The notes under the pieces are model-generated. The model searched no databases, was not told the origin of the DNA, and saw nothing but the letters and a program-made list of their open reading frames with translations. The position numbers and the translations under genes were made by a program. A stretch of DNA of 64,000 bases from assembly GCA_002238825.1 (NCBI GenBank), contig MPNC01000002.1, positions 363,180 to 427,179 on the forward strand, written 5' to 3'. Source of the stretch: SAR202 cluster bacterium bin87 (GTDB lineage: Bacteria > Chloroflexota > Dehalococcoidia > Lucifugimonadales > UBA3495). Positions 1 through 64,000 of the stretch are shown here, piece after piece (the stretch's first letter is position 1; every line of letters begins with the position of its first letter).

Positions 1-167
1 GCGTACCTGGTGCCGCCAAACTTCACGTCGTCGGGCAGAACGGCCGGATCCGGATAGTCGTTGCCGGCCTCCAGCAGCAGCACCGAGGTGTTCGCGTCCT
101 CTGCCAATCGGCTGGCCAGCGTGGAGCCGGCCGCACCGCCTCCGACCACGATAACGTCGTACTTCAT
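1..167 (-). CDS. GMC family FAD-dependent oxidoreductase, N-terminal part (runs off window)
   Basis: Only the first 55 or so codons are inside the window. The translation begins [15 protein letters not shown], the FAD/ADP-binding dinucleotide fold (GxGxxG) of glucose-methanol-choline oxidoreductases, and continues with the usual SVLLLEAG strand that binds the FAD ribose through its Glu. GMC enzymes oxidise alcohols, choline or sugars to carbonyls with FAD. A strong ribosome site (AGGAGG) lies 6-11 bases before the ATG. It closely resembles the two complete GMC genes at 14.3 kb and 26.4 kb, so it is a third paralogue. It diverges from the ATPase gene starting at 284. Confidence 0.85.
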
Positions 168-220
168 GCGTCCTCCTGGGGCTATCATTTCCCCGTGTTG
201 AATTGATAGTTTAGACTGGG

Positions 221-247
221 ATTATATCGGAAAACCGCACCCGCCAA
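221..247 (-). promoter_or_regulatory. Probable promoter of the leftward GMC gene
   Basis: Read on the minus strand there is a perfect TATAAT (plus positions 221-226), preceded by TTGGCG (242-247) with a 15-base spacer, about 54 bases before the GMC start codon. The -10 is exact; the -35 is weak and the spacer short, so this is tentative. Confidence 0.35.
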
Positions 248-283
248 TCGCGGCCGTCAACGAGCATCCATCAGGGGAGCATC

Positions 284-1360
284 ATGTCAGATCAGACACC
301 AGACCAAAACCTCCACCTCCCCAGCCTGGTCATCAAAAACTTCCGCGGCATCGACGAACTGACCATCCCCCGCCTGGGCCGCGTAACCCTGCTTGCCGGG
401 AAGAACGGAGTTGGGAAAACGACGGTGCTGGATGCGGTGCGGGTGTGGGCGTCCCGGGGCTTAACCAACGAGTTCAGTGAGGTGCTAACAGACAGAGGCG
501 ATGCATTCATCAGAAACGCAGATAGTCAACAACGAACGGTTATTGACCGCACAGCACTGTTCACGCATCGACCAGCCTCGCCGGAGATAACCATTTCTAT
601 CGGAGCAATTGAAGACGCCAATACACTCAAAATCCGGCAATTCTATTCCAAGGATAGGACAAGCCGGCCAGTTCCGTTCCCGATGGACGTGTCCGAATAT
701 GTCCACCTAGAAATGCAGCTCGGCGCAAGCGGGCTGTGGCGTGAAGGGCTTCACTTTTTGCTTGATTCCATTCCTACGGCTGTTCCCTGCAGCACGTTCG
801 GGCCCAATCGCCCGACCGATGAGACAGTCGAAGAATATTGGAACGAAGTGGCCCTCACTTCCCACGAGGACCGGGCCCTAGAAGCACTGAACCTCATCAC
901 GGACGTAGTAGTGGAGCGTGTCGCGGCATTGGAACCATTTCCCGGCACGGGATTCATGCAACCACGCCGTGTAATGGCGAAGGTACGGGATTCAGACTGT
1001 CAAGTACCGTTGCGTACCTTGGGAGATGGAGCATTCCGTACGTTCGCCGTAGGCCTTGCGTTGGCCAGAAGCAGCGGCGGCTTTCTCCTCATCGACGAGG
1101 CCGAAAATGGCATCCATCACTCCATCCAGGCCAAGTTCTGGAACATGGTGCTGCAGACTGCGGAGCGCAACAACGTGCAGGTCATCGCCACCACCCACAG
1201 CTGGGATTGCGTAGAGGGCTTCGCACAGGCAGCAAACGAATTAGAGGACATCGAGGGCCTGCTGGTCCGCATCGAGCGCGTGCCGGTCGGCTTGAGGGCG
1301 ATCACCTACGATGAATCTCGCTTGGCCTCGGTTACGAAATACGATATCGAGGTGCGCTGA
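284..1360 (+). CDS. AAA family ATPase (AAA_15/OLD-like, ABC-type head) of a two-gene ATPase-TOPRIM module
   Basis: 358 aa. The start follows CAGGGGAGCATC. An N-terminal 'LVIKNFRGIDEL' strand, as in RecF/SMC/OLD ATPases, precedes Walker A GKNGVGKT (residues 39-46). An ABC-signature-like LRTLGDG lies near 243-249, Walker B LLIDEAENGIH near 268-278 (D271, E272), and the switch segment ATTHSWD near 302-308. This is the lid-less ATPase layout of OLD-family nucleases and of the PARIS AriA protein, here without a C-terminal TOPRIM domain. The next gene supplies a TOPRIM-like protein and starts only 2 bases after this stop. Such ATPases often act in anti-phage defence or DNA repair; that role is inferred. 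No housekeeping partner is visible. Confidence 0.85.
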   Translation: MSDQTPDQNLHLPSLVIKNFRGIDELTIPRLGRVTLLAGKNGVGKTTVLDAVRVWASRGLTNEFSEVLTDRGDAFIRNADSQQRTVIDRTALFTHRPASPEITISIGAIEDANTLKIRQFYSKDRTSRPVPFPMDVSEYVHLEMQLGASGLWREGLHFLLDSIPTAVPCSTFGPNRPTDETVEEYWNEVALTSHEDRALEALNLITDVVVERVAALEPFPGTGFMQPRRVMAKVRDSDCQVPLRTLGDGAFRTFAVGLALARSSGGFLLIDEAENGIHHSIQAKFWNMVLQTAERNNVQVIATTHSWDCVEGFAQAANELEDIEGLLVRIERVPVGLRAITYDESRLASVTKYDIEVR

Positions 1361-1362
1361 TC

Positions 1363-2004
1363 GTGATAATCCCCCGGCCGGGCTCATCCGATCCCCTGCT
1401 GGTGGTCGAGGGCAAAGACGACCTCCATGTTATTTCACACTTATCAGGGCGGGCAGCTCCGTTTCTAACTTTCGGCATCAGGGATTATGAAGGTATCGAC
1501 AACGTCCTCGGCAGCATCAACGGGCACATCGACACGCCGGGCCGGCCTGCCGTGGGTTTTGTGATGGACTCGGATCGGGACCCAAACCAAACTTGGGACA
1601 GAGTTCAAGGAGAATTTGCCAAAGCGGTACGCGCGGTCGCACTGCCTGACCGTCCTGATCCAAACGGCACCATCATTTCTGAAAGTCCAGGCACGGGCGA
1701 ACCCCGCATTGGCATTTGGATGATGCCCGACAATACATCGCCGGGAGAACTCGAAGACTTCGTCGCCGAAATGATTCCCGAGGATGACCGAGTTTGGCCG
1801 CTGTCCCGCCGATACGTCAATCAAATCCCGCTCGTCGAGCGCAAATTCGCCGAAAGCAAAACCGGCCGTGCGCAGGTCCATGCTTGGCTGGCGGTTCAGG
1901 AAGATCCCAGGCCAATGGGTCTGGCTATTCGCACCCAGGACCTGCAAATCGCCAACCTGCTCTCCCAGACGTTCCTCGCCTGGCTCAATCGCCTCTTCGC
2001 CTGA
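1363..2004 (+). CDS. TOPRIM-like DUF3226 protein, partner of the upstream ATPase
   Basis: 213 aa, GTG start 2 bases after the ATPase stop; the GAGGTG near the end of the ATPase gene serves as ribosome site, so translation is probably coupled. The N-terminal VVEGKDD (E16) and the MDSDRD motif (D69, D71, D73) match the acidic signature of TOPRIM folds. MPDNTSPGELEDF near 121-133 is the conserved block of DUF3226. TOPRIM domains coordinate Mg2+ and cut or rejoin nucleic acid in topoisomerases, primases and OLD/GajA nucleases; AriB of PARIS (DUF4435) is the closest functional analogue as a separate subunit. A nuclease effector role here is inference from architecture. Confidence 0.8.
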   Translation: MIIPRPGSSDPLLVVEGKDDLHVISHLSGRAAPFLTFGIRDYEGIDNVLGSINGHIDTPGRPAVGFVMDSDRDPNQTWDRVQGEFAKAVRAVALPDRPDPNGTIISESPGTGEPRIGIWMMPDNTSPGELEDFVAEMIPEDDRVWPLSRRYVNQIPLVERKFAESKTGRAQVHAWLAVQEDPRPMGLAIRTQDLQIANLLSQTFLAWLNRLFA

Positions 2005-2107
2005 ACGCCGCCATCGCGCGGTGGCAGAGCCAAGGGCGCCGTCACCCCGTGTGTTATCATCCCGCAATTGTTCGTCCTTCTCCCGCCGGCCCGTCCGGAG
2101 GTCTCCA

Positions 2108-4138
2108 ATGCTGTATCAACGCTACCGCTATTCCCAGTGGGATGGCACCCAGCAGATTTTCGACGTCGACGCCAGCGAGGTGATGGACGCCCTTTCGGAT
2201 GACCTGCTGCAGCACGGCGACCTGGCCCGGGCCCTGCGCGACCTCTTCCGCAACGGCATGCAGAACCGCGACGGTTCCGAAATGCCCAACCTGCGCCAGC
2301 TCATGGAACAGCTCAAGCAGCAGCGGCGCGAGCAGATGCAGCAGAGCAACCTCGACTCCGTGGTGGACGACCTCAAGGAACGGATGGACGAAATCCTCCG
2401 CACCGAGCGGGAGGGCATCCAGCGTCGCCTGGACGATGCAGCCGATCAGCCGGAGCCCGCCGACATGGATGGCAAGGAGCAGCAGCGGGCCCTGAACCGC
2501 ATGCTGCAGGAACGCGCCCAGCGCAACCTCGATAAGCTGGATGAACTCCCCGACAGCCTGGGCGGGCAGATCCAGGAGTTGATGGAGTACGACTTCATGG
2601 ACCCGGACGCCCAGCAGATGTTCCAGGAACTGCTGGACATGCTCAAGGGCCAGATGGCCCAGAATATTTCCCAGCAGATGCAGGACCAGATGCAGAACAT
2701 GTCGCCGGAGCAGATGGAGGCCATGCGTCAGATGATGCAGGACCTCAACCAGATGCTGCGCGACCGCATGGAGGGGCGAGACCCCAACTTCGAAGGCTTC
2801 ATGCAGAAATGGGGTCCCATGTTCGGCGACGACCCGCCACAGAGTCTCGATGAGCTCATGGAGCGCATCCAGCAGCAGATGGCGCAGATGCAGTCGCTGA
2901 TGGACAGCCTGTCCCCCGACATGCGCCGCGAGCTCGAAGACGCCATGCAGTCCGCCATGGACCCGCGCCTCATGGATGAGATGTCCGAGTTTGCCAGCCT
3001 GATGCAGTCGCTGATGCCGCCGGATGAACTTGCCCGCCAGTACCCGTTCCTCGGCGACGACAGCATGACCCTGGAGCAGGCCATGGAAGCCATGCGCCAG
3101 ATGCAGGACCTCGACCAGTTGGAACAATCACTCCAACAGGCTATGCGCACCGGCAACCTTGACGACGTCGACCCGGAAAAGCTGGCGGAACTGTTGGGCG
3201 AAGAGGCCCGGCGGGCGTGGGAAGAGCTTGACCGCCTGCGCCAGTTGCTGAAGGATGCCGGCTATATCACCGACGACGACAAGCTCAACCTGACCGCCCG
3301 GGGCATCCGCCGCATCGGCCAGAAAGCCATGCGTGAGGTGTTCCAGCAACTAAAGAAGGACCGCATCGGCAACCACGACCTGAATACCCGTGGCGCCGGC
3401 GGCGACCTGCTGGGCGACACCAAGACTTATGAGTTCGGAGACCCGCTGCAGCTGGACCTCCAGGCCACGGTGAAAAACGCCATCGTCCTCGGCGGACCGC
3501 AGGTGCCCGTCAAGCTGCGCCCCGACGACTTCGAAATCTACCGCAACGAGCACATGACCCGCTCCGCCACCATCGTGCTGTTGGACCAGAGCCGTTCCAT
3601 GGGGCTGTTCAACAACTGGGCGGCGGCAAAGAAGGTGACCCTCGCCCTGTTCGCCCTCATTCGCCAGCAGTATCCCCGGGACACCCTCCACGTCGTCGGG
3701 TTCTCGGACTACGCGCGCGAGTTGGAGGAGGAAGACCTGGCCGGCCTCACCTGGAACAACTGGGTGTCCGGCACCAACCTGCACCACGCCCTGATGCTGT
3801 CCCGCAAGCTCCTCTCCCGCGAAAAGGGAGGCACCCGGCAGATCCTGGTGATCACCGACGGCGAGCCCACGGCGCACCTGGAAGGCGAGCAGGCCTACTT
3901 CTCCTACCCGCCCAGCTACCGCACCGAACTGGAAACGCTTAAGGAGGTGCGACGCTGCACTCAGGAGGGCATCGTCATCAACACCTTCATGCTGGAGAAC
4001 AGCTACCAGTTGGTCAACTTCGTTGATCGAATGACCCGCATCAATCGCGGCCGGGCTTTCTACAGCAGCAGCGAAAACCTGGGCGAGTACGTGTTGGTCG
4101 ATTACATCACCAACCGTCGCAAGCGGGTTTCGGGCTGA
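2108..4138 (+). CDS. Large VWA-domain protein with Met/Gln-rich helical N-terminal region
   Basis: 676 aa from the ATG at 2108, chosen because GGAGG sits 7 bases upstream and the protein begins MLYQRYRYSQWDG; the frame stays open upstream but without a plausible start. Residues about 20-430 are strongly helical and unusually rich in Met, Gln, Glu and Asp (runs such as QQMQDQMQNM), suggesting long coiled coils. The C-terminal third is a von Willebrand A domain with MIDAS motif DQSRS (D493, S495, S497), the Thr in SGTNLHH, and VITDGEPT (D584). Proteins of this build usually work with a MoxR or magnesium-chelatase-type ATPase as CoxE-like metal-insertion or assembly factors. No such ATPase lies in the window; the ATPase-TOPRIM pair is 103 bases upstream on the same strand. 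Cytoplasmic; substrate unknown. Confidence 0.85.
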   Translation: MLYQRYRYSQWDGTQQIFDVDASEVMDALSDDLLQHGDLARALRDLFRNGMQNRDGSEMPNLRQLMEQLKQQRREQMQQSNLDSVVDDLKERMDEILRTEREGIQRRLDDAADQPEPADMDGKEQQRALNRMLQERAQRNLDKLDELPDSLGGQIQELMEYDFMDPDAQQMFQELLDMLKGQMAQNISQQMQDQMQNMSPEQMEAMRQMMQDLNQMLRDRMEGRDPNFEGFMQKWGPMFGDDPPQSLDELMERIQQQMAQMQSLMDSLSPDMRRELEDAMQSAMDPRLMDEMSEFASLMQSLMPPDELARQYPFLGDDSMTLEQAMEAMRQMQDLDQLEQSLQQAMRTGNLDDVDPEKLAELLGEEARRAWEELDRLRQLLKDAGYITDDDKLNLTARGIRRIGQKAMREVFQQLKKDRIGNHDLNTRGAGGDLLGDTKTYEFGDPLQLDLQATVKNAIVLGGPQVPVKLRPDDFEIYRNEHMTRSATIVLLDQSRSMGLFNNWAAAKKVTLALFALIRQQYPRDTLHVVGFSDYARELEEEDLAGLTWNNWVSGTNLHHALMLSRKLLSREKGGTRQILVITDGEPTAHLEGEQAYFSYPPSYRTELETLKEVRRCTQEGIVINTFMLENSYQLVNFVDRMTRINRGRAFYSSSENLGEYVLVDYITNRRKRVSG

Positions 4139-4233
4139 TTACAGCGCTTTCGTACCCGCGTCTGCGGTTGCGGTTCCCGAGGCACGTTTGCTAGAATGGA
4201 CGCCCACTCACGCGAAAGCGCCAGTGGCCCAGT

Positions 4234-4309
4234 GGGGCTGTAGCTCATTTGGGAGAGCGCTTCAATGGCATTGAAGAGGTAGCGGGTTCGATTCCCGCCA
4301 GCTCCACCA
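4234..4309 (+). tRNA. tRNA-Ala (anticodon GGC)
   Basis: 76 nt with encoded CCA. Acceptor GGGGCTG pairs with CAGCTCC (one G-U). The anticodon arm CTTCA/TGAAG holds a 7-base loop, ATGGCAT, giving anticodon GGC that reads GCC alanine codons. The T arm GCGGG-TTCGATT-CCCGC is canonical. A terminator-like hairpin follows 28 bases later. The last 11 bases of this tRNA and the 7 bases after it are repeated exactly at 13203-13220, marking a probable integration site. Confidence 0.96.
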
Positions 4310-4316
4310 CTTTCCC
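4299..4316 (+). repeat. Putative att site, left copy (tRNA-Ala 3' end)
   Basis: CAGCTCCACCACTTTCCC, covering the last 11 bases of tRNA-Ala and 7 bases beyond, is identical to 13203-13220. Exact 3'-tRNA repeats of this length are the usual product of integration by tyrosine-recombinase elements. No intact integrase remains. Confidence 0.55.
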
Positions 4317-4336
4317 CCTCAACTTACCCTTGGAAC

Positions 4337-4377
4337 ACGGCGTTTCCTGCTGAAATCAAGTAGGGAACGCCGTTTTT
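4337..4377 (+). terminator. Intrinsic terminator downstream of tRNA-Ala
   Basis: An 11-bp stem (ACGGCGTTTCC with GGGAACGCCGT, one G-U pair) around a 15-base loop is followed by a T-run beginning at 4373. It would end tRNA-Ala transcription. Confidence 0.8.
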
Positions 4378-4480
4378 GTGTCCGCCAAAGTCCGACTGCA
4401 TTCGCCACTAACCGCGAAAAATCCGCGGAACTCGACTGTGCATATCAGTTTCCCCGCCCGACGACCTCGGGGAAACTAAC

Positions 4481-4567
4481 GTGAAAATTCAAGATCACCG
4501 AGCGATGAAACGCAAAGAAGTTCTGCACTGGTGCGGCGTGTCCAACGCAACGCTATATAAGATGTGA
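4481..4567 (+). pseudogene. AlpA/excisionase-type HTH remnant
   Basis: A 28-codon frame (GTG start, or an inner ATG at 4505) encodes KRKEVLHWCGVSNATLYKM before TGA. This matches the first helix-turn-helix of AlpA/MerR-like excisionases (RKEV...GLSRATLYR). A full AlpA protein is about 60-80 aa and continues past this helix, so this copy is truncated. Its place just inside a tRNA-bounded segment fits a leftover of an integrative element. Confidence 0.45.
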
Positions 4568-4570
4568 CTG

Positions 4571-6256
4571 CTACAGGTCCTCGCTTTCCGCGCGGTCGGC
4601 CAGTAGCAGTGGGCGGATTATATGCTTCGCTTCATCGACGTCGGCTGCGATGTTCTCCGCGGGAACCCTGTCCAGCACTCCCATAGCGCGAACCGTGGCC
4701 ATCACCGATTCATTCATGCCGGCGATTACTATGGTTCGGGACCGTCGCGCCATTGCCACGCCGACCAGGTCGCCCATCATTACAGCGGCGGAGTCGTCCA
4801 TAAAGACCGTTCGGGACATGTCGAATATGGAGTATTGGTGTCCCCCGATGTCAATCCGAAGAATACGGCTGAGCTCCCGGGATGAGGCCACCGTGACACG
4901 GTCCGGGAAGACGACCAGGCCGGACCGGGCCTGGAATGGGTCGGCGCCCTCGTCCCAATCGCTCGCGTCCAGAAGGGCGTTATCCAGCAGTGGTACCGAG
5001 ATGACTGCCGACGCCTCCACGCCCTCGAGCTGGCGCGACCCCATCAGTGCGGCAACCACCAGCCCAATCACTATGGCAGTGGCGAAGTCCGCGAAAAGCG
5101 CGAGAACAAAGGTCACAATCATGACAACTGCAAAACTGCGGGAGACACGATGTATGCGTTTGATAAATCGCCAGTCGATTATGCTCCAGCCCGTGACCAT
5201 GAGAATGGCAGCCAATACAGCATAGGGAATGACCTCGGCCACCGGACCCAGAAATAGAACTACGGCGAGAATTATTCCGGCCACGGTAAGCCCGGCCAAT
5301 GGCGACCTGCCGCCGCTCAGCGCGTTCGGCATACTGCCTGGCGCGATTGACCCGGGCAACCCTCCGGTCAAGCCGGCCGCGATATTGCCCAGGCCTTGGG
5401 CAAACATCTCACGGTTCGGCCTGTGCTGGTTGCCGGTAATCGCATCCACTCGCAGAGCTATTACGAAAGTGGAAAGCGAGGCCAGCAGGGCCATCACGAA
5501 GGCCGGTTGCAATGAATGCAGGAAGAAGCCCAGGGAGATGGCGGACCATTGCAGCTCAGGCAGGCCCGAGGGTATCTCGCCCACGGTGGGAGCATCCTGA
5601 AGCAGCAACCACCCAACAACAGTACCCACGGCAAGCGCGGCAAACAGGGCAGGAGAAAGCCGCAACAGCCTTCCTCGCCACAACAGGGCCACCGCAACAC
5701 AGATGGCGGCTAACGCCAAAGCCTCAAAATTCGTTGCTCTCACCGACTCTGGCCACGACACTATACTATTGACAATGCCGCCTTTCGCAGGGGTTCCACC
5801 CAAGGCCGGAGTTATCTGCTTGACGATGATCAGGACCCCGAAGGCTGCAAAGAACCCCGAGGTCAGAGAAGTGGGGATATAGGTGGCATAGCGTCCCAGT
5901 CCCAGCAGCCCAAAGACTATCTGAATCATTCCGGCCATGATGCCTATGGTGGCTGCCTGAGCAAGGCTATCCGCGTATTCCGCAACCACCAGGCCCATGA
6001 GAACGGTAACGGCTGTATTGGGGCCGTATACGAAGCCCCTGGTCCCTCCGAAGATGGAGGCAAAAATACCCACCGCTACGGCGCCGTAGAGCCCCGCCAC
6101 CGGACCCAGCCCGGACAATACCCCATAGGCCATTGCCGTGGGCAACGTGACACCCGAGGCGGTGAGGCCGCCCAGGAGATCTCCCCGCAGGTTGTGCAGC
6201 CCGTAGTCTACTCTGCGCGGTAGAAGGGCTGATGGGTTTACAAAGCGCTCCCTCAT
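4571..6256 (-). CDS. SulP family anion transporter with C-terminal STAS domain
   Basis: 561 aa inner-membrane protein. The first 420 residues are a hydrophobic SulP core, with the family segment near residues 35-80 (LTASGVTLPTAMAYG, then GPNTAVTVL). The last 120 residues form a soluble STAS domain containing DMSRTVFMDDSAA, which resembles anti-sigma-factor antagonists and regulates transport. SulP carriers take up sulfate, bicarbonate or dicarboxylates; the substrate cannot be told. The ATG overlaps the stop of the preceding micro-gene (ATGA), so the two are translationally coupled. It lies inside the tRNA-Ala-bounded segment. Confidence 0.9.
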   Translation of the reverse strand: MRERFVNPSALLPRRVDYGLHNLRGDLLGGLTASGVTLPTAMAYGVLSGLGPVAGLYGAVAVGIFASIFGGTRGFVYGPNTAVTVLMGLVVAEYADSLAQAATIGIMAGMIQIVFGLLGLGRYATYIPTSLTSGFFAAFGVLIIVKQITPALGGTPAKGGIVNSIVSWPESVRATNFEALALAAICVAVALLWRGRLLRLSPALFAALAVGTVVGWLLLQDAPTVGEIPSGLPELQWSAISLGFFLHSLQPAFVMALLASLSTFVIALRVDAITGNQHRPNREMFAQGLGNIAAGLTGGLPGSIAPGSMPNALSGGRSPLAGLTVAGIILAVVLFLGPVAEVIPYAVLAAILMVTGWSIIDWRFIKRIHRVSRSFAVVMIVTFVLALFADFATAIVIGLVVAALMGSRQLEGVEASAVISVPLLDNALLDASDWDEGADPFQARSGLVVFPDRVTVASSRELSRILRIDIGGHQYSIFDMSRTVFMDDSAAVMMGDLVGVAMARRSRTIVIAGMNESVMATVRAMGVLDRVPAENIAADVDEAKHIIRPLLLADRAESEDL

Positions 6257-6402
6257 ATCGTGAGATCAAGACCTGGTCCGTCAGCCTTTCCTTCCATGAT
6301 GTTTATGCTGACGACATCGCCTTTTCTGTTACGTATCGACCGGACTTCTGCCTGCGCGGCATCGCCGATTGTTTCAACTTCCACCAATATGCATGCTGGC
6401 AT
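6253..6402 (-). CDS. 49-aa protein translationally coupled to the SulP gene
   Basis: A short frame beginning MPACILVEVETIGDAA and ending GPGLDLTI. Its stop overlaps the SulP start as ATGA, the classic coupling arrangement, and it is the only sensible frame in the SulP leader. A TTG 33 bases upstream could extend it to 60 aa. The alternating hydrophobic beginning suggests a small alpha/beta fold. I do not recognise a family; it may be a regulator or an assembly partner of the transporter. Confidence 0.5.
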   Translation of the reverse strand: MPACILVEVETIGDAAQAEVRSIRNRKGDVVSINIMEGKADGPGLDLTI

Positions 6403-6641
6403 GATCCTATCCCGAGACTTTTCAAATGAAGCCAAACCGCCAATTGGGCAGTAAGCGTCATGTTATCACAACACCCTGCTGGCTCAACCGGCGGCGGCAG
6501 GCGGAGCACCGGTGACAGAGGGCCACGGACATTGGGCACCGCCTGTCAAGCTGTCGGCATGCAGGTCATCGCGGCCACGAGAAGCTCGCCCGCCCGCTCG
6601 ATATCCAGCAATCGTCGCCCGGCTCGCGTGCAATCTCCGGA

Positions 6642-7718
6642 CTAGCGCCGCAACAACGGCAACACGTCGTCTGTGAACCGCGCCGCGGCCACCTCGGCCA
6701 CGGCGCTGTTAGTGGCGAAATCCGGCCCAACGATTCCGAACTTCGACACTCCGAGCTCTTCGAGTTCGGTCAGCCGGTCGGCGCAGTAGCCGGGCGCCCC
6801 CACGATCGCGTACCCGTCCATGAAGTCATCGGTGAGGGCCGTGGTCTGTTGCCCGCCCTCCTGGCCGTGCAGGTTCATGTCGTAGCGGTTGTGCAGCTCG
6901 CGAAAGACCTCCGCCTGACCTTCGTCCGTCGGCCCCGCCACTTCACCGTACATCGCGGAGAATCGCGCGAACAACCCGGTGGAGGGCCGCCCGAGCTCAC
7001 GGCCCGCGGTGGCGTCCTCGGTGCACACGACATTGACGTATGCACCGAAACTGAGCAACTCTGGATCCCGTCCCGCCCGTCGAGCCGCATCGCGGGCGGT
7101 CTCCATGCCCCAGGTTATGCGTCTGGGGTCGGCGCCGACGGCGAGCATCACCCGGTCAGCCTGACGGGCAGCGATGCCGATCACGCGGGGGCCTGTGGCG
7201 GCGACCTCGATCGGTACCTTGCGGTCGTCTGTTTCGTTGCCGACCCAGCGGATGGAGCTGGCCTCAGGCGCTTTCGCGAGACGGAGACGATCCACCGGCG
7301 GTGCTGCGTCGTCCGGGACCCCCGCATCTTCGAGGGGAACCTCACCGCCCTCGAGATAGGCCTGCAGCTGTTCGAGGTAGTTCTCGAACCAACTCAGGCG
7401 CGCCGGAGCGCGGCCAAGGTGCGCGAGGGCGCTGTCGCCGCGGCCGATCCCGATCACCATGCGACCCCGGGACAAGCGCTGGACCGCAAACGCCGAAGTC
7501 GCGGTCACCGAGGCGTGACGGGTCACGGGGTTCGTCACGGATGTCGCCAGTCCCAGCGTGTCCGTGACGGTGGCCGCCAGCGCGAGGCAGATATAGGGGT
7601 CCCCGGTCAGGCTCTGGGAGTCTCCCAGTCCGATGCCGTCCCAGCCTTGCGCCTCGGCCCGCCGCGCGAATTCCATGATTCCTGTGGGCTCGGATACCCG
7701 CCAAGTCCAGCATTCCAT
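6642..7718 (-). CDS. LLM class (luciferase-like) flavin/F420-dependent oxidoreductase
   Basis: 358 aa, the full length for the family. The (beta/alpha)8 LLM signature is visible in EFARRAEAQGWDGIGLGDS, LALAATVTDTLGLATSVTNP and SRGRMVIGIGRGDSAL, most like methylene-tetrahydromethanopterin-reductase-type F420 enzymes. These transfer hydride between F420 or FMN and an organic substrate, or act as monooxygenases. AGGAGG precedes the ATG by about 11 bases. One of four LLM paralogues in the window. Substrate unknown. Confidence 0.88.
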   Translation of the reverse strand: MECWTWRVSEPTGIMEFARRAEAQGWDGIGLGDSQSLTGDPYICLALAATVTDTLGLATSVTNPVTRHASVTATSAFAVQRLSRGRMVIGIGRGDSALAHLGRAPARLSWFENYLEQLQAYLEGGEVPLEDAGVPDDAAPPVDRLRLAKAPEASSIRWVGNETDDRKVPIEVAATGPRVIGIAARQADRVMLAVGADPRRITWGMETARDAARRAGRDPELLSFGAYVNVVCTEDATAGRELGRPSTGLFARFSAMYGEVAGPTDEGQAEVFRELHNRYDMNLHGQEGGQQTTALTDDFMDGYAIVGAPGYCADRLTELEELGVSKFGIVGPDFATNSAVAEVAAARFTDDVLPLLRR

Positions 7719-7808
7719 GTAAGGTAGCCTCCTGTCTCGCTCGTTCGATGTCGGCAGATCGTCGTTCCTCGCCGTAGCGTCCCGGTTTAACCCAACTGTT
7801 GATTCGCT

Positions 7809-8657
7809 CTAGTTCATTTCCAGGCCGCCGGAGACGCTGATCGACAGGCCGGTGACGTAGTCTGATTCAGAGGACGCAAGGAAGGCGGCCATGCGGGCAA
7901 TGTCGTCAGTCTGGGCTATACGCCCCATGGGCGTCCTGCTGGCGCGGTCTTCAACCAGCATGGCCCGGTATTCGTCGCTGGTCACACCATCCGGGGCTTG
8001 CGATGTGGCTGCGAAGTCCACCCGCTCAGTGTCCACCAGTCCGGGGCAGATGGCGTTGACCGTCACCCCGTGCTGGGCCATTTCCTGGGCCATGGACTGA
8101 GTAAAACCGATTACGGCGAATTTGGAGGTGGAATAAGTGGCATATCGGGCGACGCCCCGCTTGCCCATGACCGAGGACATGTTGATGATCTTGCCGCCGC
8201 CGCCCCGGGCTATCATGTGCCTGGCTACCTCTCGGGAGACGAGGAAGGTGCCGCGCACGTTGACGCGCATCACTTCGTCGAAGGCTTCCTCTTCCAGGTC
8301 AACTATGGGCACACGGCTTCTGCCGGGGCGGAAGGCGGCGTTGTTCACCAGGATGTCGATGCGGCCGAACCTGGCCAGAGTTTGGCGTACCATTTCGTTT
8401 ACCTGAGCGCTGTCGGAAACGTCTGCGAAGAGCCCCAGCGTCTCACGCCCCATATCCTCGATTTCGGCTACTACGCTTTCGAGACCCCCCCAACCAACCG
8501 CCCGGTCGTCGGGTCGGATGGTGCCGATGCTGGGTGACACATCGCTCACCACGACGTTCGCACCCTCGGCGGCCAGGCGGGTTGCGATGGCCCGGCCGAT
8601 GCCGCGACGACCCGCCGCGCCGGTTACGACAGCGATTTTCCCGCCCAGGTCATACAT
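7809..8657 (-). CDS. SDR family NAD(P)-dependent oxidoreductase
   Basis: 282 aa from the ATG at 8657; this start has GGGGAGG upstream and leads directly into the first Rossmann strand (KIAVVTGAAGRRGIGRAIA), whereas the longer reading adds an unrelated 43-residue leader. Classical SDR motifs are present: TGxxxGxG, the NNAA segment (DILVNNAAF), a catalytic Ser region INMSSV and YSTSK as the YxxxK pair. The end, VTGLSISVSGGLEMN, is the usual substrate-loop tail. Likely a 3-oxoacyl or secondary-alcohol dehydrogenase; the precise substrate is not apparent. Confidence 0.9.
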   Translation of the reverse strand: MYDLGGKIAVVTGAAGRRGIGRAIATRLAAEGANVVVSDVSPSIGTIRPDDRAVGWGGLESVVAEIEDMGRETLGLFADVSDSAQVNEMVRQTLARFGRIDILVNNAAFRPGRSRVPIVDLEEEAFDEVMRVNVRGTFLVSREVARHMIARGGGGKIINMSSVMGKRGVARYATYSTSKFAVIGFTQSMAQEMAQHGVTVNAICPGLVDTERVDFAATSQAPDGVTSDEYRAMLVEDRASRTPMGRIAQTDDIARMAAFLASSESDYVTGLSISVSGGLEMN

Positions 8658-9120
8658 ACTCAACCTCCCCTGGCAGTCCGTCATTGCTGCATTGATTGAT
8701 AGCGAGACTTCAGTTCGATACGTGCATCTGCGATGGTGAAGCGCCAGTCCACTCGTATTCCGTCCCGTTTGCGCTCCGTTGCCCACGCTGCCATCTCGCC
8801 CCGCGGGACGTTCTGGCCTGGAACGTGGCGGTGCACCCGTTCCAATGTCGCACTACCAATCTGGAGGGACCCGGCAATCTCCTCATCTTCATGGACTCTC
8901 CCTCTCGGGCTTCATTACTCAGCGACAGAGTCTGCTCTTGTGAAAACGGAGGATACGGATATGGGTCTGCCTGTTGGCTGCCGCCTGTCCCTGGACACCA
9001 AAAGTGCGGGGTCTCGCCTCACCTCTATGCTCAATTGCACCCGGTACTTCCTGCCTGGCGATCACATCATCCCACAACCCAGTCTACTCAGTACTCACCC
9101 ACATATAATACGACACACAT
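8658..9120. other. 463-bp gap, no gene recognised
   Basis: Several short frames cross this stretch but none has a ribosome site, family motif or coding-like composition. It separates the SDR gene from a transposase remnant and is probably decayed island DNA. Confidence 0.4.
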
Positions 9121-9303
9121 TTACGATTTCAATGCTGTTTGAACAGTAGGGGATGTCGTAAAAATGGCAGCTTGATGGCGGATTTGCGCGAGGAGTAGGA
9201 GGAGGGGTATTGTGCGGGCGATGGTGAGATCCGGCCACTGGCGTTGGGTCTCCACGCCCCGATGGGCACGCACCTCCTGATCGGTGCGGTATTCAACCGC
9301 CGA
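9121..9303 (-). pseudogene. C-terminal remnant of a DDE transposase
   Basis: The minus-strand translation contains EYRTDQEVRAHRGVETQRQW followed by DLTIARTIP. This is the helical C-terminal block (EVRAHLGVETQRQWSDLAIARTTP in intact relatives) found after the catalytic Glu in one large group of DDE transposases (IS701/IS4-like). Nothing upstream reconstructs the catalytic core, so only the tail survives. Confidence 0.6.
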
Positions 9304-9464
9304 ATGTCGGCGGTCTATCGGCCCGCGTGGTCCAATTTGCCCCGCCTTTTTCAGATTGACTCCGGAGTGACCGATTTTGACGCCCAAAATGGGCGCTGCT
9401 ACACTCGGCACTCTTACCGCATCGCTTTGCGTGCGACGTTTTTCGCCGCCAGCCAGGGGGATTG

Positions 9465-10919
9465 ATGCCCGCTCGGACAGGAAAAGAATACATCGCCGGT
9501 CTCAGGGACCGCCCCCGGGAGGTGTGGATACGGGGTGAACTGGTGAAAGACGTGACCAGCCACCCTTACTTTCGCAACGGAGTCCAATCGGTGGCCGCCC
9601 TGTACGACCTGCAACACGACCCAGAGGTGGGGCATGAAATGACCTTTGCCTCTCCCAGCACTGGCGACCAGGTCGGCCTGTCTTTCATGACCCCCAGGAC
9701 CCATGAAGACCTGGAGCGGCGGCGCAACATGATGGCCCGTTGGGCATGGACCAGTTGCGGGATGATGGCCCGCACGCCGGACTTCCTGAACGTGGGGCTG
9801 ACCGCCTGGGCCGCCGCCTCGGACTATTTTGCCCAGAACCGTCCCGAGTTCCGGGAAAATGTGCTGCGTTACCACGAGTTCATCCGGGAGAACGACGTTA
9901 CTCTCACCCACACGCTGGTCAACCTGCAGCGGAGCCGATCTCCTTCCACGGTGGACAACCTGACCGAGCAGGTCGCGCTGACTGTGACCAAAGAGACTGA
10001 CGCCGGCATTGTGGTCCGGGGCAGCCGGATCCTTGCCACCCTGGGCCCAATATCCGATGAAATCGCCGTGTACCCGACCCGGACTCACCTGATCGGAGAC
10101 GACGCCTGGCGCCAGGCGTTTTCCTTTTCAATCCCCTGCGACACGCCTGGCCTGAAGTTCCTGTGCCGGGAGAGCTTCGACTATGACCGTTCTCCCTTCG
10201 ACCATCCCCTGGGATCCCGGTTCGAAGAGATGGACGCGGTGGTGTTCTTCGACGACGTCCTGGTGCCGTGGGAGCGCGTGTTCCTTTTGGGCGACCCTGA
10301 ACTGTGCAACAACTATTCGGCCAGCACGCACGCCCTTGCCCACACCGGACACCAGGTCACCACCCGCAGAGTGGTAAAGACCGAGTTCGTCCTGGGTCTG
10401 CTTTCACTGATGGCGGAGACTTTAGGGTCAACCCAGATACCGCATGTGCAGGAGCGCATGGGCGAGGTAATTGTGTACCTGGAAACCATGAAGGCATTGC
10501 TGCGGGCCGCCGAGGCCGATGCCGAGATAGACCAGTGGGGAGTAATGTGCCCGGCCATGGCGCCGTTCAATGCCAGCCGCGGCCTGTTCCCCACGACCAT
10601 TTACCCCAGGCTGGCCGAAATCGTGCAGCAGATGGGTTCCAGCAGCCTGATGGCGCTGCCGGCCGAGGCGGACTTTGACACACCCATCGCAGCGGAGATC
10701 GAACGTTACATGTCCACGGACTCCGCCAGCGCCTGGGACCGGGCCAAGCTGTTCCACCTGGCCTGGGATGTGGCGTGCAGCGCATTCGGCGGGCGCCAGA
10801 TTCTATACGAGCGTTTCTTCGGCGGCGACCCGGTACGCAATACGATGATGCTGTACAGCAACTACGACAAGGAGCCATCCATGGCCCGGGTGCAGGAGTT
10901 CCTGGACCGCAGCGGGTGA
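9465..10919 (+). CDS. 4-hydroxyphenylacetate 3-hydroxylase (HpaB) family flavin monooxygenase
   Basis: 484 aa from the ATG at 9465 (AGGGGG upstream). It begins RTGKEYIAGLRDRPREVWI and contains the HpaB core features: TLVNLQRSRS, VVRGSRILATLGPISDE, FSIPCDTPGLKFLCRE and the DDVLVPWERVFL segment that ends the N-terminal domain. HpaB proteins are the FADH2-using oxygenase half of two-component systems hydroxylating phenols or heteroaromatic rings; they need a separate flavin reductase, not seen nearby. The same architecture recurs at 62.9 kb. The substrate is not predictable; relatives act on 4-hydroxyphenylacetate, chlorophenols and pyrrole-2-carboxylate. Confidence 0.9.
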   Translation: MPARTGKEYIAGLRDRPREVWIRGELVKDVTSHPYFRNGVQSVAALYDLQHDPEVGHEMTFASPSTGDQVGLSFMTPRTHEDLERRRNMMARWAWTSCGMMARTPDFLNVGLTAWAAASDYFAQNRPEFRENVLRYHEFIRENDVTLTHTLVNLQRSRSPSTVDNLTEQVALTVTKETDAGIVVRGSRILATLGPISDEIAVYPTRTHLIGDDAWRQAFSFSIPCDTPGLKFLCRESFDYDRSPFDHPLGSRFEEMDAVVFFDDVLVPWERVFLLGDPELCNNYSASTHALAHTGHQVTTRRVVKTEFVLGLLSLMAETLGSTQIPHVQERMGEVIVYLETMKALLRAAEADAEIDQWGVMCPAMAPFNASRGLFPTTIYPRLAEIVQQMGSSSLMALPAEADFDTPIAAEIERYMSTDSASAWDRAKLFHLAWDVACSAFGGRQILYERFFGGDPVRNTMMLYSNYDKEPSMARVQEFLDRSG

Positions 10920-10997
10920 GCCACCGCAAACCTCTTTAGAACCCCGCGTGGCGATGCCGTAAGACGCCCGCCCGCCATCCTCATGCGTGCCCAGTTT

Positions 10998-11083
10998 GTC
11001 ACTGGGAGGAGCGACGCGGCAATCCCGCTGGCGAAGAGATGACTTTTCCGGCAGCGAGATTGCCGCGCTTCGCTCGCAATGAC
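10998..11083. repeat. Dispersed palindromic repeat, copy 1 ('gtcattgcgag' family)
   Basis: The left arm begins at a degraded GTCAC and the right arm ends TTCGCTCGCAATGAC. The outer arms are imperfect inverted copies (consensus GTCATTGCGAGCGAAGCG). The same family occurs at about 21.5, 35.96, 46.3, 47.5, 50.5, 56.6, 57.8 and 58.8 kb. Confidence 0.75.
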
Positions 11084-11116
11084 GTAGGACTTACGCAGTT
11101 GGGCAGCCTGACCACC

Positions 11117-11219
11117 GTCATTCCCGCTTTCGCGGGAATTCAGTGGCCGATTTCGTTAACTGTGTTCCAGATTCGTTCACCGGAAAGACTATGGATTCCT
11201 GCTTTCGCAGGAATGACGG
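11117..11219. repeat. REP-like inverted pair
   Basis: CGTCATTCCCGCTTTCGCGG at the left and CTGCTTTCGCAGGAATGACG at the right each form a small palindrome, and together they are an inverted pair. A related pair lies at 14238-14313. Together with copy 1 of the dispersed repeat this fills the 480-bp gap after the HpaB gene; no gene is seen there. Confidence 0.65.
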
Positions 11220-11401
11220 GTTTGTAATCTCAAGTGCGTAATTCCTATGACAGTTGCGGACGAGGCTCACAATGACAGGTTGTGCAAAGTGGGTACGCGT
11301 GAGCCCCGCCATCCCGGCCCCCGGAGCAGTGAGATCGGGCGGCGGTCACCATTGCCTTGCGGACGGCTGCCCACGTAAAGCCGCCGCCCGAGCCGCGTTG
11401 G

Positions 11402-11743
11402 TTACTGGTTGGCCAGGGGGATGGTGCAGGTGACGCACGGCTGGTCGCCGTGTGTGGCGGTGGTGTGGCCCTGGCCGGTGATATCCTCCACCAGGCGGGC
11501 GTCGCCGGGTCCGAAGACGTGCTTGGAACCGTCTCCAAGGCCGATCTCCAGTTGCCCGGACAGGATGATGACAAACTGGCGGCGCGGCGCCGGGTGCCAG
11601 TCGGAGAAGCGACCGACTGGGGCTTCGCTGAAGCTGATGGTGGTGGTTTCCTGGGCGCTCTTCCAATCAGGCGTCTGGTCTAGGTCAATGGTCTCAATGT
11701 GGGACTGGCCGTCATCGCCAGAGTAAAGTCTGAAGGTTCCCAT
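11402..11743 (-). CDS. Cupin-domain protein
   Basis: 113 aa, a single small beta-barrel. Cupin motif 1 is recognisable around DWHPAPRRQFVIILSGQLEI and motif 2 around FGPGDARLVEDITGQGHTT. Such one-domain cupins are often metal-dependent isomerases, dioxygenases or sugar/acid-binding accessory proteins. GGAGG precedes the start. It follows the alpha/beta hydrolase gene by 34 bases on the same strand, so the two are probably one operon. Specific reaction unknown. Confidence 0.8.
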   Translation of the reverse strand: MGTFRLYSGDDGQSHIETIDLDQTPDWKSAQETTTISFSEAPVGRFSDWHPAPRRQFVIILSGQLEIGLGDGSKHVFGPGDARLVEDITGQGHTTATHGDQPCVTCTIPLANQ

Positions 11744-11777
11744 CGTGTTCCTCCGATTTGGTCGGTAAGGGATGCGG

Positions 11778-12665
11778 TCAGGCCACGGCTGCAGGCTGTT
11801 GGGCCTCTACCCTGGCGATGAATTCCAGCAGGTGTGCGGCGTAGAAGGTGGACTGCATGTGGTAGCGGTTGGTGGCGGCGATGCCCGGGAAGGTGTTGTC
11901 GTGCTGACCGATGACCGCCCACTCCTCGTGAGTCCACGCCGACGGGCGCAGCTCGGCGTCGGGTACCAGCCGCTTCACGTTCTCCGCGGCAGACTTGTGG
12001 TGAACGTCGTCTGGCGTGTTGCCCTCGAAGGCCAGCACCGGGCAGGTGATGGACTTCAGCTGTTCCTCGGTCAGGTCTCCCACCGGGTTGGGTCGGGAGA
12101 ACTGGTCCCGCCAGCGACGCATGACGGAACAGAACTCCCCGGGATCCATGGCAACAATCCGTTCCCGGTTGTCCGGATTGTCCCGGATGCGCTGCTCGAA
12201 AAACTCGGTGGCGGCCACGGCGGCCATCCCGCCGCGCTCCGCGGCCTCGATGTACTGTCCGTAGTAGCCGGGGGACATCAGTTCGGCGCTCCTCGGCCCG
12301 CCCGAGACTTCCCAGATAAACGTACCCTTGACCACCTCCGGATGCCGAACCGCCACTGTCAGGGAAGTGCGGGAACCGGCGGACCCTCCGGCCAGGTAAG
12401 CCGGGGCCGCGCCCAGATGTTTCAGCAGCGCCGCCATCTCCTCGGCCCAAAGGTGCTGCTCGGAAAGCTCGCCACCGATCACCACGTCGGACTTGCCGCA
12501 GTTGCGGCGGTCGTGGATGATGACACGGCAATGGGTCGACAGCAGGGCGGCCATGGGACGCAGGCCGTTGTGGTCCACCCGTCCGCCGGGCGTCAGCATG
12601 ACCGTGGGGCCGGCGCCGTACTCCTCGTAATACAGGTTGACTCCGTCTATGTTGGCGTAAGGCAC
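11778..12665 (-). CDS. Alpha/beta hydrolase
   Basis: 295 aa, GTG start (AAGGAGTGAGCA upstream). The family layout is clear: YEEYGAGPTVMLTPGG strand, the DRRNCGKSD segment, the nucleophile elbow LAGGSAGS (Ser in GGSAG), a cap region, and a C-terminal His expected in the IGQHDNTFPG segment. Typical for esterases, lactonases and meta-cleavage product hydrolases. The first gene of a two-gene unit with the cupin. Whether it attacks an ester, a lactone or a C-C bond cannot be told. Confidence 0.85.
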   Translation of the reverse strand: MPYANIDGVNLYYEEYGAGPTVMLTPGGRVDHNGLRPMAALLSTHCRVIIHDRRNCGKSDVVIGGELSEQHLWAEEMAALLKHLGAAPAYLAGGSAGSRTSLTVAVRHPEVVKGTFIWEVSGGPRSAELMSPGYYGQYIEAAERGGMAAVAATEFFEQRIRDNPDNRERIVAMDPGEFCSVMRRWRDQFSRPNPVGDLTEEQLKSITCPVLAFEGNTPDDVHHKSAAENVKRLVPDAELRPSAWTHEEWAVIGQHDNTFPGIAATNRYHMQSTFYAAHLLEFIARVEAQQPAAVA

Positions 12666-12779
12666 TGCTCACTCCTTTGTGTTTGAACACCGCTCGGTTC
12701 GGACACCGCGGACAGGTTAGGCTATGACTGTGACACCGGCAGTTTAGCACCTCGGAACGGCCCCTGGGTGGCCTCAAAA

Positions 12780-13026
12780 GACTTGAAGAAGGCCAGACCG
12801 CCGTGACCCAAACTGGCGACCGTACCCTGCCTCCATGCGTTGTGTTGTTTCTACAATCCCGTCGGTCCTGGCGCCACTGCCACCAATCCCGGTCTCGCAT
12901 GGGGCCCCAGTCTGGGTCTCATCGCTCAGCAGCAGAATTCGGGCGTAAATCCGCTTGCAAGCCGGTGAACGGCCCTCGGATACCAAGGAATTCAGTATAG
13001 CGAGGTCCACCCGGAGACAGTTGCAT
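12780..13026 (-). pseudogene. IS630-family transposase, N-terminal remnant
   Basis: From an ATG at 13026 the minus strand reads MQLSPG and then, after one frame change, DLAILNSLVSEGRSPACKRI followed by YARILLLSDE. This is the start of IS630-type transposases (LTPEER..LVRKGKAPARK..RARILLLAD). The helix-turn-helix that should follow is frameshifted and no catalytic DDE region is present. It abuts the right putative att site. Confidence 0.55.
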
Positions 13027-13202
13027 GGAACCGGTGAAACCGGACAATTCCCAATCTACTGCCGTGAAATTTCGCGAGGGCGACGTGAACGGATTCTTCG
13101 GTCACCATAGAATTATTGGTGCACGAACTGGTACACGAACACGGATTGGGACATGATAGCCGGTGGATTTGAGCACCAAATGATCTCTGTTTCGGGGGAC
13201 AT

Positions 13203-13220
13203 CAGCTCCACCACTTTCCC
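13203..13220 (+). repeat. Putative att site, right copy (displaced tRNA-Ala 3' end)
   Basis: Exact 18-bp copy of 4299-4316. The upstream bases show no further tRNA similarity, so only the 3' end was duplicated. A terminator follows 10 bases later, mirroring the arrangement at the intact tRNA. Confidence 0.55.
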
Positions 13221-13230
13221 GCCCATGCGA

Positions 13231-13271
13231 AACGGCGTCTCGCGCCCACAACAGGCGGGAGACGCCGTTTT
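13231..13271 (+). terminator. Intrinsic terminator after the displaced tRNA end
   Basis: AACGGCGTCTC pairs with GAGACGCCGTT, extended by GCGCC/GGCGG, around a short loop, then TTTT. It shares the ACGGCGT core with the terminator after tRNA-Ala and may be that tRNA's original terminator. Confidence 0.7.
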
Positions 13272-13319
13272 CGTTGCCGGTCATACCCGGCCAAATCGGC
13301 CGACCGGGGTTCAGGTCGC

Positions 13320-14102
13320 CTACCCAGCCTTTGGTCCCCAGGTCACTCCGAATTCGGCCCTCGAAACCATCTCGCCGGTCAAAGTCTCGGCGGTTTGCCC
13401 TGCCAGCCATACTCCCGGCGGCGCCAGGGCCTCCGGCTGGACCATGGGGATGTGGGACGTCCCCGGCCAGTCCCCACGCCGGTTCATCCAGGTATCCACC
13501 CTGCCGGGCTCGAAGACGTTCACCGCGATGTTGTGCGGCCGCACCTCTTCGGCCAGGCTGAAAAACATCCGCTCCAGCGCGGCTTTGCTCATCGAGTAGC
13601 CGACCCGGCCCTCCCGGTAGTTCCTGGCCGAGCCCGAGGTGACGCAGTAGATGGATCCACCCTCGCCCCGTTCAATCATGGAGGGCAGCGCATACTTGCA
13701 CAGGAGCAGTGGACCCCTCACGTTCACCGCCAGGCACTGGTCAATCAGTTCAACGTCCAGGTCGACCACCGGCGATTCGCAGTCCATTCCCGCGTTACAC
13801 ACCAGAACGTCGATCCGGCCGAAATGGTCCAGCGTGGCATCAACCAGATTTTGAATGTCCTCGACGCGCGCCACGTCGCAGCGAACCGGTAACGCGTGGC
13901 CCCCGCCGGCGTTGATCTGCGCCGCCGTTTCGCGGATATCGCCCGACCCATACTGTTCATATTCGGTGCCGGCCGACCGGTCTTCTTCGGTGCGGGACGC
14001 TACCACCACGCTGGCGCCGGCTTCGCCCAGCCCCAGGCAGATGGCGCGCCCTATCCCGCGGCTGCCGCCGGTGACAATCGCTACTTTTCCGTCAAGTCTC
14101 AT
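13320..14102 (-). CDS. SDR family NAD(P)-dependent oxidoreductase
   Basis: 260 aa. TGGSRGIGRA coenzyme motif near residue 12, VLVCNAGMD (NAG motif), a Ser in CVTSGS and YSMSK as the catalytic YxxxK. An insertion of acidic and polar residues follows the second strand (RTEEDRSAGTEYEQYGSGD), longer than in typical 3-oxoacyl reductases. It starts the block just outside the right att repeat and is the last gene of a minus-strand run with a GMC oxidoreductase upstream; such pairs often oxidise an alcohol stepwise. Substrate unknown. Confidence 0.9.
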   Translation of the reverse strand: MRLDGKVAIVTGGSRGIGRAICLGLGEAGASVVVASRTEEDRSAGTEYEQYGSGDIRETAAQINAGGGHALPVRCDVARVEDIQNLVDATLDHFGRIDVLVCNAGMDCESPVVDLDVELIDQCLAVNVRGPLLLCKYALPSMIERGEGGSIYCVTSGSARNYREGRVGYSMSKAALERMFFSLAEEVRPHNIAVNVFEPGRVDTWMNRRGDWPGTSHIPMVQPEALAPPGVWLAGQTAETLTGEMVSRAEFGVTWGPKAG

Positions 14103-14237
14103 TTCATCCCGCCTGTCACGAAACCACGCAAGTTCAAATCGCGGCGAGCATATATCGTCGATCCGCCGCTCGCAAGCCGCATGCCCTCCGCCTCAGGGCC
14201 TCTCCAAAGTCGCTGACGGTGGCATGCGATCCCGATC

Positions 14238-14313
14238 GTCATTCCCCGAGAGCGGGAATCCAGAACCTTTCCATTAGCGGAGGTCTCTGGGTTCCTGCCG
14301 GCGCAGGAATGAC
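14238..14313. repeat. REP-like inverted pair, second copy
   Basis: GTCATTCCCCGAGAGCGGGA on the left and CCTGCCGGCGCAGGAATGAC on the right; same type as 11117-11219. It sits between the SDR and GMC genes. Confidence 0.6.
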
Positions 14314-14347
14314 GGATTAACGTTGGAAAGGCCCTGCCTCCGCCTGC

Positions 14348-15967
14348 TCACTGGCCCGCACGGATGAAGTCAGCCACTCTTTCCGCGACCATAATCACCG
14401 CCGGATTGATCGGGGCACGCACCAGGTCGGGCATGATCGACGCGTCGACTATGCGCAACCCTTCGATGCCATGAACCTTCCCATACTGGTCGACCACGGC
14501 CAACGGGTCGCCGGACGGCCCCATCCTGCACGTGCATGAAATGTGGGAGTAGGTCGTCGCTTCCCGCAGCAACCACTGGTCCAGGGCGTCGTCGCTGACC
14601 AGGTCACTGTCTTCAGGCTCTATGCGTGGCCCCAACATGGGTGCAAGTTCGTGCCGTTCGGCCAATTCCAGGGCCAGGCGAATGCCGGCCCGCAGCCGCT
14701 CCCGGTCGAAAGGCTCCGCCAGGTAGTTGTATCGCATCGACGGCTGTACCCGGTGGTCGGGCGAGGCGAGCGTCAACTCACCGTGGCTCTCCGGCAACAG
14801 CAGGGCCACCATCATTTCGAGGTGCCGGGCGTTGCCCTCACTCGTGGCGCGCGCCCCTGACGCAGCAGGGGAGGGACCGCTTGCCTTGACCCGAGGCACA
14901 GACGGTCCGGAAATGCTGATCCCCAGATCGTTTCTCAAATTCGAACCGGGCGCGGTCAGCCGCAAGGCCGCGCTGCCCGCTCCACGATTGGAGGGAGCCG
15001 CAAAACCGTCGCCCACTTCCCATGTGACATAGACCTTCGGGTGGTCTTTCAGGTTCCGTCCCACGCCGGGAAGGTCGTGTACGACTGGAATCCCCAGGCT
15101 CCTCAACTGCGCGGCCGGCCCCACGCCGGAGAGCAGCATCAGGTGCGGCGAGCCCACCGCGCCGGCGCTGAGAATGATCTGCTCGGCCTCCACGGTGAAA
15201 GTATCTCCACCGCTCTCCACCAGCAAGCCGGCGGCTTTTGTCCCCTCAAACACGATCCTGCGCACCTGGCAATTGGAACGCACCGTCAGGTTGAGACGAT
15301 GGCGCGCCTGCCCCAGGTAGCCCAGGGCAGTGCTGAACCGCACCCCGTTGTGGTTGTTGGTCACACTTGGACCGACGCCATTGGAGTCCGGATGGTTGTG
15401 GTCGTCGGCCTCGTCGTAACCGCTGGCCCGGCAGGCGCTGAAAAAGGCCCGCTGCATTGCATCCCACGCGTCCGGATTGGCATGGTGCACAAAGATGGGC
15501 CCCTCGGAGCCGTGATAGTCGCCGTGTTGGTCAACGTCAGTTTCCGATTTGCGGAAGAACGGCAGGACCTTTTCGTAAGTCCACTGGTCATTGCCGCGGG
15601 AGGCCCACGCGTCGAAATCCTCGGGAACGCCTCGATAGAAGGCCGACGAATTGATCGCGCTGGACCCACCGGTAACCCGGCCCCGGGGCACCAGCATCGG
15701 CGGCGCCAGGTCAGTTGCGGTCGCTGTAAATTGCCAGTTGTGCGGGTCGGTGGTCAGCCACTCCGGGTGGCCGGCGGCAGTTCGCGTAGCCGGCGGAACC
15801 GGAGCGGCGGCAAAGCCGTACTTCAGCTCGTCGGGCAGCAGTTCGAAGTCCGGATAGTCCGGCCCGGCCTCCAACAGCAGCACCGAACGCTGCGGATCTT
15901 CCGATAGCCGGGCCGCCAGCACCGAACCGGCAGACCCGGCTCCGACAATTACCACATCGTATTTCAT
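14348..15967 (-). CDS. GMC family FAD-dependent oxidoreductase (choline dehydrogenase-like)
   Basis: 539 aa from the ATG at 15967, which starts MKYDVVIVGAGSAGSVLAAR exactly at the FAD fold; the 25-residue upstream extension is not homologous-looking. Further GMC signatures are LLLEAGPDYPDF, RGRVTGGSSAINS, SAGAVGSPHLMLLSGVGP and the catalytic His segment SHISCTCRMGP, followed by DASIMPDLVRAPINPAVIM. FAD flavoproteins of this group oxidise primary alcohols, choline or polyethylene glycols; the electron acceptor may be O2 or a quinone. One of three GMC paralogues in the window. Confidence 0.92.
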   Translation of the reverse strand: MKYDVVIVGAGSAGSVLAARLSEDPQRSVLLLEAGPDYPDFELLPDELKYGFAAAPVPPATRTAAGHPEWLTTDPHNWQFTATATDLAPPMLVPRGRVTGGSSAINSSAFYRGVPEDFDAWASRGNDQWTYEKVLPFFRKSETDVDQHGDYHGSEGPIFVHHANPDAWDAMQRAFFSACRASGYDEADDHNHPDSNGVGPSVTNNHNGVRFSTALGYLGQARHRLNLTVRSNCQVRRIVFEGTKAAGLLVESGGDTFTVEAEQIILSAGAVGSPHLMLLSGVGPAAQLRSLGIPVVHDLPGVGRNLKDHPKVYVTWEVGDGFAAPSNRGAGSAALRLTAPGSNLRNDLGISISGPSVPRVKASGPSPAASGARATSEGNARHLEMMVALLLPESHGELTLASPDHRVQPSMRYNYLAEPFDRERLRAGIRLALELAERHELAPMLGPRIEPEDSDLVSDDALDQWLLREATTYSHISCTCRMGPSGDPLAVVDQYGKVHGIEGLRIVDASIMPDLVRAPINPAVIMVAERVADFIRAGQ

Positions 15968-16051
15968 CGTTTCCCTCGGGTTGAATGCACTCGGTTGAAC
16001 ATCAAAGGGGTCAGATTGGTTATGGACACCGACGCCCAGCAATTGCGTGGC

Positions 16052-17212
16052 TTAACGAAGTGGTTGGCGCCGGAGGTCGCAGGCGTTCGATTCGTAGACG
16101 TTTTCATCCAGGACCGCGTCGTGGTCGTCCGTCACGTAAATCCCGCTCTCTCTGGAAGCGGCGATCCGATTCCCCGAAATGGTGTACCGACGCCGCGTGT
16201 TTCCTATTGTCGCCGACCCTCGCCGTGCCGGGTCGCTCCACAGCCGGATGCCGTTGCGATTGCCTTCAATACGGTTTTCCTCGATGGCATTGCCTTCCCC
16301 GTGTTCGATGGCGATCCCGTCGAAACGGTTCACCCTGATTTCGTTGCCCCTGACGGTCGAGTTGGTCGAATAGCCCAGCCAGAACCCATAGTTGGAAAAG
16401 TTGGCGACGTTGTCTTCAAAGACGTTGCCCGAGCAAAACACCGCTTCAAAGGCATTGTTGGGCGAATAACTCCCGTCATTGTGGGCTATGAAATTGTCAT
16501 TGGAAGGCTCGCCGTGGTGTCCCCGGATGAAGAACCCGTCGCCGCTGTAGCGCAGGCTGTTGCCCGTTATCCGGTTGTGGTTGGAACCATCCTCCAGCAG
16601 TATTCCCGCCGAGTCCGCGGTGTCGCACCAGAAGCGGTCGGTGTAGCGGATGCAGTGCTCGGCCTGATTGTCCAGCACCTGGTTGTGGCTGGACTTCAGC
16701 AGGTAGATCCCCACGTTGCCGCAGTGAGAGGCGTGGTTCCCCGAAATCACGTTGTGGTCCGACCGCACCAGGCTGATGCCGTTGAAGTTGTTGCCGGTCT
16801 GGTTGTTTTCGATGACGCTGTTCCGCACCCGGCGAAGATAAATGCCGCCGCCGAACCCCTCCTCCACCGGCGCCTCGATGTCCGGCAGCCAGCCGGCGTC
16901 CAGCGGGTTGGTGTTGTCCGACACGACGCAGCGCCGGATGCTGAGGTGGCTCACGTTCTCCGCGCGTATTCCGTAGTGGAACCCGATCACGATGCCGCTG
17001 GCGATTGTCACGTCCCGGCAGTCGTGGACCCAAATACCAACGCCGCCCTTCCGTTCGCCGTCCAGCACCACGCCGGAAAGGTCCAGCGTCACCCCATCGG
17101 TGCAGATTTCGATCACCGTTCCGCTCGAGGCCGGCGCCTCGAGTCCAAGGTACTGGGACGCCTCCAAGGTGTCCCGCGTGTATCTGTTCGGGACCACGCG
17201 GACGCAGGTCAT
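16052..17212 (-). CDS. Right-handed parallel beta-helix protein (NosD/PbH1 type)
   Basis: 386 aa made almost entirely of short repeats of about 22-24 residues with the pattern N-x-I-x-x-N-x-(x)-G (for example VIENNQTGNNFNGISL, NVISGNHASHCGNVGIYLL, NRITGNSLRYSGDGF, AIEENRIEGNRNGIRL). This is the coil pattern of PbH1 beta-helices found in pectate-lyase-like enzymes, epimerases and NosD. No signal peptide is evident, which is unusual for a carbohydrate-active beta-helix. No catalytic residues can be assigned. It lies between a small Cys-rich gene and a GMC oxidoreductase on the same strand. Confidence 0.82.
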   Translation of the reverse strand: MTCVRVVPNRYTRDTLEASQYLGLEAPASSGTVIEICTDGVTLDLSGVVLDGERKGGVGIWVHDCRDVTIASGIVIGFHYGIRAENVSHLSIRRCVVSDNTNPLDAGWLPDIEAPVEEGFGGGIYLRRVRNSVIENNQTGNNFNGISLVRSDHNVISGNHASHCGNVGIYLLKSSHNQVLDNQAEHCIRYTDRFWCDTADSAGILLEDGSNHNRITGNSLRYSGDGFFIRGHHGEPSNDNFIAHNDGSYSPNNAFEAVFCSGNVFEDNVANFSNYGFWLGYSTNSTVRGNEIRVNRFDGIAIEHGEGNAIEENRIEGNRNGIRLWSDPARRGSATIGNTRRRYTISGNRIAASRESGIYVTDDHDAVLDENVYESNACDLRRQPLR

Positions 17213-17279
17213 CGCAGCTTCGCTCGGACCAGCCGCGGAACGTCGACCTGCGTGCGGATGCGGAAATCCGTCGCCCGGT

Positions 17280-17537
17280 TCAGTTCAGGCTCGGCCCGCC
17301 GCCGGAACCTCCGGAGATGAACCCCGGGTGGTCGTCCAGATCCGACGCATCGTCCTGGTGCTTGCCGCGCAGAACGCAATGGCCACAAACCTTGCACACC
17401 GGATGGCGGTTGGCAAACTTGGGATGGGGGATATTGCAGGTCGGGCTCTCTGGATTCTCGCACCGGGGACACCCGTCACATCTCCTGTGGCCGGTTCCCT
17501 GCCCGGTCTGGGTTCGTGGCTCCAGTACTGTGACCAT
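17280..17537 (-). CDS. Small Cys-rich protein (possible zinc ribbon)
   Basis: 85 aa from the ATG at 17537 (GAGGG about 12 bases upstream). It contains RRCDGCPRCENPESPTCNIP and, 12 residues on, VCKVCGHCVL: eight cysteines with CxxC spacing, as in zinc-ribbon or rubredoxin-like folds, followed by an acidic Asp/Gly/Ser-rich tail. The position between the extradiol dioxygenase and the beta-helix gene, all on one strand, supports a real gene. I do not recognise a named family; a metal-binding or electron-transfer accessory role is possible. Confidence 0.5.
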   Translation of the reverse strand: MVTVLEPRTQTGQGTGHRRCDGCPRCENPESPTCNIPHPKFANRHPVCKVCGHCVLRGKHQDDASDLDDHPGFISGGSGGGPSLN

Positions 17538-17638
17538 GTTCGACGTTTTCCCTCGGGTTGTGGACACACTAGCCGCCGCACCGGGCGCAGTTTCCGGCGC
17601 GGCAAGCATTTGCCTATCGACTGTCGCCGCGCGACCTG

Positions 17639-18610
17639 TCAGTTCCAGATCGCAGCAACGCGGTACGCCAGCTGGGTGTTTGACTCTCGCACGTCGACGA
17701 TCTCGGCCGGAACGTCGCCCAGGATTCCCAACGCGATGATCCAGTTCAGGATCTCGTGGTCTCCAGAGTCCTGGATCTCCTCGGGAGTCAGTTCCGCCAG
17801 CTTGCTCCCGTCGCCGGACCGAACCATTTCCAGGTAGCGGCGGTCGGTCTCAACGTCGATCTCGCGGCACTGGAACTTGTGGGCCAGGAAACTGTGCGAC
17901 CAGCTGGACGATGCCACCACGGCAACCCGCTCGTCCCGGGTGTCCAGGAACCTGCGGATCCCCTGCCCCAGCTGATAGCAGCGCCTGGGTGTCGGACGGG
18001 GTGGATAGTCGGGACCGGCTTCTTCGCCGTAGCAGTTGACGAAGAGGGGCAGCAGCGGGAACTTGCCGTCCGGGTCCAGGAACACCAGCGGGTTGATGAT
18101 GGCGTGGGCCAGTCCCCAGTCCCAGCCCTTCAGGGCGCTGGAAGAGGCCATGTCGAACCCGTCCCGAATCAGGAAGTTGCGGAGGTCCCGCGAAAACTCC
18201 TTGGGACACTGGAAGGTGAACTTGGTTTCGGGCTCGGCGTCCCACAGGTTGGTGCGGGCCGCGCCGCGCTGGAAAGGAAAGCCGTCGACTTCGGCGCCGG
18301 TGTAGAGGCAGAAGGGCGGCAGGTTGTCCTGCAGGAAGTTCTCCGCCTGGTCGTCGCCGATCACCACCAGGACGTCCGGCTCCCACTCGTGGAGGCGGTC
18401 GCGCATCACCTTGAACGAATCGATGATCTTCTTCTGGTCGCTGATGTCCCGGCTCAGTCCGTTGTCGTCGCCCAGCTCTTTGACGAGTTGGGCGGGAGTC
18501 TCGTAGCCGGGCACGCGGGCGAATACCCGCTCTCTACCCGTGGCCCATACCTCGGGCGGCGTCAGGATGATGGGGCCGTGAGAACAGCCCAGACCCAGTA
18601 GTTCAGCCAT
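17639..18610 (-). CDS. Class III extradiol ring-cleavage dioxygenase (LigB-like)
   Basis: 323 aa; AGGAGG precedes the ATG by 5 bases. The N-terminus LLGLGCSHGPII carries the first metal His (H11). VLVVIGDDQAENF near the middle and VAVVASSSWSHSFLAHK in the C-terminal half are hallmark blocks of protocatechuate 4,5-dioxygenase catalytic-subunit-like proteins. The family uses Fe(II), held by two His and a Glu, to open catecholic rings next to the diol. No separate alpha (LigA) subunit gene is seen. In this operon it could act on a hydroxylated ring made by an HpaB or LLM enzyme; that link is inferred. Confidence 0.85.
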   Translation of the reverse strand: MAELLGLGCSHGPIILTPPEVWATGRERVFARVPGYETPAQLVKELGDDNGLSRDISDQKKIIDSFKVMRDRLHEWEPDVLVVIGDDQAENFLQDNLPPFCLYTGAEVDGFPFQRGAARTNLWDAEPETKFTFQCPKEFSRDLRNFLIRDGFDMASSSALKGWDWGLAHAIINPLVFLDPDGKFPLLPLFVNCYGEEAGPDYPPRPTPRRCYQLGQGIRRFLDTRDERVAVVASSSWSHSFLAHKFQCREIDVETDRRYLEMVRSGDGSKLAELTPEEIQDSGDHEILNWIIALGILGDVPAEIVDVRESNTQLAYRVAAIWN

Positions 18611-18821
18611 TTTGTCCTCCTAACGAGCCGGAACCCTCGCACGGTTCGGTGGGTTTCCGCGATTGTAGGGACACGCGCGGAGGACTGTCAATTTGGACCG
18701 GACCAACTTGGCCCACGACGCCGTGCGCGAGCAAGGCCAAATTCCGGAGGTCGTACCGCTGCTCGACGAATACGGGGTAGCGCCCGTGGGAGTTGTCTGC
18801 TCCTCTCTGGATTTGCCCTGC
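18611..18821. other. Short gap with a doubtful plus-strand frame
   Basis: A 60-codon plus-strand frame (18693-18875, TTG start after GGAGG) reads LAHDAVREQGQIPEVVPLLD. It overlaps the 3' end of the histidine kinase on the other strand. No family is recognised; it is listed so that it is not lost, but it is probably not a gene. Confidence 0.2.
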
Positions 18822-20108
18822 TCAAGCGTCCTGGTCGATTGCCGTCGCGATGGGCGGTCGCCTCTGCAACGTTAGAGTTACGATAGAGCCCATTCCGGCA
18901 GTCGATTCCAGGACCACGTTGCCGCCGTGTACGCGGGCCACCTCGGCCGCCTGGCACAGTCCCAGACCGGCGCCCTGGTTGTCGCCCATTTTCGTGGTGA
19001 AGAACGGCGTCAGGGCCCTCTCCAGCACTTCCGGCGCCATGCCGCATCCCTCATCCCTGATGGTAATGCAACCTTCGTCCTCATCGGCGTCGACTGACAC
19101 GGTGATATGGGCGTCTGCCTTGCCTGTTCTCTCCACGGCTTCGCAGGCATTCTGGACCAGGTTCATCACGGCCAGGGCCATGCCCTCCGGCAGGGCGAGG
19201 CATTGCGGGTCAGACGGGTCCTCCAGTACTTCGACCACGGGCTGCTTGCCGCCGTTAACCGTAACGTAGGCGTCCAGAGCGGCTCGCACCGACTGCCGCA
19301 CCAGCAAGTTCAGCCCGACTTCCTGCCAGGCTCCGCTGCTGGTTCCCAGGCTGAGCATCCCCTGAAGGACGCGGTCGGCGCGGCCGAGATTTCGCCGGAT
19401 GTGGTCCATGTTGGCTCGGAGTTCGTTGCTGATCTCCTCGATTTCCCCGTCGTCCCGATCATTGCGATTGAGAGTCTCCATCAGTTCATCCAGCAGTTCG
19501 GCGGAGCCATCGCAAAAGTTGGAAACGAAGTTCAGCGGGTTTCTGATCTCATGGGCCACGCCCGTGGCAAGGTCGATCATCTCGCCCAGTTTCTGCTGGG
19601 CCACGATCTGGTCCTGCGCTTCCCGGAGCTTGGACAAGGCCAGGTCCAGTTCCTGGTTCCGGGTTTCCAGGACGGCGTTGGCGGCGGCCAGCTCGTCGCC
19701 GAGTTTCTCCACCAGTTGCAGCCGGACGACCTCGATGGAACGCAGTCGGAGCGTTTCAAGCGCCTGGCACGCCTTGGACACTTCGTCGTTGCCGCGGGGC
19801 TCGATGCTGTGCTCGTAGTCGCCCATTCCAAGTCGCCTGATCCAGGCCTCGGCCGCGATTGTCCGGATGCCCACCGTCACTACCAGCACCGTCTTGACCA
19901 TGACTACGGCCCAGGCCAACGCCGACAGGGCGATCAGCGCCGCGTTTCCCCACAATACCGAGGTGACGAGCAGGGCTATCAGCAGGACGTGGGTCACCAC
20001 GATCAGGAGGAAATGCTGCACCGAGTAACGCCGGAGGCTGAAGCGAGACATCCCAAAGGGGTCATTACCCTCAATCAGTTGCTCGGGCGGGGTTTGTAAG
20101 TTGGCCAT
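18822..20108 (-). CDS. Membrane-bound sensor histidine kinase
   Basis: 428 aa. Two membrane helices (about residues 31-54 and 56-80) with almost no external loop, a HAMP-like linker, a coiled coil (about 125-170), then an H-box ATGVAHEIRNPLNF with phospho-accepting H186, an N-box NLVQNACEAVE, a G1-box DEGCGM, an F-box TPFFTTK and a G2-box GAGLGL. This is the HisKA/HATPase_c arrangement of NtrB-like kinases. No response regulator is adjacent, so it is an orphan kinase. The lack of a periplasmic sensor domain suggests an intramembrane or cytoplasmic cue. Confidence 0.92.
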   Translation of the reverse strand: MANLQTPPEQLIEGNDPFGMSRFSLRRYSVQHFLLIVVTHVLLIALLVTSVLWGNAALIALSALAWAVVMVKTVLVVTVGIRTIAAEAWIRRLGMGDYEHSIEPRGNDEVSKACQALETLRLRSIEVVRLQLVEKLGDELAAANAVLETRNQELDLALSKLREAQDQIVAQQKLGEMIDLATGVAHEIRNPLNFVSNFCDGSAELLDELMETLNRNDRDDGEIEEISNELRANMDHIRRNLGRADRVLQGMLSLGTSSGAWQEVGLNLLVRQSVRAALDAYVTVNGGKQPVVEVLEDPSDPQCLALPEGMALAVMNLVQNACEAVERTGKADAHITVSVDADEDEGCITIRDEGCGMAPEVLERALTPFFTTKMGDNQGAGLGLCQAAEVARVHGGNVVLESTAGMGSIVTLTLQRRPPIATAIDQDA

Positions 20109-20210
20109 CCGTCGCTCTCTATCGTTCGGCGCGGGTCGATAGGTGACAGTTCAGGCTTGATGAGTTGCGTTCCCGACCGGAGAGCGGACCCTTGCGGCCG
20201 GCGTGCAACG

Positions 20211-20465
20211 TTAGTTCCGTTCTTCAGGAATCAGGCCGGCCGCGACCAGCGCGTCGCGCAGGGCATCTCCGGAGATGGCGTGCCTGGCCGTCCATCCGGT
20301 GTCCGGCTGGCCCGCCGTTCCGCGAGCCCACACGATGAGGACGCCAGCTTCCTCGTCCATGCTTTCCGGAATCGTGGAGTGTTCAATTTGGGATCTGGAA
20401 ACCATGGCCCATTCCTCGGTGGAGAACATGAGCCGGTTATTGCTGGTGGGCGCCGGTTCGGGCAT
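20211..20465 (-). CDS. Hypothetical protein, 84 aa
   Basis: The ATG at 20465 has AGGAG at ideal spacing. The sequence contains LMFSTEEWAMVSRSQIEH, then GVLIVWARGTAGQPDTGWTA and ends DALVAAGLIPEERN. It has no membrane segment and no family I recognise. It sits 38 bases after the DUF1932 dehydrogenase gene on the same strand and 102 bases before the histidine kinase, so it is likely part of the same transcript. Confidence 0.6.
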   Translation of the reverse strand: MPEPAPTSNNRLMFSTEEWAMVSRSQIEHSTIPESMDEEAGVLIVWARGTAGQPDTGWTARHAISGDALRDALVAAGLIPEERN

Positions 20466-20503
20466 TGAGTGTCTCCTGAATGGGATCTGGCGCAGGGCCA
20501 TCG

Positions 20504-21409
20504 TCAGGCTTGGTCGCGCTGATCTTCGCGCACCGCCACGTGCTGCGCCAGTTGTCGAATGGTCTCAGTGAAGGTGCGGTCGCGGTCCCGCGACTCGGGA
20601 AACTCCTCTCCCAGGGGCGTGCCGCCAATGAAACGGTACATTTCCGCCACCCCCTCAAACAGGTGCGGCGTCATACCCAGTTCGGTGAAGGTGTCGCGGA
20701 TCTCTTCCATCTCGCTGACCCAGCGGCGCGAGCGTGGCGGCACGGTGGGAATGGTTCTCTCCATCCGTTGCAGCGCCGTCTGCTGGCCCGAAGCGAACTC
20801 CGCCAACAGCGGTTCGGTCAGCCCCATCATCTCGGCGGCCATCAGCAACTGGGTATACAGCGCCCACGAACCCTTGGTCATGGCCGCGTAGCACATCTTG
20901 ATGCCCGATGCCTGCCCCACCTCGCCGTCCAGCTTCAGTACCGTCAGGCCGAAGTCGTTGAGCTGATCAAACTGCACAGCGTGCTGCCCGGAGGCGTAGA
21001 AATGCGGACTGTAGCCGGGCCGCGGCGGCCCGCCGATTATGGACACGTCCACGAACCGCCCGCCGGCGTCGGTGATAACCGGTTCCAGGGTCCGCACGAG
21101 CTGGGGAGAGACGGCGTTGCACTCCGCGAACAGGGTATCCGCGCCGGTTGCGGCCAACGCTTCGGCGACCTGTTGGCATACACCTGGCACCGCTGCGGAC
21201 ACGGTCATGGACATTATCAGGTCCGACCGCTGGACCAACTCCTCCATCGTGGCGACGTCGCGTATGCCAGCCTTCTGGGACAGGGCGCGCGTCCGTTCGC
21301 TGCGGCCACTCAGGCAGGTGATCACGTCCAACTCGTGCTCGCGGAGGCGCTGCCCAACCGCGTGACCCATGTCTCCGGGGCTCAGAATGGCGACCGTGCT
21401 GATATCCAT
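20504..21409 (-). CDS. NAD(P)-dependent oxidoreductase with DUF1932 (beta-hydroxyacid/6-phosphogluconate dehydrogenase type)
   Basis: 301 aa from the ATG at 21409, directly before the Rossmann strand VAILSPGDMGHAVGQRL; the longer frame upstream only reads through a repeat. TGAD-LFAECNAVSP and the FVDVSIIGGPPRPG segment follow the 3-hydroxyisobutyrate dehydrogenase pattern, and the C-terminal GQASGIKMCYAAMTKGSWAL begins DUF1932, with the Lys acting in catalysis in relatives. It probably oxidises a small 2- or 3-hydroxy acid. The first gene of a minus-strand run towards 13.3 kb. Confidence 0.88.
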   Translation of the reverse strand: MDISTVAILSPGDMGHAVGQRLREHELDVITCLSGRSERTRALSQKAGIRDVATMEELVQRSDLIMSMTVSAAVPGVCQQVAEALAATGADTLFAECNAVSPQLVRTLEPVITDAGGRFVDVSIIGGPPRPGYSPHFYASGQHAVQFDQLNDFGLTVLKLDGEVGQASGIKMCYAAMTKGSWALYTQLLMAAEMMGLTEPLLAEFASGQQTALQRMERTIPTVPPRSRRWVSEMEEIRDTFTELGMTPHLFEGVAEMYRFIGGTPLGEEFPESRDRDRTFTETIRQLAQHVAVREDQRDQA

Positions 21410-21509
21410 TAATGCATTCTCTCGACCAAAGTATGAAACGCAAAAACTATAGCACAGATGTATCGCCCAGCCTCCGCGGACCTCCCGCGTACTCCGTTTC
21501 ACTCGAACT

Positions 21510-21650
21510 GTCATGGCGAGCGAAGCGCGGCAATCTCGTGATGGCAGCCGGGGTCTTTTCCAGCGACGTCGCAATCCCATCGATGCAACAAGGCCTTCCC
21601 GTATGAGTCATGCCTCCGGAGCCAGATTGCCGCGCTGCGCTCGCAATGAC
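21510..21650. repeat. Dispersed palindromic repeat, copy 2
   Basis: GTCATGGCGAGCGAAGCGCG on the left and CGCTGCGCTCGCAATGAC on the right, imperfect inverted arms around about 100 bases. It occupies the divergent gap (21410-21772) between the DUF1932 dehydrogenase and the rhodanese gene, where no other gene is visible. Confidence 0.75.
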
Positions 21651-21772
21651 AAAAGCTGCTTTGGAAAGGCCTGGGTGATCTCCGCGGACCGGTTGCGGAC
21701 GGTGCTTCGGACGGGGATACTGGGGCGCATGACGACAACTACACGACAAGCCGGCGCCGGCAGGAGCTGATC

Positions 21773-22654
21773 ATGGCATTTACGCATCCCGAGTACCTCG
21801 TATCCACCGATTGGCTGGCCGAGCACCTGGCCGACGACGATGTCCGCATCTTCGAGACCACCATCTTCCTGCATAGCGTCGCAGGCGGCGGCCGACGCGC
21901 CGAGTCGGGCCGGAGCGCCTACGACACCGGCCACATTCCCGGCTCAGGCTTCCTCGACCTGCAGGCCGACTTCTCCGACAACGACCAGTCATACCGCTTC
22001 ATGATGCCCTCCGCCGCAGCCTTCGCGGAGGCCGCCGGTCGCCACGGAATCTCGGACACCTCGAAACTGGTCCTGTACGACCGGCTCGGCTCGCAGTGGG
22101 CGGCCCGCTTCTGGTGGATGTTCCGCTCGATGGGTTGCCACAACGCGGTAGTGCTGGACGGCGGCCTGCGCCGCTGGACCGCCGAGGGTCGCGCCGTCTC
22201 CACGGATCCGGCGACCTACGCGCCCGCGTCCTTCAGCCCGACGGCAGACCCCGCGCGCTTTGCCGACCTGGCCGAGGTCAGGGAGTTCATCGAGTCCGGC
22301 ACTGGCGGCGGCAGTTGCCTGATCAACGCCCTGGGACGCGATCAGCATTCCGGCGCCGACGGCGGCAGTGGCTACGGGCGGGCCGGCCACATCCCCGGCG
22401 CGACCAACGTCCCGTCGGGCGATCTGACCGACCCCGAAACCGGCCTGTTCCGGCCGGCCGATGAACTGGCGTCCCTTTTCGAGGCGGCCGGCGCTGACCG
22501 CACACAGCGCGTGGTCACCTATTGCGGCGGCGGCATCGCGGCGTCCAACGACGCTTTCATCCTGGCCATGTTGGGCTACGAGAATGTCGCCGTGTACGAC
22601 GCCTCCATGTCGGAATACGCCGCCGATCCGTCATTGCCGCTGGTCGCCGACTGA
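21773..22654 (+). CDS. Sulfurtransferase (two-domain rhodanese, thiosulfate/3-mercaptopyruvate type)
   Basis: 293 aa with two rhodanese domains. The first holds FETTIFLHS, AYDTGHIPGSGFLDL and LVLYDRLGSQWAARFWWM and lacks the Cys. The second holds GYGRAGHIPGATNVPSGDL and the active-site loop VTYCGGGIAAS with C251. Such enzymes move sulfane sulfur from thiosulfate or 3-mercaptopyruvate to cyanide, thiols or proteins. The loop CGGGIAA differs from the CGSGVTA of mercaptopyruvate enzymes and CRKGVTA of thiosulfate enzymes, so donor preference is open. CAGGAG precedes the start. It heads a plus-strand unit with LLM and LUD genes. Confidence 0.9.
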   Translation: MAFTHPEYLVSTDWLAEHLADDDVRIFETTIFLHSVAGGGRRAESGRSAYDTGHIPGSGFLDLQADFSDNDQSYRFMMPSAAAFAEAAGRHGISDTSKLVLYDRLGSQWAARFWWMFRSMGCHNAVVLDGGLRRWTAEGRAVSTDPATYAPASFSPTADPARFADLAEVREFIESGTGGGSCLINALGRDQHSGADGGSGYGRAGHIPGATNVPSGDLTDPETGLFRPADELASLFEAAGADRTQRVVTYCGGGIAASNDAFILAMLGYENVAVYDASMSEYAADPSLPLVAD

Positions 22655-22655
22655 G

Positions 22656-22693
22656 ACAACCGCATCATCGCCGAGGCAACCGCATCATCGCCA
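22656..22693 (+). repeat. Short tandem duplication before the LLM gene
   Basis: CAACCGCATCATCGCC occurs twice, 22 bases apart, in the gap between the rhodanese and LLM genes. It looks like a small local duplication that moves the LLM ribosome site (GGAGGTGCGCC) further from the upstream stop. Confidence 0.6.
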
Positions 22694-22705
22694 TGGAGGT
22701 GCGCC

Positions 22706-23764
22706 ATGACCCAGGTCGCCACGCTGAACGATACCCTGGAGTTCGGGCTGTTCGACTGGATTGAGTGGGATAAGTCAGCGCCCAGCGAGATCTTCGAAAA
22801 CCGGCTGCGGATGCTGGAGTACGCTGACCGCAGCGGGTTCTACAGCTACCACCTGGCGGAGCACCACATCACCCCGCTGAGCGTGTCGCCCTCGCCGGCG
22901 GTGTTCCTGGCGGCGGCGGCACAACGCACGTCACGGTTGCGCCTGGGCCCGCTGGTGTTCCTGCTCCCTTTCTACAACCCCATCCGGCTCTACCACGAGA
23001 TCTGCATGCTGGACAACCTCAGCAACGGGCGCCTCGATCTGGGCGTCGGCCGCGGTGTCTCGCCCGTGGAGGCTGAGGAGTTCGGCGTCGATCTCGGCAT
23101 CAGCTGGGAAATGTTCAACGAGCAGATGGACATGTTCACCGGCGGCTTCACCACCGGCGTGCTCAACTACCAGGGCAAGCACTACAACTACGAGGACATC
23201 GAACTCTGGATTGCGCCCCACCAGAAGCCCTATCCGCCGCTCTGGTACGCCAGCAACAACCTCGAAACCGTGCCGTGGATGGCCCAGCACGGCTTCAACA
23301 CCTGCACCGTTTTCGCCGACAACGCCGGCGTCAAAGCCCATTACGACCTGTACAAGCGGGTGTGGAACGCCGAGCGGATGTCCGACGGGCTCAACAGCCA
23401 CGTCACCGCTCCCAAGCTGGGTCTGGTGCGCCACATGTACATCGCCGACACCGACGCGCGGGCCCGGGAGGAAGCCAAAGCGGCGTACGGGACGTGGTTC
23501 CACAACATCGACTACCTGTGGGCCAAGAACGGGCTCGACCGCCTGGGCGCCATGCGGGACTTCGATGCTCTGGAAGCCAGGGACGTGATCATCGTCGGCA
23601 CGCCGTCCACGGTGCGGGAGCGCGTCCAGCAGGCCATCGGCGAAACGGGCATCAACTACTTCTGCCCCATCTTCGCGTGGGGTGACCTGACCCCCGAACA
23701 GGTGATGCGCTCCATGACGCTATTCGTCGACGAAGTGATGCCCAACCTGCAGCCCGGCGTCTAG
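22706..23764 (+). CDS. LLM class flavin-dependent oxidoreductase (bacterial luciferase-like monooxygenase)
   Basis: 352 aa; GGAGG 7 bases before the ATG. Family segments FGLFDWIEWD, GFYSYHLAEHHITPLS, LRLGPLVFLLPFYNPIRL and NGRLDLGVGRGVSP define an FMN-type LLM monooxygenase of the luciferase alpha-chain group. Members use reduced FMN or F420 and O2 to oxidise alkanes, sulfonates, aldehydes or ketones. It lies between the rhodanese and LUD genes on one strand; a link to organosulfur oxidation is possible but unproven. One of four LLM paralogues. Confidence 0.9.
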   Translation: MTQVATLNDTLEFGLFDWIEWDKSAPSEIFENRLRMLEYADRSGFYSYHLAEHHITPLSVSPSPAVFLAAAAQRTSRLRLGPLVFLLPFYNPIRLYHEICMLDNLSNGRLDLGVGRGVSPVEAEEFGVDLGISWEMFNEQMDMFTGGFTTGVLNYQGKHYNYEDIELWIAPHQKPYPPLWYASNNLETVPWMAQHGFNTCTVFADNAGVKAHYDLYKRVWNAERMSDGLNSHVTAPKLGLVRHMYIADTDARAREEAKAAYGTWFHNIDYLWAKNGLDRLGAMRDFDALEARDVIIVGTPSTVRERVQQAIGETGINYFCPIFAWGDLTPEQVMRSMTLFVDEVMPNLQPGV

Positions 23765-23803
23765 CAACCCGCAAACATCGCAGCCCACTCAGGAGAACCG
23801 ATC

Positions 23804-24421
23804 ATGTCCTCGGCAACACCCCATGCTCCAGCAACCGCCGAATCCATCAGCCGGACCATCGGCGCCCTGGCGGCCCGCAACGTCGAGGCCGTGCTGGTGG
23901 ATTCTCGCGGGGCGGCGCTGCTGAAACTCAAGGAACTGGTGCCGGAGGGTTCCGAGGTCTTCGTCAGCACTTCGGAAACGCTGGACACCATCGGCTACAC
24001 CGAGCACATGCACGGCAACGACCGCTATAACAACCTCCATGACCAGATGCTGGGCCATACCGACCCGGTGGCCCAGCGCGAGTTCCGCCGCAAGACCACC
24101 ATCGCCGACTACTTCGTCGGCAGCGTCCAGGCCATAGCGGAGACCGGGGAGATCGTCGTCGCCAGCGGTTCCGGCAGCCAGATCGGCGCCTTCGCTTACG
24201 GGGCGCGGCGTGTGATCCTGGTGGCCGGCACCCAGAAGATCTGCCCGACCCTGGCGGACGCCGAAGCCCGCACTCGCGGCTTCACCCTGGAGCGACACGA
24301 CCGCTGGCTGGAGGGCCGGGGCGCGAGACCCACCCCCATCGGCAAATACCTGGTCATGGAGCACGAGCCCGTGGTCGGCCGCATCTCCATGATCCTTATC
24401 CCTGAGAGCCTGGGTTGGTAG
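23804..24421 (+). CDS. LUD domain protein (LutC/YkgG-like)
   Basis: 205 aa. Features of the LutC/DUF162 fold are SEVFVSTSETLDTIGYTEHM, DYFVGSVQAIAETGEIVVAS, and GSGSQIGAFAYGARRVILVAG followed by TLADAEARTR. LUD proteins are subunits of L-lactate oxidation complexes (LutABC) or stand alone with unknown substrate. No LutA or LutB iron-sulfur partner is present here, so this belongs to the solo group. It ends convergently with the OsmC-like gene, with a strong hairpin between them. Confidence 0.85.
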   Translation: MSSATPHAPATAESISRTIGALAARNVEAVLVDSRGAALLKLKELVPEGSEVFVSTSETLDTIGYTEHMHGNDRYNNLHDQMLGHTDPVAQREFRRKTTIADYFVGSVQAIAETGEIVVASGSGSQIGAFAYGARRVILVAGTQKICPTLADAEARTRGFTLERHDRWLEGRGARPTPIGKYLVMEHEPVVGRISMILIPESLGW

Positions 24422-24454
24422 ACGGCCCCAGGGCCATCCGCCCTTGAAAACGTT

Positions 24455-24476
24455 GGGGCGCACGATGGTGCGCCCC
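24455..24476. terminator. Hairpin between convergent LUD and OsmC-like genes
   Basis: A perfect 9-bp stem GGGGCGCAC/GTGCGCCCC with a 4-base GATG loop lies in the convergent gap. There is no T-run on the plus side, so termination may be bidirectional and weak or Rho-assisted. Confidence 0.5.
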
Positions 24477-24511
24477 TGATGGCCTCAGCATGGCCGCCAG
24501 TAGGCCGGCCG

Positions 24512-25039
24512 TCAGTCGAAGAAGATCGGCTCTCCGTTCAGCGTCGACCTGTCCTCGAACGGGGTGGGATTGGCAACGGCAGCCCGCACCCAGCACCCGT
24601 TGCGAGCATTGCGCAACACGGCTGCCACCCGTTCCGGCTCATCCGGCGACTCGATCTCGTAGCTCGTTTCCACCTTCGGAGCGCTGGCCTGGATCGTGCC
24701 CGCCAGCACCGATCCCTCCAACCCGAAGTGCACCGCGATGTGGGCCCTGACGCCGGTGATCTCCACGTTCATCATTCGAGAGTACCTCTCGATCTGGGTC
24801 ATCTCTCAAAACGCGATGGACGAGGCGAAGTAATGCAGCGGCGCGGGAGCGGTGTGATTGCCGCCGACATTGGGCCCCTCATCGCAATAGATGGTGAACT
24901 TCACGTCCCGTCCCACAAAGGCCCGCCGCAGCATGTCGCCCATGTCCTCAACGTCCACTTCGGTGACGGTGGCACGACGGTTCTGGCCGGGCGGAAACGG
25001 GTCGTAATTGGGCTCAGGTCTTTCGCTCTGTGATGCCAT
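24512..25039 (-). CDS. OsmC-like protein with in-frame TGA, predicted selenoprotein (Sec78)
   Basis: One reading frame from the ATG at 25039 (GGAGGAG upstream) to 24512 is interrupted only by TGA at 24808-24806. The first part carries GRDVKFTIYCDEGP and the family turn NHTAPAPLHYFASSIAF; the second continues EMTQIERYSRMMNVEITGV and ends with the OsmC tail (GCWVRAAVANPTP). In OsmC/Ohr proteins the residue after this turn (LASLGGC) is the peroxidatic cysteine, precisely where TGA falls. The resolving Cys is present (C149). Read through, the protein is 175 aa with Sec at 78. A hairpin suited to bacterial SECIS follows. OsmC enzymes reduce organic or lipid peroxides. The alternative is a simple nonsense mutation. 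Confidence 0.7.
24776..24792 (-). promoter_or_regulatory. Candidate bacterial SECIS hairpin inside the OsmC-like gene
   Basis: In the sense direction TCGAGAG-GTA-CTCTCGA forms a perfect 7-bp stem with a GUA loop. The stem begins 13 nt and the loop 20 nt after the in-frame TGA, and the loop starts with G. These values fit the known bacterial SECIS pattern (apical loop about 16-37 nt after UGA, G among its first two bases). Confidence 0.6.
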
Positions 25040-25458
25040 GGCTCCTCCAGATCTCGGGGATAGCGCAACCCTATCACGCAGCATCTCTCCGTACAAACGT
25101 CTTCCGCAGGCCACATGCAGCGTGCGAATGCCAAGACTAACCCAGCGTCCAATCACATCCGGAACAGGCATGACGACCGTGCAGGCTCAGGCGGATTACC
25201 TGCGGCGATTGCAGGGCATGGGTCGGATCCCGTTCAAATCGATGTAAGATGTGCACCGTCTCGCTACTGAGAAAAGCGGGAAGCGAGAATGGTCCGCAAC
25301 GGGAAGAGACACGTTCAGGTGATCGATGTATCGACCGTTGCGCCATTCGCTGGAAGTAGCGCGTCTCCGCCCGCGCCGGCCGGAATGCCCGATTGAACCA
25401 ATCCAGAGACGACAGGACGGTTGGCCCACCACACGATACACCGCAAGGAGGAAGAGTT
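25040..25458. other. 419-bp divergent gap without a recognisable gene
   Basis: This separates the leftward OsmC-like gene from the rightward lyase gene and must hold both promoters. Short frames are present on both strands, but none combines a ribosome site with a family motif. No clear -35/-10 pair was found. Confidence 0.4.
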
Positions 25459-26364
25459 ATGCCCGAGAAACAACGCATGACCACCAGGCTCAAGGAGCTG
25501 TTCGAGCGACCGGAGATTTTCGTCCTTGCCGGCGGCATGAACGCCATGGGCGCCAGGATGGCCGAGGTGCTGGGATACGAGGCCTTCTACATGTCGGGTG
25601 GCAACACCTCGGCGCAGGTCATGGGCCTGACCGAGGGCGGCACCAGCATGCGCGACATGGTGGACAACGCCCGGAAGATCGTGAATACCATCGACATCCC
25701 GGCGTTCGTCGACATGGACACCGGCTACGGCGACGCCATCCAGGTCTACGAGACGGTCAAGGAATACATCCGGGCCGGCATCGCGGGCACCCACCTGGAG
25801 GACCAGACCTACCCGCCCAAGTCCGGCCCCCGCCGCCGCTGCGTTTCCATCGAGGAGATGGTCGGCAAACTCCGCGCCGCCATGGACGCCAAGATGGAGT
25901 ACGACCCCGACTTCGTGATCGTGGCCCGGTGCGACTACGCCGGCGTCCCCGGGGCAACTTTCGAGGACGTGATGGAGCGCTGCCTGGCTTACAAGAGCCA
26001 GACCAACGTGGACGTGGTGTGCCCGGCCGTATCCTCCTGGGAGGACAACCAGGAAGCCATCCGCCGCATTCCCGGTCCGGTGCTGCCCCTGTTCACCCAC
26101 GGCAGCCAGACCCATCCGACGCTGGAAGAGTTGCAGGAGGCCGGCGCCGCGGCGGCCTGGTATCCCGGCCTCACCACCATGGCGGGGCTCCAGGCGTCCT
26201 GGGATTTCCTCAGCGACTTCCAGGAGCGCGGCACCGCCGCCATCGACGATTTCCTGGCGTCGGCGGCCCAGAGCAAGTGGGGCATCGCCAGCAACGGCGG
26301 CATCCTCGGCGCGGACCGCATCCGCGAGATGGAAGACAAGTACCTGCCCGATCGACCTTTGTAG
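25459..26364 (+). CDS. Isocitrate lyase/PEP mutase superfamily enzyme
   Basis: 301 aa from the ATG at 25459 (AAGGAGG upstream). The superfamily core is clear: IFVLAGGMNAMGARMAEVLG, FYMSGGNTSAQ, metal-binding FVDMDTGYGD and GTHLEDQTYPPKSGPRR. The position of the catalytic KRCGH loop reads PPKSGPRRRC, without the canonical Cys-Gly-His. That points away from (methyl)isocitrate lyase and towards oxaloacetate decarboxylase, dimethylmalate lyase or carboxyvinyl-type members. It probably cleaves or decarboxylates a 2-hydroxy or 2-oxo diacid. Followed after 58 bases by a GMC oxidoreductase on the same strand. Confidence 0.88.
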   Translation: MPEKQRMTTRLKELFERPEIFVLAGGMNAMGARMAEVLGYEAFYMSGGNTSAQVMGLTEGGTSMRDMVDNARKIVNTIDIPAFVDMDTGYGDAIQVYETVKEYIRAGIAGTHLEDQTYPPKSGPRRRCVSIEEMVGKLRAAMDAKMEYDPDFVIVARCDYAGVPGATFEDVMERCLAYKSQTNVDVVCPAVSSWEDNQEAIRRIPGPVLPLFTHGSQTHPTLEELQEAGAAAAWYPGLTTMAGLQASWDFLSDFQERGTAAIDDFLASAAQSKWGIASNGGILGADRIREMEDKYLPDRPL

Positions 26365-26422
26365 GCTCGCCGTCGCCGGAAGCGGCGCCAGCCAATAGCA
26401 AGCAAACTTTGGAGATGTCTCA

Positions 26423-27961
26423 ATGAAATACGACCACATCGTTGTCGGCGGCGGCACGGCCGGGTGCATCATCGCGACGCGGCTTTCCGAGGACCCCGAG
26501 CGTTCGGTTCTGCTGCTGGAGGCCGGCCCCGACTTCCCGGACTTCGACCAGTTGCCCGACATGCTCAAGCTGGGCTGGGGCACCGTGAACCTGGAGGCCC
26601 GCGCCGCCGGTTCGCCCTACAACTGGTCCTTCACCGGTCGGGCCACGGCAGAACAACCCGAGCCGATGCCCGTGCCTCGCGGCAAGGTGCTGGGTGGCTC
26701 CAGCGCGATCAACGGCCAGACCTTCATCCGGGGAGCCCCCGAGGATTTCGACACTTGGGCCTCCTGGGGGAACGAAGGCTGGGGCTACCTGGAGTGCCTG
26801 CCCTACTTCCGCAAGTTGGAAAACGACGCCGACTTCCATGACGACTTCCACGGCACGGATGGTCCGGTTCCGGTACGGCACCACCAGCGCGAAACCTGGC
26901 CGCCGTCCCAGGAGGCGTTTTTCCAGGCTGCCACCGCCGCCGGATATCCCTTCCATCCTGACGTGAACAACCCGGAGGCCACCGGCGTCAGCCTGCGCGC
27001 CGAGAACAATATCGATGGCGTGCGCATGAGCATGGCTCTGTCCTACATCAGTTCGGTGCGTCACCGCCTGAACCTCACCATTCGCGCCAACGTCCAGGCC
27101 CGCAGAGTGGTGCTGGAAAACGGTCGCGCCGTCGGCGTCGAGGTTGAGAGCGGCGGCGACACCTTCGTCGTCGAGGGCAGCGAGATCATTCTGTGCGCCG
27201 GCGCGGTGGCCTCTCCACAACTGCTGATGCTGTCCGGTCTGGGCCCGACCGACCAGTTGCAGGCCCATGGCATCCCGGTGGCCGTGGATCTGCCCGGGGT
27301 CGGCCAGAACATGCGCGACCACCCCAACGTGTCGGTGAGATACATGGTCAAGGACGACGTTCCGCAGGACCCCAACGGCATGCGGGCCCTGCGACTGCGT
27401 TTCACCGCCTCCGGCTCGGACACGCCCAACGACATGATTCTTTCACCGGCGTCGCTGAACACCGTGGTGCGGGACGACAACCCCGCCCATACGGTCAACT
27501 GTGGTCTCTACCTGGCCGCCGGCAAGGGCGAACTGAGGCTGGAGTCCGCCGACCCGCACACGGCGCCGAGCATGGACTATCGCTACCTCGAGGAGGACTG
27601 GGACCGGGAACGGTTGCGGGAGGCGGTGCGTCTCTGCGTGTCGTTCCTGGAGCACAGCGCCTACGACGGAATCATCGACGAGATTACGGCTCCCACCCCG
27701 GCGGACCTGGAGAGCGACGAGACCCTGGACCTCTGGTTGCGCCGCAACATCAGCACCTCATATCACATCTCCGGCACCTGCAAGATGGGACCGGCGGGGG
27801 ATCCCATGGCGGTGGTCGACACGCGGCTGCGGGTGCGCGGCGTATCCAACCTGCGCGTCGCCGATGCCTCGATCATGCCCGACGTGGTCCGCGCCAACAC
27901 CAACGTCACCACGATGATGATCGCCGAGCGCGTCTCCGACTTCATCAAGGCGGGGGAGTGA
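26423..27961 (+). CDS. GMC family FAD-dependent oxidoreductase (choline dehydrogenase-like)
   Basis: 512 aa, full length. FAD fold IVVGGGTAGCIIATRLSEDP, LLLEAGPDFPDF, GKVLGGSSAINGQTFIRG, CAGAVASPQLLMLSGLGP and the catalytic His block SYHISGTCKMGP, ending DASIMPDVVRANTNVTTMM. It oxidises an unknown alcohol with FAD. It directly follows the PEP mutase-like gene and its 3' end overlaps the convergent CYTH gene by 17 bases. Third GMC member in the window and close in layout to the 14.3-kb copy. Confidence 0.92.
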   Translation: MKYDHIVVGGGTAGCIIATRLSEDPERSVLLLEAGPDFPDFDQLPDMLKLGWGTVNLEARAAGSPYNWSFTGRATAEQPEPMPVPRGKVLGGSSAINGQTFIRGAPEDFDTWASWGNEGWGYLECLPYFRKLENDADFHDDFHGTDGPVPVRHHQRETWPPSQEAFFQAATAAGYPFHPDVNNPEATGVSLRAENNIDGVRMSMALSYISSVRHRLNLTIRANVQARRVVLENGRAVGVEVESGGDTFVVEGSEIILCAGAVASPQLLMLSGLGPTDQLQAHGIPVAVDLPGVGQNMRDHPNVSVRYMVKDDVPQDPNGMRALRLRFTASGSDTPNDMILSPASLNTVVRDDNPAHTVNCGLYLAAGKGELRLESADPHTAPSMDYRYLEEDWDRERLREAVRLCVSFLEHSAYDGIIDEITAPTPADLESDETLDLWLRRNISTSYHISGTCKMGPAGDPMAVVDTRLRVRGVSNLRVADASIMPDVVRANTNVTTMMIAERVSDFIKAGE

Positions 27962-28481
27962 TCGCGGCCACCAGGTCTTCGTTTGATCCCGTGATGTAGC
28001 CGTTTAAATGTTGGCCGAGCAGGCTGCGATACTCGTCCACCTGGGCGTCGATGTCGCAGCCTTCCTCGTCCTGGACCTCTACCTCGAGGATCTGCCCAAC
28101 TCCTTCGACCGTATCCAGGTTGAAGATGACGTTGTCCTTGCGCCACAGTTCGCGCTGCTTGCGCACGATGGCCCTGGCGCCCAGCGCGGTCTGCAGCACG
28201 TCGTTGATGCCCGGGTCGTCCGCCGGCGACATCCGAACCTGGCTGGTTCTGGCCCCGCCGTCCTGGCGCTCACGGTAGTAGATGAGCGTGCCCGTGCCCT
28301 TCTCGACGCGCAGTTTGAGCCGGCGCGTTCCTTGCGAATCGTCCCCGTCGGGCAGGTTGTAATAGTAGTCAACCTGCTCTTTCACCTCGACGAACCCGGC
28401 CCCGTGCGCGCGGAGGATTTCGCGCGCAGCCCCGAGATCCGCGCAGTAAGCCTTGAGCTCGCGATTGAGTTTACTCTGCAT
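27945..28481 (-). CDS. CYTH domain protein (class IV adenylate cyclase/triphosphatase-like)
   Basis: 178 aa. The N-terminal NRELKAYC resembles the ExExK start of CYTH proteins, with the first Glu replaced by Asn. Later strands RRLKLRVEKGTGTLIYYRER, VIFNLDTVEGVGQILEVEVQ (the ExE pair near the end) and KQRELWRKDN match the charged tunnel that binds triphosphate-metal. CyaB-like members make cAMP; most bacterial ones hydrolyse inorganic triphosphate or thiamine triphosphate. Activity here is not decided. The stop overlaps the end of the convergent GMC gene. Confidence 0.8.
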   Translation of the reverse strand: MQSKLNRELKAYCADLGAAREILRAHGAGFVEVKEQVDYYYNLPDGDDSQGTRRLKLRVEKGTGTLIYYRERQDGGARTSQVRMSPADDPGINDVLQTALGARAIVRKQRELWRKDNVIFNLDTVEGVGQILEVEVQDEEGCDIDAQVDEYRSLLGQHLNGYITGSNEDLVAAITPPP

Positions 28482-28541
28482 GTTTGTTCCGCCAGCGGAT
28501 CGTATCGCGTTGTCCTCGATTGGTGACCTGCGGCGCCGGGC

Positions 28542-29579
28542 CTACAGGGGCAGATGCACCGCCTGGCCCGTCATCGCGCTGCGACCCACCGCCTCCGTCC
28601 ACTCCATGTAGTGAACGCCGGTCTCGAAGGCCACCATATCCACGATCTCGGTACCGCGTATTGCGTTGCCGAACTGCTCCTCGACCCGGTACCTGGCCTG
28701 AGTTTCCGGCGGGTTGGGCACCTCGGTCAACTCCGAATCGCCGCGCTTGCCGGCCCACACCCGGCGCTGGGAATCCACGTAGATGGTTCCTTCGGCGCCG
28801 AACATCCAGATCTGGCTGCCCTGGTTCAGGCCCGAAGTGGCGCTCATCTGCATGTGAACCTGCGCCCCGTTGGCCAGCTCGTAGAGTATGTCGATGTGAT
28901 CCGGGATGCTCACCGACGTGAGATCCCCGGCGTCGTTTCGCCGGTAGGGCACGTGGACCTTGCCCATCGCCATCACGCGGGTTCCGCGTCCCAGCCACCG
29001 CATCATGGACTCGTAGGACGCGCCGATGTTCAGCGTGTTGTAGCCGCTCAGGGCGCGATCGTGCCGCCAGTGCAGCGGGCCGTCGAAATCGGCGAAGTTG
29101 TTCTGCAGGGACGTGAAGTCCACCGACAGCAACTCGCCCAGGTGCCCCTCGTCAATCAGCCGCTTGATGACGTTGTCGATGGTATAGCTGGTGGAGGTCG
29201 GCGTGAGCTGACACACCAGGTGCGGATGCGCTCGGGAGGCAGCCAGCATGTCGCGGGCTTCGGCGGCGTCGTTGGCCATGCGGGCTTCGGTGAGCACGTG
29301 CTTACCGGCTTGCAGCGCGGCCAACGTCATGGTGCGGTGCATGTACGGCCACGTGCCGATGCAGACGGCGTTGATCTCGTCGTCCTCCAGCAACTCCTGC
29401 CAGTGGCCGTACACCTTCGGAATGTTGAACTGGTCGGCCACCACGCGGCCGGACTGCACGGTCCGGTTGGCCACAGCCACAAGTTCGCAATCATCCACCC
29501 CCTGAAAGCCGGGAATGTGGCGGTTGCGCACGTTGCCTCCCGCGCCGATCAGTCCCACTCGAATTGGTACATCAGCCAT
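28542..29579 (-). CDS. Gfo/Idh/MocA family oxidoreductase
   Basis: 345 aa; GAGGAGGCAAACC upstream. N-terminal NAD(P) fold IRVGLIGAGGNVRNRHIPGF, ELVAVANRTV and DDEINAVCIGTWPYMH lead to the place where the family has EKP(L/M)A with a catalytic Lys. Here it reads VLTEARMA, so the Lys-Pro is missing. The C-terminal part has the typical open sheet (GPLHWRHDRALSG, GAEGTIYVDSQRRVW). Members oxidise sugars, inositol or related polyols. The missing Lys may mean altered chemistry or use as a dehydratase-like or binding protein. It diverges from the racemase-like gene. Confidence 0.87.
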   Translation of the reverse strand: MADVPIRVGLIGAGGNVRNRHIPGFQGVDDCELVAVANRTVQSGRVVADQFNIPKVYGHWQELLEDDEINAVCIGTWPYMHRTMTLAALQAGKHVLTEARMANDAAEARDMLAASRAHPHLVCQLTPTSTSYTIDNVIKRLIDEGHLGELLSVDFTSLQNNFADFDGPLHWRHDRALSGYNTLNIGASYESMMRWLGRGTRVMAMGKVHVPYRRNDAGDLTSVSIPDHIDILYELANGAQVHMQMSATSGLNQGSQIWMFGAEGTIYVDSQRRVWAGKRGDSELTEVPNPPETQARYRVEEQFGNAIRGTEIVDMVAFETGVHYMEWTEAVGRSAMTGQAVHLPL

Positions 29580-29688
29580 GGTTTGCCTCCTCTATCATCC
29601 TTCAAGCGCACTGGTTGCCCCATTTCTCACGGGCGTTTGCCGGCGGTTGTAGCGTCGTATTCGCCCCGCCGTGCCGCAACGCGGGCTG

Positions 29689-29694
29689 TATAAT
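29689..29694 (+). promoter_or_regulatory. Probable -10 element of the racemase-like unit
   Basis: A perfect TATAAT directly preceded by TG lies 31 bases before the racemase-like start codon, in the divergent gap with the Gfo/Idh/MocA gene. No good -35 hexamer is placed 16-18 bases upstream. Confidence 0.4.
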
Positions 29695-29724
29695 ACGCCC
29701 GAAAATCCTCCGGAGCGGAAAGAT

Positions 29725-30549
29725 ATGGCGAATTTGAGCAGCGCGCAACGAATCGGGGCCCTGGTTCCCGCCACCAACCCAGTGGTCGAACCCGACTTTT
29801 ACAGGGTGGTGCCACCGGCTATCACGGTCCACTTCGAGCGGATGTGGAACGGAACCTGGGGCACCCAACCGGAAATCTCCACCGAGACCGGCCACCGTCT
29901 CAGCATGTCCAGCGCGGAAGCCAACGAGGTCGACTATGCGCTGTTCGGTTTCGACGTCGGCAAGATGAACGACGACGTGGCCCGGGGCGCCAGCGCCCTG
30001 TCCAACATCGGCCCCGACGTCCTCGTGTACGCCTGCACCTCGGGCACCTGGCACAAGGGCTACATGGCCTACGACCAGATGATGGCCCGGATCATGGAGG
30101 AGGCCAGCGGCATCCAGTCGGTAACCGCCGTCACCTCCAGCATCGCCGCGCTGCGTCACATGGGCGGCCGCAAGCTGAGCATCGCCGGCCCTTACCGCAA
30201 TTACCATCTGCGCAACCGCCTGAAGCCGCTCATGGAAGAGGCCGGTTTCGAAGTCCTGAGCGCCGACGGCGAACCGTGGATGCAGGACTCCATGAACCCT
30301 CGCGAAATCGACGCCGAACCGCCCCAAACCATCATCGACTTCGTGCCCACGGTGGCCCAGGAGGAGGCGGACACCATCTTCCTGCCCGGTACAGCGTGGC
30401 GCGCGTTGGACGCGGTGGAGGAGTTGGAACAGCGGTTGGGCAAGACGGTCATCTCGGTAAACCAGGCCACCATCTGGATGGCCCTCCGTCGGGTGGGCTG
30501 GACGAAACCCATCGACGGCTACGGAAGCCTGCTACGAAACCTGGAGTAG
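29725..30549 (+). CDS. Asp/Glu racemase superfamily protein (maleate isomerase/arylmalonate decarboxylase-like)
   Basis: 274 aa from the ATG at 29725 (CGGAGCGGAAAGAT upstream). RIGALVPATNPVVEPDFYRV starts the fold and LVYACTSGTWHKG supplies the first catalytic Cys (C104). In the second half, IFLPGTAWRALD and ISVNQATIWMALRRVG occupy the place where two-cysteine racemases and maleate isomerases carry their second Cys; no Cys is present. The single-Cys state resembles arylmalonate decarboxylases. It probably isomerises or decarboxylates a small diacid. First gene of a plus-strand run. Confidence 0.82.
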   Translation: MANLSSAQRIGALVPATNPVVEPDFYRVVPPAITVHFERMWNGTWGTQPEISTETGHRLSMSSAEANEVDYALFGFDVGKMNDDVARGASALSNIGPDVLVYACTSGTWHKGYMAYDQMMARIMEEASGIQSVTAVTSSIAALRHMGGRKLSIAGPYRNYHLRNRLKPLMEEAGFEVLSADGEPWMQDSMNPREIDAEPPQTIIDFVPTVAQEEADTIFLPGTAWRALDAVEELEQRLGKTVISVNQATIWMALRRVGWTKPIDGYGSLLRNLE

Positions 30550-30583
30550 TTGAGGACAAGCACACGCCACAGGGAGTTTTGGA

Positions 30584-31456
30584 ATGGTTATCAGCAATCA
30601 AACGACCTACGAAGTTGACATCGAAGACGTGGAATATCTTCACCACGGCGATACTCCCCTGCTGGCGAGGCTGTTCCGTCCCAAGGGCAGCGGGCCCTTC
30701 CCGATCATGATTGAGCTGCACGGCGGCGCGTGGGTGCGGGGAGACCGCCTGAACGGCAACGCGGCCAACGAGGCCCTGGCCCGCAACGGCGTCATCGTGG
30801 CGGCCCTGGACTTCCGCGTCCCGCCGGTGGCCTCCTATCCCGCTTCCTTCGCCGATATCCACTACGGAATCCGCTGGTGCAAGAGCCAGGCTGCGCCGTG
30901 GAACGGCATCCCGGGCAAAGTCGGCGCAATGGGCACCTCCAGCGGCGCGCACCAGGCCATGCTGCTGGGCATGCGACCCAATGATCCGCGTTACGCGGCC
31001 CTTCCATATTCCAACGGAGCCTCGGCGGTCGACGGCGCCCTGGACTGCGTCATCATGGTCTCTCCAGTGATTGACCCGCTGGGGCGCTACCAATACGCCA
31101 AGGGACTGCGGGACGACGTCATGCCGCCGGCAGGCATGGCTGAGCGAGTGACACCCAATCACGACGAGTACTGGGTGACCGAGGAAGCCATGGCGGAGGC
31201 CGCGCCGGCCCGCGCCCTGGCCGCCGGTGAGCAGATGGAACTGCCCCCCACACTGTGTGTGGCCCGCTCCTACGAGGAAGCCCATCCGCGCCCGGACCTG
31301 GACGAGTTCATCGCCCAGTACCGCAAGGCCGGCGGGAACATCGACGTCAAGATTTTCGACGGCGAGGGCGAACGGATACTGACCGATCCTTCCACACCGG
31401 TCGCGCAGGAGGCTCTGGAACGGATGACGGCGTTCATCCGCCAACACCTTGGGTAA
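30584..31456 (+). CDS. Alpha/beta hydrolase (HSL/BD-FAE-like esterase)
   Basis: 290 aa. The oxyanion motif ELHGGAWVRGDR (HGGxW) and the nucleophile elbow GTSSGA (S119) place it in the hormone-sensitive-lipase/carboxylesterase group, cytoplasmic and without a signal peptide. The C-terminal His is expected in the VKIFDGEGERIL region, where a His is not obvious, so the triad is not fully confirmed. It follows the racemase-like gene by 34 bases and is closed by a strong terminator. Confidence 0.83.
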   Translation: MVISNQTTYEVDIEDVEYLHHGDTPLLARLFRPKGSGPFPIMIELHGGAWVRGDRLNGNAANEALARNGVIVAALDFRVPPVASYPASFADIHYGIRWCKSQAAPWNGIPGKVGAMGTSSGAHQAMLLGMRPNDPRYAALPYSNGASAVDGALDCVIMVSPVIDPLGRYQYAKGLRDDVMPPAGMAERVTPNHDEYWVTEEAMAEAAPARALAAGEQMELPPTLCVARSYEEAHPRPDLDEFIAQYRKAGGNIDVKIFDGEGERILTDPSTPVAQEALERMTAFIRQHLG

Positions 31457-31491
31457 ACCGGCAGGCCCTCGTACATCCGATCAACCTCGGC

Positions 31492-31521
31492 GGGGCCCGG
31501 TTGTTGTACCGGGCCCCTTTT
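31492..31521 (+). terminator. Intrinsic terminator
   Basis: A perfect 9-bp GC stem GGGGCCCGG/CCGGGCCCC with an 8-base loop, then TTTT. It ends the racemase-hydrolase unit. Confidence 0.88.
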
Positions 31522-31533
31522 CATACCGTGCGC

Positions 31534-31560
31534 TTTCACGGGAAAACGTGATGCTATACT
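31534..31560 (+). promoter_or_regulatory. Possible promoter with palindrome before the VOC gene
   Basis: TATACT (31555-31560) with TTTCAC 15 bases upstream. The spacer contains the end of an inverted repeat CACG-GGAAAA-CGTG that could be an operator. It directly follows the terminator at 31492, so a new unit starting here is logical; the elements are weak. Confidence 0.3.
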
Positions 31561-31631
31561 TGCGCCAAAGGCGCTAGCCGGGTCTAAATCCTTCACGAAC
31601 GGTCAATTGTTTCACGAATCGGAGGTGCCCC

Positions 31632-32087
31632 ATGTCTCGCGTTACGATGATTCAGCACATCAACATCCAGATCAGTGACAAAGAGCGCAGCCGGGATTGG
31701 TACGAGAAGGTGTTTGGCGCGGAATTCCTGGATCGCGGCCCCGAGCTGAACGAGCGCCAGTTGCAGTTGCGCATCGGCAACGGCGAAATCCACAGCACCT
31801 TCACTCCCAACCCCAACCCTTCGGGGCACTTCGCCGTGGAGATCCACGACTGGGACGAGATGATCGCCAACCTGGACGCTCTGGGCGTGCCGTACTCAAA
31901 GCCCTCCGTCCGCGAGTACAGCGGCGGCCACTCCACCTACATCAATGACCCTGACGGAAACATGATCGAACTGGTGCAGCACCCGCTGGGTTTGCGGGAC
32001 TCCAGGGGCAATGCCGTGGAGGTCGCCCACGATCCGGACGGAATGGTCTGGGCTCGCCGTCCCGGCTACGGCCCGGCCACCGGCTGA
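31632..32087 (+). CDS. VOC family protein (glyoxalase/extradiol dioxygenase fold)
   Basis: 151 aa; CGGAGG precedes the start. The beta-alpha-beta-beta-beta modules are visible: MIQHINIQISDKERSRDWYE, GHFAVEIHDWDEMIANL, GHSTYINDPDGNMIELVQHP. Candidate metal ligands are H9, the His of SGHFAVEI and the Glu of NMIELVQ. Such single-chain VOC proteins dimerise and act as lyases, isomerases, dioxygenases or resistance proteins. No substrate is apparent. It precedes a lactonase-type propeller gene. Confidence 0.85.
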   Translation: MSRVTMIQHINIQISDKERSRDWYEKVFGAEFLDRGPELNERQLQLRIGNGEIHSTFTPNPNPSGHFAVEIHDWDEMIANLDALGVPYSKPSVREYSGGHSTYINDPDGNMIELVQHPLGLRDSRGNAVEVAHDPDGMVWARRPGYGPATG

Positions 32088-32139
32088 GGCCGGCGCCCAC
32101 CTATCGTCGCTACCGCATTTCAACCGAGAGGGAGCAAGC

Positions 32140-33162
32140 ATGCCTTACTACATGTACGTCGCCGTCCAGGGGGACAACAAGATCTCGGTCTTCACCGTCG
32201 ACCCCGACACCGGCGGGATGACACTGCAAACCGACGTGGCCGTTGACGGCGGCCCGTTCACCATGGCAATCAGCCCGGACCGCCGGTTCCTCTACGTGGG
32301 CTGCCGGGAGATCACCCAACTGGTCAGCTTCGAGATTGACCAGTCCAGCGGCGGGTTGACCCAGAACGGGTCGGTTCCGCTGGACGCCTGGCCCGTCTAC
32401 GTCGCCACCGACCGGCGCGGCCGGTTCGTGCTGTCGTCCTACTATCAGGGCGCGCGCGTGGCAGTGCATCCCATCGGCGATGACGGTTCGGTGGGCGGCG
32501 ATGCCGTCGTGTCGCTGGAAACCGCCACCGGCGCTCACGCCATGCAGACCGATCCGACCAACGCCTACGCTTTCGTGCCGCACATCGCGGGCAACGGCCC
32601 CAACTCCATCTGGCAGTTCCGGTTCGACGGGAACACCGGCCAAATCACCCCCAACTCGCCGGCCACGGTGGACCCGGAGGAGTTCCTGGGGCCGCGCCAC
32701 TTCTGCTTCCATCCCTCGCTGGACGTGCTCTACTTCTCCAACGAGCAGGGTTGCAGCGTGAGCGCCTACAACCTGGACACGTCGAACGGCACGTTGTCGC
32801 TTTCCCAGACGGTGACCACGCTACCGCCGGAAGGGTTCAGCGAGCGCAACACCTGCTCTCAGATCCAGATCACATCCTCCGGCCGTTTCCTGTACGCGCC
32901 CAACCGGGGCCACGACAGCATCGCCTGCTACACGGTGGACGCGTCGACCGGCGCACTCACCTCCAACGGCATCGTGCAGTCCGAGCCGAGACCCAACGCC
33001 CTGTGCCTCGACCTGCAGGACAAGTTCATCTACTCCGCCGGGCAGGACTCCGGTCAGATGGCCATCTTCGGCGTCGGCGATTCGGGCGAGCTGTCCCGTG
33101 TCGGAACGCATCCGCTGGGCGAAGGGCCGGGCTGGATTACCATCACCGAACTACCGGGGTAG
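32140..33162 (+). CDS. Lactonase family seven-bladed beta-propeller protein (YbhE/Pgl-like)
   Basis: 340 aa from the ATG at 32140 (GAGGGAGCAAGC upstream); upstream codons overlap the VOC gene. Repeating blades such as KISVFTVDPDTGGM, FLYVGCREITQLVSFEID, NSIWQFRFDGNTGQIT and DSIACYTVDASTGALTSNG are those of the 6-phosphogluconolactonase/muconate-cycloisomerase-like lactonase family. No signal peptide is seen. It may hydrolyse a sugar or dicarboxylic lactone; many relatives have no proven activity. First of four propeller proteins in the window. Confidence 0.87.
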   Translation: MPYYMYVAVQGDNKISVFTVDPDTGGMTLQTDVAVDGGPFTMAISPDRRFLYVGCREITQLVSFEIDQSSGGLTQNGSVPLDAWPVYVATDRRGRFVLSSYYQGARVAVHPIGDDGSVGGDAVVSLETATGAHAMQTDPTNAYAFVPHIAGNGPNSIWQFRFDGNTGQITPNSPATVDPEEFLGPRHFCFHPSLDVLYFSNEQGCSVSAYNLDTSNGTLSLSQTVTTLPPEGFSERNTCSQIQITSSGRFLYAPNRGHDSIACYTVDASTGALTSNGIVQSEPRPNALCLDLQDKFIYSAGQDSGQMAIFGVGDSGELSRVGTHPLGEGPGWITITELPG

Positions 33163-33220
33163 TGCGTTCAAATCACCCGCGTTTCGAAACGGAACTCACG
33201 CTTAGAGAGGAGGCAGTGTT

Positions 33221-34192
33221 ATGAGCAAGAACCACAGCATTTGCGTAGGAGCGACCGGTTTCGGCGGCGGCGTCTGGCACAGTCCCGACGGTGGCGAGAA
33301 CTGGACCCGTATCCGGGACCCCTTCCCGTTGGGCAGCCAGGTCCGGGCCATGGCCGTGTATCCCGACAACCCCAACCGCATCCTGGCCGGCGCGGACAAC
33401 GGCATCTACCGCAGCGAGGACAAGGGCGCCTCCTGGGAAAAGCTCTGGTCTCCCATGGACGGCGTGCCCATCTGGTCCATTGCCATCGATCCCGAAGACA
33501 CCAACACCGTCTTCGTGGGCATCAAGCCGGCGGCGCTGTTCCGGTCCCGCGACGATGGCGAGAGTTGGACCAAGCTCTCCGTCCAGATGGCGCAGGAATG
33601 CCACATCGGTCCGCCGATGGTGACCATGCTGATGGTGGACCCCAAGGACCACCGCACCGTCTGGGCCGGCGTCGAGGTGGACGGGGTCTACCGCAGCCTC
33701 GACAGCGGCGACACCTGGACCCACGTTGAGGGCGGAGTCCATCCCGACATCCACGGCATGGCCATCGGCCTGGGCGAGCCCAACCGGGTGCTGGCCAGCA
33801 CGCCCCGGGAGATTTACGCGACCACGGACATGGGCGAGAGCTGGGAGTCGGTGGTGACCACCGACCAGTTTGTGCTGCCCTATAGCCGCGGCATCGCCGT
33901 CAAGCCCGACAACCCCAACGTGATCTTCGCTGGCGTGGGCGACACGGCCATCGGCGGCGCCGGCGCCATCCAGCGCTCCACGGACGCCGGCCAGACCTGG
34001 GAGCGGCGCCCACTTCCCGTGGAGCCCAACTCCAACATCTGGCAGTTCGCCACTCATCCGGCGGATCCCGATTTCGTCGTGGCCTCCAGCCTCATGGGTG
34101 AGCTGTACTCCAGCGACGATGCCGGAGACTCGTGGGTCAAGGTGAACCGCGAGTTCACCGAGGTGGGCGCCGTCGTGTGGGTGCCCAACTGA
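33221..34192 (+). CDS. Asp-box (BNR/sialidase-like) beta-propeller protein
   Basis: 323 aa; AGAGAGGAGG upstream. Seven Asp-box motifs (S-x-D-x-G-x-x-W) can be counted: SPDGGENW, SEDKGASW, SRDDGESW, SLDSGDTW, TTDMGESW, STDAGQTW and SSDDAGDSW. They give one motif per blade of a VPS10/Ycf48/sialidase-type propeller. No signal peptide is evident and sialidase catalytic Arg/Tyr residues were not identified, so a binding or scaffold role is more likely than glycosidase activity. Confidence 0.87.
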   Translation: MSKNHSICVGATGFGGGVWHSPDGGENWTRIRDPFPLGSQVRAMAVYPDNPNRILAGADNGIYRSEDKGASWEKLWSPMDGVPIWSIAIDPEDTNTVFVGIKPAALFRSRDDGESWTKLSVQMAQECHIGPPMVTMLMVDPKDHRTVWAGVEVDGVYRSLDSGDTWTHVEGGVHPDIHGMAIGLGEPNRVLASTPREIYATTDMGESWESVVTTDQFVLPYSRGIAVKPDNPNVIFAGVGDTAIGGAGAIQRSTDAGQTWERRPLPVEPNSNIWQFATHPADPDFVVASSLMGELYSSDDAGDSWVKVNREFTEVGAVVWVPN

Positions 34193-34201
34193 TCCTTCCC
34201 T

Positions 34202-34252
34202 CAGACGAAACAGACCGACAGACGAAAAGGACCGACAGACGAAACAGACCGG
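34202..34252 (+). repeat. 17-bp tandem repeat, three units
   Basis: CAGACGAAACAGACCGA, CAGACGAAAAGGACCGA and CAGACGAAACAGACCGG follow each other directly after the propeller stop codon. The middle unit has two substitutions. Confidence 0.85.
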
Positions 34253-34272
34253 CCGCCAGCCGGAGACCTTCG

Positions 34273-34300
34273 CGGGGGCGAGGCCATGGTCTCGCCCCCG
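34273..34300 (+). terminator. GC-rich hairpin after the propeller gene
   Basis: A perfect 10-bp stem CGGGGGCGAG/CTCGCCCCCG with an 8-base loop. No T-run follows; a transcription end here is plausible but not certain. Confidence 0.5.
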
Positions 34301-34470
34301 TGCGCATTTGGAGCCAATCCTGCGTATTGTGTGACGCCCATACGCTATATCGCGGGGCTCCCGGTATCGATACGTCAAATAATTGGAGTACAATGCGCGA
34401 ATAACCGCAAGGTGAGCATCAGGCTTCGAGGCCGTGCCAGCCCGCTATTTCACACGGCCGGAGCCGCTAT

Positions 34471-35877
34471 ATGTCAACCACACCAGTGCCGCAGCCCAAC
34501 TTTTTCGCCCAGCGGGCGCATCGATTCCTGGCGGCGCTGGTTTTTCGAGACTTTCGTTTCCTGGCCTTTTCCACGCTGTGCAGCAGCAGCGGCGCGTGGG
34601 CCCTGATAGTGGCCCGCGGCGCGTGGGTCTACAGCATCCCCGAGTTGCAGGGAACCCAGGGGTTGTGGGTCGGGTTGATCACCTTTGCGGCCATGTCGCC
34701 GCGTTTCTTCGCCACCCCATTCATCGGCTACCTGGCCGACAAGATGACCCGCAAGACCCTGCTGCAATGGGTCTACGCGCTCCAGATTGGCCAGGCGTCC
34801 ATCATGGCCATCCTGGTGATGATCGGCATCAGCAACCCGTGGTACGTGGTGGCCCTCGCGATTGTCAACGGGACATTGCGCTCCACGCAGATGACCGCAT
34901 CCCAGTCCCTGACACCCAACCTCGTGGACCGGGACCGCCTTCCCAACGCGGTGGCCCTGAACCAGGCCATGCAGCAAGGGTCGCGCGCCGTGGGTCCGGC
35001 CATCCTGCTGGCGATTTCGGTCACGGTGGGCAGCAGCGCCATATTCGGATCCGGCGGAGTCTCGTTCTCCCTGCAGAACTTGTTGATCACCCTCGGCACG
35101 TCCGCGATTGTGTTCTGGGCGTGCGCGGCTTTCTATCTCACGGCTCTGACATCCGCTCTCAACATCAGGACCGTTTCGACGGGTGTTGTCGACCGGCGGC
35201 GCAGCTTCTGGGCCAACGCGGTTGCCGGGTTCACCTATATCTACAGCACGCCGCTGGTCTTCGGGATCCTCATGATGGCGCTGGCGCACTGTGTCCTGGT
35301 GATGTCCTTCGAGTCCATGCTGCCGCCCCTGGCGTTGGAGAAACTCTCTCCCGACGGGATAACGTTCAACGCCAACGACGTTTACGCCCTGATGGCCGCG
35401 CTCGGTATCGGCGCTCTGTTCTCATCGTTGTTCGTGGGCGGCATCGTCAACCACATGACTCGGGGCAAGGTGTTCCTGTTGCTGGGCTTCACCAGCAGCC
35501 TGACGCCAATCGGTATGGGGTTGTCGTCCCAAACCGGCATTTCCGTCATCGCCGCGGTCATGATGGGCCTGGGCACCTCGGGCTTCATGACCATCACCCA
35601 CACCGTCATCCAGTCGGTCGTTCCCGACGATATCCGGGGACGGGTTTCCGCAGCCTACTCCATGCACATCGGCGGCAGCATGGCCTTCGCCAACCTGCTC
35701 TACGGACGGCTGGCGGACTTCTGGTCCGCGGGTTTGGTCATGTCAGTGGCGGGCGCTGCGTTCACGCTGGTGGTCGTCGGCACGGTGATCGGCAGCGGCT
35801 TCTGGCGCGACATCTACTTCCGGGGCACGGCGCGACCGGTGGCGGCCGCTGCCAGCCCCGCGGGTGGCAACGACTAG
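34471..35877 (+). CDS. MFS transporter
   Basis: 468 aa with about 12 hydrophobic helices. The loop 2-3 signature of the facilitator superfamily appears as GYLADKMTRKTLLQ, and FRFLAFSTLCSSSGAWALI begins the first helix. It resembles enterobactin-exporter/MFS_3-type transporters: QSVVPDDIRGRVSAAYSMHIGG is the matching loop 10-11 block. Probably an exporter or uptake carrier for a small organic compound. A related, broken MFS gene lies convergently 200 bases downstream. Confidence 0.9.
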   Translation: MSTTPVPQPNFFAQRAHRFLAALVFRDFRFLAFSTLCSSSGAWALIVARGAWVYSIPELQGTQGLWVGLITFAAMSPRFFATPFIGYLADKMTRKTLLQWVYALQIGQASIMAILVMIGISNPWYVVALAIVNGTLRSTQMTASQSLTPNLVDRDRLPNAVALNQAMQQGSRAVGPAILLAISVTVGSSAIFGSGGVSFSLQNLLITLGTSAIVFWACAAFYLTALTSALNIRTVSTGVVDRRRSFWANAVAGFTYIYSTPLVFGILMMALAHCVLVMSFESMLPPLALEKLSPDGITFNANDVYALMAALGIGALFSSLFVGGIVNHMTRGKVFLLLGFTSSLTPIGMGLSSQTGISVIAAVMMGLGTSGFMTITHTVIQSVVPDDIRGRVSAAYSMHIGGSMAFANLLYGRLADFWSAGLVMSVAGAAFTLVVVGTVIGSGFWRDIYFRGTARPVAAAASPAGGND

Positions 35878-35958
35878 AAAAACCGACTCATCCGGGCGTC
35901 GGTTCCGCCGGGGCCTGCTCACCGCAACTGCCGCTCACCTCTCACTCGTACCCAGTTT

Positions 35959-36050
35959 GTCATCTCGAGGAGCGCAGCAACGTGGCGATCTCGTTGCCGC
36001 ACGAGACCGCCGCTACCATCACGAGATGGCCACGCCGCGCTCGCAATGAC
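35959..36050. repeat. Dispersed palindromic repeat, copy 3
   Basis: Starts GTCATCTCGAGGAGCGCAGC and ends CCGCGCTCGCAATGAC, in the gap between the two convergent MFS genes. Preceded by GTACCCAGTTT, a flank shared with other copies. Confidence 0.75.
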
Positions 36051-36086
36051 GGTGCGACTGAAACTCCTTACGCGTGAGCCACTCGT

Positions 36087-37435
36087 CTATGCTGCTGGTG
36101 TCGAGGCGAGATGCCGGCCAGCCGCCCGGCCCAGCCCGAACCACAGCGTCACCAGCAGGCACAGGCCGGCGGCTATGCTGATGGCGGCGGACCATCCCAT
36201 CCAACCGGCGGCGGCCGCCAGCGGCAGCGCCCCCAGGTTATGGAACCCCGGCGTGAAGTGCAAAACGCCCATCACCCTTCCCCGTATTTCAGCCGGCGTC
36301 GACAGCTGCAGGATCGTGGTGGCCAGTGGCCACACCGTGCCCAGGCTCAGAACCCCCAACAGCAGAAACAGCGACCACGAAACCCAGAACCAGTTCGACC
36401 ACGCGAACAGCGTCAGGCCGGCGCAGAACGACACCAGGCACACCAGCAGCCAACGGTACAGCCAGGCCCGGTGCATGAACGTGATGCTCAGGTTCCCCAA
36501 CAGCGAGCCGACGCCTGACGCCAGCAGCAGCAGGCCGGCCCCGGACGCCTCGGTGCCCAGGTGGTCCTTGGCGAAGGCCGGGATCACCGCCAGGTGGCTC
36601 ATCCCGAACCCGCCCCACGCGCAGGCCAGCACCAGGACGGTGAGCAGCACCGGCGCCCGCCAGATCTGGACCATGCCATCCGTAAAGTTCCGCAGAATCG
36701 GCTGGGGGGCCGGGCTCGGAGCGCGGGGAGCGGCACCGCCGCCCGCCAGATCTGGACCATGCCATCCGTAAAGTTCCGCAGAATCGGCTGGGATGCCGGT
36801 CTCGGATCGCGTGGCATGGGGCGGATCCTCGACACGCACACCACGCTGATCGCGTAGCAGGCCACGTTCGCCAGGAGCGCGGCGCTGATGCTCCAGTGGT
36901 CGATTACCGCGCCCACCAGCGGCGGCCCGACTATTCTCCCAATATGCACCGCCGCGTTGAAATGAGCCACCGCGTCCAGCAGGGTGCGCTGGTCCACCAG
37001 GTCGGCAACCATTGCCACCCGCGCCGGCTGGTTCAGCGCCTGTAACGAGCCCAGCAGCGCGGCCGCCACATAGACGTGCCAGACGGCGATCACGCCGGCC
37101 AATGACAGCGCCGCCAGCGCCGAAATCGACGCCCCCACGGCCAATTGGATCGTTATCAGCAACCGCTTGCGGTCGACGCGATCGGCGATCACCCCGCCCA
37201 CCATGAGCAGGCCGACGTTGGGCAACCCGTACAGGAACAGTGTCAGGCCAACCTTGGTGCTCGATCCGCTGACCTCCAGCACCAGCCAGCTCAGAACAAG
37301 CATCTGCGCCCCTTGGGAGAGGGCTTGGGTCGCCGACCCGGTCCAGTACCAGCGGAAGTTGTACGAGCGCCACGGGTTCAATATCCGTGAGGCATAGGAC
37401 GCCGCACGGCCCCGTGGAGGCTGGGCTTCTAGCAA
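36087..37435 (-). pseudogene. MFS transporter interrupted by an 86-bp tandem duplication
   Basis: Two overlapping frames together make one MFS_3-type protein. The first (from 37435) begins with LNPWRSYNFRWYWTGSATQ and runs to PILRNFTDGMVQIWRA; the second resumes at that same segment and continues VLLTVLVLACAWGGFGMSH to the C-terminus, with the family block STPAEIRGRVMGVLHF. The break is caused by a duplicated segment: 36655-36706 and 36741-36792 are identical (52 bp, offset 86 bp). Since 86 is not a multiple of three the frame changes, and removing one 86-bp unit restores a continuous frame. Either a true mutation (possibly reversible by slippage) or an assembly artefact. Confidence 0.8.
36655..36792. 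repeat. 86-bp-offset direct repeat inside the MFS gene
   Basis: The 52-bp unit starting GCCCGCCAGATCTGGACC is present at 36655-36706 and 36741-36792. The 34 intervening bases are GC-rich. This is the cause of the frameshift described for the MFS gene. Confidence 0.9.
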
Positions 37436-37949
37436 GATCCAGCCTGGGCGTTGGAGGTTGCCCGGGACTCCAACCGCTGCCCGACCCGCCGGACTGGCGA
37501 CAAGGTGCGCAATAGACTGACCACCCCGCGATTGTAATCCATTCCGCCCAGGCTCGCGCCGGGGTTATCGAATGGTGTTTGTGGTTATGTCGAACGGGAC
37601 GCAGTCCGGGGTGTACGCCCTGGCTTGGTATCTCCAACCATCGATTCGGCTCGACTGACAGGCATTTCCGTTAGCGTCGATTTCAGCCGAGTGACGCCGA
37701 CGTGGTGATCTCTGACTCATGGATCGGGACAATCGGGTTGGGATATGTAATTTCACAATAGAAAACATTGACGGATTGAACCATTCGGGCTAGCATGGCG
37801 CACAAATTAACGAAATGCTGTCAACCCCCGTGGCGTGCCCGAAGAAACGGCCGTTCTCGCGCGTGGCGGGGCCAATCCTGCTGGGAACAATCACTGCCGG
37901 GATGTTGGCAGTTACTCGAGTCAAATACGCGGATTCAGGAGGTAACAGG
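37436..37949. other. 514-bp divergent gap, one doubtful minus-strand frame
   Basis: This separates the leftward MFS gene from the rightward DUF1800 gene. A 67-codon minus-strand frame (37565-37768) ends with SSRIDGWRYQARAYTPDCVP and has a protein-like composition, but no ribosome site or known family. The region around 37740-37815 is relatively AT-rich and probably contains the DUF1800 promoter. Confidence 0.35.
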
Positions 37950-39356
37950 ATGGCAGAAAAAGACATTGCTTTGATGGCGCACCTCATGCGCCGCGCCGGG
38001 TTCGGAGCGACCTACGAGGAGCTTGAGGCGCGCGCCGCCAATGGCTACGAGGCCACGGTCGAGGAGTTGCTAAATCCGGAAGGCCAACCGGCCATTCAGG
38101 ATGACATTCTGATGCGCTACCAGCCGCAGTGGGTGTCCAAGGCCGGCCTCGAAGGCCAGCAGGAAGAGTGGACCTACCGGATGATCAACACCAAGCGGCC
38201 GCTTGAAGAGAAGATCGCCCTGTTCTGGCACCACATTTTCTGCACCGGCCACGCCAAGTGCGAGTACCCCAAGCAGCAAAATATTGAGCTCGACATGTTC
38301 CGCACCCTGGGGTTCGGCAACTTCGAGGAACTGCTCATGGGCCTGTCCATGGACCCGGCAATGGTGTTCTATCTGGACAACTGCATGAGCCACAAGGACG
38401 CCATCAACGAGAACTGGGGCCGCGAGCTGCTGGAGCTCTTCTCCCTGGGCGTTGGAATGGACGGCGAGGCGAACTACTCCGAGGACGACGTAAAGGAAGC
38501 CGCCCGGGCGTTCACCGGGTGGACGGTGACGAACTCCGTCCCGCGGTATCCGTACGGCAAGTACGAGGCCGCCTTCATCTACGATCCGTCCGACCACGAC
38601 TACACCGACAAGACGTTCTTGGGTGAGACCGGCAACTTCAACGGCGAGGACATCGTCAAGATAGTCGCCCGGCAGCCGGCAGCCGCCCGGTTCGTCGCCC
38701 GGCACATGTACAACTTCTTCGTCGCCGACGAGCCGCAGGTTCCCGCCTGGCAGAACACGCCGCCGCGCGACCCCGAAGCCATCAAGATGCTGGAAGACGA
38801 GTACTTCCGCTCCGGCTACGACATCCGGTCGATGCTGCGCGTGCTGTTCAACTCCGACTTCTTCAAGAACGCCCAGTTCGAGAAGGTGAAGAGCCCCACC
38901 GAGACCGTCGTGGGCACCATGCGCCTGGTTGGCGACTTCGACATGCCCCGCCCCGGCCTGAACGCCATGACCCTGACCATCCGCTACATGGGGCAGGACC
39001 TGCTGAACCCGCCCACCGTGGAAGGTTGGCACACCGGCCGCGAGTGGATCGACAGTGGCACCCTGGTTGAGCGCATCAACTTCACCGCCGACGCGGTGGG
39101 CAACACCTCGCATCGCGGCGTGCAGTCGATAATCAACCGTCTGGGATCCGAGGGCGACACCATTTCGTCCGAGCGATTGGTGGACGGCTGCCTGCAGTTG
39201 CTGGGCCACTATCAGTTGGCCGATGTCACCCGCAACGAGCTCGTTGCGTTGGCCGACAGCGAAGGCGAGCTGCGGACTGGCACCGACGAGTTCGGCCAGC
39301 GGGTCGGACAGATGCTGCAGTCCATCGTGGCGACCACCGAGTACCTGTTCGAGTAA
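37950..39356 (+). CDS. DUF1800 family protein
   Basis: 468 aa from the ATG at 37950, chosen for AGGAGGTAACAGG directly upstream and because the family starts here: LMAHLMRRAGFGATYEELE. Other family blocks are EKIALFWHHIFCTG, DNCMSHKDAINENWGRELLE, FSLGVGMDGEANYSEDDVKE-AARAFTGW and ARHMYNFFVADEP. DUF1800 proteins are found beside DUF1501 in Chloroflexota, Planctomycetota and others; function unknown, often thought to be linked with the cell surface. No signal peptide is visible here. It is followed after 18 bases by DUF1501. Confidence 0.92.
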   Translation: MAEKDIALMAHLMRRAGFGATYEELEARAANGYEATVEELLNPEGQPAIQDDILMRYQPQWVSKAGLEGQQEEWTYRMINTKRPLEEKIALFWHHIFCTGHAKCEYPKQQNIELDMFRTLGFGNFEELLMGLSMDPAMVFYLDNCMSHKDAINENWGRELLELFSLGVGMDGEANYSEDDVKEAARAFTGWTVTNSVPRYPYGKYEAAFIYDPSDHDYTDKTFLGETGNFNGEDIVKIVARQPAAARFVARHMYNFFVADEPQVPAWQNTPPRDPEAIKMLEDEYFRSGYDIRSMLRVLFNSDFFKNAQFEKVKSPTETVVGTMRLVGDFDMPRPGLNAMTLTIRYMGQDLLNPPTVEGWHTGREWIDSGTLVERINFTADAVGNTSHRGVQSIINRLGSEGDTISSERLVDGCLQLLGHYQLADVTRNELVALADSEGELRTGTDEFGQRVGQMLQSIVATTEYLFE

Positions 39357-39374
39357 CGCAATAGGGGGAATGAT

Positions 39375-40508
39375 ATGACATCCACCAAGAAAGATCCGGT
39401 GCTGGTGGTCCTCCAGTTGTCGGGGGGCAACGACGCCCTGAACACCATCGTCCCGTACGGTGATCCCCTGTACCTGGACAACCGGCCCAACGTGCGGATA
39501 CCTGTCGACCAGGTTCTGCCCATCAACGATCGCATCGGGTTCAACCCGGCAATGGCGCCCGTGAAGCGTCTCTACGACGATGGCAAGGTCGCCGTCATCC
39601 AGGGCGTGGGGTATCCCGCTCCCAGTCGCTCGCACTTCCGCTCCATGGACATCTGGCACACCTGTGAGCCGGACAAGGTTGGAGACGAAGGCTGGTTGGG
39701 CCGCGCCATACGCGACATCGACCCGCAGAAGGAAAACGTCCTGACCGCCGTCAACTTCGGCCGCGGTCTCCCCAGGTCGCTGGTGGCCCCCGGTGTCCCG
39801 GTGGCCTCGGTGGGCAACCTGGAAACCTACGGCGTGCTCACCGGCATCGAAATGGAAGAGCAGCGCACCAAGGCGTTGGACGTGTTCTCACGGGTCTACT
39901 CGCCGATGCTGGGCCAGGGCCCGGTCCTGGACTACTTCGCCCAGACCGGCCTCGACGCCCTCGAAGGCGCCGACATCCTGAGCACCGCGCCCACCATGTA
40001 CTCCTCATCCGTTGAGTACGGCAACGACACCGTGGCCCAGTACATGCGGAACATCGCGCAGACGCACCTGGCCGGCTTCGGCACCCGGGTGTTCTACACC
40101 ACCGCGCCGTACAACAGCTTCGACACCCACGCCGGCGAGTTGGCCAACCACACCCGCCTGTGGACGGAGACATCCCACGCCATCGCCGACTTCTACGACG
40201 ACCTGAAGGAGCACAACGCCGGCGACGAAGTCGTGCTGCTGGTCTTCACCGAGTTCGGCCGCCGTGTCCATGACAACGGCTCCGGCACCGACCACGGCTC
40301 TGGAGGCGTCGCCTTCATCGTGGGCGAGAACGTGAATGGCGGCCTGTACGGCGAATACCCGTCGCTGGAGGAAAACCAGTTGCTGGAGGGCGACCTGCAC
40401 TTCAACAACGACTTCCGCGGCCTCTATTCCACCCTGCTGGAGAAGTGGATGGGTCTGGATGCCCAGCCTATCGTGAACGGCTCCTTCGAGCAGATGGACT
40501 TCATTTAG
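39375..40508 (+). CDS. DUF1501 family protein (alkaline phosphatase/sulfatase-like fold)
   Basis: 377 aa. VLVVLQLSGGNDALNTIVPY near the start and SRSHFRSMDIWHTCEP are family hallmarks. LLVFTEFGRRVHDNGSGTDHG near residue 290 is the metal-site block shared with alkaline-phosphatase-like enzymes. Most DUF1501 proteins carry a Tat signal; this one begins MTSTKKDPVL without it, like its DUF1800 partner. The pair is probably cytoplasmic or exported by another route. It sits in one unit with the NHL propeller gene 20 bases downstream. Confidence 0.92.
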   Translation: MTSTKKDPVLVVLQLSGGNDALNTIVPYGDPLYLDNRPNVRIPVDQVLPINDRIGFNPAMAPVKRLYDDGKVAVIQGVGYPAPSRSHFRSMDIWHTCEPDKVGDEGWLGRAIRDIDPQKENVLTAVNFGRGLPRSLVAPGVPVASVGNLETYGVLTGIEMEEQRTKALDVFSRVYSPMLGQGPVLDYFAQTGLDALEGADILSTAPTMYSSSVEYGNDTVAQYMRNIAQTHLAGFGTRVFYTTAPYNSFDTHAGELANHTRLWTETSHAIADFYDDLKEHNAGDEVVLLVFTEFGRRVHDNGSGTDHGSGGVAFIVGENVNGGLYGEYPSLEENQLLEGDLHFNNDFRGLYSTLLEKWMGLDAQPIVNGSFEQMDFI

Positions 40509-40528
40509 CCCGACGCAGGGAGGCGATT

Positions 40529-41563
40529 ATGGTTACAGCTCAAAGAATTTCCCACGTCCAGCTGCAGTACAGCCACACCATTGGCCGTGGCGAGCAGTTC
40601 GGGCCCGGGTTCACCTATCCCATCCACATGGCTCTCGGCGAAGACGACCTGATGTACGTGCTGTGCCGGTCCTCCGAGTACCGGCCGGAGGGCACCCGCA
40701 TCACGGTCTGCACCGTTGACGAGGAATACGTCAACGCCTTCGCTCGCGGCGTGCCGCAGCAGGGTCCCCACGAGTACAACTTCGAGGACGGCTCGCTGGT
40801 CTGGCCCGTGAACGTGGCCATCTCCAGCAACGGCACCGTCTACGTTTCCGACGAGTGGCTCCACCGCATCTCGATGTTCACCCGCGACGGCGAGTTCATC
40901 GGCAAGTGGCAGGAGAACATCGGCAGCGGCGACGGCCAACTGGACCGCCCGGCCGGCCTAGCCGTCGACGCGGACAACAACGTCTGGGTCGTGGATGGCA
41001 ACAACCACCGTGTCCAGAAGTTCACCCCGGACGGCAAGTTCCTGGCGAAGTTCGGGAGCTATGGCTCCGGCGACGGCGAGCTCGACTCGCCCTGGGGCAT
41101 CGACATCGACAACCAGGGCAACATCTTCATCGCCGACTGGCGCAACGACCGGATCCAGAAGTTCACCGCGGACGGACGGTTCCTGATGAAGTTCGGCTCC
41201 TCCGGCTCCGGCGACGGCGAGTTCAACCGGCCCGCCGACGTCGCGGTCGACCGTGACGGGATCATCTACGTCGCGGACTGGCTGAACAACCGTCTCCAGA
41301 TCTTCGATCCGGACGGAAACTTCTGCGGCGAAAAGACCGGCGACGCCACCGTCTCTAAGTGGGGCAAGGACAAGCTGGACGCCAACCCCGAGATGTGGGG
41401 CGAGCGCGAGCGCGCCCCTGGCCTCGAGCGGGAGAAGGACTTCTGGGCGCCCACCGGCGTCACGGTTGACGACATGAACCGCGTGTTCGTATGCGAAGGA
41501 CCGCGCAACCGCATCCAGGTTTACCGGAAGCAGTCACCCATGTTCATGGGGCCGCGCCTGTAA
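40529..41563 (+). CDS. NHL-repeat (six-bladed) beta-propeller protein
   Basis: 344 aa from the ATG at 40529 (AGGGAGGCGATT upstream). At least four NHL repeats are visible, for example LDRPAGLAVDADNNVWVVDG, NHRVQKFTPDGKFLAKFGS, GDGELDSPWGIDIDNQGN and FNRPADVAVDRDGIIYVAD. The fold resembles peptidyl-alpha-hydroxyglycine lyase and TRIM-NHL domains, and in bacteria often mediates binding. It is cotranscribed with DUF1800 and DUF1501, suggesting the three work together; function unknown. Confidence 0.9.
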   Translation: MVTAQRISHVQLQYSHTIGRGEQFGPGFTYPIHMALGEDDLMYVLCRSSEYRPEGTRITVCTVDEEYVNAFARGVPQQGPHEYNFEDGSLVWPVNVAISSNGTVYVSDEWLHRISMFTRDGEFIGKWQENIGSGDGQLDRPAGLAVDADNNVWVVDGNNHRVQKFTPDGKFLAKFGSYGSGDGELDSPWGIDIDNQGNIFIADWRNDRIQKFTADGRFLMKFGSSGSGDGEFNRPADVAVDRDGIIYVADWLNNRLQIFDPDGNFCGEKTGDATVSKWGKDKLDANPEMWGERERAPGLEREKDFWAPTGVTVDDMNRVFVCEGPRNRIQVYRKQSPMFMGPRL

Positions 41564-41586
41564 AGCCTGACCGCATCGGACGGCGT

Positions 41587-41653
41587 CGGGGCCCCCGCTC
41601 CGGCCGGACCACTACCGGATTGACCGGCGGTTCGGCTATGGACGGGGGCCCCG
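41587..41653 (+). terminator. Long inverted repeat after the NHL gene
   Basis: CGGGGCCCCCG (41587-41597) pairs with CGGGGGCCCCG (41643-41653) across a 45-base loop. No T-run follows. It may end the DUF1800-DUF1501-NHL transcript or form a protective 3' structure. Confidence 0.4.
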
Positions 41654-41709
41654 TCACGTGATATTACGATTGACTCGTGAGAATTCGATCCCGGGAGGCG
41701 GCCTGAGAC

Positions 41710-42468
41710 ATGCCCATCACCGTAGCTCACATACCCAACCTTGAGTGCGAAGCGTTCTATTTCGACATGGAACGCCGGGGAATCGTCATGGTCCCCATGG
41801 AGCCCAACGAAGTTCCCGGCGCCCTGCAACGGGGCGAAGTGGACGCTGGACCCATATCCCTTTTGGACATTGACCGTTTGACGGCGCCGGTGTCGACGAT
41901 CTCCGGTTTCTGCGTCGCATCGGTGACCCGGGCCCCGGCCTGCGTGCTCCTTTCCAAAGCGCCCATCGATGAACTGGGCGGGAACGCCATCGCGGTCAAC
42001 GATCCCGACCCCACCGCGCTGAAGCTGCTTCAAGTGCTCCTGACCCAGAAACATGGCGTGAACGACACCACGTTCGTGGGTACCGATGATGAGCACGACG
42101 CCGTGTTCCTCACGGGCAACCGGGGACTGAGGGGCCGCCGGGCGGTGCGCGGCTTCCCGATCCGCCTCGACCTCGGCGAGGATTGGGTCGAGTGGACGGG
42201 TCTTCCCTTTGTTTTCAGCCGCTGGTTGGTCCGGGAAGGCATGGAGCGGCAGGACTTCCTGGTGCTGCAGGATGCGCTGTTCGTGGGGCAGGAGGACTGG
42301 ATGAACAACCTCTACAAGTCCACCGGGCCGCGCAACGACCTGCTGATGCTGCCGCGCGAGGTGCTTGAGTACGTCCAGGGGATGAGGTTCTTCATGGGCG
42401 TGCCCGAAGATCGCGCCATCGAAGCGTTCCGGGAAAAGCTGACCCTGCTGGGCGACACCAGCCACTAG
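41710..42468 (+). CDS. MqnA/MqnD-like periplasmic-binding-fold protein
   Basis: 252 aa; GGGAGG upstream. ITVAHIPNLECEAFYF, EVDAGPISLLDIDRL and ISGFCVASVTRAPACVLLS, followed by ELGGNAIAVNDPDPTALKLL, follow the pattern of menaquinone-futalosine-pathway proteins MqnA/MqnD and small ABC solute-binding proteins. There is no signal peptide, which favours an enzyme or cytoplasmic sensor over a transporter subunit. None of the other futalosine genes is nearby, so a role in menaquinone synthesis is uncertain. Confidence 0.7.
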   Translation: MPITVAHIPNLECEAFYFDMERRGIVMVPMEPNEVPGALQRGEVDAGPISLLDIDRLTAPVSTISGFCVASVTRAPACVLLSKAPIDELGGNAIAVNDPDPTALKLLQVLLTQKHGVNDTTFVGTDDEHDAVFLTGNRGLRGRRAVRGFPIRLDLGEDWVEWTGLPFVFSRWLVREGMERQDFLVLQDALFVGQEDWMNNLYKSTGPRNDLLMLPREVLEYVQGMRFFMGVPEDRAIEAFREKLTLLGDTSH

Positions 42469-42572
42469 GGGCGGGACTGCGCGGTCCAACCGGCCCGCAT
42501 TGCGCCGGGGCCGGCGACCACACTGAGCCGTTTCCCGCGCTTCCATTCGTATCAATTCGGCGGAGGTTGATG

Positions 42573-43307
42573 ATGGTACTCGTTGGACAGGAACTCGAAA
42601 CCGGCACTATCCAGTACACCAGCCGTGACGGCACTACAATCGACGCCTTCTACAGTCGTCCGGCCGGCGCCGGGTCCTATCCCGGCGTCATCGTCACCAT
42701 GGAAGGCATGGGCCTGATGGACCACCACAAGGACATCGCGGTGCGCTTCGCCGGGCAGGGCTACCTGGCCATCGCGCCCGACCTCTACACCCGTGAGGGC
42801 ACACCCGAGCCGGAAAACGTGCTGGCCACGCTTTTCGCCTCTCCCGACGCCCGCGCCATGGACGACCTGGAAGGGGCGGCGCTGTTCCTCAAGTCCCAGG
42901 CCGATTCCAACGGCCGGGTGGGCATCATCGGTTTCTGCTCCGGCGGACGCTACACCCTGATGATGGCGTGCCTGAGCAGCAACATCGATGCGGCGGTGGA
43001 CTCCGCCGGCGGACACATCGTCCACGAGCCTACCGAACTGAGGCCGGTGCAGCCAATGGACATGGTGCCCGACCTGACCTGCCCGCTGCTGGCGTTATTC
43101 GGCGTGGAAGACGAGAACCCCACGGCGGAACAGGCGGAGCAGATGAAAGCCCTGCTGGACCAGCACGGCAAGACCTACGAGTGGGTGATGTACAACAACG
43201 CCGGCCACGCGTTTTTCGCCGACTACCGCCCCAGCTATCGCGCCGCGCCGGCCCAGGATATGTGGCACCGCGTGCTGCTGTTCTACGGCCAGCACCTGAA
43301 ACAGTAG
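42573..43307 (+). CDS. Dienelactone hydrolase family protein
   Basis: 244 aa; the second of two adjacent ATGs is chosen because GGAGG lies 6 bases upstream. ITYTSRDG-like beginning (IQYTSRDGTTIDAFYSRP), YLAIAPDLYTREG, nucleophile elbow IGFCSGG with Cys122, the ALFGVEDENP Asp segment and NNAGHAFFADYRPSY with H212 form the Cys-Asp-His triad of dienelactone hydrolases. They open dienelactone to maleylacetate in chlorocatechol-type pathways, though many homologues act on other lactones. It could take the product of a ring-cleaving pathway, which is inference. Confidence 0.9.
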   Translation: MVLVGQELETGTIQYTSRDGTTIDAFYSRPAGAGSYPGVIVTMEGMGLMDHHKDIAVRFAGQGYLAIAPDLYTREGTPEPENVLATLFASPDARAMDDLEGAALFLKSQADSNGRVGIIGFCSGGRYTLMMACLSSNIDAAVDSAGGHIVHEPTELRPVQPMDMVPDLTCPLLALFGVEDENPTAEQAEQMKALLDQHGKTYEWVMYNNAGHAFFADYRPSYRAAPAQDMWHRVLLFYGQHLKQ

Positions 43308-43357
43308 ATTTTGATCCTCGACCAACTCGCCTTGGCTGCAAGCCGGGAGGCAAAGCG

Positions 43358-45136
43358 ATGAGCAAAAGTCACGGCGCCACCGGCATCGCCTGGCGCGACT
43401 GGAGCGAGGAAGCCTTCAAGGCTGCCCGGTCCGAAGACAAGCCGGTGCTGCTGACCCTCGGCGCGACCTGGTGCCACTGGTGTCACGTGATGGACGAGAC
43501 CGCCTACTCGGATCCTCGGGTGATCGAGCTGGCCAACTCCCGGTTCATCCCGGTCCGCGTGGACGTCGACCAGCGGCCGGACATCTCGTTGCGTTACAAC
43601 CAGGGCACCTATCCCTCGGTGGCCTTCCTGACCGCGGAGGGCGAGCTATTGGCCGGCCGGCCCTACACCCCCGCGGACGAGATGGCCGCCCTGCTGGAAC
43701 AGATATCCAGCGGGGAGTTCGTCGGCGAAACATCCCGTTCGACGATCGCTTCCGGGCCGCCAACCGGCGACGGTACCAGCGCATCCGTCGACGCGGTGCT
43801 TGGTCGGCTGCAAGAACTCTATGACGAGGAGTTCGGCGGGTTCGGCCTCGAGCCCAAGCAGCCCCCGTGGGAGGCGCTGGAGTTCCTCATCGCCCGCTAC
43901 GGTCTCACCGGTGACCGCGCCCTGCTGGCAATGGTGGAAACCACTCTCGAAGGCATGTGGCACGGCATCTACGACCGCAAGGACCAGGGGTTCTTCCGGT
44001 ACGCGGTGAGCCGCGACTGGAAGGTGCCGCACTACGAGAAAATGCTGGTCAGCAACGCCAACCTGGCGATCACATACCTCGCGGCGTTCCAGATCACGCG
44101 CAAGTCCGTCTATCGAACGGCCGCCGACGGCATCCTGGATCACCTGCTGACCACCATGTTCAGCCCCGATGACGGACTGTTCCATGCCAGCCAGGATGCT
44201 GACGAGCCCTTCTACCAGGGATCGTGGAAGGACCGGGACCAGGGCACCGCCCCGCCGGTCGACCACACCCTCTACGCCGGCTGGAACGCCCTGGCCGCGC
44301 TGTCCGTGATCCAGGCGGGGGACGTGTTGAACCGCGCGTCCCTCCGGCGCTTGGGGGCCAACATCCTCGACACCCTGTGGGCGGAGAGTTGGACCTCCTC
44401 AAGCGGGCTCAGCCGCCGCGCCGGCGAAGCCAAACGCGGGGAACCCGTCCTCATCGACCAGGTGTATTTCCTGCGGGCCTGGCTGGCCTGGTACCAGTCC
44501 ACGGGCCGCCCCGAACACCTGAACGGGGCAGTTGAAATCGCTCGGACGACACAGCGGCTGTTCGGCGCCGCAGCCGGCGGTTGCTACGACACGACCCAAC
44601 CCAGCTCATTCGAGGCCGGATTCCTGCGCCGGGAGCAGCCGGTGTTGGACAATGCCAACTGGGCGGAGGCCCTATTGGTACTGTCACGGCTGACCGGCGA
44701 CGAAACCTACGCCGACCAGGCCGCGGCGACGCTGCAGATCTTCGATCAGATAGTTCCCGGCAAAAGCTACCTGGGCGATCACGCGTCGCGCCGCATGGAA
44801 GAGGACGAGGAAGCCCTGTTCCTCCCCGCCGGCGCCGCGTGGGGCCGCTCCCGGAGCCTGCTGACCCACGGGCCGGTCAGCCTGGTCCTCGTGGGCGACG
44901 CGTCCGACCCGTCCTATCGCCCGCTGCACCAGGCGGCCCTGCGGGTCCACGCGCCGCACAAGATCGTCCAGCCACTGGATATAGAGCGCGATGCGGAGCG
45001 AGTACGCGAATTGGGTTTCCCACTGCGTCGCGAAGCGGCGCTCTACGCGTGCATGGGCGAACAGTGCCTCGCCCCCATCAGCACGGCACAAGGCGTCAGG
45101 GAGATGGCGCGCTCCCGCCCGTGGGCCACGGAGTGA
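43358..45136 (+). CDS. Thioredoxin-domain DUF255 protein (YyaL/SSP411-like)
   Basis: 592 aa from the ATG at 43358 (GGGAGGCAAAGCG upstream). The N-terminal thioredoxin-like domain contains TLGATWCHWCHVMD with C39 and C42, then SVAFLTAEGELLAG. The remainder is an (alpha/alpha) barrel-like region (DQGFFRYAVSRDWKVPHYEKML, DHTLYAGWNALAAL), as in N-acylglucosamine-epimerase-like folds. The usual length is nearer 650-690 aa; this copy is shorter in the middle. Function in bacteria unknown; redox-sensing or sugar-processing roles have been suggested. Confidence 0.9.
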   Translation: MSKSHGATGIAWRDWSEEAFKAARSEDKPVLLTLGATWCHWCHVMDETAYSDPRVIELANSRFIPVRVDVDQRPDISLRYNQGTYPSVAFLTAEGELLAGRPYTPADEMAALLEQISSGEFVGETSRSTIASGPPTGDGTSASVDAVLGRLQELYDEEFGGFGLEPKQPPWEALEFLIARYGLTGDRALLAMVETTLEGMWHGIYDRKDQGFFRYAVSRDWKVPHYEKMLVSNANLAITYLAAFQITRKSVYRTAADGILDHLLTTMFSPDDGLFHASQDADEPFYQGSWKDRDQGTAPPVDHTLYAGWNALAALSVIQAGDVLNRASLRRLGANILDTLWAESWTSSSGLSRRAGEAKRGEPVLIDQVYFLRAWLAWYQSTGRPEHLNGAVEIARTTQRLFGAAAGGCYDTTQPSSFEAGFLRREQPVLDNANWAEALLVLSRLTGDETYADQAAATLQIFDQIVPGKSYLGDHASRRMEEDEEALFLPAGAAWGRSRSLLTHGPVSLVLVGDASDPSYRPLHQAALRVHAPHKIVQPLDIERDAERVRELGFPLRREAALYACMGEQCLAPISTAQGVREMARSRPWATE

Positions 45137-45138
45137 AA

Positions 45139-45165
45139 CGCCTCGGCGAGTTACCCGCCGAGGCG
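45139..45165. terminator. Hairpin between convergent genes
   Basis: A perfect 10-bp stem CGCCTCGGCG/CGCCGAGGCG with a 7-base loop, starting 2 bases after the DUF255 stop and 25 bases before the end of the convergent LLM gene. No T-run. Confidence 0.5.
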
Positions 45166-45190
45166 CACAACCACCGATCGGCTCCGCCCG

Positions 45191-46255
45191 CTACCAGGAC
45201 TTCAGGACGGGAAGCACCTCTTTGGCGAAGAGCTTCAGCCCTCGTTCGGCAACGTCCATAGGCGTGCCGCCGAAACGGAAGGCGACGTTCAACTCGAAAT
45301 CGCCCAGCAGGGCCCGCCGGTCCTCGAGCCCCCGCAGGATCTTGTCGGGCGTGCCCCAACTGGCCGCCTTCATGAAGCCCTCCACGGCTCCTTCGAGGCC
45401 GGCGGAACGGGCGATTTCGGCCTTCTGCTGGTAGGCGTCGTAACCCTTCACCGACGCGAAGTGATCGCCCAGGAACTCGTAGTGGTAGAAGTTGCTCTCC
45501 ACGAACTTGCCCTGGTACTGGCGCGCTTCCTGCTCACATTGCTCCAAGTCGGTGCCGCAAATGACGAACTCCGACAGCATCAGCGCCGGCGGCTCGGTGC
45601 CGTGGAACTCACGGTGCAGGGCCCGGCCCCGCTCGATGCCCGGCATCCGCATTTCCCAGGGCCGGTCGGCGAACATGATGATGTGGGCCCCCAGCTTGGC
45701 TGCTGATAACACCGATTCGTCGCTGGCCGCCACGGCGTAGATGCGCCCGTCGAAGGAGTGCTGTGGCCGCGGTCGGATTTCGGTCCTGGGCTGCTGGTAA
45801 AACTTCCCGTCGCCCTCGATGAATCCGGTCTTCAGGGCATCGACGATCATGGGCGCGGCCTCGTCGAAGCGCTCCCGCGATTCGTCCATGCTGACGCCGA
45901 AAGTCTCGAACTCGCGGCGCGCCAAACCGCGTCCGAACCCCAGGCGCAGGCGGCCGCCGCTCAGCAGGTCCAGCACCGCGGCGTTCTCGGCGACCCGTAG
46001 CGGGTTGTGCCAGGGAAGGATCACCGCGGCCGTTCCCACGTCAATGTTGGGATGCTTGGCCGCCACGTGGGTCATCAGCTGTATGTTGTCCGGTACGAAG
46101 GAGTAATCGTTGAAATGGTGTTCGGCCGACCAGAGGCACTCGAAGCCCTCGTCAGCCGCGATCTCGGCCAGGCGCAGTTCTTCTTCCCACATCAGGCCGT
46201 CCGACCCTTCATCCCAGCCGTAGCTGGAGAAGATCATCATCATTCCGACATCCAT
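45191..46255 (-). CDS. LLM class flavin-dependent oxidoreductase
   Basis: 354 aa; AAGGAG upstream. MMIFSSYGWDEGSD, AADEGFECLWSAEHHFNDYS, DVGTAAVILPWHNPLRVAEN and SGGRLRLGFGRGLARREFE identify a luciferase-like monooxygenase of the FMN type. The His pair in AEHHF near the flavin site is shared with luciferases and with the 22.7- and 51-kb paralogues. Substrate unknown. It stands alone on the minus strand, with a dispersed repeat upstream. Confidence 0.9.
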   Translation of the reverse strand: MDVGMMMIFSSYGWDEGSDGLMWEEELRLAEIAADEGFECLWSAEHHFNDYSFVPDNIQLMTHVAAKHPNIDVGTAAVILPWHNPLRVAENAAVLDLLSGGRLRLGFGRGLARREFETFGVSMDESRERFDEAAPMIVDALKTGFIEGDGKFYQQPRTEIRPRPQHSFDGRIYAVAASDESVLSAAKLGAHIIMFADRPWEMRMPGIERGRALHREFHGTEPPALMLSEFVICGTDLEQCEQEARQYQGKFVESNFYHYEFLGDHFASVKGYDAYQQKAEIARSAGLEGAVEGFMKAASWGTPDKILRGLEDRRALLGDFELNVAFRFGGTPMDVAERGLKLFAKEVLPVLKSW

Positions 46256-46335
46256 CCGATTACTCCTTGCATTTGGTCCAGGTATTAGGGGTCAGCGTTC
46301 AAACGGCCTAGAAGGCCCTCACCCGTACCCAGTTT

Positions 46336-46426
46336 GTCATCGCGAGGAGGGAAGCGACGTGGCGATCTCGTTCCCACAATAGCGCTCCCTGCCTCGACGA
46401 GATTGCCGCGCTTCGCTCGCAATGAC
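46336..46426. repeat. Dispersed palindromic repeat, copy 4
   Basis: Runs from GTCATCGCGAGGAGGGAAGC to CGCTTCGCTCGCAATGAC; flanked by GTACCCAGTTT. It occupies the gap between the LLM and SDR genes. Confidence 0.8.
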
Positions 46427-46454
46427 AGTTGTTACGAAACTGGGTGCGCGCGAG

Positions 46455-47297
46455 CTAGAAGGCCGGCTTGACGGGATACGGGGTCAGCTGGAGCTCGTGG
46501 GTCCAGCAGGACTTGTCCTGCGTGTACAGGTAGTAGAAGGCCTCCGCGATCTTGACGGGGTTGATCAGCAATTCCGGGTTTTGCTGCGCCCGCGGAGTGG
46601 CCCGCGTCCCCGGCGAGTCAATGGTCCCGTCTATGATCACGTTGGCGACGTGCACGCCGAACTCGGAATACTCTTCCGTCAGGACCTGCGCCAGCGTCCG
46701 CATCATCACCCGGGGATAGTACAGCGACTGGCCGGTGTACCGCTTCCGGCCCCGCAGCGATGACGGGTTGTTGGAGATCAGGATGGTGCCCTCGCCACGC
46801 TCGCGCATGGCCGGCAACACTTCCTTGGCAACCAGGAACGGCCCGCTGCTGGAGATGTGCTGCGCGGTCTCGAACACTTCGAGGGGGGTGTTTTCCAGCA
46901 GTTCCATCTCCGGCGGAAGGTCCCGACCGTCGATGTAGCCCGCGTTGTACACCAGGACATCGGGATCGCCGGCTTCCTCGCGGATCTGCGCGAACGCGTC
47001 CGAGATCGATTCGGGAATCGACAGGTCCAGTTCCACGATGGTGCTGTCGCCGCCCTGCTCGTTGATCGCCGCCTGCAGGGGCGCCGCGTTGGAGGCGGTG
47101 CGGGTGGTCAGCACTGTTAGGAACCCTTCCTGGGCAAACTTCTGGGCAACGGCGCCGCCCACGCCCCAGCGCACGCCAATGGGCAGATCGCTGTCGTCGA
47201 TTTCCCCGCCGTGCACCAATTGCGTGTTGCGTCCGTCGGACTGCCACTTGGATGTCGCGCCGATGACGACGGCGACCGGTTTGCGATTTGTGCTCAT
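46455..47297 (-). CDS. Atypical SDR with an insertion in the coenzyme loop and altered catalytic pair
   Basis: 280 aa from the ATG at 47297. The fold is SDR: VAVVIGATSKW at the first strand, PDVLVYNAGYID (NAG motif), ILISNNPSSLRG, then VHVANVIIDGTIDSP. Two features are odd. The glycine motif is split by roughly 25-28 polar residues (QSDGRNTQLVHGG...LPIGVRW) before GVGGAVAQKFA. The YxxxK site reads LYYPR, so the Lys is replaced by Arg and the Tyr is shifted by one. It probably still binds a dinucleotide but may use altered chemistry or be a non-enzymatic family member. Confidence 0.8.
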   Translation of the reverse strand: MSTNRKPVAVVIGATSKWQSDGRNTQLVHGGEIDDSDLPIGVRWGVGGAVAQKFAQEGFLTVLTTRTASNAAPLQAAINEQGGDSTIVELDLSIPESISDAFAQIREEAGDPDVLVYNAGYIDGRDLPPEMELLENTPLEVFETAQHISSSGPFLVAKEVLPAMRERGEGTILISNNPSSLRGRKRYTGQSLYYPRVMMRTLAQVLTEEYSEFGVHVANVIIDGTIDSPGTRATPRAQQNPELLINPVKIAEAFYYLYTQDKSCWTHELQLTPYPVKPAF

Positions 47298-47731
47298 GCT
47301 ACATTCCTTTTCAGATCCGGACTGCGCGCCCACGGAACGCGTCGCTCCGCACGGAACAGCCTCCCGATTTCACGCCCAATCGCTCCCACACATCACAGCG
47401 GCGGGCGAGGGGTTCTTTGTTGCGGGTACTGTACTACAAACTTTCGGGGGAACGGTAATTTTCCAGCGCTGTGGCGCGCCGGCCGGTTCCACCCGCTCCC
47501 GCGTGCCCACTTGGTCATCGCGACGAGCGCAGCCCGCTCATGGTGAGCCTGTCGAACCCCGTGACGATCTCGCTCCCGCAGCAGCATTCCTTGCCCCAAC
47601 GAGACTGCCGCGCCTCGCTCGCAGTGACGGATCCGGTAAAGCTGAGTACACGTGAAGTTCAACCCAATGTTGCGCTGCCGGAGGATCGGCCTAGAATGTC
47701 GCATCCGAACCTCACCGAAGGGAGCAATGCA
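47298..47731. other. 434-bp divergent gap with repeat copy 5
   Basis: Between the leftward SDR and the rightward D-hydroxyacid dehydrogenase. About 115 bases (47514-47628) are a dispersed-repeat copy; the rest contains no recognisable gene. The promoters of both genes should be here. Confidence 0.5.
47514..47628. repeat. Dispersed palindromic repeat, copy 5
   Basis: Starts GTCATCGCGACGAGCGCAGC and ends GCCTCGCTCGCAGTGAC. The centre contains CTCATGGTGAGCCTGTCGAA, a second, different repeat motif, so one element may have inserted in another. Confidence 0.65.
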
Positions 47732-48685
47732 ATGGGATTCAAGCTCGTTATCTGTCCGCCCAACTATCAGGACCACTGGCCCCAAAGGCTGCAGGAAGAA
47801 ATTCCGGACATCGACGTCCACCTGTGCCCTACGGTGGGCGAAGCGATGGAAGTCATCGGCGACGCCGACGCCGCCTTTGGCGACATCGTGCCCGAACTGC
47901 TGGAGCGGGCCGACAACCTCAGGTGGATCGCCTGTCCCCAGGCCGGGCCTCGCGCCGGCTACTACCACTCCTCGCTCATCGACAGCGATGTCGTGGTCAC
48001 CAACACCCGGGAGATTTACAACGACCATATCAGCGCCCACATCATGTCCCTGCTGCTGGGCTTTGCCCGGGGGTTGCAGGTGTACATTCCCCAGCAGGTG
48101 GCGGGAGTCTGGCAACAGGGTTACCCCACGATCTACCTGCCCGAGGCCACCGTCGCAGTTGTGGGCGTTGGCGGCATCGGCGGCGAGACCGCGCGCCTGT
48201 GCTCCGAGTTCGGCATGACCGTGCTTGGCGTGGACCCCCGGCTGTCGGCTCCCACCGCCGGCGTGGACGAACTGCACCGTCCCGACGACCTCCTGGAAGT
48301 CCTCCCCCGCGCCGACTTCGTGGTGGTCACCGTGCCGGAAACGCCGGAGACCCAGGGCATGTTCGGGGCCGAGCAGTTTCGGGCCATGAAGAACAGCGGG
48401 TTCTTCATCAACATCGGTCGGGGCGCCACCACGATACTGGACGACCTGGTGGACGCGCTGCGGGCCGGCGAGTTCGCCGGCGCCGGCCTGGACGTCTTTC
48501 AGATCGAACCGCTGCCGGCCGGTCATCCTCTCTGGACCATGCCCGGGGTACTCATCACACCGCACGTGGCCGGCAACGGCCCCTACCTGGACGACCGGCG
48601 CACCGAGCTGTTCATCGACAACTGCAAGCGTTTCAACGAGGGCCGCGAACTGCGCAACGTGGTGGACAAAGCCAACTGGTTCTGA
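47732..48685 (+). CDS. D-2-hydroxyacid dehydrogenase family protein
   Basis: 317 aa from the ATG at 47732 (GAAGGGAGCAATGCA upstream). The NAD-binding motif VAVVGVGGIGGETARL, the DFVVVTVPETPETQGM strand, FFINIGRGATT with the substrate-binding Arg, and ITPHVAGNGPYL with the catalytic His identify the family. The catalytic Glu lies near DVFQIEPLPAGHPLW. It reduces a 2-oxo acid (glyoxylate, hydroxypyruvate or another) with NAD(P)H. Transcribed alone, with the ABC permease gene convergent downstream. Confidence 0.92.
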   Translation: MGFKLVICPPNYQDHWPQRLQEEIPDIDVHLCPTVGEAMEVIGDADAAFGDIVPELLERADNLRWIACPQAGPRAGYYHSSLIDSDVVVTNTREIYNDHISAHIMSLLLGFARGLQVYIPQQVAGVWQQGYPTIYLPEATVAVVGVGGIGGETARLCSEFGMTVLGVDPRLSAPTAGVDELHRPDDLLEVLPRADFVVVTVPETPETQGMFGAEQFRAMKNSGFFINIGRGATTILDDLVDALRAGEFAGAGLDVFQIEPLPAGHPLWTMPGVLITPHVAGNGPYLDDRRTELFIDNCKRFNEGRELRNVVDKANWF

Positions 48686-48696
48686 CGCCAGCAACG

Positions 48697-50318
48697 TCAG
48701 TCCTCGCGGCGCTCCTCGCGCATGGTGATCAGCGCCAGCGGGATGGACGAGACCGCAATCAGCAGCAGCGCCGGCGCCGCCGCCCGGGCGAAGAACGCCT
48801 CCTCGGCGGCGGCCCAGATCGACGATGCCAGGGTCGTGAAGCCGATGGGGCTGAGGATCAACGTCGCCGGCAATTCCTTCATCGTGAGCAGGAACACCAG
48901 GGCCGCTCCCGTCAGGATGCCGGGCCGGACCAGCGGCAGCGTGACCGTCAACAGGACCGACAGCGGACGCCGGCCCAGGCTGCGAGCGGCGTCCTCGAAC
49001 TCCGGCCGCACCTGCAGCAGGGAGGTACGCAGGGATCCCACCGCCGCCGGCAGAAACAGAGTCACGTAGGCCACCGCCAGTATCGCCAGCGATTGATAGA
49101 GCCAGGGCGCGTAGTTTGCCCCGAAATACACCAGGCCCAACGCGATGACGATCCCGGGCAGGGCAAAGCCCACGAATCCCAAGCGTTCCAGCCACCGGCT
49201 GGACAGACCCGGGGGGGGCACGCCCACACCGCCGGAGACACCGAGCCCACCCCAGACCCCCCCACAGAATGCCCCCCGCCCCCCCACAACAGCAGCAGCG
49301 GCCCGCCGGCCGCCACACCCCGCACCGTCCAGTACACCAGAACCGTTACGGGCAAGCCGATGGAAACCGCCAACACGGCGCCGCAATACGCCAGGGCCGG
49401 CCAACGCCAGCGCCCCAGGGGTACCGGCTCGGGCAGTCGGGTTGCGCCCCCGCGGCTGCGATAGTATCGACCGCCCATGGCGTTACGCGCCGTGTTTTCG
49501 CCCCACACCACCGCCAGCGCCAGCACTATAAGGGCCAGCGACCACGCGGCGGCAAGAGTGCGGTTCAGCGCCGCGCCGTACTGGATGAAGATGCTCCAGG
49601 TGAAGGTCTCGTAGCGCATGATGGCGACGGCGCCGAAGTCGCTCAGGGCGTACAGTGCCGTGAGCAATCCCCCTGCCAGTATCGCCGGCCGTAGCATCGG
49701 TAGCGTGACGCTCCGGAAGGTTTGCCACCGGTCGCGGCCCAGTACCCTCGCCGACTCCTCCAGCGAGACATCCATATTCCACAGCGCGGCCCGCACCGGC
49801 AGCAGCACGTAGGGGAAGCTGATGATGATCAGCGTGAAGGCCGCCCCCGGGAAGCCGTAGATGCTGGGAATCCGCTCCACGCCAAAACCCGCTTCCAGCC
49901 ACCCCTGCAGGATGCCGCGGGGTCCCAGGCCCACCGCAATGGCGAAACCGACGATGTACGACGGCAACGCCAGCGGCAGCATGGTCGCCACGCGCCAGAA
50001 ACCCCGCCACGGCAGATCGGTGCGCACGGTCAGCCACGCCAGCGGCGCCGCGATGACGATGCAGCCCAGCATCACTGCCACCATGAGCGCGACGGTTCGG
50101 CCGACCACCCAGAGGGTTCGGGTCCGGAAGATCAGGTCTATGGCGTCTTCGCCGGCCCCCACCGTGCGCAGCGCGAGGTAGACCGGGGAGACCAGCAACA
50201 AGGCCGCCACCAGCAGGGCCGGGACCCAAACGATGGCCGGCGGGCGCGCCGTGCCCTCAAACAGATGGCCCGAGGTAAACCGGGGAATGTCTACAAGCAG
50301 TTTGGCCACGGCGGGCAT
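48697..50318 (-). pseudogene. Two-domain ABC transporter permease (iron/thiamine ThiP-FbpB type), frameshifted
   Basis: Two frames complete one permease. The first (from 50318) holds about six membrane helices and an EAA loop, ESARVLGRDRWQTFRSVTLP; the second (ending 48697) holds LERLGFVGFALPGIVIALGL and a second EAA loop, EDAARSLGRRPLSVLLTVTL. A fused pair of BPD_transp_1 domains is typical of Fe(III), thiamine or phosphonate importers. The frames meet between about 49205 and 49300, which is full of C/G homopolymers (7-8 in a row) where a membrane helix is expected. No binding protein or ATPase gene is adjacent. Sequencing error or real decay are both possible. Confidence 0.8.
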
Positions 50319-51047
50319 CGGTGCTCACATCAGTACAGCAAACGTACCGCGTTACATGCATCGGAGTCGCACTCCTATCGCGATACAGTAAATCTGAGTG
50401 ATTATACCCTTATCTATCCAACCTCAACCCTTTGGACCCTCACACACGTACCCATTTTGTCATCGCGAGGAGCGAAGCGACGTGGCGATCTCGATCCCGC
50501 CGTGGCCCTCCTTGCCCCAACGAGATTGCCGCGCTTTGCTCCCAATGACGGTTCCGGCCTCAACCCTTTGGACCCTCACACACGTACCCATTTTGTCATC
50601 GCGAGGAGCGAAGCGACGCGGCGATCTCGATCCCGCCGTTGCCCTCCTTGCCCCAACGAGATTGCCGCGCTTCGCTCCCAATGACGGTTCCGGCCTCAAC
50701 CCTTTGGACCCTCACACACGTACCCGTTTTGTCATCGCGAGGAGCGGAGCGACGTGGCGATCTCGATCCCGCCGTGCCTTCCTTGCCGCAACGGGATTTC
50801 CGCGCTTCGCTCGCAATGACGGTTCCGGTGAAACTGGGTACGCGTGAGTGCGAACCCGGGTGAGATTGAGGAGGGTGATCACTCTCGCGTCTGAGCGGTG
50901 GGCAGCGCGCGGCGGCGAGTGTCAGCACGATTGACAGGGCTTTTCGTCAAGCGCAGAATGGCGCAAATCCGGGGCGGCCTGTCACCCCTTTCGCTGTAAT
51001 CCGTAACGGAATGCGCCTTCGCATTCCCCTTTGGAGGAGGTCCCTGT
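50319..51047. other. 729-bp gap dominated by tandem repeats
   Basis: Holds the 3 x 136-bp array (50422-50829), each unit carrying one dispersed-repeat palindrome. The last 220 bases include the LLM promoter region; no gene seen. Confidence 0.6.
50422..50829. repeat. Tandem array, 3 x 136 bp, containing dispersed palindromic repeat copies 6a-6c
   Basis: Units begin at 50422, 50558 and 50694 with CCTCAACCCTTTGGACCC, followed by CACACACGTACCC and a GTCATCGCGAGGAGCGAAG...CAATGACGGTTCCGG palindrome (50459-50549, 50595-50685, 50731-50820). Spacing is exactly 136 bases and units differ by only a few substitutions, with the third the most divergent. Confidence 0.92.
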
Positions 51048-52217
51048 ATGGCGTTTCCCGAACGAATGAAATTCGGCATCTTTCTCGGCCCGTTCCACCG
51101 CGTGGGTGAGAACCCCACCCTGGCCATGGAACGTGACCTGGAGTTGATCGAGTGGCTGGACAAGCTGGGGTTTGACGAGGCCTGGGTCGGCGAGCACCAC
51201 AGCGCCGGCTGGGAGATCATCTCTTCTCCAGAAGTCTTCATCGCCGCCGCCGCCCAGCGCACCAACCGCATCAAGCTGGGCACCGGCGTGGTCAGCCTGC
51301 CCTACCACCACCCGCTGATGGTCGCCAACCGCATGGTCCAGTTGGACCACATGACCTACGGCCGTGTGCTCTTCGGCGTGGGTCCTGGCGCGCTGCCGGG
51401 CGACGCCTACATGATGGGCATCCCTCACGAACTGCAGCGTGAGCGCATGGACGAGTCGCTGGGCGTCATCCTGCGCCTGTTCACCGAGACCGAGCCCTTC
51501 AGCTACCAGAGCGACTGGTTCGAGTTGAAAGAGGGCCTGCTCCAGCTTCGCCCCTACCAGCGACCCTACATGCACACCGCCGTGGCGTCGGTTCAGTCGC
51601 CGGCCGGCGTGACCCTGGCCGGCAAGCACGGCTGCTCCGTCCTGACCATCACCGTTCCGCGCGACCCGTCCGCCGGCCCGTCGGACCTGCAGGGGCTCTG
51701 GAGCATCGCCGAAGAGTCGGCCGCCGAGCACGGCAACACGATGAACCGCGACGACTGGCGGCTGGTGCTGCCCTGCCATATCGCCGAGACCCGCAAGGAG
51801 GCTCTGGACGATGCCCGCATGGGCGCCGGCCGTTACCTGCGGGAATACAGCGAGGGCACCAACGGCCGCAAGCCGGTCTTCGACGGCCCGCTGGACAAGG
51901 TCATCGACCACATGGCCGATACGGGCAGCTGGATCATCGGGACGCCCGACGACTGCATCGAGGCCATCGAGCGGTTGGGCGAGCAGAGCGGCGGCTTCGG
52001 CGCGTTCCTCGTCCAGACCATCGACTGGGCGCCGCGCGACAAGATGCTGCGCAGCTACGAGCTCATGGCCCGCTACGTTATGCCCCACTTCCAGGGCAGC
52101 GTGCTCAGCACCCAGGCGTCCAACCAGTGGGCCAAGGAGCGGCAGGACGACCTGGTGAGCGGACGCGTCCGCGCCATCGACCGGGCGCGCCAGGCCTACG
52201 CCGAACGGACCGTATAG
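51048..52217 (+). CDS. LLM class flavin-dependent oxidoreductase (limonene monooxygenase-like)
   Basis: 389 aa; GGAGGAGGTCCCTGT upstream. FGIFLGPFHRVGENP, GFDEAWVGEHHSAGWEII, IKLGTGVVSLPYHHPLMVAN and GRVLFGVGPGALPGDAYM are typical of the limonene 1,2-monooxygenase/alkanal-monooxygenase subgroup, which is longer than the other three LLM proteins here. Uses reduced FMN supplied by an external reductase. Substrate unknown. A hairpin terminator-like structure follows. Confidence 0.9.
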   Translation: MAFPERMKFGIFLGPFHRVGENPTLAMERDLELIEWLDKLGFDEAWVGEHHSAGWEIISSPEVFIAAAAQRTNRIKLGTGVVSLPYHHPLMVANRMVQLDHMTYGRVLFGVGPGALPGDAYMMGIPHELQRERMDESLGVILRLFTETEPFSYQSDWFELKEGLLQLRPYQRPYMHTAVASVQSPAGVTLAGKHGCSVLTITVPRDPSAGPSDLQGLWSIAEESAAEHGNTMNRDDWRLVLPCHIAETRKEALDDARMGAGRYLREYSEGTNGRKPVFDGPLDKVIDHMADTGSWIIGTPDDCIEAIERLGEQSGGFGAFLVQTIDWAPRDKMLRSYELMARYVMPHFQGSVLSTQASNQWAKERQDDLVSGRVRAIDRARQAYAERTV

Positions 52218-52266
52218 AGAACACAACACTGCCCCGACAACGGGGCTCTACGCCATGTCAAACTTG

Positions 52267-52291
52267 GGGGTGCGCCGTTGCGGCGCACCCC
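52267..52291. terminator. Hairpin between convergent LLM and ThuA-like genes
   Basis: A perfect 10-bp stem GGGGTGCGCC/GGCGCACCCC with a 5-base loop in the convergent gap. It shares the GTGCGCC core with the hairpin at 24455, suggesting a repeated terminator type in this genome. Confidence 0.55.
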
Positions 52292-52349
52292 TAATATCTT
52301 GCTTGCCGTCCACCCGTATTCGCGGTGGACCGGTGGGCCAAGCCCTCGG

Positions 52350-53054
52350 CTAGGCCGCGACTTTGGCAGCGACCCAGTCCACGCCGTTGAGCACCAACTT
52401 CTGGAACTCCGGCGTCTCGAAGCTCCGGCCGTCGTGTCCCAGGAGCAGGACGTACACGTTGCCCTCGCCGTACTGGCGCGTCCATCCCAGAGGATAGGTC
52501 CCGCCCGGCATGTGGGTGGGGCTCCGGTCGGGACCCCAGGGCCAGGCGCCGTCCTCGGCAGTTCCGGTGATAAAGACGTTGTTCCCGTCCTTGATCGCCA
52601 GGTTCATGTACAGCTCGTCGTTGGTCGAGAAATCAGCGATGCCGTCAGCCCCGGGATGGCCGGCCTGGCTGACGTTGACCGTGAATTCGCCATATGGCGG
52701 GTGGTAGCTGGTGCCCGAAATCCAGCCGCCTCCGGTGATGTCGTGGTACTCCGGCCATGCGGCCGCCACGCAGGTCGCGATATGGATGCAAACGAACCCG
52801 CCGCCTCCGCTGATGTACTCCCGCAGGCCTTCCATTTCCGCCGCTGAAAGTGTCCAGTCGCCGAAATGGGGCACGTTCTCCCGGCGGGTGTTGAAAACCA
52901 CCGCGTCGTAACCGCCCATCGCCGACCGGTCGGCCAGCGGCGACGCGTCCTCGGTCACCGTAACGTCATGGCCGGCGCCCTTGAGAAAGGTCTCCAAAAT
53001 GGGCGTCGACTCCTCGTACGGATGTCGTCCTCCTGACAGTACCAATAGTTTCAT
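52350..53054 (-). CDS. ThuA-like domain protein
   Basis: 234 aa from the ATG at 53054 (GGAGGGAACAAAC upstream). The glutamine-amidotransferase-like ThuA fold is shown by KLLVLSGGRHPYEESTPIL, YDAVVFNTRRENVPHF, GFVCIHIATCVAAAWPEY and a C-terminal GEGNVYVLLLGHDGRSFETP. ThuA homologues take part in sugar utilisation (trehalose in rhizobia) and in large degradation clusters; catalytic activity is not proven. No sugar genes are close. Confidence 0.87.
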   Translation of the reverse strand: MKLLVLSGGRHPYEESTPILETFLKGAGHDVTVTEDASPLADRSAMGGYDAVVFNTRRENVPHFGDWTLSAAEMEGLREYISGGGGFVCIHIATCVAAAWPEYHDITGGGWISGTSYHPPYGEFTVNVSQAGHPGADGIADFSTNDELYMNLAIKDGNNVFITGTAEDGAWPWGPDRSPTHMPGGTYPLGWTRQYGEGNVYVLLLGHDGRSFETPEFQKLVLNGVDWVAAKVAA

Positions 53055-53795
53055 GTTTGTTCCCTCCTGGTTGGTATCGGCAATTGTAGATACGCCAGCC
53101 TGATGTGGCAAATCTGATTGACCGGTATCTCGTGAGCCCCTGGTGGCGGGTCAGACTGCTGAGTTAGCGAAGCCTCTCCCGGTCTGATCGTGGCCGGGGC
53201 GGGCAGGACTTCCCGGGGGCGTAAGCGGTTTTTGTCCGCTTCATCGGGGTCCAACGATTCCGATGCCTGACGTCGCCCTTGCAGCCCGTGCACATCATCT
53301 CGGTCAAATCCTGGGTCGATGAAAGAACACGCTCATCCTACGCAAATAATATACGATTTACTTTCATATTTTCGCCAATTAGTTAGCGAAAACTTCGCAC
53401 AGAAGTTGGGAGATGTACGTTTTATGAAAAATAGCAGCATGCGGTGTCGAAATTCGATTATGCACAGATTTTTCCAGACTCATTGTCTATGTTAGTGCGC
53501 CATTCGATCCAGCGGAACCAGCCCGCTCTGATGCAGCGATGCGACGGTGTTGGTCAACGGCGCCGCTTCCCGCACCTGTCCTGGGTCCCTTCCGCGGGTC
53601 GAAACGACACAACAAGGAGGGAAGATCATGTTGATGCACGAGGATGCCATAGCGCTCCATGCGGCCTCGTTTTGTCGGCCGCTCCGTCTCGCCTGTATCA
53701 GATGAACCGAGCCTAGAACCTTGCTTGCCAGCATTGAACCCAACGGCGCACGCTGATCTGTCGGTTGCGTGTCCGGTGGAATGGGAGTTGTAACC
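53055..53795. other. 741-bp divergent gap with an AT-rich block
   Basis: No gene recognised. Around 53335-53470 the sequence becomes AT-rich (AAATAATATACGATTTAC), unlike the rest of the window. It contains three alternating TTCGC/GCGAA half-sites (53371-53375, 53386-53390, 53394-53398), the last two a near-palindrome GCGAA-AAC-TTCGC. This looks like a regulatory region or a piece of foreign DNA in front of the secreted protein gene. Confidence 0.4.
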
Positions 53796-56294
53796 ATGAA
53801 TGCGCAAAAGCTGAAGATCAGGAACCGGTTGAGCCGGTTTCGACCTCAAAGAATGTGGCCGGCGGTGTTGGCCGCCCTGGCAATCCTCATCATAGCGGGA
53901 TTTGGATCCGACCATGCTTTCGCCGCTTCGACCGACCTTTCGACGCAAGACACCGGAAAAAGCCAACATCACGAAAAGATCAAGCTTGCCAACCACGACA
54001 ACACGAGCGCCCAAACCAACTCGCCAAGGGTCTCGCAGAGGCCGTTCGTCACGCCCGCCATCGCCGCAAACGGCGTCCGGATGTACGATGTGCAGCCCAA
54101 CGAATCTGGTGGGTGGCCCACTCGCCTGGCCGGTGACGACACCTACGGCTACGGCGAACTCCTCGCGGTGGAGGTCCAATTCACCGACAGTGTGAACGTG
54201 AACGGCAACGCCACGTTTCGGATCCAGATCGGCTCCAGCAGAAGGGATCTGGTCCCGGTTTCCTACCGGGACGACTCGGTGATCTTCGCCACGCTCATCC
54301 AGTCCGGCGACGTGGATACCAACGGTGTGTGGATCGGCAACAACAGCTCGACGCTGGATCATAACCCGGCGAACTATTTCCAGACCTCGGAAGGGAACCA
54401 GAACGTCAGCCTGACCCACTCCAGCCTGGGAACCCAATCGAGCCACAAGGTCGACGGCCGCTCGAGGCGGCCCAAGGTCAACCGGGTGCGCATCACGTCC
54501 TCGCCGCAGCATGCCGACTACTACGTGCGCGGCGAGGAGGTGCAAGTGGAGATCAGGTTCGATCGGTCCGTCGTCGTCAGCGGGAACCCACAGGCCCGGC
54601 TCCGTATTGAAGCCCTGGGCAGCACCGCCACCCGCACAGCCAACTACCTACGCGGAAGCGGTACATCAACGCTTGTCTTCGCGTACAACGTGTCTTTCCT
54701 GGACAACGACAGCAACGGCATCGCCATACCCGCCAACGCCCTGGCCAAGAACGGCGACATCTCAATGGGCCCGGAGGGTGGGGGCTCCATCAAGGGGACC
54801 TCCCGTACTCTGCGGGCCAACCTTGCCAGCGGCGCTCAAGGAAACAACGCCAGTCATAAGGTGGACGCCCGGTACGCGGCCACGCCTGAGGTCATGGCCA
54901 ACGCGCAGTGGGGCTGGCAACCCCAAAGTGGTGAGAGCGAGTCCGTCACCATGAACTTCACCGTTCGTGAAGACCCGGGCCACTTCTCGGAGGACCATAA
55001 CCTGGTTATGGCGCTCGGCTGGGGCAGCATCGGCTCCACACGCTTCGTGTTTGGGATCCGGACTGACGTGGACGACCCGGACACCGATGGCTCCGAGGGC
55101 AAGGGCATCCTCTTTAACCGCTGGGGCACCCACGATACGTCACTGGCCCGGCCCACCGACGATGGGTGGGTCGGGATCGGCAGGACCTTCGGTGACTTCA
55201 TCAGCATCCGCAAGGCCTACGATTGGGGAGTGGGAGACTACACGGTCCGCATGGCCCATGATGGGAGCGTCAACGATGCGGACGGACGGTGGTTCGGGAT
55301 GTGGATTACGGATCCGAACGGGGTGGAAACTTACATGGGTTCCCTGAAGTTCCCCTTCGATAATGCAGGCGCAAATCCGAAGTTCAACCCGCGCGGTGAT
55401 CTATACCATTCCATGATGGGGGTCCTGGGCAGAGGGGTCATCAAACCCCATGAGATACCGGTGTTTGAGGTCGCGCTCAGTCCGCCCGACGAGGGCAGCA
55501 GCATCGACCCGCCAAAACGGGTCAGGGCGGTCTACTCGCAATTCAACGGCGTGATGACCAACTCCAACATCACCCACGACCGGGAGGACAACCTCGTCAT
55601 CATGCGCGCCGGAGGCACCACTCTCCGCACCACCAATCCCGGTACGGTGCTCATTGTTCGAAACGATGAGGCAACCGGCGAACCCTCCATTCGTGGGACT
55701 ACCGAAATGGACCAGAACCTCAGTGTGTCCACATCCGACATCGCCGACGCGGACGGTTTGGACGGAGTGTCCTTCACCTACCAGTGGATCCGGGTTGACG
55801 GAACTTCGGAAACCGACATCAGGAACGCCACACGCAACCGATACACCCTTCTCGCTGCCGACGTGGGCAAAACGATCAAGGTGCGGGTGAGTTTCACCGA
55901 CGATGCGGGCTACTCCGAGACGCTGACCAGCGACGCCACAGACCCGATCCGGCCGCCGTTGACGGCCGAGTTCACGGACACGCCGACGTCTCACAACGGA
56001 CAGGGTTTATTCACATTCGAGCTGCGGTTCAATGAAAATGTCAGCGGCCTGAGCTACGTTACGCTGCGGGATTCCGCGTTCACGTTGGATGGAGGTCGCG
56101 TGACCAAGGCCCGACGGCTGGAGCCACCGAGCAACGTCCGCTGGGAGATCACCGTGCGACCAGACGGCAACGGCGAAGTCACGATCACCCTGCCCGCAAC
56201 CACGGACTGCACCGATACCGGCGCGATTTGCACCCGAGACGGGGGCAAGCTGTCCAACGAATCGACAACTACCGTTTCCGGTCCGTCCGGATAA
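53796..56294 (+). CDS. Large secreted protein with Ig-like/fibronectin-type beta-sandwich domains
   Basis: 832 aa from the ATG at 53796 (GGGAGTTGTAACC upstream). A signal peptide is plain: basic start (KLKIRNRLSRFRPQR), hydrophobic stretch WPAVLAALAILIIAGFG, then DHAFAAS. Several beta-sandwich domains follow: two repeated modules near 95-185 and 220-360 with VQFTDSVNVNGN and IRFDRSVVVSGNPQARLRI, a central domain, an Ig-like repeat DADGLDGVSFTYQWIRVDG with VGKTIKVRVSFTDDAG near 640-715, and a last module ending STTTVSGPSG. These modules are common in surface proteins of Chloroflexota and Actinomycetota. No anchor or enzyme motif seen; probably adhesion or matrix. Confidence 0.87.
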   Translation: MNAQKLKIRNRLSRFRPQRMWPAVLAALAILIIAGFGSDHAFAASTDLSTQDTGKSQHHEKIKLANHDNTSAQTNSPRVSQRPFVTPAIAANGVRMYDVQPNESGGWPTRLAGDDTYGYGELLAVEVQFTDSVNVNGNATFRIQIGSSRRDLVPVSYRDDSVIFATLIQSGDVDTNGVWIGNNSSTLDHNPANYFQTSEGNQNVSLTHSSLGTQSSHKVDGRSRRPKVNRVRITSSPQHADYYVRGEEVQVEIRFDRSVVVSGNPQARLRIEALGSTATRTANYLRGSGTSTLVFAYNVSFLDNDSNGIAIPANALAKNGDISMGPEGGGSIKGTSRTLRANLASGAQGNNASHKVDARYAATPEVMANAQWGWQPQSGESESVTMNFTVREDPGHFSEDHNLVMALGWGSIGSTRFVFGIRTDVDDPDTDGSEGKGILFNRWGTHDTSLARPTDDGWVGIGRTFGDFISIRKAYDWGVGDYTVRMAHDGSVNDADGRWFGMWITDPNGVETYMGSLKFPFDNAGANPKFNPRGDLYHSMMGVLGRGVIKPHEIPVFEVALSPPDEGSSIDPPKRVRAVYSQFNGVMTNSNITHDREDNLVIMRAGGTTLRTTNPGTVLIVRNDEATGEPSIRGTTEMDQNLSVSTSDIADADGLDGVSFTYQWIRVDGTSETDIRNATRNRYTLLAADVGKTIKVRVSFTDDAGYSETLTSDATDPIRPPLTAEFTDTPTSHNGQGLFTFELRFNENVSGLSYVTLRDSAFTLDGGRVTKARRLEPPSNVRWEITVRPDGNGEVTITLPATTDCTDTGAICTRDGGKLSNESTTTVSGPSG

Positions 56295-56303
56295 TCAAAA
56301 CTA

Positions 56304-56360
56304 CTCCCGTAGTCGGTTCCGGTTAGCGGCATAGCCGCAGTCGGAACCGGCCACCGGGAG
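56304..56360. terminator. Nested long hairpin after the secreted-protein gene
   Basis: Three stacked stems, CTCCCG/CGGGAG, CGGTTCCG/CGGAACCG and GCGGC/GCCGC with an ATA loop, are separated by small internal loops of 3-5 bases. No T-run follows. A strong transcript end or a structured RNA are both possible. Confidence 0.45.
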
Positions 56361-56366
56361 CGGGGG

Positions 56367-56519
56367 TCAGACGGCCTGGGCCAGTCCCAGGCCGTTGTCA
56401 TTTCGGCCCACGCTCATGTACTGGAAACCCAGCCGTCGCATCTTCGCCCCGCCCAGTGCGTTGCGGCCATCGACCGCGAAACGTAGCCCATCCATCCAAG
56501 CCTTCTGCCAGCGGCGGGA
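56367..56519 (-). pseudogene. UDP-glucose 6-dehydrogenase, C-terminal fragment
   Basis: The minus strand reads SRRWQKAWMDGLRFAVDGRN and then ALGGAKMRRLGFQYMSVGRN before a stop at 56367. Intact UDP-glucose/GDP-mannose dehydrogenases end with the same block (VDGRN..DPEKMRALGFRYYGVGR). Upstream the reading is lost in a dispersed repeat, so only about 50 residues remain. Intact enzymes oxidise UDP-glucose to UDP-glucuronate; the nearby epimerase may be a survivor of the same sugar-nucleotide locus. Confidence 0.65.
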
Positions 56520-56573
56520 GCAGACACGTACTCGCGGGATGCCTCCTCACGCGTCCCCAGTTTCACCGGAACC

Positions 56574-56662
56574 ATCATTGCGAGCGAAGCACGGCAATCT
56601 CGTTGGGGCAAGGAACGCTACTGCGGGAACGAGATCGCCACGTCGCCGCTCCTCGCGATGAC
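56574..56662. repeat. Dispersed palindromic repeat, copy 7 (inverted)
   Basis: Reads ATCATTGCGAGCGAAGCACG on the left and CCGCTCCTCGCGATGAC on the right, the opposite orientation to copies 3-6. It lies against the truncated UDP-glucose dehydrogenase fragment. Confidence 0.75.
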
Positions 56663-56793
56663 AGAATGGGTACGCGTGAGGGGATGCCTCCGGTTGAATT
56701 CCCGCCCGTCGGTCGGCATACTGGCGCCACCATTCCAACTGGTGATCGATCCGGCGCGTTTCGCGGATCGTTGCACCCGGGGAGAACCAGCCC

Positions 56794-57774
56794 ATGGCAA
56801 CCCTGGTAACCGGTGGCGTCGGCTTCGTCGGAGCAAGCATCGTCAAGGCGCTCGCCGCTCGCGGGCACGAGGTGGTCAGCTACGACGTGCTGGCCCCCGA
56901 CGCGCTGATGACGCACTTCCTGGGCGACCTGGCCGACCGGGTCACCTTCGTTGACGGCGACATCCTGGACACGGCCGGCCTCGAAGCCCTGCGCCGTGAC
57001 CACGCCTTCGACAAAATCGTCCACGCCGCCGTTTTCACCGTGAACCGAACCGATCGGGAAACGGCCCGCAGCAAGGAAATCCTCGACATCAACCTCGCCG
57101 GCACCGGCAACCTGCTGGAACTGGCGCGGGAGATCGGCGTCCAGCGGTTCGTGTACATCAGTTCCGGCGCCGCCTACGGCCTGTGCCGCGACCCGGATCA
57201 GACCTACAACGAGGACGATCACCCGCAGCCGGGCAACCTCTACGGCATCACCAAGCTCGCCAGCGAACAGCTGACCAGCCGCTACGGTGCGCTCCACGGT
57301 TTCAGCGCCGTGAGCCTGCGCGTCAGCACTCCGTACGGCCCCATGGAACGGATCACCGGCCACCGCGACAACATGTCCACGCCCTACCAGTGGACCGGCG
57401 CGATGCTGCGGGGCGAGCCCATTCCCCTCGACACTTCCGACTACGGGCGCGACTACACCTATGTCCTCGACACCGGGTCCGCCATCGCCACCGTGGTTGA
57501 TGCCCCCGAACTTCCCCACGACCTGTACAACATCACCAACGGCGTCTCGGTGACCGGAGCGGAAATCCAGCGCAAGTTGGCCGAGCTGTTCCCGGAGACC
57601 CGCATCGTGGAGGACGGGAACGCCGAACCGGCGGGATCCTCCCTGGGACCGACCCGTGGGCCGTTGTCCGGATACAGGCTGTGGCACGACCTCGGCTGGG
57701 TGCCCCAGTACGACCTGGCCGCCGGCCTGACCGATTATGTCCGGTGGCGGCGGGAGTCCGGGTTCCTGGACTAG
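56794..57774 (+). CDS. NAD-dependent epimerase/dehydratase (extended SDR)
   Basis: 326 aa. The start follows GGGGAGAACCAGCCC. Coenzyme motif LVTGGVGFVGASIV, VTFVDGDILD (Asp-Ile), IVHAAVFTVNRT, a Ser region YISSGAAYG and YGITK (Y150, K154) are canonical. RVSTPYGPMERITG is the substrate-facing segment after the Lys. Members change sugar nucleotides (UDP-glucose 4-epimerase, dTDP-glucose dehydratase) or reduce aldehydes. Specificity is not decided. Confidence 0.9.
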   Translation: MATLVTGGVGFVGASIVKALAARGHEVVSYDVLAPDALMTHFLGDLADRVTFVDGDILDTAGLEALRRDHAFDKIVHAAVFTVNRTDRETARSKEILDINLAGTGNLLELAREIGVQRFVYISSGAAYGLCRDPDQTYNEDDHPQPGNLYGITKLASEQLTSRYGALHGFSAVSLRVSTPYGPMERITGHRDNMSTPYQWTGAMLRGEPIPLDTSDYGRDYTYVLDTGSAIATVVDAPELPHDLYNITNGVSVTGAEIQRKLAELFPETRIVEDGNAEPAGSSLGPTRGPLSGYRLWHDLGWVPQYDLAAGLTDYVRWRRESGFLD

Positions 57775-57789
57775 GCATCCCGCCACTGT

Positions 57790-57840
57790 GCTGCAACGAG
57801 ATTGCCCCGAATGCCGTGCGGCATTCTCGCAATGACAAAT
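57790..57840. repeat. Dispersed palindromic repeat, short copy 8
   Basis: CAACGAGATTGCCCCGAATG...GCATTCTCGCAATGACAAAT retains the right arm only. It sits between the epimerase and NodB-like genes. Confidence 0.5.
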
Positions 57841-57860
57841 CACAAAAGGAGCCGCGAATC

Positions 57861-58775
57861 ATGGCGTTGCCTCCCGACCGCATTGACTACCTGCCCATCG
57901 TCGACCGGCCCATCATCAAGTGGCCCAACGACGCCCGCGTGGCCCTCTGGATCTCGCCCAACATCGAGCACTACGAGTACACGCCGATCAACGAGGGCGT
58001 GCGCGATCCCTGGCCTCGCGTGCCCTATCCCGACGTGCAGCAGTACGCCTACCGCGACTACGGCAACCGCGTCGGCTTCTGGCGCATGCTGGAACCATTG
58101 GACAAGCACAACATCCGCTGCTGCATTTCCCTGAACCTGGCGGTGCTGGAGCACTTCCCCGAAATCGCCGAGGCAATGGTCGAGCGCGATTACGACTTCA
58201 TGAGCCACGGCATCTACAACACCCGCTACCTATACACCTGCACCGAGGACGAGGAGCGCGAGTTCTACCGGGACTGCATCGACACTCTGCAGCGGCACAC
58301 CGGCAAGCAGCTCAAGGGGATGCTCGGCCCGGCCATCTCCGGCAGCGTCAGCACCCCCGACCTCATGGCCGAGGCCGGGCTCATCTACCACACCGACTGG
58401 TTCCACGACGACCAGCCCACGCCCATCAAGGTGCACAACGGCGGCAAGCTCGTGTCGGTTCCCTATTCCATCGAGCTGAACGACTCCTCGGTTCTGCGGG
58501 ACAACCACTACACCGCCGAGTACTTCGCCGACATCTGCAAGCGGCAGTTCGACCGGCTGTACGAGGAGGGCGCCGAGAGCGGCCGCGTCATGTGCATCGC
58601 CCTGCACCCCTTCCTGATCGGCCAGCCCCACCGCATCAAGTACCTGGACGACGTGTTGAGCCACATCATGGCCCACGACGGCGTGTGGCAGACCACCGCC
58701 GACGAGATCGCCGAGTACTACATCGCCAACTACTACGATCAGGCCATGGCACACGCGCAACGCTTCACCGCATAG
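57861..58775 (+). CDS. Polysaccharide deacetylase (NodB-fold) family protein, allantoinase/cyclic-amidase-like
   Basis: 304 aa from the ATG at 57861 (AAAGGAGCCGCGAATC upstream). IIKWPNDARVALWISPNIEH, RVGFWRMLEPLDKHNIRCCI, DYDFMSHGIYNTRYLY and ALHPFLIGQPHRIKYLDDVL match NodB-fold proteins of the PuuE type, in which SHG and the late His take part in metal binding. The classical TFDDG motif of chitin deacetylases is absent, which favours a small-molecule amidohydrolase over a polysaccharide enzyme. Closely similar to the gene at 60.39 kb (same IxRPxxxWPNDARVAL start). Confidence 0.87.
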   Translation: MALPPDRIDYLPIVDRPIIKWPNDARVALWISPNIEHYEYTPINEGVRDPWPRVPYPDVQQYAYRDYGNRVGFWRMLEPLDKHNIRCCISLNLAVLEHFPEIAEAMVERDYDFMSHGIYNTRYLYTCTEDEEREFYRDCIDTLQRHTGKQLKGMLGPAISGSVSTPDLMAEAGLIYHTDWFHDDQPTPIKVHNGGKLVSVPYSIELNDSSVLRDNHYTAEYFADICKRQFDRLYEEGAESGRVMCIALHPFLIGQPHRIKYLDDVLSHIMAHDGVWQTTADEIAEYYIANYYDQAMAHAQRFTA

Positions 58776-58780
58776 GAATT

Positions 58781-58945
58781 CTCATTGCGAGCGCCGCGCC
58801 GCGATCACCTGATGGGAGAGATCCACTCTCAGGTAACCAGATTGCCCAGTCGCTATGGCGCCTTGCGCGGGCAAAGTGAGTACGCGCGGGGCCCGCGTTG
58901 TCATTGCGAGCGAAGCGTGGCAATCTGGTCAGGGAAACGCGCTCC
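58781..58945. repeat. Dispersed palindromic repeat, degenerate copy 9
   Basis: CTCATTGCGAGCGCCGCGCC near the start and GTCATTGCGAGCGAAGCGTG at 58900 are two similar left arms in the same orientation, so this may be two overlapping remnants. Located between the NodB-like and ASST-like genes. Confidence 0.5.
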
Positions 58946-59019
58946 GTCCCGCGAAGACCAACCGATTGGGCACAGGCCATTCGCGGGAAATGCGGTAATG
59001 GGGTAATGGGGGGAAATCC

Positions 59020-60174
59020 ATGGGCTGGTCCAAAAACCATCCGAACGGTCTAATTCACTACTCACCCCATCAGGCGTACCGGGGCTACACCCTCGTGACC
59101 AACCTGAACAGCCACGAATCGCGCCTCATCGACATGGAGGGCCGCATCTGCCATCGATGGAGTTGCAACCGGGGCATCGGATACTCTTATCTGCTGCCCA
59201 ACGGCAACCTGCTGCTGCGCACCGGTCCGGCCGGGCAGGAAGTCTCGTTCCTGCAGCATCCGGCCATGGAACTCCTGCCTCGGGGCGGCCGGACGGTGGC
59301 CGGGGCCATCCTGGAGCTGGACTGGGACAGCAACGTGGTCTGGGAGTACCGGTACCCGCTGCTGCACCACGATTTCGAACGTCTGCCCAACGGCAACACT
59401 CTTGTGCTGGCGTGGGAACTTATCCCCGAGGAGATCTCACGACGAGTGCAAGGTGGGCATGATGACGGCGAGGACCGGGGCATGCTCGGCGACGTCGTAC
59501 GCGAGATCACGCCGGCCGGTGACGTGGTCTACGAATGGATATCGTGGGATTACCTGGATCCGGAAGCGGACCGGATTTGCTTCCTGGAAGGGCGCGAGGA
59601 ATGGACGCACCAGAACGCACTCAACGTTACGGCCGAAGGCGATTTTCTGGTCAGCTTCCGACAGACCGACACGGTGGGTATTGTGGACAAGTCCAGCGGC
59701 GAGTTCCGCTGGAAGTGGGGACCCGGCAATATTTCCCACCAGCATCACCCAACCATGCAGGCCAACGGCAACGTGCTTCTCTTCGACAACGGGCCGCACA
59801 AACGGGGCTTCACCCACTCGCGGGTGATTGAGGTGGATCCCGCGACGGATGAGATTGCCTGGGAATACCGGGGGGACCCGCCCATATCCTTCTACAGCTA
59901 CCACATCAGCGGGGCGGAACGGCTGCCCAACGGCAACACGCTAATCTGCGAGGGCGCGCCGGGCCGCATCTTCGAGGTAACGCCCGCCAAAGAAATAGTA
60001 TGGGAGTACATCAATCCCTTCATGGGGCAGAGCGGTTTCGGCGTGGGCGGTTCCATCACGGGTCAAGCCAACTCCGTATTCCGTGCCCACCGGTACGGTC
60101 ACGACCATCCTGCCCTCGCCGACCGGGACCTTGATCCCGACCGGTACGCCAACCTGAACCGTCTCTACCCGTGA
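59020..60174 (+). CDS. Arylsulfotransferase (ASST)-like beta-propeller protein
   Basis: 384 aa; GGGGGGAAATCC upstream. PHQAYRGYTLVTNLNSHES, RLPNGNTLVLAWELIPEEIS, ITPAGDVVYEWISWDYL and GNISHQHHPTMQANGNVLLF follow the six-bladed propeller of PF14269/PF05935. In true arylsulfate sulfotransferases a His takes the sulfo group; the His-rich ISHQHHP and YSYHISGAERLPNGN segments could supply it, but the assignment is uncertain. No signal peptide, unlike periplasmic AssT. It stands between two NodB-fold genes. Confidence 0.82.
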   Translation: MGWSKNHPNGLIHYSPHQAYRGYTLVTNLNSHESRLIDMEGRICHRWSCNRGIGYSYLLPNGNLLLRTGPAGQEVSFLQHPAMELLPRGGRTVAGAILELDWDSNVVWEYRYPLLHHDFERLPNGNTLVLAWELIPEEISRRVQGGHDDGEDRGMLGDVVREITPAGDVVYEWISWDYLDPEADRICFLEGREEWTHQNALNVTAEGDFLVSFRQTDTVGIVDKSSGEFRWKWGPGNISHQHHPTMQANGNVLLFDNGPHKRGFTHSRVIEVDPATDEIAWEYRGDPPISFYSYHISGAERLPNGNTLICEGAPGRIFEVTPAKEIVWEYINPFMGQSGFGVGGSITGQANSVFRAHRYGHDHPALADRDLDPDRYANLNRLYP

Positions 60175-60389
60175 GTCCCGGGCGCACACCTGGAGCCACC
60201 TGGTCCCTCAACGTTGTCCCGACGCCGGTATAATCCGCTCCACCGCCTGCCACATCGCAGACCAACTCCCACTCATCAGGCCCGGCGTGCGCTACCACGA
60301 CATGCCGGTGTCCTTAAACGCTTACCCCGCCACTTTTCGTGGCCGGAATGACCGCCGCGACACGTTCCAACATTCAGGAGCAAACCCAT

Positions 60390-61301
60390 ATGCCCGCCCA
60401 ACGTACCTTTGGAATGGACCACCCGCACCACGAGTGGTCGCCCATCATCAGCCGCCCGGCCCTGCGCTGGCCCAACGACGCCCGGGTGGCGCTGTGCGTC
60501 ATCCTGGTGCTGGAGCACATGGAGTGGCAGGTACCGGAGGGCAGCTTCCAGGTCCCGGGACTATCGGGCGGATCTGCTCCCCGGGCCTTCCCGGACTACG
60601 CCCGCATCTCGCACCGGGAGTACGGACATCGCATCGGCATCTTCCGCCTGCTGGACACGTTGGAGAAGCACGGCATCACGGCCACCATTGCCATGGACGC
60701 CATCACCGCCGAGAACTACCCGTTCCTGGTGCAGCACTGCCTGGACCGGGGCTGCGAGATCATCGGCCACGGCGTGTCCGTCAGCCGCATGATCACCAGC
60801 AACATGTCCGAGTCCGAGGAGCGCGACTACATCCGCTCCTCTGTCGATGCCCTGACCCGGGCCACGGGCAAAACGCCGCAGGGCTGGTTCGGCCCCGAAT
60901 ACGGTGAGTCGGACCGTACGCCGCAACTGCTGGCCGAGGCCGGCCTGCGTTACGTGTGCGATTGGACCAACGACGAGCAGCCCTACCCGATGACCACCGG
61001 GGACAACCCCTTCTTCTCGCTGCCCCTGATGTATGAACTTGACGATGTGGCGTCCATGGCCCAGCGCAAGGTTACCGTAACCGACTACCAGCGCCGCCTC
61101 ACCGAGAGTTTCGACGTGCTGCACGCCGATGGAGCCACCCACGGCCGGCTGATGGCGCTGAACTGGCATCCGTGGCTCGTCGGCCAGCCCTTCCGCATCG
61201 GCGCGGCGGACGACGCGCTGGGATACATGATGGAGCAGGGCGGTATTTGGCCCGCCACCGGGTCCGAGATCATCGATTGGTACCAGTCCCAAACCGATTG
61301 A
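60390..61301 (+). CDS. Polysaccharide deacetylase (NodB-fold) family protein, second copy
   Basis: 303 aa from the ATG at 60390 (TTCAGGAGCAAACCCAT upstream); an upstream ATG at 60339 lacks a ribosome site. It shares with the 57.86-kb gene IISRPALRWPNDARVAL, YGHRIGIFRLLDTLEKHGI, CEIIGHGVSVSRM and LNWHPWLVGQPFRIGAADDA. The metal ligands GHG/HPW remain, without a TFDD motif. Its stop is 11 bases before the amidohydrolase start, so they are very probably an operon, pointing to successive C-N hydrolyses. Confidence 0.87.
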   Translation: MPAQRTFGMDHPHHEWSPIISRPALRWPNDARVALCVILVLEHMEWQVPEGSFQVPGLSGGSAPRAFPDYARISHREYGHRIGIFRLLDTLEKHGITATIAMDAITAENYPFLVQHCLDRGCEIIGHGVSVSRMITSNMSESEERDYIRSSVDALTRATGKTPQGWFGPEYGESDRTPQLLAEAGLRYVCDWTNDEQPYPMTTGDNPFFSLPLMYELDDVASMAQRKVTVTDYQRRLTESFDVLHADGATHGRLMALNWHPWLVGQPFRIGAADDALGYMMEQGGIWPATGSEIIDWYQSQTD

Positions 61302-61312
61302 CGGGGTGAACC

Positions 61313-62848
61313 ATGGCCTCCTCACTGATTCGCGGCAAGCACATCATCAGCCCGCAGAGTTCCGGCGGCGTGACCACCATCGCCGACGCGGCCGTCTACC
61401 AGGAGGACGGCGTCATCAAGGACATCGGCCCTTATCAGGACCTGCGGCAACGATATCAGGCCGACTCTGAACTCGGCGGCCCGAACTACGCCATCATCCC
61501 CGGCCTGGTGAACACCCACCACCACGGTCGCGGCGTCACCACCCTGCAGATGGGCACCTGCGACGACTGCCTCGAAGTCTGGATCCTGGCCGGCTGGGGT
61601 CGCCGTCCCTACGACCATTACCTGATGACCCTGTACACCGCGTTGAACATGCTGGAGTCGGGCCAGACCACGGTGATGTACAACCACCCGCAGACGGCGG
61701 CCGCCACGTTGAAAGAGGACGTTGACGCCGTGCTGCGTGGGTTCCTGGACGCCGGCATGCGGGTCGCTTTCTCCAGCTATCTCCGCAACCAGAACCGGGT
61801 GGTCTACACCGGCGACGATGATTTCCTGGGCGGTTTGCCTACGGACCTGGCCGATGACGTGCGCCGCTACCTGTCCGTCGCCCACATGAGCGATGACGAC
61901 TATTTCGGCTTCTGCGACACCATGGTCGGCGAGTACCATAACCACGCGTCCGGCAAGGTTCGCGTGCTGTTCAGCCCCGCCAACGCGCAGTGGAACTCCG
62001 ACGATTTCCTGGTGCGCTGCAAGGAGCAGGCGGCGCGGCACCAGACCGGCATCCACATGCACCTGGTCGAAAGCCCCTACCAGAAAGATTACGGCATCCG
62101 CACCTGGGGCAAAACCCCGGTGGAGCACCTGCAGGACCTGGAGTTCCTCGGACCCGAGGTGTCCTTCGCCCACGCCGTCTGGCTCACCGAGCGGGACATC
62201 GACCTGCTGGCGGACGCCGGCGCCACCGTGGCCCACAACGCCAGCTCCAACTTGCGCCTCAAGAACGGTATCGCGCCGGTCAATCCCATGCTGGCCCGGG
62301 GCGTCAACGTTGCCATGGGCACCGACAGCACCGCCATCAACGACGACGACGACTTCCTGCAGGAGATGCGACTGGTCAGCAAGCTGCACCGACAGCCGGG
62401 GCTGGATCAGCCGGCGATCACCATGGAGCAGGTCCTGACCATGGCCAGCGCCAACGCCGCCGCGCCCACCGGCTTCGGCGATGAAATCGGCGCGCTGGAA
62501 GTGGGCCGCCGCGCCGACATGGTGCTGGTCCGCATGGATGCGCTCGAAGACCCGTACCTCGAGGCCGACACGCCGCCGATCGAGGTGGTGCTGGGCCGGG
62601 CCAAGTCCAGGGACATCGCCACGGTCATAGTCGACGGTGAGGTACTGCTGCAGGACGGCGCTCACACCCGCGCCAACAAGGCCGACGTCGCCCGCGAACT
62701 CCGCGAGCAACTGGCCCGCCCCTTGGATCCCGCGACGCTGGCCACCCGACGCATGGCGGTGCAATTGTCGCCCTACGTCGAGCAGTTCTACCGCAGCCAC
62801 CCGCCGGCCATGGGCGAGCCTCACTACATTTACAACGGCCGAACCTAG
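61313..62848 (+). CDS. Amidohydrolase superfamily enzyme (atrazine chlorohydrolase/cytosine deaminase-like)
   Basis: 511 aa. The mononuclear-metal set of the TrzN/AtzA/guanine-deaminase group is complete: HxH in NTHHHGRG (H69, H71), HMHLVES (H250), FAHAVWL (H287) and GTDSTAIN (D338). The usual N- and C-terminal beta-sandwich (LIRGKHIISP, DMVLVRMDALEDPY) frames the barrel. It hydrolyses a C-N or C-Cl bond on a ring or a cyclic amide; substrate not known. It starts 11 bases after the NodB-like gene and is followed 21 bases later by the HpaB gene. Confidence 0.9.
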   Translation: MASSLIRGKHIISPQSSGGVTTIADAAVYQEDGVIKDIGPYQDLRQRYQADSELGGPNYAIIPGLVNTHHHGRGVTTLQMGTCDDCLEVWILAGWGRRPYDHYLMTLYTALNMLESGQTTVMYNHPQTAAATLKEDVDAVLRGFLDAGMRVAFSSYLRNQNRVVYTGDDDFLGGLPTDLADDVRRYLSVAHMSDDDYFGFCDTMVGEYHNHASGKVRVLFSPANAQWNSDDFLVRCKEQAARHQTGIHMHLVESPYQKDYGIRTWGKTPVEHLQDLEFLGPEVSFAHAVWLTERDIDLLADAGATVAHNASSNLRLKNGIAPVNPMLARGVNVAMGTDSTAINDDDDFLQEMRLVSKLHRQPGLDQPAITMEQVLTMASANAAAPTGFGDEIGALEVGRRADMVLVRMDALEDPYLEADTPPIEVVLGRAKSRDIATVIVDGEVLLQDGAHTRANKADVARELREQLARPLDPATLATRRMAVQLSPYVEQFYRSHPPAMGEPHYIYNGRT

Positions 62849-62869
62849 TCGCCGCAGTTGGAGAACCCC

Positions 62870-64000
62870 ATGGTACTGGAACTTGAAACCACCCACGGCG
62901 CCATGACCGGCGCCCGCTACATCGAGAGCCTGCGCGACGGACGCGAGGTCTGGCTGGACGGCGAGAAGGTCGCCGACGTGACCACTCACCCGGCAACCGC
63001 CGGCATGGTCCACGAGCTGGCGCGCATCTACGACCTGCAGCATTCGGACAGGTACCGTGACGAGATGACCTTCGTCTCGCCGGACACGGGCAACCGGTGC
63101 AGCCTGTCCTGGCTGCTGCCTCGAAGTCACGAGGACCTGAAGCGGCAGCGACGCAACAGCGAAATCTGGAACGAGGAGTCCTGGGGTCAGCTGGGCCGCA
63201 GCCCCGACATCCTCGCCCCCTACATCAACGGCCTGGTGGCCATCAGCGACGCGCTGGGGCAGGTGAAGCATCCCAAGTGCGACTTCGCCGAAAACGTCAT
63301 CAACTACCACCGCTACTGCATGGAGAACGACCTGTTCCTCACCCACGCGCTGGGCGACCCACAGGTTGACCGCAGCTCGCAACCGCAGAACGAGACCCGC
63401 GCCGAGAGCGAGACCGAGGTCGCCCTGCACGTCGTCGAGGAGACCGCCGACGGCGTCATCGTCCACGGCGCGAAGCAGTTGGCCACCGCCGCGCCCGTCA
63501 GCAACGAGACCTACGTGTCCCTGTCGGCCACCTTCATGCGCCGCTCAGACCCGCGGTTCATCCTGTCGTTCTCAATCCCCACCGACACCCCAGGCATGAA
63601 GATGCTGTGTCGGGAACCGGTGTCCCAATGGGTGGGCAGTTACGGCCATCCCCTGGGCGCAGTGTACGACGAGCAGGACGCCATGCTGTTCTTCGACCAC
63701 GTACTGGTGCCCTGGGACCGCATCTTCATGCTCTACGACTCGGCCCCGTTGCTGCAGCGGTTGGGCTCGGATGCCAACTTCCGCGGATGGGGCAACCTGT
63801 GCCGCATCCACCAGCGCATGAAGGTCATGACCGCCGTCGCCACCCTCATCGCCGAGGCCATCGGGGTCATCGAGTACCGCGAGGTCTCCGCCAAGCTCGG
63901 CGAGATGGCGATGCACGTCGAGATGTGGGAACACGCCATGGACGGCGTGGAGCACAACGCCTACGTGGCCGACAACGGCTTCATGTCCCTGGGTTCGATT
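62870..64000 (+). CDS. HpaB-family flavin monooxygenase, 3' end beyond window
   Basis: The ATG at 62870 follows GGAGAACCCC. 377 codons are present without a stop. It begins LETTHGAMTGARYIESLRDG and has TTHPATAGMVHELARIYD, VIVHGAKQLATAAPVSNET, FSIPTDTPGMKMLCREPV and the FFDHVLVPWDRIFML segment, as in the 9.5-kb HpaB gene. It is predicted to be the oxygenase half of a two-component FADH2 monooxygenase. It lies in one unit with the amidohydrolase and NodB-like genes. About 100 C-terminal residues are missing. Confidence 0.9.
   Translation, partial: MVLELETTHGAMTGARYIESLRDGREVWLDGEKVADVTTHPATAGMVHELARIYDLQHSDRYRDEMTFVSPDTGNRCSLSWLLPRSHEDLKRQRRNSEIWNEESWGQLGRSPDILAPYINGLVAISDALGQVKHPKCDFAENVINYHRYCMENDLFLTHALGDPQVDRSSQPQNETRAESETEVALHVVEETADGVIVHGAKQLATAAPVSNETYVSLSATFMRRSDPRFILSFSIPTDTPGMKMLCREPVSQWVGSYGHPLGAVYDEQDAMLFFDHVLVPWDRIFMLYDSAPLLQRLGSDANFRGWGNLCRIHQRMKVMTAVATLIAEAIGVIEYREVSAKLGEMAMHVEMWEHAMDGVEHNAYVADNGFMSLGSI

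Follow-up and report, generated by a model that had tools for sequence, protein, structure and literature searches.

An OsmC-like gene with a predicted selenocysteine codon in a SAR202-type genome, and an OsmC paralogue with UGA at the opposite redox site

OsmC-like selenoproteins have been reported from marine metagenomes, as the earlier note on this DNA had stated: three sequences with a UxxT motif were published from the Sargasso Sea in 2005 (PMC1088965), and five sequences were included in the GOS selenoproteome (PMC2398784). Selenoprotein reviews of 2022 and 2026 list a single OsmC form, that with UxxT. The gene described here has in common with these sequences, and with the NCBIfam family NF041052, a PF02566 domain, selenocysteine (Sec) as the first residue of UxxT and a bacterial SECIS. 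In contrast to the few Sargasso and GOS sequences, it sits in a near-complete SAR202-type genome and belongs to a family seen across a whole order. Among relatives of known structure the best, Jann_2040 from Jannaschia sp. CCS1 (PDB 3CJE), comes from a different phylum and carries Cys instead of Sec at this site (GCVMTQ, i.e. CxxT); its second cysteine, in a GC motif, aligns with C149 of the protein described here. The Ohr/OsmC peroxiredoxins (1N2F, 1NYE and 1VLA) have the same fold and a two-residue redox centre, but they are Cys-based, their active-site motifs differ and identity is 11–18 % in most structural matches.

We found no report of this gene in the literature on selenoproteins in SAR202 or Chloroflexi. 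What is new is a secure genomic home for the family in a SAR202-type order of Dehalococcoidia, with the Sec form in nearly all order members; the OsmC-like selenoprotein, at first represented by just a few marine reads, is shown to be widespread in that order.

Reading frame and conservation of the UGA codon

The window (the whole 64,000-nt stretch of DNA that was analysed) contains a minus-strand frame that runs from ATG 25039 through an in-frame TGA at 24808–24806 to a terminal TGA at 24514–24512. The earlier note had described two frames in the same register parted only by a TGA, and the coordinates agree with that description. Read through, the frame encodes a 175-aa product with U78 and C149. 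The features of the locus are as follows.

24512–25039, minus strand: OsmC-like gene for a predicted 175-aa selenoprotein, Sec being encoded by codon 78; terminal stop TGA at 24514–24512
24806–24808, minus strand: UGA codon for predicted Sec78, opening the UxxT motif (U-E-M-T); TGA in 99/102 homologous loci, TGC in 3/102
24776–24792, minus strand: predicted bacterial SECIS hairpin, UCGAGAG/CUCUCGA stem of 7 bp with loop GUA; compensatory changes in 79 distinct sequences and a synonymous-shuffle control
24593–24595, minus strand: codon of Cys149, the putative resolving cysteine; kept in 101/102 loci and aligned with the GC cysteine of 3CJE
25042–25048, minus strand: ggaggag, resembling a ribosome-binding site and lying shortly 5′ of ATG 25039 (sequence reading)

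The protein matched Pfam OsmC (PF02566) at 45 bits (cut-off 27.5) and NF041052, named ‘OsmC-related (seleno)protein’ (OsmC_like_Se), at 159.5 bits (cut-off 95). With UxxT represented by U78-E-M-T81, it is clearly a member of the NF041052/UxxT family. The gene is a new lineage member and not a new family, as had been suggested from the sequence alone.

In the mechanical list of ORFs the gene appears as two fragments, the second starting from ATG 24802 just 3′ of the TGA, and standard gene prediction can be expected to break it in two or cut it short at this codon. Two fragments are also what an ordinary OsmC gene would leave behind if the TGA were a nonsense mutation or a sequencing error, yielding a pseudogene or two separate pieces. 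The distribution of the codon argues strongly against such an origin. A homologue of the window gene was detected in 79 of 197 related genomes, presence/absence counts across the relatives being blurred by the incompleteness of metagenome-assembled genomes (MAGs), and 78 of those 79 have the in-frame TGA at the identical codon. Since 78 genomes, each assembled separately, carry the TGA, a sequencing error at a TGC or TGT codon, which the earlier note had named as a possible refutation, is excluded.

Among 102 homologous loci, some of which are the same gene repeated from two collections, 99 have a TGA that aligns precisely with codon 78 of the window gene, reaching down to approximately 26 % identity. 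The remaining three, all distant homologues (L120, L121 and L122), have TGC (Cys) there, and no residue other than Sec or Cys was found at the site in any of the 102. The same alignment retains C149 in 101 loci, T81 in 93 and either T or S at the +3 position in 96. Values of dN/dS were low both before and after the TGA (downstream, 0.02–0.10 against all seven relatives compared; upstream, 0.04–0.10 against the nearest four relatives), indicating purifying selection on both flanks. With the TGA recurring at one codon across genera and families, and with a conserved SECIS behind it, we regard a pseudogene or error as refuted and give it a negligible probability.

One homologue (L037) has a second in-frame TGA at approximately codon 150, coinciding with or adjoining the conserved GC cysteine; it may be a mutation, an error or another recoded codon.

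The SECIS hairpin and the selenocysteine machinery

The predicted hairpin consists of the stem TCGAGAG/CTCTCGA around the loop GTA, at positions +14 to +20 and +24 to +30 after the UGA, which places the stem 13 nt and the loop 20 nt from the UGA. Its stem of 7 bp, its 3-nt loop with G first and its minimum free energy (MFE) of −9.4 kcal/mol all lie within the limits of the published bacterial SECIS model quoted in PMC13188914 (loop of 3–9 nt, stem of 4–16 bp, G in the first two loop positions, 16–37 nt from the UGA and MFE of at most −7.5 kcal/mol). The hairpin proposed in the earlier note is confirmed at the same spacing, and it covaries among homologues.

Across 79 distinct sequences, compensatory pairs occur at several stem columns (GC/CG, AT/CG/TA and TA/GC/CG); the pair 17–27, for instance, is A-T, C-G, T-A or T-G, and the pair 15–29 is T-A, G-C or C-G. 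The apex GGUA is present in 67 of the 69 sequences that share the register of the window gene, while 10 sequences belonging to one clade have the stem register shifted by 1 nt and a GGUU or GGCU loop, still with 7 bp. When synonymous codons drawn from the same gene were shuffled with the protein unchanged, the mean stem fell from 6.6 to 2.0 bp and the mean MFE rose from −9.1 to −3.8 kcal/mol. Judged from these alignments, conservation of the SECIS goes far beyond what the protein sequence would explain. A few homologues (L094, L109 and L088) have weak stems when scored in the fixed register. No SECIS was found in the three Cys homologues, whose stems at that place amount to 2, 2 and 0 pairs.

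We also ranked the TGA sites of the window by coding potential on both sides. Among the best five, only 24808–24806 has a 7-bp stem; in a scan of the window for more read-through genes with a SECIS, the other top-ranked sites had mostly weak stems or were judged to lie opposite stronger ORFs.

The genome assembly that was examined (4.96 Mb, 67 contigs) encodes selA (contig C16, 544 bits), selB (C49, 353 bits), selD (C42, 373 bits) and tRNA-Sec (selC) with anticodon UCA (C28). The machinery for selenocysteine incorporation is complete in this genome. The selD gene (C42:681408–682328, locus L123) is Sec-containing too, with an in-frame TGA in the motif HCAGU and a stable hairpin downstream.

A full-length protein requires the UGA to be decoded, and this much would hold equally if UGA stood for Trp, Cys or some other residue through a genome-wide change of code or non-specific suppression. 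However, the window gene and many of its relatives themselves terminate in TGA, the genome has a canonical tRNA-Sec(UCA) together with selA, selB and selD, homologues lacking the TGA have Cys at the site and the hairpin occurs in the TGA genes only. On the strength of the terminal stops, the Sec machinery and the TGA-specific hairpin, a code change was rejected, and its probability is very small. The window gene is almost certainly a genuine OsmC/Ohr-fold selenoprotein whose UGA is read as selenocysteine, a conclusion drawn from comparative sequence data. The three findings that the earlier note had said would count against its prediction were a genome devoid of Sec machinery, homologues with neither Cys nor TGA at position 78 and a miscalled Cys codon; none of them was encountered.

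Among the relatives, selA scored above the cut-off in 168/197 genomes, and 71/78 genomes with the OsmC TGA also have selA. The seven with no full selA match are mostly incomplete MAGs, but one (G165) has 90 % completeness and no selA. Since almost all genomes of the order have selA, its co-occurrence with the OsmC gene constitutes weak evidence. SelA and SelB have been reported as enriched in sponge symbionts (PMC5649159).

Fold, proposed mechanism and neighbourhood

An AlphaFold2 model of the window protein (mean pLDDT 90.3) has the OsmC/Ohr fold, with a Foldseek match to 2ONF (E value 2e-10). In the model, residue 78 lies within a long helix (67–89) and residue 149 adjoins another helix (135–148). 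The redox pair typical of OsmC/Ohr proteins is kept in the family (U or C at position 78 in 102/102 loci; C149 in 101/102). The earlier note had placed the TGA at the site of the OsmC peroxidatic Cys and had pointed to C149 as the retained resolving Cys. Both assignments are supported by TGC in the three Cys homologues, Cys in 3CJE and the near-invariance of C149.

Conserved sequence and structure, together with the complete machinery, suggest that SelB and Sec-tRNA(UCA) would bind the hairpin beginning 13 nt after the UGA, so that the UGA is decoded as selenocysteine. Sec78 would then stand in helix 67–89 where the peroxidatic Cys would otherwise be. By homology, its selenolate may attack an organic hydroperoxide or similar oxidant and form a selenenylsulfide with Cys149, which a cellular thiol could re-reduce. 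In this scheme Sec78 would attack and Cys149 would resolve.

The protein may instead be a selenoprotein but no peroxidase, with Sec78 and Cys149 serving another thiol-redox function such as disulfide reduction or the handling of persulfides or electrophiles. The position that, by residue counting, would correspond to the Glu of the Ohr NPE motif is occupied by L68. The best-matching relatives of known structure are OsmC-like proteins that owe their names mostly to the fold, and PMC9312934 assigns the family to COG1765 YhfA. Both the fold and the two-residue redox centre, however, match those of the OsmC/Ohr peroxiredoxins, and we consider a non-peroxidase role a serious possibility that is nonetheless on the improbable side.

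In the window, a LUD-domain gene lies tail to tail with the OsmC gene, with a luciferase-like monooxygenase gene nearby (21773–24421). These neighbours are present in most of the genus and seldom in other genera (L023–L028, L030, L051–L056 and L060). As the neighbourhood is seldom kept beyond the genus, no functional partner can be inferred from it.

A second OsmC paralogue with UGA at the resolving site

A PF02566 search of the same genome also matched C42:664807–665085, a stretch with one TGA, which belongs to a second OsmC gene located outside the window (G000:C42:664702–665163, plus strand; loci L137 and L138). The selD gene described above lies approximately 16 kb from it. Its Pfam OsmC score is 35.7 bits, and against NF041052 it reached 16.7 bits, below the cut-off of 95. 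Like the window gene, the paralogue combines an OsmC domain with a UGA and a predicted SECIS hairpin, but the predicted Sec is at the opposite redox site: Cys occupies the first site (GITACAVN) and TGA the site of the resolving Cys (WKKRUPLYGSVAVATP). Alignment of the two profiles with hhalign, weak overall (probability 13 %, E value 0.002), pairs U78 of the window protein with the paralogue's Cys and C149 with its Sec. A structure model of moderate confidence (pLDDT 75.9) matched OsmC structures at an E value of 5e-5.

The paralogue family comprises 56 loci in 56/197 relatives, each with exactly one TGA, at the resolving site. A hairpin with a GU apex begins 14 nt after the UGA, and the pair flanking the apex covaries among C-G, G-C and A-T (54/55); the mean stem is 6.2 bp, compared with 3.4 bp in synonymous shuffles. 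One relative (L195) has TGC at this site and a broken hairpin, whereas TGA and an intact hairpin sequence are found in L196, which belongs to the same family. Viral contigs were searched for the family, and none was found there.

The paralogue is not in the selenoprotein list of May 2026, and the reviewed lists give one OsmC form, with UxxT. These data suggest that the paralogue is probably an unreported selenoprotein form, and it is a more novel result than the window gene. The lineage very probably has two OsmC selenoproteins with Sec on opposite halves of the redox centre (UxxT...C149 and ITAC...KKRUPLYG), the second being absent from current catalogues. The two genes form a natural pair for asking why selenium is placed at the attacking or at the resolving position of one fold.

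The genome also encodes a third OsmC-family gene (G000:C53:33386–33694, L135) with no TGA; its first site is Cys (GSCMTVGF), and Ser-Pro takes the place of the resolving Cys (EGSPVTQS).
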